Source of the DNA: a virus
Length of the DNA stretch: 25,941 nt
Strand: one strand, 5' to 3'
Virus record (IMG/VR): IMGVR_UViG_3300047557_001824
Coordinates: 1-25,941 of that record
Each line of letters opens with the position of its first letter. Position 1 is the first letter of the stretch. The notes under the pieces were generated by a model that did not search any database, was not told the DNA's origin, and saw only the letters and a list, made by a program, of their open reading frames with translations. Both the position numbers and the translations under genes were made by a program. Shown here piece after piece: positions 1 to 25,941 of this stretch.

Positions 1-176
1 AAGTATTTGATAGTTCACTTGATGGATTTGGAACAGAAGAGTTCCTCAAAATTATTCGTTATGTGATTAAGGATGCAAATATTTTTGTAATTTCTCATAA
101 AACGGGATTGGAAGATAAATTTGAGAGTGTCATAAAATTTGAAAAGGTTAAAGGATTTAGTAGGATGATCGTATGA
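1..176 (+). CDS. 46: gp46 recombination endonuclease subunit, C-terminal fragment
   Basis: This is the last 57 codons of a gene that enters from the left edge, read in frame 3 and ending with TGA at 174-176. The visible peptide starts VFDSSLDGFGTEEF and continues to FVISHK. This is the D-loop and switch region just after Walker B in Rad50/SbcC-type ABC ATPases, and it matches the end of T4 gp46. In T4, gp46 works with the nuclease gp47 to resect DNA ends for recombination-dependent replication. The upstream Walker motifs and coiled coil lie outside the window. The stop overlaps the next start as ATGA, so the two genes are probably translationally coupled. Confidence 0.8.
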   Translation, partial: VFDSSLDGFGTEEFLKIIRYVIKDANIFVISHKTGLEDKFESVIKFEKVKGFSRMIV

Positions 177-961
177 TTGGGATTATTGGAAATGGTTTCG
201 TAGGAAATGCTGTACATCAAAACTTTAAAGATAAAGTGTCTTGTAAAGTTTATGATGTTGACATCAACCGATCTTTAAATAGTTTTGAAGATGTAATTGG
301 ACAAGATTTTATTTTTGTCTGTTTACCTACCCCAATGAAATCTACAGGGGAATGTGATCTTTCTTTGTTGGATGATTTTTTTACTAAACTACCAAAAGAT
401 GTTAGTGGAATTTTTGTCATCAAATCAACAGTTCCTGTTGGGACAACGCAGAGATATTCGGACACATATAATGTAATTCATAATCCAGAATTTTTGACTG
501 CAAGAAATGCAGTAGAAGATTTCAAAAATTCTGAAAGAAATATTGTTGGTGGGAAAAAAGAACTTTGCGAAAAGTTTGTTGAATTTTTTGAGACTGTATT
601 TCCGCACATTCCAAATATTATAACTACATCAAATGAGAGTGAATCTATTAAGTACTTTTCAAATACTTTCTTAGCACTCAAAGTTGCATACTTTAATAAA
701 ATGTATGACTTCTGCGAGAAGATAGGTATGGATTATTCCATTGTTTGTAATGGTGTGACAGCAGATAGTAGAATTGGAAAATCTCATTCTAAAGTTCCTG
801 GTATTGATGGTGATCGTGGATTTGGTGGAACCTGCTTTCCTAAAGACCTCAACTCATTAGTAGTTCAAATGGAAAGCGTCGGGCTTGACACCGATATGCT
901 AAGATCGGTATGGTCTTACAATCAGCAAATTCGTCGGGTCATGGACTGGCCTGTTACTTAA
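173..961 (+). CDS. Short UDP-glucose/GDP-mannose dehydrogenase family protein
   Basis: This 262-aa protein resembles nucleotide-sugar dehydrogenases, which oxidise the sugar C6 alcohol to an acid using NAD+. The N-terminus has the Rossmann motif GIIGNGFVG (residues 3-11). The region ESIKYFSNTFLALK (157-170) carries the conserved Lys and Asn of the central domain. GFGGTCFPKD (217-226) holds the expected catalytic Cys221. Usual family members are about 390-450 aa, and this one stops soon after the catalytic Cys, so the C-terminal nucleotide-sugar-binding domain is missing. It may be a compact phage form or may act on another substrate. It overlaps gp46 by ATGA. Surface-sugar modification or a carbon-metabolism role is inference only. 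Confidence 0.8.
   Translation: MIGIIGNGFVGNAVHQNFKDKVSCKVYDVDINRSLNSFEDVIGQDFIFVCLPTPMKSTGECDLSLLDDFFTKLPKDVSGIFVIKSTVPVGTTQRYSDTYNVIHNPEFLTARNAVEDFKNSERNIVGGKKELCEKFVEFFETVFPHIPNIITTSNESESIKYFSNTFLALKVAYFNKMYDFCEKIGMDYSIVCNGVTADSRIGKSHSKVPGIDGDRGFGGTCFPKDLNSLVVQMESVGLDTDMLRSVWSYNQQIRRVMDWPVT
885..914 (+). promoter_or_regulatory. Candidate sigma70-like promoter for the CobT-like operon
   Basis: TTGACA at 885-890 is followed after 18 bp by TATGGT at 909-914. It lies in the last codons of the dehydrogenase gene, about 50 bp before the start at 962. The -35 box is perfect and the -10 box matches 4 of 6 bases. Initiation would be near 921. Confidence 0.4.
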
Positions 962-1183
962 ATGAACACTCCCAATTGGCAACACCATTCCAAGAAGGAT
1001 CAGAAACGAAAACTTAAACCGCAAGCACTGAGGCAAGCAAAAGCGCGACTTGCCCAGTTCAAAAAGCGTCACATGGGTCGTCCGAAGGGCGACCTTTCGT
1101 TGTATGATGGGTACATACGAAACGAATCCGATGCCTGTTCGCCACGAAATCAAGTCTCAACTCGCCAAACTGCTTGCCACTGA
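962..1183 (+). CDS. Small basic hypothetical protein
   Basis: A 73-aa ORF whose ATG directly follows the TAA of the dehydrogenase gene. The first 50 residues are strongly basic (KKDQKRKLKPQALRQAK, then FKKRHMGRPKG) with no membrane segment, which suggests nucleic-acid or ribosome contact; that is inference. The 3' part overlaps the likely start of the next gene (1131) by 53 bases in another frame. Base composition here (33 of 60 G+C at 1021-1080) is higher than in most of the window. I do not recognise the family. Abutting the preceding stop and lying just downstream of a sigma70-like promoter support it as a real gene. Confidence 0.5.
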   Translation: MNTPNWQHHSKKDQKRKLKPQALRQAKARLAQFKKRHMGRPKGDLSLYDGYIRNESDACSPRNQVSTRQTACH

Positions 1184-3320
1184 AGATTTGGTGGTGGAGC
1201 ATAAGAAGGTCTCTACTGCCTGCTTCAACGTTCACACTCGCGTTCTGACGCTTCCACTGTGGGAGAAAGCAAGTGGAACTGTATATGACCTTCTGGTGGG
1301 TCATGAAGTAGGACACGCTCTTTTTACTCCCGACGAGGATTGGACTGAACAAGTAAAAGTTCCTCCTCAGTTTGTAAATGTTGTTGAGGATGCTCGCATT
1401 GAGAAACTGATGAAGCGCAAGTATGCTGGACTTGCTAAAACCTTTTACAATGGTTATAAAGAACTGAACGAAGATGACTTCTTTCAGATTGAAGAAGAAA
1501 ATATTTCTTCCTTTAATCTTGCAGATCGTGCAAATTTGTTCTTCAAAATTGGTAATTATACTTGCATTCCTATTGAAGATGGCGAAGAACAAGAAATTAT
1601 TAATCTGATTTCTGTATCCGAAACCTTCTCAGATGTCTTGATTGCTGCCGAAGAACTTTACAAATATTGCAAGAAAGAAAAGGAGCAACAACAAAAGGTT
1701 GCTGACTTCGATTCTCACGAAACTCAGGGAAATTCACAGTCTCCCGCCAATGAAATTGCGGAGACGAATGACTCCTCTTCCGAGCAAGAAGGGGATAGTG
1801 ATAACTCGCAACCTAAGGAGGATGGAGGTTCTTATGGTGGAACTGCTCAGGGTGATCAAACTCCAGCGATTTCTTCTGGTGAAGAAAGTGAACCCGAAGT
1901 TCGCACTGCAGATTCTCTGGAAGAAAAACTTCGTGACCTTGTTGGTAGTGATGCTTATGAAAATACCTATGTTGAAGTTCCTCAACTGAATCTGAACACT
2001 ATTATTGGCAGTAACTCCGAGGTTCATAAAGATATTAATAACTCTTTTACCCATCAACAGAAACTTCATAACGAACATGCAAAAGATAAAGGATTTACTC
2101 CAGTAAATCTATACAAAGAATCTGACATGGAGTTTCTAAAATTTAAGACCTCTGCACAGAAGGAAGTCAACTATCTGGTCAAAGAGTTTGAGTGTCGCAA
2201 AGCAGCAGATCAGTATGCTCGCACATCAACTGCTCGCACTGGTGTTCTTGACACCTCTCGTCTTCATACTTACAAATATAATGAAGATCTCTTCAAGAAA
2301 GTTTCTGTAATTCCCGATGGTAAGAATCACGGTCTGGTGTTTGTTTTAGACTGGAGTGGTTCTATGTCTGATGTGATGCTTGATACCTGCAAACAACTTT
2401 TCAATCTTGTATGGTTCTGTAAGAAAGTCTCTATTCCCTTTGAAGTTTATGCTTTCACTAATGAATGGCGTCGTGGCGAATATGATTATGAAAATGATCG
2501 TTATCTCGCAGCTGACCGCACTCCTCATTATGAAAAGAAGGAAAGTTTATTGTTTGTTGACGAAACTTTCTCTATGATGAATATTCTTACTAGTAAAGTA
2601 AATGGTAAAGAATTGGAGAATCAACTACTTAACATCTGGCGTCTCGCTTATTGTTTTTCTAGGACCTATACTTCTCCTTATACTTACCCCAATCGTATGT
2701 GTCTGTCTGGAACTCCTCTGAATGAAGCACTTATTTCTCTTCATCAGATTCTCCCCAAATTTCGGAAAGAGAATAACCTCCAGAAGGTTCAATGTATTGT
2801 TTTGACCGATGGTGAGGCAAATCAACTCAACTACCATCGAGAAGTAAAACGTGCCTGGGAGAAATCCCCATATCTTGGAACTGCTGGAGTATATCCCAAT
2901 ACTACTTTTCTTCGTGACCGCAAACTTGGAACTACCTATAAAGTCGAACACGGATACCATGCTTTCACTGACACTCTTCTCCGAAACTTGAAAGATAAGT
3001 TTTCTTCAACAAACTTTATTGGTATTCGTGTTCTTGAAAGTCGCAATGCTCATCGATTTATTCAACTTTATCATCCCCAAAGTGATAAGCAGTATGAAAA
3101 AATTCAAAGTGACTGGAGGAAACTGAGGAGCTTTACTATCACCAACTCTGGATATGATGCATACTTTGGATTGTCTGCCACTGCACTTGCTCAAGATACT
3201 GAGTTTGAAGTTGCTGAAGATGCCACTAAGTCACAAATCAAATCTGCGTTTGTTAAGTCTCTGAAGACTAAGAAACTAAATAAGAAAGTTCTTGGTGAGT
3301 TTATTTCTTTGGTAGCATGA
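1131..3320 (+). CDS. CobT-like protein: zinc metallopeptidase motif plus VWA domain
   Basis: I place the start at ATG 1131 (729 aa), because the open frame back to 1050 only overlaps the small upstream ORF and adds no recognisable sequence. The N-terminal region has the zinc motif HEVGH (residues 58-62), then VVEDARIEKLM (about 83-93), resembling the 'EQARVEAL' helix of CobT. A Ser/Asp/Glu-rich low-complexity linker covers about 190-260. The C-terminal part has GVLDTSRL and then a VWA domain with the MIDAS motif DWSGS (406-410), a SGTPL threonine loop and VLTDGEAN. This order matches cobaltochelatase CobT, whose VWA protein works with an AAA+ partner, and a CobS/MoxR-like AAA+ gene lies just downstream. 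It is therefore probably half of an AAA+/VWA remodelling machine; the client is unknown. The HExGH site implies possible proteolysis. Confidence 0.75.
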   Translation: MPVRHEIKSQLAKLLATEDLVVEHKKVSTACFNVHTRVLTLPLWEKASGTVYDLLVGHEVGHALFTPDEDWTEQVKVPPQFVNVVEDARIEKLMKRKYAGLAKTFYNGYKELNEDDFFQIEEENISSFNLADRANLFFKIGNYTCIPIEDGEEQEIINLISVSETFSDVLIAAEELYKYCKKEKEQQQKVADFDSHETQGNSQSPANEIAETNDSSSEQEGDSDNSQPKEDGGSYGGTAQGDQTPAISSGEESEPEVRTADSLEEKLRDLVGSDAYENTYVEVPQLNLNTIIGSNSEVHKDINNSFTHQQKLHNEHAKDKGFTPVNLYKESDMEFLKFKTSAQKEVNYLVKEFECRKAADQYARTSTARTGVLDTSRLHTYKYNEDLFKKVSVIPDGKNHGLVFVLDWSGSMSDVMLDTCKQLFNLVWFCKKVSIPFEVYAFTNEWRRGEYDYENDRYLAADRTPHYEKKESLLFVDETFSMMNILTSKVNGKELENQLLNIWRLAYCFSRTYTSPYTYPNRMCLSGTPLNEALISLHQILPKFRKENNLQKVQCIVLTDGEANQLNYHREVKRAWEKSPYLGTAGVYPNTTFLRDRKLGTTYKVEHGYHAFTDTLLRNLKDKFSSTNFIGIRVLESRNAHRFIQLYHPQSDKQYEKIQSDWRKLRSFTITNSGYDAYFGLSATALAQDTEFEVAEDATKSQIKSAFVKSLKTKKLNKKVLGEFISLVA

Positions 3321-3502
3321 AACAAAAATTTCCTTTTGAACATGTAGTAAAATACGACACTAAAGAAGTCTGGATTAAATGTAATAGCAGTGCTACTGCT
3401 ATGGGAATTCAAACACTCATTCAAAAATATTATCCCGGTTATACTGGTCATATTGCTAGCGCTGACTACCTTGATAAACTCAAGAACCAGTTGGCAAACT
3501 GA
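3317..3502 (+). CDS. Small hypothetical protein, 61 aa
   Basis: The ATG overlaps the TGA of the CobT-like gene (ATGA at 3317-3320) and the ORF ends just before a clear terminator, so it is the last gene of that transcription unit. The product is soluble-looking and slightly basic (MKQKFPFEHVVKY at the start, YYPGYTGHIASADYL near the end) with no transmembrane segment. I do not recognise the family. Its position suggests a role with, or regulation of, the CobT-like/CobS-like pair; that is inference from context only. Confidence 0.65.
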   Translation: MKQKFPFEHVVKYDTKEVWIKCNSSATAMGIQTLIQKYYPGYTGHIASADYLDKLKNQLAN

Positions 3503-3507
3503 CCACT

Positions 3508-3530
3508 GGGGGTCCTTTTGATCCCCTTTT
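3508..3530 (+). terminator. Rho-independent terminator after the CobT-like operon
   Basis: GGGGGTC (3508-3514) pairs with GATCCCC (3520-3526), with one G-T pair, around a 5-base loop, followed by TTTT. It closes the unit 962-3502. A TATAAT hexamer at 3536-3541 follows, but I see no matching -35 box. Confidence 0.8.
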
Positions 3531-3564
3531 CCGTTTATAATGACTATGTTGAAACGAAACGCAC

Positions 3565-4686
3565 ATGGCACTCTCTTCTGACTACATCCGCACTTCTCTC
3601 CAGGCACTTTATGGCAACAACGTGACTGGTGCCGATATTCGTGCTTGGTGTGCTATGAATGACTCTAACTACCAAACCGTTACTAAAAAACTGGATCAGT
3701 TTAAAGTTGGTCGTGGCAAATGGAATCTTGAAGTAACTCAACAAAAGGTAGAAGAAATCGAACGTACTTTCCAAGCACCTGCTGTGGTTCCTCCCGTAGA
3801 GCAAAACCTTATTCCTGATAAAGATGATACCTTCGTCAAGTTTGGTAACTTTAGCGATATTAAAAAAATTATTCAGTCCCGTCTTTTTTATCCTACGTTC
3901 ATTACGGGTCTTTCGGGTAATGGTAAAACGTTCTCGGTGGAGCAAGCTTGTGCTCAACTTAAGCGTGAACTGATCCGCGTTAACATCACCATCGAAACTG
4001 ATGAAGATGACCTGATTGGCGGTTTCCGTCTTGTGAATGGTGAGACCGTTTGGCACAATGGTCCTGTGATTGAGGCACTTGAGCGTGGTGCGATTCTGCT
4101 TCTTGATGAGATTGACCTTGCCTCTAACAAGATTCTGTGCCTTCAATCTGTTCTGGAAGGTAAGGGTGTCTTCCTCAAGAAAATCGGTAAGTTCGTCAAA
4201 CCTGCTGCTGGATTCAACGTGTTTGCCACCGCAAACACCAAGGGCAAGGGTTCTGATGATGGGCGCTTCATCGGCACCAACGTGCTCAACGAGGCGTTCC
4301 TAGAGCGTTTCCCCGTGACTCTGGAGCAATCCTACCCTGCTCCCACTACCGAGCAGAAGATCCTTGAGGGCATTGCTTTGGACCTTGGAGTGGAGGACCG
4401 TGACTTCTGCAAGCGTCTGGTTGACTGGGCAGACATCATCCGCAAGACCTTCTACGATGGTGGCATTGAAGAAATCATTAGCACTCGTCGCTTGGTTCAC
4501 GTTGTCCGTGCTTATAGTATCTTCCAAGATAAGGCAAAGGCAATCCAAGTGTGCGTGAACCGCTTTGACGACGAAACCAAGCAAGCTTTCCTTGAACTCT
4601 ATGATAAAGTGGATGCAGACTTCCAAATGCCTTCTACTGGTCCTGAACTGACTGTAGAATACGTTGACCAACCCGCTCCATTCTGA
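3565..4686 (+). CDS. cobS-like: CobS/MoxR-like AAA+ ATPase
   Basis: A 373-aa AAA+ protein. Walker A is GLSGNGKT (115-122), Walker B is ILLLDE (177-182), the sensor-1 Asn lies in FATANT (220-225) and the arginine finger lies in LERF (246-249). The layout fits the CobS/MoxR clade, and cyanophage genomes commonly label this gene cobS. In bacteria CobS forms an ATP-driven complex with CobT that supports cobalt insertion by CobN. The N-terminal 90 residues are a separate helical region ending in a Pro/Val linker. The neighbouring CobT-like gene makes a two-component machine likely; no CobN-like subunit is present here. GC content rises sharply inside the gene (38 of 60 bases at 4261-4320). Confidence 0.82.
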   Translation: MALSSDYIRTSLQALYGNNVTGADIRAWCAMNDSNYQTVTKKLDQFKVGRGKWNLEVTQQKVEEIERTFQAPAVVPPVEQNLIPDKDDTFVKFGNFSDIKKIIQSRLFYPTFITGLSGNGKTFSVEQACAQLKRELIRVNITIETDEDDLIGGFRLVNGETVWHNGPVIEALERGAILLLDEIDLASNKILCLQSVLEGKGVFLKKIGKFVKPAAGFNVFATANTKGKGSDDGRFIGTNVLNEAFLERFPVTLEQSYPAPTTEQKILEGIALDLGVEDRDFCKRLVDWADIIRKTFYDGGIEEIISTRRLVHVVRAYSIFQDKAKAIQVCVNRFDDETKQAFLELYDKVDADFQMPSTGPELTVEYVDQPAPF

Positions 4687-4692
4687 TAGAAT
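4664..4692 (+). promoter_or_regulatory. Sigma70-like promoter upstream of the DUF3310-gp45 cluster
   Basis: TTGACC (4664-4669), a 17-bp spacer, then TAGAAT (4687-4692). The -35 box lies inside the last codons of the AAA+ gene. The next start is 4743, giving a leader of roughly 40 bases. It would drive the sliding clamp and clamp loader genes early in infection. Confidence 0.6.
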
Positions 4693-4742
4693 ATGGGAAG
4701 GTCAACGTGCCTCCTCTTTTTGTCCTTTTACTATGAAAACAA

Positions 4743-5222
4743 ATGTCTGAAAATTTTGAGAGCACTTACGAAAGTCCAATTCCAAAACAAACTGTAATTT
4801 CTGGTGGAATTGGATCTGATACAATTTCTTTTTCTGGAGCACAGGATTTTTGGCAACATGATGGAATCAGTTTGACAGGAAATCCTTTTGCTTCTCTTGA
4901 TACAATTACTTTTGATTTGAATATGCGCGAAGATACGAACAAAAACGGATTTTGGAAATATAATGAAGATAAAATCCTGAAGCAACTTGAGCAATATATT
5001 TCGGGCACTTACAGTCAGCACTATGTTGATCGCACTGGTGGTGGAACAGAACAAACATTGGATAAAATAAAACACAATCGCCGTGAAGGATTTTGTGCAG
5101 GTAACGTAACTAAGTATATTGATCGTTATGACACCAAAGGAACTCCCCGTGCCGATTTGTTTAAAGTTTTGCATTATACTATTCTTCTGATTAACCATCT
5201 CAATCTTATTGAAAATAAGTGA
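4743..5222 (+). CDS. DUF3310 (SaV-like) protein
   Basis: A 159-aa protein whose C-terminal part, from about residue 85 (YISGTYSQHYV, then GFCAGNVTKYIDRYDTKG at 116-133 and DLFKVLHYTILLINH), matches the DUF3310 pattern of phage proteins. These are sometimes labelled 'nucleotide kinase' without biochemical proof. The N-terminal 80 residues are a phage-specific extension I do not recognise. It is the first gene after a sigma70-like promoter and ends 2 bases before the gp45 ATG, so it is probably co-expressed with the replication genes. A role in nucleotide metabolism is often assumed but is not shown by any motif I see. Confidence 0.65.
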   Translation: MSENFESTYESPIPKQTVISGGIGSDTISFSGAQDFWQHDGISLTGNPFASLDTITFDLNMREDTNKNGFWKYNEDKILKQLEQYISGTYSQHYVDRTGGGTEQTLDKIKHNRREGFCAGNVTKYIDRYDTKGTPRADLFKVLHYTILLINHLNLIENK

Positions 5223-5224
5223 TT

Positions 5225-5890
5225 ATGAAACTTTCCGATAAAACTCTTTCCGTCCTGAAGAACTTCTCTTCAATCAACCAGTCTATTCTCTTCAAAGAAG
5301 GGAGCAAACTCCGTACTATCAGTGTAATGAAGAATATTCTCGCTGAAGCAACGATCACTGAAGAGTTCTCTAAAGATTTTGGTATCTATGATTTGAACCA
5401 GTTTTTGAATGGTCTTGGTCTTCACCAAAGTCCTGAACTTGACTTTGAAAATGACAGTTATGTTGTCATTCGCGAAGGAAAAATGCGTTCTAAGTACTTC
5501 TTCGCCGATCCGAATGTGATTGTTACTCCGCCAGATAAACAAATTAATCTCCCTAGTGAAGATGTTTGCTTTGAATTGAGTACTGAACAACTTGATAAAC
5601 TACTTAAGGCTGCTGCTGTTTACCAACTCCCAGATATTTCTGCGGTGGGTGAAGCAGGTGTAGTTAAACTTGTTGTTCGTGATAAGAAAAACGATACTTC
5701 AAATGATTTTGCTATTGTCGTCGGAGAAACCGAATCGGATTTTGTCTTTAACTTTAAAGTGGAAAACATTAAAGTTCTTCCTGGAACGTATGAAGTAGTT
5801 GTATCCCAAAAACTTTTGTCTCGATTTACAAGTAAGAATCATGACCTTTGCTATTATATTGCTCTAGAACCAGATTCCACTTTTGGGTAA
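5225..5890 (+). CDS. 45: gp45 sliding clamp (DNA polymerase processivity factor)
   Basis: A 221-aa protein starting MKLSDKTLSVLKNFSSINQ, which closely follows the T4 gp45 N-terminus; this fixes the start at ATG 5225 rather than the in-frame GTG at 5219. The end, YYIALEPDS, also matches gp45. In T4 the trimeric ring tethers gp43 to DNA and also connects the late-transcription proteins gp33 and gp55 to RNA polymerase. Length is close to T4 (228 aa). It lies in the core cluster, separated from its loader gp44 by two accessory genes, unlike T4 where 45 and 44 are adjacent. Confidence 0.93.
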   Translation: MKLSDKTLSVLKNFSSINQSILFKEGSKLRTISVMKNILAEATITEEFSKDFGIYDLNQFLNGLGLHQSPELDFENDSYVVIREGKMRSKYFFADPNVIVTPPDKQINLPSEDVCFELSTEQLDKLLKAAAVYQLPDISAVGEAGVVKLVVRDKKNDTSNDFAIVVGETESDFVFNFKVENIKVLPGTYEVVVSQKLLSRFTSKNHDLCYYIALEPDSTFG

Positions 5891-5902
5891 TTGATAGAAA
5901 AT

Positions 5903-6508
5903 ATGTATGAAAATTTTGGAATAAAAGTTTTTGATAATTTTCTATCTCCTACTTATTTCAATCAAATTAAAAATTTGGTTCTCAGTCCAACTTTTGATTG
6001 GCATTATTCGTGCGGAGTAACTAGAAGTGATCAAAATGAATTTGATGAATTTTGGAAGTATGGATTTAATCATTTGATACTAGATGATGGAACTATTCAC
6101 TCTAAAGAAATTCTAGATTTATTGTTGGGATTCCATAGTAAAGTTTTAGACTTTTCTGGTTGTAATTTGGTATTAAGATCTAGGTTTGATATGACTACTT
6201 TTACTTCGGCTAAAAGAAAATATCTACCTCACATAGATATTTTGGAACCAAATGTAACTTGCGTTTTTTATATAACCGACTCAGAATCTCCTACTGAAAT
6301 ATACCAAAATTGTTTTGATTACGCCCACGCTGATAAACATGATATTCTGTATTCTGAAAAAAATTTATATGAATTAAAAGTAAAAGAAACGATATATCCT
6401 AAAGAAAATAGAATTGTAATGTTTGATGGATCTCATTTTCACACTGGATATTCTCCAGAAAATTCTAAAAATAGAGTTCTATTAAATGTAAACGTTTGTA
6501 AACGTTGA
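5903..6508 (+). CDS. 2-oxoglutarate/Fe(II)-dependent oxygenase-like protein
   Basis: A 201-aa protein with the expected iron and cosubstrate residues: HID (H110, D112), a distal His in DGSHFHTG (H180) and an Arg in NRVLLNVN (R191) that would bind 2-oxoglutarate. The pattern is that of prolyl-4-hydroxylase-type dioxygenases, common in cyanophages. The N-terminus (FDNFLSPTYFNQIK) also fits, as many of these begin 'xDNFLSP'. I use ATG 5903; an in-frame TTG at 5891 is less likely. The gene is very AT-rich compared with the flanking clamp genes, suggesting separate acquisition. The substrate (protein, nucleic acid or small molecule) cannot be told. Confidence 0.78.
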   Translation: MYENFGIKVFDNFLSPTYFNQIKNLVLSPTFDWHYSCGVTRSDQNEFDEFWKYGFNHLILDDGTIHSKEILDLLLGFHSKVLDFSGCNLVLRSRFDMTTFTSAKRKYLPHIDILEPNVTCVFYITDSESPTEIYQNCFDYAHADKHDILYSEKNLYELKVKETIYPKENRIVMFDGSHFHTGYSPENSKNRVLLNVNVCKR

Positions 6509-6519
6509 TATTTTATATT

Positions 6520-7032
6520 ATGAATATCTTTGTGACTAATCCATTTCCTGCAGAAAGTGCCATTTGCCTTCCAGATAAACACATTGTCAAGATGCCCCTA
6601 GAGTGCTGTCAGATGCTCTCTATTGTCGCATCGGAAAAGTGGGGACATGGGTATGGCACCCTCCCTAAGGCAGATGGAACCCCCTACAAGACCGAGAAAG
6701 GAGCATTCCGCAATCATCCCTGCACCAAGTGGGCAATGGATAGTATCCACAATGCATACTGGTTAATTAAGTGGGGACTGAATTTGTCTGATGAATACTG
6801 CTTGAGGTATAATAAAACACACTCCTGCTACAAAACTCTCGTGGAGGCATATTACTTGTTTCCCAAGGGTAAGATTACAGAAGTGACTCCATTTGCTCGT
6901 GCTATGCCTGAGGAATGGAAGTTTGACGAAACTATTGATACATTTGAAGCATACAAAAGGTATATTGCATCTAAACCTTGGGTGTCTGATAATTACCTCC
7001 GTATGCCTGAACGAAAACCCGATTGGATTTAA
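6520..7032 (+). CDS. Pyrimidine dimer DNA glycosylase-like protein
   Basis: A 170-aa protein beginning MNIFVTNPFPAES with CLPDKHIVKMPLECCQML (16-33), FRNHPCTKWA (63-72), LSDEYCLRYNKTH, PFARAMPEEWK and a final PERKPDW. These blocks match the bacterial and phage family usually named pyrimidine dimer DNA glycosylase/endonuclease V; the final Pro-x-W resembles the 'RPxW' near the end of T4 DenV. Such an enzyme would start repair of UV-damaged phage DNA, useful for a phage of sunlit water. The ATG at 6520 gives the family's usual start. It lies between the clamp and clamp loader genes. Family membership is from memory and biochemical activity is unproven. Confidence 0.58.
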   Translation: MNIFVTNPFPAESAICLPDKHIVKMPLECCQMLSIVASEKWGHGYGTLPKADGTPYKTEKGAFRNHPCTKWAMDSIHNAYWLIKWGLNLSDEYCLRYNKTHSCYKTLVEAYYLFPKGKITEVTPFARAMPEEWKFDETIDTFEAYKRYIASKPWVSDNYLRMPERKPDWI

Positions 7033-7034
7033 TT

Positions 7035-7979
7035 ATGGCAAGTGAATTTCTTCTCACCGAAAAATACCGTCCTCAAGTAATTGATGATTGTATTCTTCCT
7101 GATGAAACTAAAAAAACATTTAAGGATTTTGTAGAGAAAGGTGAGATTCCTAATCTCCTTCTTGCTGGACCTCCTGGTATCGGAAAAACCACAATCGCAA
7201 AAGCATTATGCAATGAATTAGGGGCAGATTACTATGTCATCAACGGATCCGACGAAGGGCGTTTCTTGGATACTGTACGAAACCAAGCAAAGAACTTCGC
7301 TTCGACCGTTTCACTTACGGGATCTTCTAAACACAAAGTTATCATCATTGACGAAGCAGACAACACCGGTAATGATGTACAACTCCTACTACGGGCGAAT
7401 ATTGAGGCATTTTATGGCAACTGCCGATTCATCTTCACCTGCAACTACAAGAACAAGATTATCGAACCTCTTCACTCTCGTTGTGCAGTCATTGACTTCA
7501 CAATCAAGGGAAAGCAAAAGGTTCAACTCGCAGGAAGTTTCTTCAAACGACTGCAGACAATCTTGGAGCAAGAAAAGATTGAGTATGATCAAAAAGTCGT
7601 TGCTGAACTTGTTACAAAACATTTCCCAGATTTTCGTAGGGTCCTTAATGAATGCCAAAGGTATTCCACAGGAGGAAAAATTGACTCGGGCATTCTTGCA
7701 TCTTTCTCAGACATTTCTGTAAATGAACTCATCAAACATCTCAAGGAAAAGAACTTCACGGAAGTCAGGAAGTGGGTCGTTTCTAACTTGGACAATGATT
7801 CTACTCTCGTTCTTCGCAGGGTTTATGACGCCTGTTATGATTGCCTTACATCCCAATCTATCCCTGCTGCCGTTCTTGTTATTGCTAAGTACCAATATCA
7901 GTGTGCGTTTGTGGCTGACCAGGAAATTAACCTCTTAGCGGCACTAACTGAAATTATGGTGGAGTGTGAATTCAAATGA
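7035..7979 (+). CDS. 44: gp44 clamp loader large subunit (AAA+ ATPase)
   Basis: A 314-aa clamp loader ATPase. TEKYRP (8-13) is the typical start of RFC/gp44 proteins, GPPGIGKT (45-52) is Walker A, IIIDEAD (103-109) is Walker B and LHSRC carries the SRC motif with the arginine finger. In T4 four gp44 and one gp62 open the gp45 ring and place it on primed DNA. The length is near T4 gp44 (319 aa). ATG 7035 is chosen because it starts the conserved segment and follows the previous stop by 2 bases. The stop overlaps the methylase start by ATGA. Confidence 0.93.
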   Translation: MASEFLLTEKYRPQVIDDCILPDETKKTFKDFVEKGEIPNLLLAGPPGIGKTTIAKALCNELGADYYVINGSDEGRFLDTVRNQAKNFASTVSLTGSSKHKVIIIDEADNTGNDVQLLLRANIEAFYGNCRFIFTCNYKNKIIEPLHSRCAVIDFTIKGKQKVQLAGSFFKRLQTILEQEKIEYDQKVVAELVTKHFPDFRRVLNECQRYSTGGKIDSGILASFSDISVNELIKHLKEKNFTEVRKWVVSNLDNDSTLVLRRVYDACYDCLTSQSIPAAVLVIAKYQYQCAFVADQEINLLAALTEIMVECEFK

Positions 7980-8833
7980 CCAGTCAAAAACAATTAAAAA
8001 CTTGTTTAAGGTATCCTGGCGGAAAATCCCGTGCTTGTGAAAAGATGGGACCATATTTTCCAGACCTTCGCAATTACGATGAATTCCGTGAACCATTTCT
8101 TGGTGGTGGAAGTGTTGCAATCTATATTACTAAAAAATATCCAAACCTTAAAATTTGGGTAAATGATCTTTATGAACCACTTGTAAACTTCTGGCAGCAA
8201 CTCCAGATGTTTGGAAATGATCTAAAAAACGAACTAGTGGATTGTAAACTTTCTTACAACACTCCCGAACTTGCGAGAGAACTTTTTCTCAAATCAAAGG
8301 GACATGTGAATACCAAAGATCTATCAAGTCTTGATCGTGCTGTTGCTTTCTATATTGTCAATAAATGTTCATTCTCTGGTCTCACGGAAAGTTCATCATT
8401 TTCTGCTCAAGCATCACAAAGCAACTTTTCAATGCGAGGAATTGAGAAACTGCCAGAGTATGCAAAACTAATTTCTAAGTGGCGCATAACTAATTACTCC
8501 TATGATTATCTAATGGATGGAAACAAAGGTGCTTTTATGTATCTCGATCCTCCTTATGATATTAAGGATAACCTCTATGGGCGTAAGGGATCAATGCATA
8601 AAGGATTTGATCACGATAAGTTTGCTTCTGATTGCGATTCTTGTTCTATGGATCAACTGATCAGTTATAATTCTGATCAACTGGTTAAAGATCGTTTCAA
8701 AAACTGGAATGCTGCTGAGTTTGACCTTACTTATACAATGAGGTCGGTTGGTGAATATATGCGAGAGCAAAAACAAAGAAAAGAATTGCTGCTATTTAAT
8801 TATGGAACTGAAGGATTGGTTGAATTCAATTAA
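7976..8833 (+). CDS. dam: Dam-type DNA adenine-N6 methyltransferase
   Basis: A 285-aa D12-class adenine methyltransferase. RYPGGKSRA (12-20) and EPFLGGGSV (39-47) form the SAM-binding motifs, and LDPPYD (190-195) is the catalytic DPPY motif. T4 Dam is 259 aa and methylates GATC; the target here cannot be read from the motifs. The gene lies between clamp loader genes 44 and 62, which are adjacent in T4. It overlaps both neighbours (ATGA with 44; 32 bases with 62). Probable roles are protecting phage DNA from restriction or marking replicated DNA. Its by-product SAH is the substrate of the hydrolase at 16151. Confidence 0.88.
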   Translation: MTSQKQLKTCLRYPGGKSRACEKMGPYFPDLRNYDEFREPFLGGGSVAIYITKKYPNLKIWVNDLYEPLVNFWQQLQMFGNDLKNELVDCKLSYNTPELARELFLKSKGHVNTKDLSSLDRAVAFYIVNKCSFSGLTESSSFSAQASQSNFSMRGIEKLPEYAKLISKWRITNYSYDYLMDGNKGAFMYLDPPYDIKDNLYGRKGSMHKGFDHDKFASDCDSCSMDQLISYNSDQLVKDRFKNWNAAEFDLTYTMRSVGEYMREQKQRKELLLFNYGTEGLVEFN

Positions 8834-9170
8834 TTCCACAAAGGAAGATTTGTCAGAAAATATAAAAGATTATCCACCATACGTCATTAATCGTTGCTTG
8901 TCTGGTCATATTGATTGCATTATGTATGCAAACGAAATGAATATGAGTCATCATCTACCCAAAGATATGCAATATTCATTTTATCTAAATAGTCTAAGGA
9001 AACGGAAGAGATTTTCTCCCTGGCTCCGTAAGGATAAGGTTACAGACTTAGAATGTGTTAAAACATACTATGGATATAGTAATGAGAAAGCATCTCAAGC
9101 ACTGAAAATCTTAACAAAAGAACAATTAACTTTCATCAAACAACGACTTGATATTGGAGGAAAAAAATGA
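8802..9170 (+). CDS. 62: gp62 clamp loader small subunit
   Basis: A 122-aa protein starting MELKDWLNSINSTKEDL and containing YPPYVINRCLSGHIDCI and LPKDMQYSFYL, which are the conserved blocks of T4-type gp62. T4 gp62 is 187 aa, so this is a short form that keeps the N-terminal two thirds, as I recall for cyanophages. It bridges the four gp44 ATPases in the loader. I take ATG 8802 inside the methylase gene; the frame is open back to 8748, but the added residues do not look like gp62. The stop overlaps the RegA start by ATGA. Confidence 0.85.
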   Translation: MELKDWLNSINSTKEDLSENIKDYPPYVINRCLSGHIDCIMYANEMNMSHHLPKDMQYSFYLNSLRKRKRFSPWLRKDKVTDLECVKTYYGYSNEKASQALKILTKEQLTFIKQRLDIGGKK

Positions 9171-9604
9171 CTACTACGGTAGAACCTACTGTCGAATGGT
9201 CCCAAGGACAAATGGTAGAGGTAATTCTTAATGAACCTGATGATTTTCTGAAAGTTCGTGAAACTTTGACTCGTATCGGAGTTGCATCTAGGAAGGAGAA
9301 AAAGCTCTATCAATCTTGCCATATTCTGCATAAGCAGGGCAGATATTATATCGTTCATTTTAAAGAATTGTTTGCTCTTGACGGTAAGCACGCAAATCTT
9401 ACGATTAATGATGTTCAGCGTCGTAATCGTATTGTAAAACTTTTAGCAGATTGGGGACTTATTACGGTCTTAAAACCAGATACTGTAAATGATGTTGCTC
9501 CACTGAACCAAATTAAAGTTCTTACCTATAAGGATAAAGGCGAGTGGATTCTTGAGCAAAAGTATAACATTGGCAAAAAAGGCAAAACAACAGAAACCGA
9601 ATAA
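9167..9604 (+). CDS. regA: RegA translational repressor
   Basis: A 145-aa protein in the T4 position between 62 and 43. EVILNEPDDFLKVRETLTRI, then SCHILHKQGRYYIVHFKELF and RRNRIVKLLADWGLI match RegA, which binds the start regions of many early phage mRNAs and blocks their translation. T4 RegA is 122 aa; the extra length is a 12-residue N-terminal extension and a basic tail (KKGKTTETE). A strong GGAGG ribosome binding site (9157-9161) precedes ATG 9167. The TAA stop is embedded in an ATAAATA late-promoter motif. Confidence 0.9.
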   Translation: MTTTVEPTVEWSQGQMVEVILNEPDDFLKVRETLTRIGVASRKEKKLYQSCHILHKQGRYYIVHFKELFALDGKHANLTINDVQRRNRIVKLLADWGLITVLKPDTVNDVAPLNQIKVLTYKDKGEWILEQKYNIGKKGKTTETE

Positions 9605-9607
9605 ATA
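9601..9607 (+). promoter_or_regulatory. T4-type late promoter motif overlapping the regA stop codon
   Basis: ATAAATA, the core of the T4/cyanophage late promoter consensus, shares the regA TAA (9602-9604). Initiation would be about 9612, with a strong terminator reached by 9689. The motif is AT-rich and could arise by chance. Confidence 0.35.
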
Positions 9608-9609
9608 GT

Positions 9610-9689
9610 GGTGTGCCATTCGTGCGGCACTCTACAAAAGTCGGAACACCCTAAAGAGAAGTACGGTTTTTACCGTTCTTCTCTTTTTT
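9610..9689 (+). other. Candidate short structured RNA between regA and hsp20
   Basis: From the late motif to the terminator there is no ORF of note. The stretch can form GTGCC (9613-9617) with GGCAC (9626-9630), or the competing pair GGTGT (9610-9614) with ACACC (9646-9650), and ends in the terminator hairpin. An RNA of about 75-80 nt would result. I match it to no known RNA family. Confidence 0.22.
9653..9689 (+). terminator. Strong rho-independent terminator after regA
   Basis: AAAGAGAAG (9653-9661) and ACGGT (9663-9667) pair with ACCGT (9672-9676) and CTTCTCTTT (9678-9686), one mismatch, TTTT loop, followed by T residues. It closes the clamp/clamp-loader/regA unit and isolates hsp20. A TTAAATA at 9699-9705, one base off the late motif, lies about 60 bases before the hsp20 start. 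Confidence 0.88.
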
Positions 9690-9764
9690 GATTTGTGGTT
9701 AAATAGTATTGGATGCCGAAAGGATCCACAAAACACAAACTCGCTTTAAAAAGGAGCTACCATA

Positions 9765-10205
9765 ATGACTAACCTTGTAACCTCACGGTTTACACATGCA
9801 GATCTTCCTGCGCTGATGGATAAGATCACTCGAAATTCAATTGGAATGGATGAATACTTTGATCGTATTTTTCACCTACATGAAACCACAACAAACTATC
9901 CCCCATACAATCTTGTTCAAGTCAGTAATGTAGAGTCGAGATTGGAACTTGCACTTGCTGGTTTTAAAAAGAAAGAGGTTTATGTCTACACTCAAGATGG
10001 CAAACTCTTTGTGGAGGGTCAAAAAGAAGATAAAGAAACGGAGTCCAACTATCTTCACAAAGGTTTGGCTCAACGGAGTTTTAAGAGAGCGTGGACACTC
10101 TCTGACGATACGGAAGTGCGATCAGTTGATTTTGAGGATGGTCTTTTGACGATCACTCTCGGTAGGATTGTTCCGGAACATCACAAGAGGAAAGACTATC
10201 TATGA
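9765..10205 (+). CDS. hsp20: Hsp20 small heat shock protein
   Basis: A 146-aa IbpA/Hsp20-type chaperone. NYPPYNLVQV opens the alpha-crystallin domain (about 46-137), which includes LELALAGFKKKEV, GKLFVEGQKE, YLHKGLAQRSFKRAW and DGLLTITLGRIVPE, lining up with E. coli IbpA. Hsp20 is common in cyanophages and is thought to hold unfolded proteins, perhaps during capsid assembly or light stress. The strong ribosome binding site AAGGAG (9751-9756) precedes ATG 9765. It sits alone between the regA terminator and the late motif at 10206. The N-terminal arm (MTNLVTSRFTHADLPALMDK) is phage-specific. Confidence 0.92.
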   Translation: MTNLVTSRFTHADLPALMDKITRNSIGMDEYFDRIFHLHETTTNYPPYNLVQVSNVESRLELALAGFKKKEVYVYTQDGKLFVEGQKEDKETESNYLHKGLAQRSFKRAWTLSDDTEVRSVDFEDGLLTITLGRIVPEHHKRKDYL

Positions 10206-10212
10206 ATAAATA
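10206..10212 (+). promoter_or_regulatory. T4-type late promoter motif directly after the hsp20 stop
   Basis: ATAAATA begins one base after the hsp20 TGA and lies 20 bases before the ATG of the 51-aa internal-protein-like gene (10232), a suitable spacing for a late promoter. Confidence 0.45.
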
Positions 10213-10231
10213 GAAAAAAATCCATACCATA

Positions 10232-10387
10232 ATGAAAACCTATTTTGAATTTGCAAAAACTATTAAAGAGATGAAGGGTGATTTTGGATCTGGCGCCATG
10301 CCACCAAAACCGAAATGTTATGGAAAGACTACAACATATGCAATGCTTCCTGGCAAAAAAGTTTGCAAATTCAAAAGAAAGAGATAA
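10232..10387 (+). CDS. Small basic protein with T4 internal-protein-like N-terminus
   Basis: A 51-aa ORF between hsp20 and the terminator. It begins MKTYFEFAKTIKEM. T4 internal head proteins begin MKTYQEFIAEA or MKTFKEF; this capsid-targeting sequence directs them into the prohead and is cut after an (L/I)-x-E motif by protease gp21. Here I-K-E (11-13) offers such a site. The remaining 38 residues are basic and ordered around KPKCYGKTTTYAMLPGKK and KFKRKR, suiting DNA packaging. A late-type motif at 10206 and a terminator at 10411 make it a one-gene late unit. That it is packaged in the head is inference from the leader. Confidence 0.55.
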   Translation: MKTYFEFAKTIKEMKGDFGSGAMPPKPKCYGKTTTYAMLPGKKVCKFKRKR

Positions 10388-10390
10388 ATA
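10384..10390 (+). promoter_or_regulatory. Late-motif-like ATAAATA at the stop of the 51-aa gene
   Basis: ATAAATA overlaps the TAA (10385-10387). A terminator begins only 21 bases later, so any transcript would be about 50 nt. Either chance sequence or a short-RNA promoter. Confidence 0.2.
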
Positions 10391-10410
10391 GAATTGAATA
10401 TCGTCGGCGC

Positions 10411-10452
10411 GAGGAGTCCCTGGCAAAATCCAGGTTGACTCCTCCTTTTTTT
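10411..10452 (+). terminator. Rho-independent terminator with a long two-part stem
   Basis: GAGGAGTC (10411-10418) pairs with GACTCCTC (10437-10444), and CCTGG (10419-10423) with CCAGG (10430-10434) around CAAAAT, followed by seven T. The 3' arm contains the -35 box of the promoter at 10435-10463. Confidence 0.9.
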
Positions 10453-10463
10453 GTTGCTAGAAT
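10435..10463 (+). promoter_or_regulatory. Sigma70-like promoter nested in the terminator, upstream of gp43
   Basis: TTGACT (10435-10440), 17-bp spacer, TAGAAT (10458-10463). The -35 box is inside the terminator 3' arm and the terminator T-run lies in the spacer. It precedes the 85-aa gene (10485) and gp43, so it probably restarts early transcription into the polymerase genes. Confidence 0.62.
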
Positions 10464-10484
10464 GGTGGAAATCTGTGGAACAAA

Positions 10485-10742
10485 ATGGAAACGATAAAAA
10501 TTATTTCGTTAGTTAATAATTTAATTCTAATTTCTGGAATTGAAGAAATTGGTGCCGATATTGGAGAACCAGATTGTAAATTAATTAATCCATTTGTTGT
10601 TAGAAGCGATAAAACAATGGAACCATTTCTTTGTGGGTATACCAAACAAAATACATTTATGATGAGTTCGGATAAAATACTTACACTTTCGGATCCAACT
10701 CCAACACTTCTTGAAAAATATGAGGACTTGATTAAAGAATGA
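10485..10742 (+). CDS. Hypothetical protein, possibly Sm-like, upstream of gp43
   Basis: An 85-aa protein: TIKIISLVNNLILISGIEEI, GEPDCKLINPFVV, then MEPFLCGYTKQNTFMM and a helical tail DPTPTLLEKYEDLIKE. The beta-rich start followed by 'xL.NPFxV' and a Leu-rich tail resembles small Sm-like barrels seen in T4-like marine phages, but I assign this only tentatively. If Sm-like it could bind RNA, which would suit its place between regA/hsp20 and the polymerase gene. It is the first gene after a sigma70-like promoter, and its stop overlaps the gp43 start by ATGA. Confidence 0.6.
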   Translation: METIKIISLVNNLILISGIEEIGADIGEPDCKLINPFVVRSDKTMEPFLCGYTKQNTFMMSSDKILTLSDPTPTLLEKYEDLIKE

Positions 10743-13234
10743 GATTTTACACTAATGTTCAATTGATCGGAAATCAATTTTTGGTTCGTGGAGTAGAAAA
10801 TGGTAAAAGATTTGAAACTAGAGATGAGTTTTTCCCAACTCTTTATGTGAAGACTAAAAAGGAATCCAAGTATAGAACATTAAGTGGTGAAGTAGTTGAA
10901 CCGATAAAACCAGGAACAGTTCGCGACTGTCGCGACTTTTATGGTAAATATGAAAACGTAGATGGGTTTGAGATCTACGGAAATGATCGTTACATTTATC
11001 AGTATATTTCCGAAAAATATCCAGAGGATGAAATTAAGTTTGATATCAGTAAAATCAAACTAATGACTCTGGATATTGAGGTTGCTTCTGAGCAAGGATT
11101 CCCTGATGTAGAATCTGCTTCCGAAGAAATTCTTTCCATTACAATTCAGGACTATACGACGAAGAAGATCGTTACTTGGGGAGTTAAACCTTTCAATAAT
11201 ACCCGTAGTGATGTTACATATTATCATTGTCCATCCGAGTATGAACTTCTAAATCACTTCATCAACTATTGGATGATTGATGTTCCTGATGTGATTACTG
11301 GGTGGAACATTCAGTTATATGACGTTCCATATATTTGCAAGAGACTTAATCGCGTTCTTGGTGAAAAACTTATGAAACGCTTCTCTAACTGGGGACTTGT
11401 TACTGAAGGGGAGGTATTCATTAATGGACGTAAACATACTACGTTTGACGTTGGTGGATTGACTCAACTCGATTATTTGGATCTTTATAAGAAGTTCACT
11501 TATAAAGCACAGGAATCATATCGCCTAGATTATATTGCAGAAGTAGAACTGGGTCAGAAGAAACTGGATCACTCTGAGTTTGATACATTTAAAGACTTCT
11601 ATACTCAAGGATGGCAAAAGTTTATTGAATATAACATTGTTGACGTAGAACTTGTTGACCGTCTTGAAGATAAGATGAAGTTGATTGAACTTGCTCTGAC
11701 GATGGCATATGATGCTAAGGTAAACTATGCTGATGTGTTCTATCAAGTTCGTATGTGGGATAATATTATCTACACATACTTGAAGAAAAGGGATATTGTA
11801 ATCCCTCCAAGAAATAAAGAACGCAAAGATGAAAAGTATGCTGGGGCATATGTTAAGGAACCAATTCCTGGTATGTATGATTGGGTTGTGAGTTTTGACT
11901 TGAACTCACTATACCCCCACTTGATTATGCAATATAATATTTCCCCAGAAACACTTCTAGACGAAAGGCATCCAACAATCAATGTAGATAAAATTCTCAA
12001 TCAAGACTTGACTTTTGAGATGTATAAAGATTATTCAGTATGTGCTAACGGTGCTATGTATCGCAAAGATGTTCGTGGATTTCTTCCAGAATTGATGGAA
12101 AAAATTTATAACGAACGTGTAATCTTTAAAAAGAAAATGCTTGCCGCAGAGCAAGAATATGAAAAAACCAAGAAGAAAGATTTAGTTAAAGAGATCGCCC
12201 GTTGCAATAACATACAGATGGCGCGTAAGATTCAACTCAACTCTGCTTATGGTGCTATCGGTAATCAGTATTTTCGTTATTATAAACTAGCCAACGCGGA
12301 AGCAATTACTCTTTCTGGTCAGGTTTCGATTCAGTGGATTATGAATAAGGTAAATTCTTATTTAAATAAAATTCTCAAAAGCGGAGATGTTGATTATGTT
12401 ATTGCTTCTGATACCGACTCTTTGTATATCAATATGGGTCCTCTGGTTGAAAGCGTATTCAAAGGTAGAGAGAAAACTACTCAAAGCATTGTTTCGTTCC
12501 TTGATAAGGTCTGTGATGTGGAATTTGAAAAGTATATTGAAAGTTCTTACCAAGAATTGGCTGACTATGTGAATGCATATGATCAGAAAATGTTTATGAA
12601 GCGCGAATGTATTGCTGAGCGTGGTATTTGGACTGCAAAGAAGCGATATATTCTGAGCGTTTGGGATAGTGAAGGTGTTCGTTATGAAGAACCTAAACTA
12701 AAAATTAAGGGAATTGAGGCAATCAAATCTTCAACTCCCGCACCTTGCCGTAAGATGTTGAAAGAATCTTTCAATATTATGATGAGTGGAACTGAAGATG
12801 ATATGATTGATTTTATTGAGAAATGTAGGGGAGAGTTTAAATCTCTTTCTCCAGAACAAGTTGCCTTTCCGCGTTCTGCTTCCGATGTTCAGAAATATTC
12901 ATCTTCGTCAAACATTTATGCACCCAAAACTCCAATTCAGGTTCGTGGAGCACTTTTGTTCAATCATTATATTAAAAAGAATAATCTCACAAACAAATAT
13001 TCATTAATTCAGAATGGAGAAAAAGTTAAGTTTATTTTCTTGAAAAAACCAAATACTATTCATGAAAATGTTATTTCATTCATTCAAGATTTTCCGAAGG
13101 AACTTAATCTTGACAAATACATAGACTATGAGTTACAATTTGAAAAAGCATTTCTAGAGCCTCTCAAGATTATTCTTGATGCTATTGGGTGGAGTGTAGA
13201 AAAAACTGCGAACCTTGAATTATTTTTTGTATGA
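10739..13234 (+). CDS. 43: gp43 family B DNA polymerase
   Basis: An 831-aa replicative polymerase with 3'-5' exonuclease. Exo I is DIE (D112, E114, the same numbers as T4), Exo II is GWNIQLYD (188-195) and Exo III is YNIVD (298-302). Polymerase motif A is DLNSLYP (387-393), motif B is ARKIQLNSAYG (495-505) and motif C is SDTDS (557-561). T4 gp43 is 898 aa. The C-terminus, TANLELFFV, has the form of a clamp-binding peptide for gp45. All catalytic residues that I can check are present, with no intein or intron in the frame. Translation is probably coupled to the 85-aa gene before it. Confidence 0.96.
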   Translation: MRFYTNVQLIGNQFLVRGVENGKRFETRDEFFPTLYVKTKKESKYRTLSGEVVEPIKPGTVRDCRDFYGKYENVDGFEIYGNDRYIYQYISEKYPEDEIKFDISKIKLMTLDIEVASEQGFPDVESASEEILSITIQDYTTKKIVTWGVKPFNNTRSDVTYYHCPSEYELLNHFINYWMIDVPDVITGWNIQLYDVPYICKRLNRVLGEKLMKRFSNWGLVTEGEVFINGRKHTTFDVGGLTQLDYLDLYKKFTYKAQESYRLDYIAEVELGQKKLDHSEFDTFKDFYTQGWQKFIEYNIVDVELVDRLEDKMKLIELALTMAYDAKVNYADVFYQVRMWDNIIYTYLKKRDIVIPPRNKERKDEKYAGAYVKEPIPGMYDWVVSFDLNSLYPHLIMQYNISPETLLDERHPTINVDKILNQDLTFEMYKDYSVCANGAMYRKDVRGFLPELMEKIYNERVIFKKKMLAAEQEYEKTKKKDLVKEIARCNNIQMARKIQLNSAYGAIGNQYFRYYKLANAEAITLSGQVSIQWIMNKVNSYLNKILKSGDVDYVIASDTDSLYINMGPLVESVFKGREKTTQSIVSFLDKVCDVEFEKYIESSYQELADYVNAYDQKMFMKRECIAERGIWTAKKRYILSVWDSEGVRYEEPKLKIKGIEAIKSSTPAPCRKMLKESFNIMMSGTEDDMIDFIEKCRGEFKSLSPEQVAFPRSASDVQKYSSSSNIYAPKTPIQVRGALLFNHYIKKNNLTNKYSLIQNGEKVKFIFLKKPNTIHENVISFIQDFPKELNLDKYIDYELQFEKAFLEPLKIILDAIGWSVEKTANLELFFV

Positions 13235-13779
13235 TAATAATGAAAAAACTATCTAGAATTTTTAAAAGACTTACAGCGTGGATGGTAAAAGATACCGACG
13301 TAATGGTCAGGAATAGTGATGGGTGGGCAGATGATGTTTTCTATCAAATTAAGATGGCAACCCCATCTCCAGAAACTAAGACTACTTTTTACATCGATAA
13401 AGACACAAATATTATGAGCCCATTTCCAGAAGTATCTGGAACTACTACTATCGGTGGAATTAGTACTGATATTGTTGCTGATATTGTTGATGGTATCAGT
13501 AACTGGGTAAATGATATGGACGTTTATGTCCGAATACAGAAAGTGACCCGTAATGGTGATCCTATTGGAAAGGCACTTCTTATGTGTTTTACTAATCCCA
13601 GTATAGGGTGTCCTTGGTTTTCTATTCAAAGAAGCGATGATAGTTTGTACTATTTTGAAAAATCACTTTATGAAAATCAAGGTGTCGGTGTTCTAGATGC
13701 CTTTGATGATCAAACATCTCTTACTATCACTAGACAAGGTGATACTGATGTAAAAAACTGGAAAATTGACATTGGATGA
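13231..13779 (+). CDS. Hypothetical protein between gp43 and uvsX
   Basis: A 182-aa protein that I do not recognise. It starts ATG 13231, overlapping the gp43 stop, or possibly ATG 13240 ([11 protein letters not shown]). The first 18 residues are basic and amphipathic; the rest is beta-rich and acidic, with repeated [15 protein letters not shown] and [11 protein letters not shown] segments and no membrane span. Its position inside the replication operon, overlapping gp43 and only 1 base from UvsX, suggests expression with the polymerase and recombinase. No enzyme motif is visible. Confidence 0.7.
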
Positions 13780-13780
13780 T

Positions 13781-14774
13781 ATGGACTTTCTTAAAGATAT
13801 TGTAAAGGAAATTGGTGGTGAGTATACGCAACTTGCCGCTGATATTGATGAGACTGAGAGTTATGTTGATACGGGTTCATACATTTTTAACGCACTGGTT
13901 TCAGGTAGTGTATTTGGTGGTGTATCTGGCAATAAGATTACTGCTATTGCTGGAGAATCTAGTACTGGAAAAACTTTCTTCAGCCTCGCCGTTGTTAAGA
14001 ATTTTCTTGATAATAATCCCAATGGTTATTGCCTCTACTTTGATACTGAGGCTGCTATTACTAAATCTCTATTAGAATCTCGTGGAATTGATACTACTCG
14101 TTTGGTGGTTGTTAATGTGGTTACTGTTGAAGAGTTTCGCGGAAAGGCGCTCAAGGCAGTAGACTTGTATATGAAAAAACCTGAAGGGGAGCGCAATCCT
14201 TGTATGTTTGTGCTAGACTCTTTAGGAATGCTGTCTACAAGTAAAGAGATCAATGATGCTCTGAATGATAAAGAAGTTCGTGACATGACCAAATCACAAC
14301 TGATTAAAGGTGCATTTCGTATGCTTACTTTGAAACTTGGTCAAGCAAATATTCCTATGATCGTTACTAATCACACCTATGATGTTATCGGAGCTTACGT
14401 ACCAACTAAGGAAATGGGTGGAGGCAGTGGACTCAAATATGCAGCAAGTACGATCATCTATCTCAGCAAGAAAAAAGAGAAGGATGGAACGGAAGTGGTC
14501 GGAAATATTATCAAGGCTAAGACTGCTAAATCGCGTTTGAGTAAGGAGAACAAAGATGCTGAAATCCGTCTTTATTATGATGAGCGCGGTCTTGATCGTT
14601 ACTATGGTCTTCTGGAACTTGGTGAGATTGGTGGACTCTGGAAGAATGTAGCAGGACGCTATGAGATTGATGGGAAGAAACTATATGCTAAACAGATTCT
14701 CAAAGAACCTGAAGTATATTTCACTGAAGAGGTAATGCAAAAGTTGGACGAAATCGCACGAAAGGAATTTAGTT

Positions 14775-14788
<14 letters not shown>
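13781..14788 (+). CDS. uvsX: UvsX RecA-like recombinase
   Basis: A 335-aa recombinase with Walker A GESSTGKT (58-65), [10 protein letters not shown] and the Walker B region [11 protein letters not shown], then TNHTYD and the loop-2 region [11 protein letters not shown]. These match the T4 UvsX/RecA core. T4 UvsX is 391 aa, so the C-terminus is shorter. It forms filaments on single-stranded DNA and drives strand exchange for recombination-dependent replication and repair, functionally linked to gp46 at the left edge. ATG 13781 directly follows the previous stop; an upstream in-frame TTG is unlikely. It overlaps the gp41 start by 14 bases. Confidence 0.93.
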
Positions 14789-17415
<2,627 letters not shown>

Positions 17416-17416
<1 letters not shown>

Positions 17417-17829
17417 TGACTAAAGTTATTGATACAAACAAATATATTGAATTCGTTCGCCAAACTACAAGTCCCGCTAGTAGTGACTTCGCACAACTTC
17501 TTGCACGAATGACTGAACTTGAAGCAACTCACGATGCTGATGTTCCTCGTCTTTTGACTGCTGCTCTTGGTATGAGTGCCGAAGCGGGGGAGTTTACTGA
17601 GGTTGTGAAGAAAATCGTTCTTCAAGGGAAACCATATAATCAAGAAAGTGTCTTTCATATGAAGCGTGAACTTGGTGATATCTGTTGGTATCTCTCTCAA
17701 GCATTTATGGCACTTGATACTAACTTTGAAGAAATCCTTCAGATGAATTATGAGAAACTGAGTGCTCGTTATCCTGAAGGTGCATTTGATGTATGGAGAA
17801 GTGAGAACAGAGTTGATGGAGATATTTAA
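17416..17829 (+). CDS. mazG: MazG-like nucleotide pyrophosphohydrolase
   Basis: A 137-aa all-alpha NTP pyrophosphohydrolase. MSAEAGEFTEVVKK (53-66) and KRELGDICWYL (83-93) supply the metal-binding ExxE...ExxD residues (E56, E59, E85, D88 region). MazG enzymes cut NTPs or dNTPs to NMP and pyrophosphate; cyanophages commonly carry one, with proposed roles in recycling host nucleotides or lowering alarmone signals. The start overlaps the SAH hydrolase stop (1-base TGATG overlap), so the two are probably co-translated, in addition to the candidate promoter just upstream. Confidence 0.9.
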
Positions 17830-17832
17830 GGT

Positions 17833-18375
17833 ATGATTAATACCCTACCTAATACCCATCATAATGAAGTGTGGAAACAATCTTCTTTAAAAGAATGGAT
17901 ATATGTTTCTAACATGGGAAGAGTGTGGAGTATGAAAGGGAAGGGAAAATTTCTTAAACAAACTGGATATGAAGAAACGCATATACAAATAATGAATAGA
18001 TATTTTCCTTTTGAGTGGATAAAGTATTTGGATTATGATGAAGAAGCAAAACAATTAAAAGATTTTCCTGACTATTTTATAACTACAAAAGGAAGAGTAT
18101 GGAGTAATGTATTTTGGAAATTTTTAAATCCACATAATGCAAAAAATGCAAGTTGTAATTATTACTGGGATGTAAAAATTAGTCAAAAATCTATGAGAGT
18201 TTCCACTTTAGTTGGAAGAAATTTTTTACCTTGGATCGAAGGATTATGCATTCTTCATAAAGATGAAAATCTTTCTTATCCAGAAATTAATTATTTGGAA
18301 AATTTGTGGTTGGGAACTAAAAAGGACAATAGTATTGATAGAGAGAAAAAGGGTAGGGGCAGGTGGAGTAATTAA
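17833..18375 (+). CDS. HNH endonuclease with NUMOD4-like motifs
   Basis: A 180-aa protein with two NUMOD4-like segments, WIYVSNMGRVWSMKG (about 22-36) and DYFITTKGRVWSN, then a C-terminal HNH-type segment ILHKDENLSYPEINYLENLW followed by LGTKKDNSID and KKGRGR. This layout is that of free-standing homing-type endonucleases of phages, which cut related genomes and spread into them. It is more AT-rich than mazG before it, fitting mobile ancestry. No intron or intein is visible around it. It follows mazG by 3 bases, probably as an insertion between mazG and the 61-aa gene. Confidence 0.72.
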   Translation: MINTLPNTHHNEVWKQSSLKEWIYVSNMGRVWSMKGKGKFLKQTGYEETHIQIMNRYFPFEWIKYLDYDEEAKQLKDFPDYFITTKGRVWSNVFWKFLNPHNAKNASCNYYWDVKISQKSMRVSTLVGRNFLPWIEGLCILHKDENLSYPEINYLENLWLGTKKDNSIDREKKGRGRWSN

Positions 18376-18394
18376 ACCAATAAAGGAGAAAAAA

Positions 18395-18580
18395 ATGACT
18401 AAAGAAAAACAAGTAACAATTAAAATAGATGCTCGTACTGCAGCAGCAGTTCGTCAAGTTTTGTTTGATGCTCAAAAAGGATATACATATGATGAAGTGA
18501 GTGTTCCTCCTCGTGTAACTGATATTCGTGAAGTGATCCAACAACTTGATGATAATATTGGTGCTGTTCTTGGTGTATGA
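18395..18580 (+). CDS. Small hypothetical protein, 61 aa
   Basis: ATG 18395 is chosen because a strong AAGGAG (18383-18388) precedes it; the frame is open further upstream, but that part overlaps the HNH gene. The product has a beta-strand start (KQVTIKIDARTAAAVRQVLF), then KGYTYDEVSVPPRVTDIREVIQQLDDNIG, and looks like a small soluble protein. I recall similar short proteins in cyanophages but know no function. It ends directly at the terminator, closing the replication/metabolism transcription unit. Confidence 0.75.
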   Translation: MTKEKQVTIKIDARTAAAVRQVLFDAQKGYTYDEVSVPPRVTDIREVIQQLDDNIGAVLGV

Positions 18581-18601
18581 CCCTTCGGGGTCTTTTTTTT
18601 T
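18579..18601 (+). terminator. Rho-independent terminator with a TTCG tetraloop
   Basis: GACCC (18579-18583), loop TTCG, GGGTC (18588-18592), then nine T. C(TTCG)G loops are extra stable. The stop codon of the 61-aa gene provides the first two bases of the stem. The T-run leads into the late promoter TATAAATA. Confidence 0.9.
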
Positions 18602-18608
18602 ATAAATA
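18601..18608 (+). promoter_or_regulatory. T4-type late promoter TATAAATA
   Basis: A full match to the T4 late consensus, sharing its first T with the terminator T-run, 20 bases before the ATG of the 474-aa virion-type protein. It marks the switch from early/middle genes to late genes. Confidence 0.7.
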
Positions 18609-18628
18609 ACTAAAAAGTATTTGTAAAA

Positions 18629-20053
18629 ATGGACCCTAAAGAACTACGCGGTTTGATGGAAGCATATTCTGAAGTTTATGCTCCTCAACAGATTGATGAA
18701 CTCTCCAATCGTAAGTTGCGTGCTTACATTAAAAAATCTGGCAAAAGTCATGCTGAAATAAACAAAAAGTGGGACCAAGGAACTGCAACTGATAAAGAAA
18801 AGAGTAAGTCTATTGGGCATGAGATTGGTCAACATAGGGCATTTAAAACTCTAGATAAGAGAGCAAGAAAGGAAGACTTTGAGTTCTGGGTAGATTCTCT
18901 TATGGAAGAGGGTTATGACCTTTCCGATTATACATGGGATGAAATGCTTGATATCTATCTAGATGAAGCAGAAGGTTCTTATGGTGCTACTCCAAAGGCA
19001 TATAGCGCAGCAAGAGGGACTAAAATGACTGCAAAGAGAAAGCCCTTCCTCAAAAAGATGTTAAGCAGAACTAACCCTGCTAATAGAACAAGTGCTTATG
19101 ATTCCCCCAGAAAGGGTTTAACTGCTGATGATAGAGAAAGAGCAAGAGCAGGTTCTGCTTATGGTGTAGGTACTCGTCAAGACCACGATTATCCTTCACA
19201 AGGTCCTGGTGGTGTAACCAAAAATCCCAAGAAACTCCGTAAGCAAAAGGCAATGGGGGAGATTGGCGAAAGTTATGATATCTTTGATGTAGTCCTTGAG
19301 TTCCTCCAAGTAGAAGGATATGCAGAAACTCTGGAAGAAGCAGAGTGGATGATGGCGAATGTGATTGATGAGGAAGTGATTGATACCATTATTGGTGAAG
19401 CAATCACTAGCGAAAAAGGTAAAGCAAAAGCGGCAGAAATGATTGCTAAGCGTACTCATGCTTCTGGTAGAGCAAAAGCAGGTCAAGGTGATAATGTCGC
19501 ACTAATCAAGCACATCGGACGCTCTAATAGAGACGGACTTGGGGGAACTCCTCCTAATCGTAAAGTAGCAGGTTCCAATTGGCCAAAATCATATTCTGGA
19601 ATTGGGGGAACAGGAAACAAAGCAGCAAGAAGAGCAGGAACTTACCAAGAAGACTTTGAGTTTTGGGTAAATGAACTTGTAGAAGAAGGATACGATCTTT
19701 CAGAATACACTTGGGATGAAATGTATGATATTTATGAGGGTGAGGGTTCCTATGGCAAAACTCCAAAGGCATCTGATGCATATAGCGCCCTAGTTAGAAA
19801 GAGAACTAATAAACCTGCATCTGAGTATTCTAAAAAAGGAGAAAAAACTAAAAAAGTGAAGTCTGCTGAGAAGCATATGTGGAGATCTCTTAGAGGTGGA
19901 CCTCATCATGGAAGAGGTAAAATGGATGCTGATGAGAGAACGGAAAGAAGAGCAGAACGTGCCTTTGATTTGGAGACTACATATGGATCTGGTTCAGTTA
20001 CCAAAAATCCCAAGAAACTCCGTAAGCAAAGAGCAATGGGTGAAATTGACTGA
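18629..20053 (+). CDS. Modular virion/internal-head-like protein with internal repeats
   Basis: A 474-aa highly charged protein expressed from a late promoter. The leader MDPKELRGLMEAYSEVYAPQ contains L-M-E (9-11), a possible gp21 prohead-protease site. Residues 82-126 and 341-386 are a duplication centred on EDFEFWV, EEGYDLS and YTWDEM. A third related helical unit lies at about 214-258 (FLQVEGYAETLEEAEWMM). The basic motif VTKNPKKLRKQKAMGEI occurs at 196-212 and again at the C-terminus (457-473), and also in the 702-aa protein. Between the units are Gly/Ser/Lys-rich linkers. Probably a structural or internal head protein processed at (L/I)xE sites; that is inference. No enzyme motif seen. 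Confidence 0.65.
   Translation: MDPKELRGLMEAYSEVYAPQQIDELSNRKLRAYIKKSGKSHAEINKKWDQGTATDKEKSKSIGHEIGQHRAFKTLDKRARKEDFEFWVDSLMEEGYDLSDYTWDEMLDIYLDEAEGSYGATPKAYSAARGTKMTAKRKPFLKKMLSRTNPANRTSAYDSPRKGLTADDRERARAGSAYGVGTRQDHDYPSQGPGGVTKNPKKLRKQKAMGEIGESYDIFDVVLEFLQVEGYAETLEEAEWMMANVIDEEVIDTIIGEAITSEKGKAKAAEMIAKRTHASGRAKAGQGDNVALIKHIGRSNRDGLGGTPPNRKVAGSNWPKSYSGIGGTGNKAARRAGTYQEDFEFWVNELVEEGYDLSEYTWDEMYDIYEGEGSYGKTPKASDAYSALVRKRTNKPASEYSKKGEKTKKVKSAEKHMWRSLRGGPHHGRGKMDADERTERRAERAFDLETTYGSGSVTKNPKKLRKQRAMGEID
18872..19006 (+). repeat. Repeat unit A, first copy (EDFEFWV/EEGYDLS/YTWDEM module)
   Basis: Encodes residues 82-126. Shares EDFEFWV, EEGYDLS, YTWDEM, DIY, EGSYG and TPKA with the copy at 19649-19786. 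Copies differ at many third positions, so the duplication is not recent. Confidence 0.85.
19214..19264 (+). repeat. NPKKLRKQKAMGE motif, copy 1
   Basis: Encodes VTKNPKKLRKQKAMGEI. Nearly identical at DNA level to 19997-20050 and very close to 22913-22960. Confidence 0.9.
19649..19786 (+). repeat. Repeat unit A, second copy
   Basis: Encodes residues 341-386, the second EDFEFWV/EEGYDLS/YTWDEM module of the same protein. Confidence 0.85.
19997..20050 (+). repeat. NPKKLRKQ(R)AMGE motif, copy 2 (C-terminal)
   Basis: Encodes the last 18 residues (457-474) of the 474-aa protein; the only core change is Lys to Arg after KQ. Confidence 0.9.
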
Positions 20054-20059
20054 TAAATA
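20053..20059 (+). promoter_or_regulatory. Late-motif-like ATAAATA at a stop codon
   Basis: ATAAATA begins at the last base of the TGA stop (20051-20053). A terminator follows only 18 bases later, so it may not drive any gene. Confidence 0.2.
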
Positions 20060-20076
20060 AATCGGAAGGTTGCTCT

Positions 20077-20106
20077 AACCCCTTGACTTTTTAGTTGAGG
20101 GGTTTT
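20077..20106 (+). terminator. Rho-independent terminator before tRNA-Ala
   Basis: AACCCCTTGAC (20077-20087) pairs with GTTGAGGGGTT (20094-20104, two G-T pairs) around a 6-base loop; the run is TTTT before ATAAT. It overlaps the promoter at 20083-20111. Confidence 0.82.
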
Positions 20107-20111
20107 ATAAT
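20083..20111 (+). promoter_or_regulatory. Sigma70-like promoter for tRNA-Ala, nested in the terminator
   Basis: TTGACT (20083-20088), 17-bp spacer, perfect TATAAT (20106-20111). The -35 box lies in the hairpin 5' arm. Predicted initiation is close to 20118, just before the tRNA 5' end at 20122. Confidence 0.65.
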
Positions 20112-20121
20112 ATCTACATTC

Positions 20122-20194
20122 GGGGATATAGCTCAGTTGGTAGAGCGCGGTCTTTGCAAGGCTGATGTCAGGAGTTCGAGTCTCCTTATCTCCA
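20122..20194 (+). tRNA. tRNA-Ala(UGC)
   Basis: A 73-nt cloverleaf. The acceptor GGGGATA pairs with TATCTCC (one G-T), the D arm is GCTC/GAGC, the anticodon stem is CGGTC/GGCTG (including one G-T pair) with loop TTTGCAA, anticodon TGC (20155-20157), and the T arm is AGGAG-TTCGAGT-CTCCT. Discriminator base A; CCA is not encoded. It could support GCA and other Ala codons, which are frequent in the Ala/Lys-rich virion genes that follow. Confidence 0.95.
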
Positions 20195-20226
20195 TTCTAA
20201 ATACTTGAAAATAGTATTTGAGTGTT

Positions 20227-21264
20227 ATGGCCGTAAATATTGGAGCTGATGTAAATGAATTGCACATCGCATGGTATTTAAATGGAAAGAAATGGACGGG
20301 TGGGTTATCATCTGCAGATGAAACAATATATAATCAAAGAGTTCAAGAATTATCTAATAAAAATATAAATGAACTTGCTGCCAGGACAAGACAGGCGGAA
20401 GTAATGGCGGATAAGTTTTTAGAATGGGCTAATAGGAATGGATTTCATGGAGTAGATAAAGTCTATTGGACAGCTAGACAAGACTTTAATTATAAAAATC
20501 TTCCCGGCAATACTATAGGATTTGTTGAAGATAGTAAAGACAATCCTACAGATGTTCTTGTAAAATTTACTAGACATACATATACATCTCCTTATCTTGG
20601 TTTATCTGCAAAATCAATTTTGAGTAGTTTGACTGCAGAAGCACCTGTTAAAAATCCTGGAATGAAAAAAATTGAGAGTTTTATAGGAGTTCCAAATGGA
20701 TTTCAAAATATTTTGAATGAAGGAGTTGAACAATCTAGTAAATTATTAGGTGTAAGTAAATCTGGAAAATATTTGGATAAGAACAAAATGAAGCAAATAT
20801 TGCCAGATAGAGGAGCATCTAAAGAACCAGCAAAACAAGCAATAGCTGAAGCGCAAGTTAGTAAAATTCTTTCTGGGTGTAGAGACTTGCTTTTTGATAA
20901 ACTTAAGTCCATGGATGATATTGATGTTAAAATGTATATTTTGGATGATCTTTTGGATACTGATAAAATGCCTTATTATGTTAAAGTTACTGGTAGGTCA
21001 ACATCAAACCTATCAATAGTTGAGGCTACGGTTGATGTGCCAAGAACTAATAAAAAATATAGAGCAATGGTTAAAGAAAATGGTAAAATGTCTTATGAAA
21101 AACTTGGTGGAGATGATGGTTATACGGTTGGTGTTAAATGTGGACAAACAAAAGTAATTCAAATTAGATTTAAATTTTCTTCTACTAGATTGGCTAGTGG
21201 ACTTAAGATGAGTGTTGCTCCTTGGCCAGGTTCTATCGAAAGGGGTAAAGACGTAACGGAATAA
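20227..21264 (+). CDS. Hypothetical protein with PD-(D/E)XK nuclease-like motif
   Basis: A 345-aa protein (ATG 20227; an in-frame TTG at 20218 is less likely). GFVEDSKDNPTDVLVKF (98-114), LGLSAKS (124-130) and KNPGMKKIE look like the core of PD-(D/E)XK nucleases that carry 'sD-hhh ... hSxK' and then an 'NPG' segment; D109 and K129 would be active-site residues, with Ser127 in place of the usual Glu/Gln. The C-terminal third is beta-rich. A CTAAATA at 20197-20203 resembles the late motif with one change. It may be a DNA-processing or host-DNA-degrading enzyme, possibly late and virion-associated. The family call is tentative. Confidence 0.5.
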   Translation: MAVNIGADVNELHIAWYLNGKKWTGGLSSADETIYNQRVQELSNKNINELAARTRQAEVMADKFLEWANRNGFHGVDKVYWTARQDFNYKNLPGNTIGFVEDSKDNPTDVLVKFTRHTYTSPYLGLSAKSILSSLTAEAPVKNPGMKKIESFIGVPNGFQNILNEGVEQSSKLLGVSKSGKYLDKNKMKQILPDRGASKEPAKQAIAEAQVSKILSGCRDLLFDKLKSMDDIDVKMYILDDLLDTDKMPYYVKVTGRSTSNLSIVEATVDVPRTNKKYRAMVKENGKMSYEKLGGDDGYTVGVKCGQTKVIQIRFKFSSTRLASGLKMSVAPWPGSIERGKDVTE

Positions 21265-21267
21265 ATA
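21261..21267 (+). promoter_or_regulatory. Late promoter motif overlapping a stop codon, upstream of the nucleotidyltransferase
   Basis: ATAAATA shares the TAA (21262-21264) of the 345-aa gene and lies 20 bases before ATG 21288, the same spacing as the late motifs at 10206 and 18601. Confidence 0.5.
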
Positions 21268-21287
21268 TAATTATATCAAGACATAAC

Positions 21288-22580
21288 ATGAAGAGTTTTT
21301 CAAGATTTTTATCGGAAGCAACGCAATCTCAAGCATCTCAGCAGGCTCAAAAATTGGGTCTAAAGGGAGATGGTCACGGCGGTTGGTTAGATCGTTCTGG
21401 TAAAGTAGTAGCAAGAACAGATAAAGGAAAACTCAAATTTACTGATGGTCGCCAAGCAAAAGGAGCAGAAGAACCTGCTGCGGCACCAAAACAAGCAGCG
21501 GCACCTGTTCCGACTGCACAACCTCAAGCAGCACAGGCACCAGTTCCTGCAGCACCTCAAGCACCTGGATCGGCACCAGAGGATCAAGCACAAGATCAAG
21601 AACTTCCACCACTGACAGTTGTATTTGGTCGTTTCAATCCACCAACAGTTGGACACGAAAAACTTTTAAAGTCTGCAAAGAGAATTTCTGCTGGAGGAGA
21701 TATTAAGATCTATCCATCAAGATCTCAAGACCCAAAGAAAAATCCACTTGACCCAGACAAAAAAGTTTCGTTTATGAAGAAGATGTTTCCTGAGTTTGAG
21801 CAGAACATTATTAATGATAACGATATGAAGACCATCTTCAATGTCCTTATTGTTGCAAATGAAGATGGATATACCAATGTCAATATTGTTGTTGGATCCG
21901 ATCGTCAGGCAGAGTTTGAAAATCTTGCCCAAAAGTATAATGGTGACCTTTATAACTTCGATCAAATTCGTGTGATTTCTGCTGGTGTTCGTGATGCCGA
22001 TGCAGAAGGTATAGAGGGAATGTCTGCTTCTAAAATGAGGAAAGCAGTTATGGATGATGACTTTGCATCATTCCGCAGAGGAACTCCAAAAACATTGGAC
22101 GATGGTGATGCTAAAAATCTCTTTAATGCAGTTCGCCAAGGAATGGGTGTAAAGAAAGCAAAGGTTAAAAAGGAAAATTATAGTCTGTGGGAGATTGCTC
22201 CAAAATGTGATATGAGAAATCTTCGTGAAAATTATATAAAAGGTAAAATCTTCAGAATTGGTGATAAGGTTGAAAACTTAAATACTGGATTGATTGGTGT
22301 GGTGATGCGTAGAGGAACCAATCATTTAATTTGTGTGACTGAAGAAGGTTATATGTTTAAATCTTGGATTAAAGATGTTATGGAATATACTGAAGTCAAG
22401 ATGGATAGGATGTATAGAACCCCAGGAAAACCAAATACACTTGCTGGAACAACTGGGTATCTTAAGTATGCAGTCAAACAAACTCCCGGTTCTACTTTGG
22501 GTAAGGAAAATCTTCAATCTGGTGGAAAGGCATTCTTAAATTTCATAAATAAGTATAGAAAAAGTAAAGTAAGTGCTTAA
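21288..22580 (+). CDS. Nucleotidyltransferase with capsid-targeting-like leader
   Basis: A 430-aa protein in three parts. (1) Leader MKSFSRFLSEATQS, closely like the T4 internal proteins' MKTYQEFIAEA, with L-S-E at residues 8-10 as a possible gp21 cut site. (2) A Gly-rich segment and an Ala/Pro/Gln linker (62-105). (3) A cytidylyltransferase-like fold (108-300): VVFGRFNPPTVGH (111-123, T/HxGH motif), VVGSDR (201-206) and SASKMR (246-251, SxTxxR-like), as in NMN adenylyltransferase or phosphopantetheine adenylyltransferase. A C-terminal module (about 312-430) has GDKVENLNTGLIGVVMRRG, KOW-like, and a Lys-rich end. Substrate unknown; packaging in the head is inferred from the leader. Confidence 0.72.
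   Translation: MKSFSRFLSEATQSQASQQAQKLGLKGDGHGGWLDRSGKVVARTDKGKLKFTDGRQAKGAEEPAAAPKQAAAPVPTAQPQAAQAPVPAAPQAPGSAPEDQAQDQELPPLTVVFGRFNPPTVGHEKLLKSAKRISAGGDIKIYPSRSQDPKKNPLDPDKKVSFMKKMFPEFEQNIINDNDMKTIFNVLIVANEDGYTNVNIVVGSDRQAEFENLAQKYNGDLYNFDQIRVISAGVRDADAEGIEGMSASKMRKAVMDDDFASFRRGTPKTLDDGDAKNLFNAVRQGMGVKKAKVKKENYSLWEIAPKCDMRNLRENYIKGKIFRIGDKVENLNTGLIGVVMRRGTNHLICVTEEGYMFKSWIKDVMEYTEVKMDRMYRTPGKPNTLAGTTGYLKYAVKQTPGSTLGKENLQSGGKAFLNFINKYRKSKVSA
22545..22551 (+). promoter_or_regulatory. Late promoter motif inside the end of the nucleotidyltransferase gene
   Basis: ATAAATA (preceded by C) lies 34 bases before ATG 22586 of the 702-aa protein. No other promoter is visible for that gene. Confidence 0.4.
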
Positions 22581-22585
22581 TTAAG

Positions 22586-24694
22586 ATGTCTATTAATCCT
22601 CTGAATGATATCTCCAAAGTTTATTTGGAGCAGGTTGCTGCTGTTGAAGAAGGTGTAAGACCTACTCCAGTTGATAAGCCACTTGATAAAGCAGCGTTCA
22701 AAAAGCGCAGAAGAAGTCTTGCGGGAAAAGAGAAGAGTGCTGAAGCAAGAAAAAGAGGGCACGTTGGTAAGGAATGGTACAATAGTGGTAGAACGTATTC
22801 TCCCGATGAAGCGAAGAGTGGTCGTGCAAATATGCAAGATCATGAAAGAAGCACAAGACATCGTAGTGCTGTAGATCCTGAGGGTGATGATGATCTGTAC
22901 TCAGCAGATAAGACTAAAAATCCTAAGAAACTCCGCAAGCAAAAGGCAATGGGTGAGTCTGCAGTTCCTGGCAAACCTGCAGAAAAACTTGGCGCAGTAA
23001 CTTTGATTCCAAAAGCAGAGCAAGAAGCAGCAAGAGAAAGAGCACTTGCAAAAGCAAAAGCGATGAGAGAAAAGAGAGGTATTAAAACTGAAGCAGTAAA
23101 GGGTGTTGATCCAGAGATGAGAAAAGCAGCATCTGCAGAAAGAAAAGCAGGCGACAAGAGACTTTCTCCTTCAACTGGTAAAGGATATGCAGATCAGCAA
23201 AAGCAAAGTATCGCATATATGGATAAACTGACTAAAAAGAATAAGAATGTAGTCGGTCTTGTCACTAAAGAAGCACTTGATCCAGTAGGACACGAAGATG
23301 CTGATGTTGATAATGATGGTAAAAAGAATACAAATGCCGATAAGTATCTTGTAAAGCGTAGAAAAGCAATTGGTAAGGCAATCTCAACTCAAGAAGCAAA
23401 AGAAGTTAAGAAATGGTGGGATGATGATGGTGATGGAAAGGGATATGAGGAAGGAGAAGTTTCTGGTAAGTTTAAGAAGAAGAAATCGGTAAAGGAAAGT
23501 TTTTCAAACTGGAGACAAGATCTCTCAGAAGTAATGTCTGATGTTGAAAATGAAAAGAAGGTTACTGAAAAGAAAGTTGATAATAAAATTAATATCAATC
23601 CAAAACTGGATCTTGGAGAAGCAGTAGAAAACCTTGGCGGAACTCTTCTGGAAATGATTGAGATTGACGAAGTTGATTATATTGTTGAAAGTGTTTATGG
23701 TGAACTTCTTGAAGAGGGTTACGATGAAGATGATATTGAGGAAGCACTTGAGTATGCACTAACTGAAGCAAAGGTTACCTTTGGGCATGATACTGATAAA
23801 CCATATCAACATAAGAAAAAATCTGGTGCAGGTCAGATGGTTAAAGCAGTTGGAAGACTTGCAAGACAAAAACTCTCTAGCAAAGTTCGTGGTGCTAAAA
23901 CAGCAGCAAAACAGGCAGTAGCAACTGGCGCAAGAAAGGTTGCTAAAGGTGCATTAGGTGTTGCTCGTAAGGCAGAAGGTTCTGATAAGACTCCAAGTGC
24001 AGCACACACCAAAACTAGAAGTGCATCAACTTATCGTGGTGCCGGCGCAGGAACTAAAGAAAAGGTAAGTAGTGGTTCTTATTCTTATACTCCTTCCGCT
24101 AAGAAGAAAACAGAAAAACCAGCAGATCCTTGGAAGGGAAGTTCTACAGTGCCTCAAAAACCAAAACCAAAACCAAAACCAGAGAAACCTTCTGATCCTT
24201 GGGAGGGTAGTGCTACAACTCCACCAAAAGCAAAGGCAAAACCAAAAGCAGCAACTAAGAAAGCAGCAGCACCAAAAGCAAAAGCACCTGCTACAACTAA
24301 GAAAAAGAGAAAGTCTAAGTTGGACGATCTCCTTGCATCGGTAAGAAGTGAGCAAGTTATTATTGATGAAAAAGTATTAACTGCCGCCGAAACAAAGGAA
24401 AGAGAAAGAATTGTGAAGTCAATGAAGTCAAAGGCATCTGACTTTGAGAAAAGATATCCTGGTCGCGGTAAAGAAGTGATGTATGCTACTGCCACAAAAA
24501 TGGCAAAGAAAATGGCAGAACAAGCACTTGAACTTCAACCAAAATCTCAGTCTTCAGAAAAACCAGATCAGCAGCAAAAAAAATCTCAGCAACAAAAAGA
24601 TAGAATAAGGCAACAAGAAGTTCAAATTATTCAGAGAAAACTTCAAGCATTGAGATCCGCACCAAGAGGTTCTGATCCTTCTATCACAGCATAA
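22586..24694 (+). CDS. Large Lys/Ala-rich modular virion/internal-head-like protein
   Basis: A 702-aa, very basic protein. Leader MSINPLNDISKVYLEQVA. TKNPKKLRKQKAMGES (110-125) is shared with the 474-aa protein. Two Asp-rich DxDxDG loops, DVDNDG (240-245) and DDDGDG (279-284), look EF-hand/dockerin-like. An acidic helical unit (about 361-396, YGELLEEGYDEDDIEEALEY) resembles the EEGY modules of the 474-aa protein. Residues 420-580 are Lys/Ala/Pro-rich like histone H1, with a twice-used KPxDPWxGS motif. A C-terminal helical module (about 598-650, ERERIVKSMK ... MYATATKMAKKM) follows, then a Gln-rich tail. Probably a DNA-associated head protein. No enzyme domain seen. Confidence 0.65.
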   Translation: MSINPLNDISKVYLEQVAAVEEGVRPTPVDKPLDKAAFKKRRRSLAGKEKSAEARKRGHVGKEWYNSGRTYSPDEAKSGRANMQDHERSTRHRSAVDPEGDDDLYSADKTKNPKKLRKQKAMGESAVPGKPAEKLGAVTLIPKAEQEAARERALAKAKAMREKRGIKTEAVKGVDPEMRKAASAERKAGDKRLSPSTGKGYADQQKQSIAYMDKLTKKNKNVVGLVTKEALDPVGHEDADVDNDGKKNTNADKYLVKRRKAIGKAISTQEAKEVKKWWDDDGDGKGYEEGEVSGKFKKKKSVKESFSNWRQDLSEVMSDVENEKKVTEKKVDNKININPKLDLGEAVENLGGTLLEMIEIDEVDYIVESVYGELLEEGYDEDDIEEALEYALTEAKVTFGHDTDKPYQHKKKSGAGQMVKAVGRLARQKLSSKVRGAKTAAKQAVATGARKVAKGALGVARKAEGSDKTPSAAHTKTRSASTYRGAGAGTKEKVSSGSYSYTPSAKKKTEKPADPWKGSSTVPQKPKPKPKPEKPSDPWEGSATTPPKAKAKPKAATKKAAAPKAKAPATTKKKRKSKLDDLLASVRSEQVIIDEKVLTAAETKERERIVKSMKSKASDFEKRYPGRGKEVMYATATKMAKKMAEQALELQPKSQSSEKPDQQQKKSQQQKDRIRQQEVQIIQRKLQALRSAPRGSDPSITA
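22913..22960 (+). repeat. NPKKLRKQKAMGE motif, copy 3
   Basis: Encodes TKNPKKLRKQKAMGES in the 702-aa protein; same peptide as copies at 19214 and 19997 with a few silent changes. Confidence 0.9.
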
Positions 24695-24699
24695 CTTCC

Positions 24700-24706
24700 A
24701 TAAATA
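24700..24706 (+). promoter_or_regulatory. Late promoter motif upstream of the 59-aa gene
   Basis: CATAAATA (24699-24706) lies 26 bases before ATG 24733, between the 702-aa gene and a single small gene closed by a terminator. Confidence 0.5.
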
Positions 24707-24732
24707 CTTTCAAATCCTATATGGAGGACATC

Positions 24733-24912
24733 ATGGGAGCATTAGTATCGGTTGTAAAACCACTCATCCTGCAACTTGCAACTCACCCTGCAGTTAAAAA
24801 TCTTGTTATTGACCTTTTGGCTAAGTATGTGAAAACGACTGATAACAGTATTGATGATGCGGTTCTTGCCACCGTCAAGGAACTTCTATTCAAACCACAA
24901 TCTCAAGCATGA
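24733..24912 (+). CDS. Small hydrophobic-helical hypothetical protein, 59 aa
   Basis: ATG 24733 is chosen over ATG 24721 because GGAGG (24723-24727) sits 5 bases upstream as its ribosome binding site. The sequence MGALVSVVKPLILQLATHP, then VIDLLAKYVKTTDN and VLATVKELLFK, forms amphipathic helices; charged residues interrupt the hydrophobic stretches, so a true membrane span is doubtful. It is a single-gene late unit between a late motif and a terminator. Function unknown; a small head or tail component, or a membrane-active peptide, are both possible. Confidence 0.7.
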   Translation: MGALVSVVKPLILQLATHPAVKNLVIDLLAKYVKTTDNSIDDAVLATVKELLFKPQSQA

Positions 24913-24960
24913 TTATTTTTAACTACCTTTGAGTGGTTAGAAAAAAATAGTTTTACAGAG

Positions 24961-24991
24961 AAAGGGAGACCGAAAGTAAGGTCTCCCTTTT
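24961..24991 (+). terminator. Perfect 11-bp rho-independent terminator
   Basis: AAAGGGAGACC (24961-24971) pairs perfectly with GGTCTCCCTTT (24980-24990) around an 8-base loop; its T-run leads directly into a late promoter. A weaker 7-bp hairpin, TAACTAC/GTGGTTA, followed by A residues lies at about 24919-24940. Confidence 0.92.
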
Positions 24992-24999
24992 TATAAATA
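24992..24999 (+). promoter_or_regulatory. T4-type late promoter TATAAATA
   Basis: A full consensus match immediately after the terminator, 33 bases before ATG 25033 of the structural protein. Confidence 0.68.
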
Positions 25000-25032
25000 T
25001 TTCTACGAAACAAATTAGTATAGGTAAAAAGA

Positions 25033-25833
25033 ATGGCACTCTGGGGCATTTCCACAACGACTGAAACTTTAGATAATAATTATGCTATTCCAAAATATCA
25101 GCATAGTGTAGATCGTAATAGAAGTCCTTGGAACACGTTTGCTGATAGACGTGGTTGGGTACAAAGACATTATGGAACTACAGAGCAATCTGGACTTTCA
25201 ACTTCATATTATGACGAGATTCTTGTTCCTGTTGCGGGAATAAACACAGGAGTGGCTCCAGGTGCTGCGGGCCACGGTGCAAATGAAACCGGTTTAGGTC
25301 AGGCAACTCCAGTTGCAGTCTTTTTTGAAGATCCAAATGAAGCATCTCCAATTTCTGCAGATGGTGGCGGAACCACTGGAATTGGCACAGGAAAAACTGC
25401 ATATGTTCATGTTGTTTGGAATGAAACTGTTTGGTGTTCTGCTGGCGCAACCGTAAGTGTTCTTCGTTCAACTGGAGCACCACTGGTTGCATATGCTACA
25501 TCAGTTGGTGCTGCAAATTATGGAGCTGAGTTACCAGTTTATTCAAATACTGATGGTGATATTATTGTTACCAATTTCAACGGTCAAATTTCAAATAGAA
25601 TTGCCTTTGCTTTTACCGCACCAAATACAGGAATCGGAACAGTTCTTAGCATCAGGAGAGATTCCGGTGTGGTTGGAACCATCACAGATTTCTCTGGCGG
25701 CGGAGCTGTAATTAAGACATTGACTTACGATACAGTTTGCAACGTTGGTGGTGCAGGAACTTATCTGTCGGTTGACCGTGATCTTGGACTTCCAGTTGGT
25801 CTTGGAACTACTACTTTAACAATTATTGCTTGA
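25033..25833 (+). CDS. Cyanophage-type virion structural protein
   Basis: A 266-aa protein starting MALWGISTTTETLDNNYAIP and continuing NRSPWNTFADRRGWVQRHY, a start I recognise from structural proteins of T4-like cyanophages. The rest is Gly/Thr/Val-rich beta structure (TGIGTGKTAYVHVVW, NTGIGTVLSIRRDSG) with few charges, as expected of a head-decoration or surface protein. It has its own full-consensus late promoter. The exact location in the particle cannot be told from the sequence. The 'GTGIGTGKT' stretch is not a P-loop, as no ATPase context surrounds it. Confidence 0.75.
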   Translation: MALWGISTTTETLDNNYAIPKYQHSVDRNRSPWNTFADRRGWVQRHYGTTEQSGLSTSYYDEILVPVAGINTGVAPGAAGHGANETGLGQATPVAVFFEDPNEASPISADGGGTTGIGTGKTAYVHVVWNETVWCSAGATVSVLRSTGAPLVAYATSVGAANYGAELPVYSNTDGDIIVTNFNGQISNRIAFAFTAPNTGIGTVLSIRRDSGVVGTITDFSGGGAVIKTLTYDTVCNVGGAGTYLSVDRDLGLPVGLGTTTLTIIA

Positions 25834-25839
25834 TAATAA

Positions 25840-25941
25840 ATGTTATTCAATGAATTGAATGAAGATAATTTTTTATTATTTGCCATTAAACATTATGAAA
25901 ATCCTCAAGCGGTGACGCGAGAGGATTTTGATAAAGATTTA
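25840..25941 (+). CDS. Start of an unidentified phage gene (runs off the right edge)
   Basis: The first 34 codons of an open frame beginning ATG 25840, six bases after the structural-protein stop. It reads MLFNELNEDNFLLFAIKHYENPQ and then VTREDFDKDL. It resembles the N-terminus of a conserved small protein of T4-like marine phages, but I cannot name it. It is probably co-transcribed with the structural gene. Confidence 0.7.
   Translation, partial: MLFNELNEDNFLLFAIKHYENPQAVTREDFDKDL

Follow-up and report, generated by a model that had tools for sequence, protein, structure and literature searches.

The window, by which we mean the whole 25,941-nucleotide stretch of viral DNA analyzed, carries adjacent genes for a 729-residue protein with an N-terminal zincin site and a VWA half and for a 373-residue CobS-like AAA+ ATPase (Table 1). 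We give about even chances to the pair being a two-part AAA+/VWA peptidase-remodeller whose client is a replication or recombination protein, with no part in vitamin B12 synthesis. Almost every T4-like virus known from marine or freshwater cyanobacteria has the pair. By name count, both genes were present in the same phage records for 365/365 Synechococcus, 61/61 "Cyanophage" and 24/24 Prochlorococcus entries (450 in total), and both were found on 155 of 183 contigs; of the other 28, all but one (27) end no more than 1.9 kb from the VWA gene. The syntenic order is gp47-gp46-VWA-AAA-gp45-gp44. This near-perfect co-occurrence bears out a check proposed by the sequence-only reading, which had also placed both open reading frames and all of its named motifs (HEVGH, EDARIE, acidic linker, GVLDTSRL and MIDAS DWSGS) correctly; the spacing that it gave as about 240 bases measures 244 bp. 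The length of 729 residues is counted from an ATG conserved in relatives, the mechanical open reading frame starting at TTG 1050.

Table 1. Features of the gene pair and of the neighboring replication genes in the window.
Feature	Position	Strand	Basis
Zincin-VWA protein, 729 aa	1131-3320	+	PHROG phrog_459 "peptidase" (E 1e-264); "cobT" of Liu et al. (2021); alignment
N-domain, residues 1-190, predicted zincin (minigluzincin-like) fold	1131-1700	+	AF2 model; PDB matches
HEVGH, residues 58-62; predicted zinc ligands H58/H62, catalytic E59	1302-1316	+	invariant, 38 sequences
EDARIE, residues 86-91; helix of predicted third zinc ligand (E86 or D87)	1386-1403	+	alignment; model
Acidic low-complexity linker, residues about 190-262	1701-1916	+	alignment
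GVLDTSRL pre-MIDAS segment, residues 371-378	2241-2264	+	profile-profile register; counterpart of CobT GYLDSARL
MIDAS DWSGS, residues 407-411	2349-2363	+	invariant; completed by T528 (2712-2714) and D560 (2808-2810)
Conserved C-terminal tail, residues about 691-729, candidate docking peptide	3201-3317	+	alignment; low model confidence (pLDDT about 55-60)
Terminator-like hairpin, intergenic VWA/AAA+	3508-3526	+	annotated terminator at same place in S-CRM01
CobS-like AAA+ ATPase, 373 aa	3565-4686	+	PHROG phrog_249 "porphyrin biosynthesis" (E 2e-136); AAA_5 (3e-17)
Walker A GLSGNGKT	3907-3930	+	alignment
Walker B LLLDEID	4096-4116	+	alignment
Sliding clamp gp45, first of downstream replication module	5219-5890	+	PHROGs
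Further replication module genes	gp44 7023; gp62 8748; regA 9167; gp43 10739; uvsX 13766; gp41 14775		PHROGs

The AF2 model of the N-domain is confident (pLDDT 88.6, pTM 0.83), and the PDB matches listed for it by Foldseek are mainly zinc metallopeptidases, including ArdC, jannalysin, selecase and IrrE/PprI, with weak E-values between 0.05 and 3. In BFVD it matched metallopeptidases and phage proteins labelled "CobT/VWFA". In the model the EDARIE helix follows the HExxH helix, and the combination by which zincin metallopeptidases are recognized, HExxH plus a third ligand, is present on the predicted fold. Residues H58, E59, H62, N83, E86, D87 and R89 are invariant in 38 aligned sequences that are 35-83% identical to that of the window, and the domain is under purifying selection (dN/dS 0.05-0.09). 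HExxH occurred in 177 of 177 loci, a count that is not fully independent because the loci were partly retrieved with HEVGH patterns; phages P-SSM2, syn9, HTVC008M, S-CRM01 and P-HM1 and a set of 80 loci were retrieved without that motif. Judged from the model, the 729-residue protein looks like a putative zinc metallopeptidase with its site intact. In nickie, an Acinetobacter phage-plasmid and a Stenotrophomonas phage, HExxH has been lost yet the AAA+ gene is still adjacent, and therefore peptidase activity is not needed in every case.

The linker that follows has dN/dS values among the highest of the protein in most comparisons. Beyond it, the DxSxS...T...D signature stands on a predicted VWA fold, and D407, S409, S411, T528 and D560, together with E86 of the N-domain, are invariant in the five phages named above (31-55% identity). 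Together with the invariant zinc-site residues, this puts the named motifs beyond coincidence. The best five of the PDB matches listed by Foldseek for this half are NorD VWA domains in NorQD AAA+ complexes, with the midasin MIDAS at rank 31 of the matches listed; CobT chains 9uka and 21vt were not among the best 50 listed for this half or for the N-domain, and the library may not include them. The NorQ/NorD pair, likewise an AAA+ protein with a VWA partner, functions in nitric oxide reductase activation, and we know of no peptidase site in NorD. The 373-residue protein has the complete set of MoxR/CobS-type AAA+ elements, with Walker A and B, sensor 1 (N224), Arg finger (R248) and sensor 2 (R308), all invariant in the alignment. 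It matches CobS (9ujv, 9e-23) and NorQ (9e-14) in the PDB, CobS being its best single-domain match at 84 bits. Midasin was rejected as the closest motor, as its E of 6e-50 sums several weak AAA domains, the best single one reaching 41 bits vs. the 84 of CobS. A host origin of the AAA+ gene was also rejected, there being no relative in 80 host-family genomes.

The customary labels of the pair are "vitamin B12 gene" for the AAA+ protein and "peptidase" for the VWA protein. Pfam CobT (PF06213) and CobT_C (PF11775) matched none of six cyanophage and pelagiphage proteins scanned, and the Pfam VWA model did not match the 729-residue protein; NCBIfam models gave it no CobT or VWA match, and searching PDB sequences with it, singly or as a profile, returned linker noise only. 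Its assignment therefore comes from PHROGs, from the predicted structure and from comparison of profiles. When the cyanophage profile was compared directly by hhalign with a single CobT or with 26 of them, the result was not significant (3.6% for the N-domain, 9.2% for the VWA half), and CobT homology is consequently claimed by a transitive route only: from cyanophage to SSU5-type relatives the probabilities are 98.5% (N-domain) and 94.4% (VWA), and from SSU5-type and plasmid relatives to CobT they are 87-95.8% and 99-100%, respectively, and reversed controls did not exceed 1.3%. The Pfam CobT/CobT_C models do hit SSU5-type relatives that carry HEVGH. On these profile-profile links the protein is a CobT homologue, so of the earlier claim of a CobT-like protein beside CobS, the CobT-homologous VWA protein with a CobS-like AAA+ partner stands, but its being CobT proper is not supported, and "peptidase" and "CobT" are each half right. 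The zincin site is absent from 26 of 26 bacterial CobT examined and invariant in 38 of 38 of the homologous phage proteins, for which reason the CobT N-domain looks, from sequence comparison, like a dead peptidase.

The sequence-only reading had taken the CobS-CobT link to be overlooked, but the pairing itself is already published: the accessible part of Liu et al. (2021; PMC8651126) describes cobST of cyanophages and archaeal viruses, the same gene pair, as a cyanophage core whose cobT is misnamed "peptidase". That part reads the pair as cobaltochelatase subunits, which differs from the remodeller reading preferred here, and in it we did not find the intact zincin site or the replication-module context. 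A MoxR AAA+ gene beside an N-terminal metallopeptidase-vWA fusion, the same architecture, is published for other jumbo phages, those of group 2.2 and not cyanophage group 2.1 (Iyer et al., 2021; PMC7824862). Bacterial CobS/CobT (9ujv, 9uka) has a homologous motor and the same order of homologous N-domain and VWA; CobT, however, has no zinc motif, and the phage proteins miss the curated CobS/CobT models. The SSU5-type and plasmid CobT/CobS-like pairs are also AAA+ plus HExxH-VWA (N-domains 97-98% probability by hhalign), but are separate lineages, several of which match Pfam CobT/CobT_C and some of which have no HExxH.

Homologous pairs lie in replication/recombination modules of unrelated elements. 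One relative's module reads ssb-RecT-exonuclease-AAA-VWA, another pair has a primase in its neighborhood, the IncC AAA relative is accompanied by ssb-bet-exo, and a further gene order is ligase-cobT-cobS-polIII; on phage-plasmids cobT-cobS-dnaE was found in 68/68 related contigs. A Rhizobium phage, ICP2, a Stenotrophomonas phage and Zobellviridae share such a context, and bacterial genomes too have an HExGH-VWA gene adjoining an AAA+ gene. In Gordonia phages no clear replication genes were seen near the pair. Neighborhood is guilt by association: T4-like phages inherit their gene order, and the SSU5-type contigs form a related group.

We infer a complex, zinc binding, proteolysis and a client as follows. 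The AAA+ protein would assemble into a ring driven by ATP, as in the CobS/NorQ (MoxR) type, on which the VWA half would dock as NorD does on NorQ, holding a client through its Mg2+ MIDAS as the midasin MIDAS does; the zincin domain, on its flexible acidic linker, would then cut or bind the presented client. The likeliest client is a DNA replication or recombination protein, of either phage or host origin. The zinc motif also points toward the broader MoxR/VWA role that the sequence-only reading had favored from HExGH. A literature search for biochemical data or the expression class of both genes found none.

As Liu et al. (2021; PMC8651126) propose, viral CobST would make up for the CobS and CobT that the host lacks and, together with the host's CobN, increase cobalamin output in infection. 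The homology of both proteins fits this, as do the host-family genomes (CobS 0/80, CobT 0/81, CobN above cut-off 69/81); no CobN was found among the window proteins searched, as noted earlier from sequence. We nevertheless regard it as unlikely, given a score of 72 bits against the CobS equivalog TIGR01650 (cut-off 558.55), the unmatched Pfam CobT models, the retention of a zincin site that bacterial CobT does not have, the recurrence of replication modules around the pair in phages whose hosts are unrelated, and the published statement that ChlI/ChlD could stand in for CobS/CobT in cyanobacteria (PMC9227772). For the pair of group 2.2, Iyer et al. (2021; PMC7824862) proposed a chaperone of virion assembly combined with a maturation protease. 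In favor of such a role here are the identical domain architecture and the VWA/MoxR pair reported there to be required for tail assembly in an archaeal virus; it is improbable for a pair that sits between gp46/47 recombination and gp45/44 replication genes, away from structural genes, with relatives on conjugative plasmids (IncC, Marinobacter), which have no virion.

The NorD folds, the several 2OG-Fe(II) oxygenases near the pair in P-SSM2 and the dispensability of HExxH in some relatives would all suit maturation of a metal center or cofactor of the NorQD kind, in which the part of the HExxH domain is to hold a metal or a client and no cleavage takes place. Metal binding alone would not demand E59, however, which is invariant in the cyanophage branch, and we think this quite unlikely. 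A counter-defense or anti-restriction machine is suggested by ArdC (6sna), which heads the Foldseek matches listed for the N-domain, but that match is weak (E 0.05), PADLOC gave no match, by which a defense system was also rejected, and a near-universal core gene beside replication genes is not in a variable island; we hold little belief in it.

One of the most abundant virus groups in the ocean has cyanophage cobS among its core genes; it serves as an ecological marker and is usually counted as an auxiliary B12 gene. New here are the CobT homology with a retained zincin site, the structural matches, the hosts with CobN and without CobS/CobT, and the replication modules of unrelated elements. 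Should the pair prove to be a peptidase-remodeller of the AAA+/VWA kind that serves DNA replication, a standard entry of viral-metabolism surveys is wrong, and the long-standing question of the role of cobS in infection could be tested with a few point mutants. More tentatively, and in our view less likely than not, mobile elements may commonly encode a zinc protease that is powered by ATP, targeted through VWA and directed at replication or recombination proteins, from which CobST would descend by loss of the zinc site. Cyanophage "cobS" would in that case act in replication and not in vitamin synthesis. Such a protease would be a viral counterpart of DNA-linked proteases such as Wss1 or IrrE. 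The remodeller reading, if true, would also suggest an origin for the enigmatic N-domain of CobT.

We consider it very likely that the VWA protein and the AAA+ protein of this fragment (25,941 bp, from IMG/VR) of a T4-like cyanomyovirus work together as a two-part machine. The named phages closest to the window, at 60-63% over the VWA protein, are Synechococcus phages Bellamy, S-SM2, and S-SRM01. The spacing between the two genes was measured at 244 bp, in agreement with the roughly 240 bases noticed in the sequence-only reading, and this gap holds a 61-aa ORF, for which PHROG and Pfam searches returned no match, and also a terminator-like hairpin. A replication module (gp45, gp44, gp62, regA, gp43, UvsX, and gp41 helicase) lies downstream of the pair.

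Positions of the gene pair, two of its segments, and other genes in the window
Feature	Position	Strand
UDP-glucose/GDP-mannose dehydrogenase, 262 aa	173-961	+
VWA protein, 729 aa	1131-3320	+
C-terminus of VWA protein	3201-3317	+
AAA+ protein, 373 aa	3565-4686	+
AAA+ protein, residues 1 to about 100	3565-3861	+
DNA methyltransferase	7976-8833	
S-adenosyl-L-homocysteine hydrolase, 421 aa	16151-17416	+

The expectation that the two genes occur jointly across cyanophages was borne out. A tblastn search located the VWA protein in 463 phage records, 458 of which cover more than 80% of it, and the AAA+ protein in 459-465 at that coverage; counts by organism name, compared as totals and not record by record, were identical (365 Synechococcus, 61 "Cyanophage", and 24 Prochlorococcus). 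The AAA+ gene was also present in 155 of the 183 contigs fetched via the VWA protein, and of the 28 contigs lacking it, 27 stop no more than 1.9 kb past the VWA gene. The sole other, contig L195, carries just an N-domain fragment (positions 1-578, matching query residues 8-189), with no VWA half and no AAA+ gene within the next 6 kb, which may reflect either a frameshift or a zincin domain standing alone. Gene order is shuffled in a few divergent phages, with the two genes still no more than about 4 kb apart. Phage sequence was also found deposited as host genome: the Prochlorococcus single-cell genome AG-418-C09 includes a cyanophage contig, and the Nonlabens xiamenensis isolate genome includes a T4-like phage contig of 188 kb.

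By curated models the VWA protein is not CobT, as it matched none of Pfam CobT, Pfam CobT_C, and NCBIfam CobT; the AAA+ protein scored far under the cut-off for CobS (TIGR01650). The proposal that the 729-aa protein is CobT-like thus failed against direct models but stood by profile-profile homology, which would make it a CobT homologue through transitive links only, via SSU5-type and plasmid-type pairs, separate lineages in phage-plasmids and plasmids. For the N-domain, hhalign gave 98.5% for cyanophage vs. SSU5-type, 97.6% for cyanophage vs. plasmid type, 95.8% for plasmid type vs. CobT, and 87% for SSU5-type vs. CobT (reversed controls <0.5%); for the VWA half it gave 94.4% for cyanophage vs. 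SSU5-type and 100% for SSU5-type vs. CobT (reversed controls at most 1.3%). HEVGH-bearing SSU5-type proteins exceed the Pfam CobT cut-off within the motif-holding domain (Klebsiella plasmid pF132_1, 81.9 bits). In contrast to the phage protein, which keeps HEVGH, all 26 alphaproteobacterial CobT proteins lack HExxH and have ADAxALRL at the aligned position. The simplest reading of these alignments is that the CobT N-domain would be a peptidase-fold domain whose zinc site has since been lost.

The model of the N-domain (residues 1-190; pLDDT 88.6, pTM 0.83) shows three strands, then the HExxH helix and the EDARIE helix. Zinc metallopeptidases dominate its PDB matches (ArdC, jannalysin [probability 1.00], abylysin, selecase, the BlaR1 protease domain, IrrE/PprI, and Wss1); their E-values are weak (0.05 to 3), and the metallopeptidase claim is therefore based on the coherent match list and the invariant motif. 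Its matches among viral structures are phage proteins named "CobT," "VWFA," and "metallopeptidase," along with a 355-aa HHTV-2 protein; Liu et al. (2021; PMC8651126) describe the cobT of that virus as split. Aligned relatives show no variation at the zinc, MIDAS, and motor residues, and N-domain dN/dS is 0.05-0.09; the predicted zinc site is likely functional. The C-terminal half (262-729; pLDDT 84) most resembles the VWA domain of NorD in NorQ/NorD, its top five PDB matches all being NorD VWA domains from NorQD complexes. The last 30 or so residues are nearly invariant (KxxFxKSLKxKKxNKKxLxxFIxxVA), were modeled with low confidence, and may be a docking peptide for the AAA+ ring. In alignments the first 100 or so residues of the AAA+ protein form a separate small domain, which CobS lacks and which SSU5-type motors replace with a CxxC-type, zinc-finger-like N-terminus.

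Related pairs elsewhere adjoin ssb, RecT, and exonuclease genes (Marinobacter plasmid), ligase and DNA polymerase III alpha genes (Pseudomonas phage nickie), or lie near a primase gene (Pelobacter plasmid); they precede dnaE in all 68 phage-plasmid contigs with room. In Rhizobium phage N1_15, Vibrio phage ICP2, Stenotrophomonas phage BUCTxx99, and a Zobellviridae phage, the genes around them encode a primase, ligase, helicase, or polymerase. In IncC plasmids ssb, bet, and exonuclease accompany the AAA+ gene, the VWA partner being beyond the stretch examined. Gordonia phages are the exception, with merely hypothetical neighbors or an HNH gene. Bacterial genomes also have an AAA+ gene directly 5′ of an HExGH-VWA gene (loci L200, L202, and L316). 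Within the class sampled around L202 such VWA genes are rare, occurring in 5 of 100 genomes. We infer, at about even confidence, that the client of the pair comes from DNA metabolism.

Alternatively, the pair could act as a viral CobST with host CobN. Among 81 genomes from the family of one Prochlorococcus genome, CobN exceeded the cut-off in 69, CobT in none, and CobS in none save for a phage contig inside one genome; no host relatives of the phage AAA+ protein were found. This agrees with reports that cyanobacteria lack cobS and cobT (PMC9227772) and that the cyanobacterial host was not the source of cobS (PMC2984593), but conflicts with a report that traces cobS to the host (PMC9983427). 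A host without CobS and CobT fits a phage supplying the missing subunits; this absence is not decisive, because it is also compatible with a two-part peptidase-remodeler of replication or recombination proteins. We regard a chelatase role as unlikely and favor the peptidase-remodeler. AAA+/VWA pairing itself is already known; what this analysis adds is the retention of the peptidase site, the connection with a degenerate CobT domain, and the replication context.

Elsewhere in the window, the dehydrogenase looks shortened: its match to the NAD-binding domain starts at position 77, and it also matches the central domain. The S-adenosyl-L-homocysteine hydrolase (Pfam AdoHcyase, 2e-64) had no match in the PHROG search and has relatives in only 3 of 50,697 phage records; it may recycle the by-product of methylation, because the window also encodes a DNA methyltransferase.
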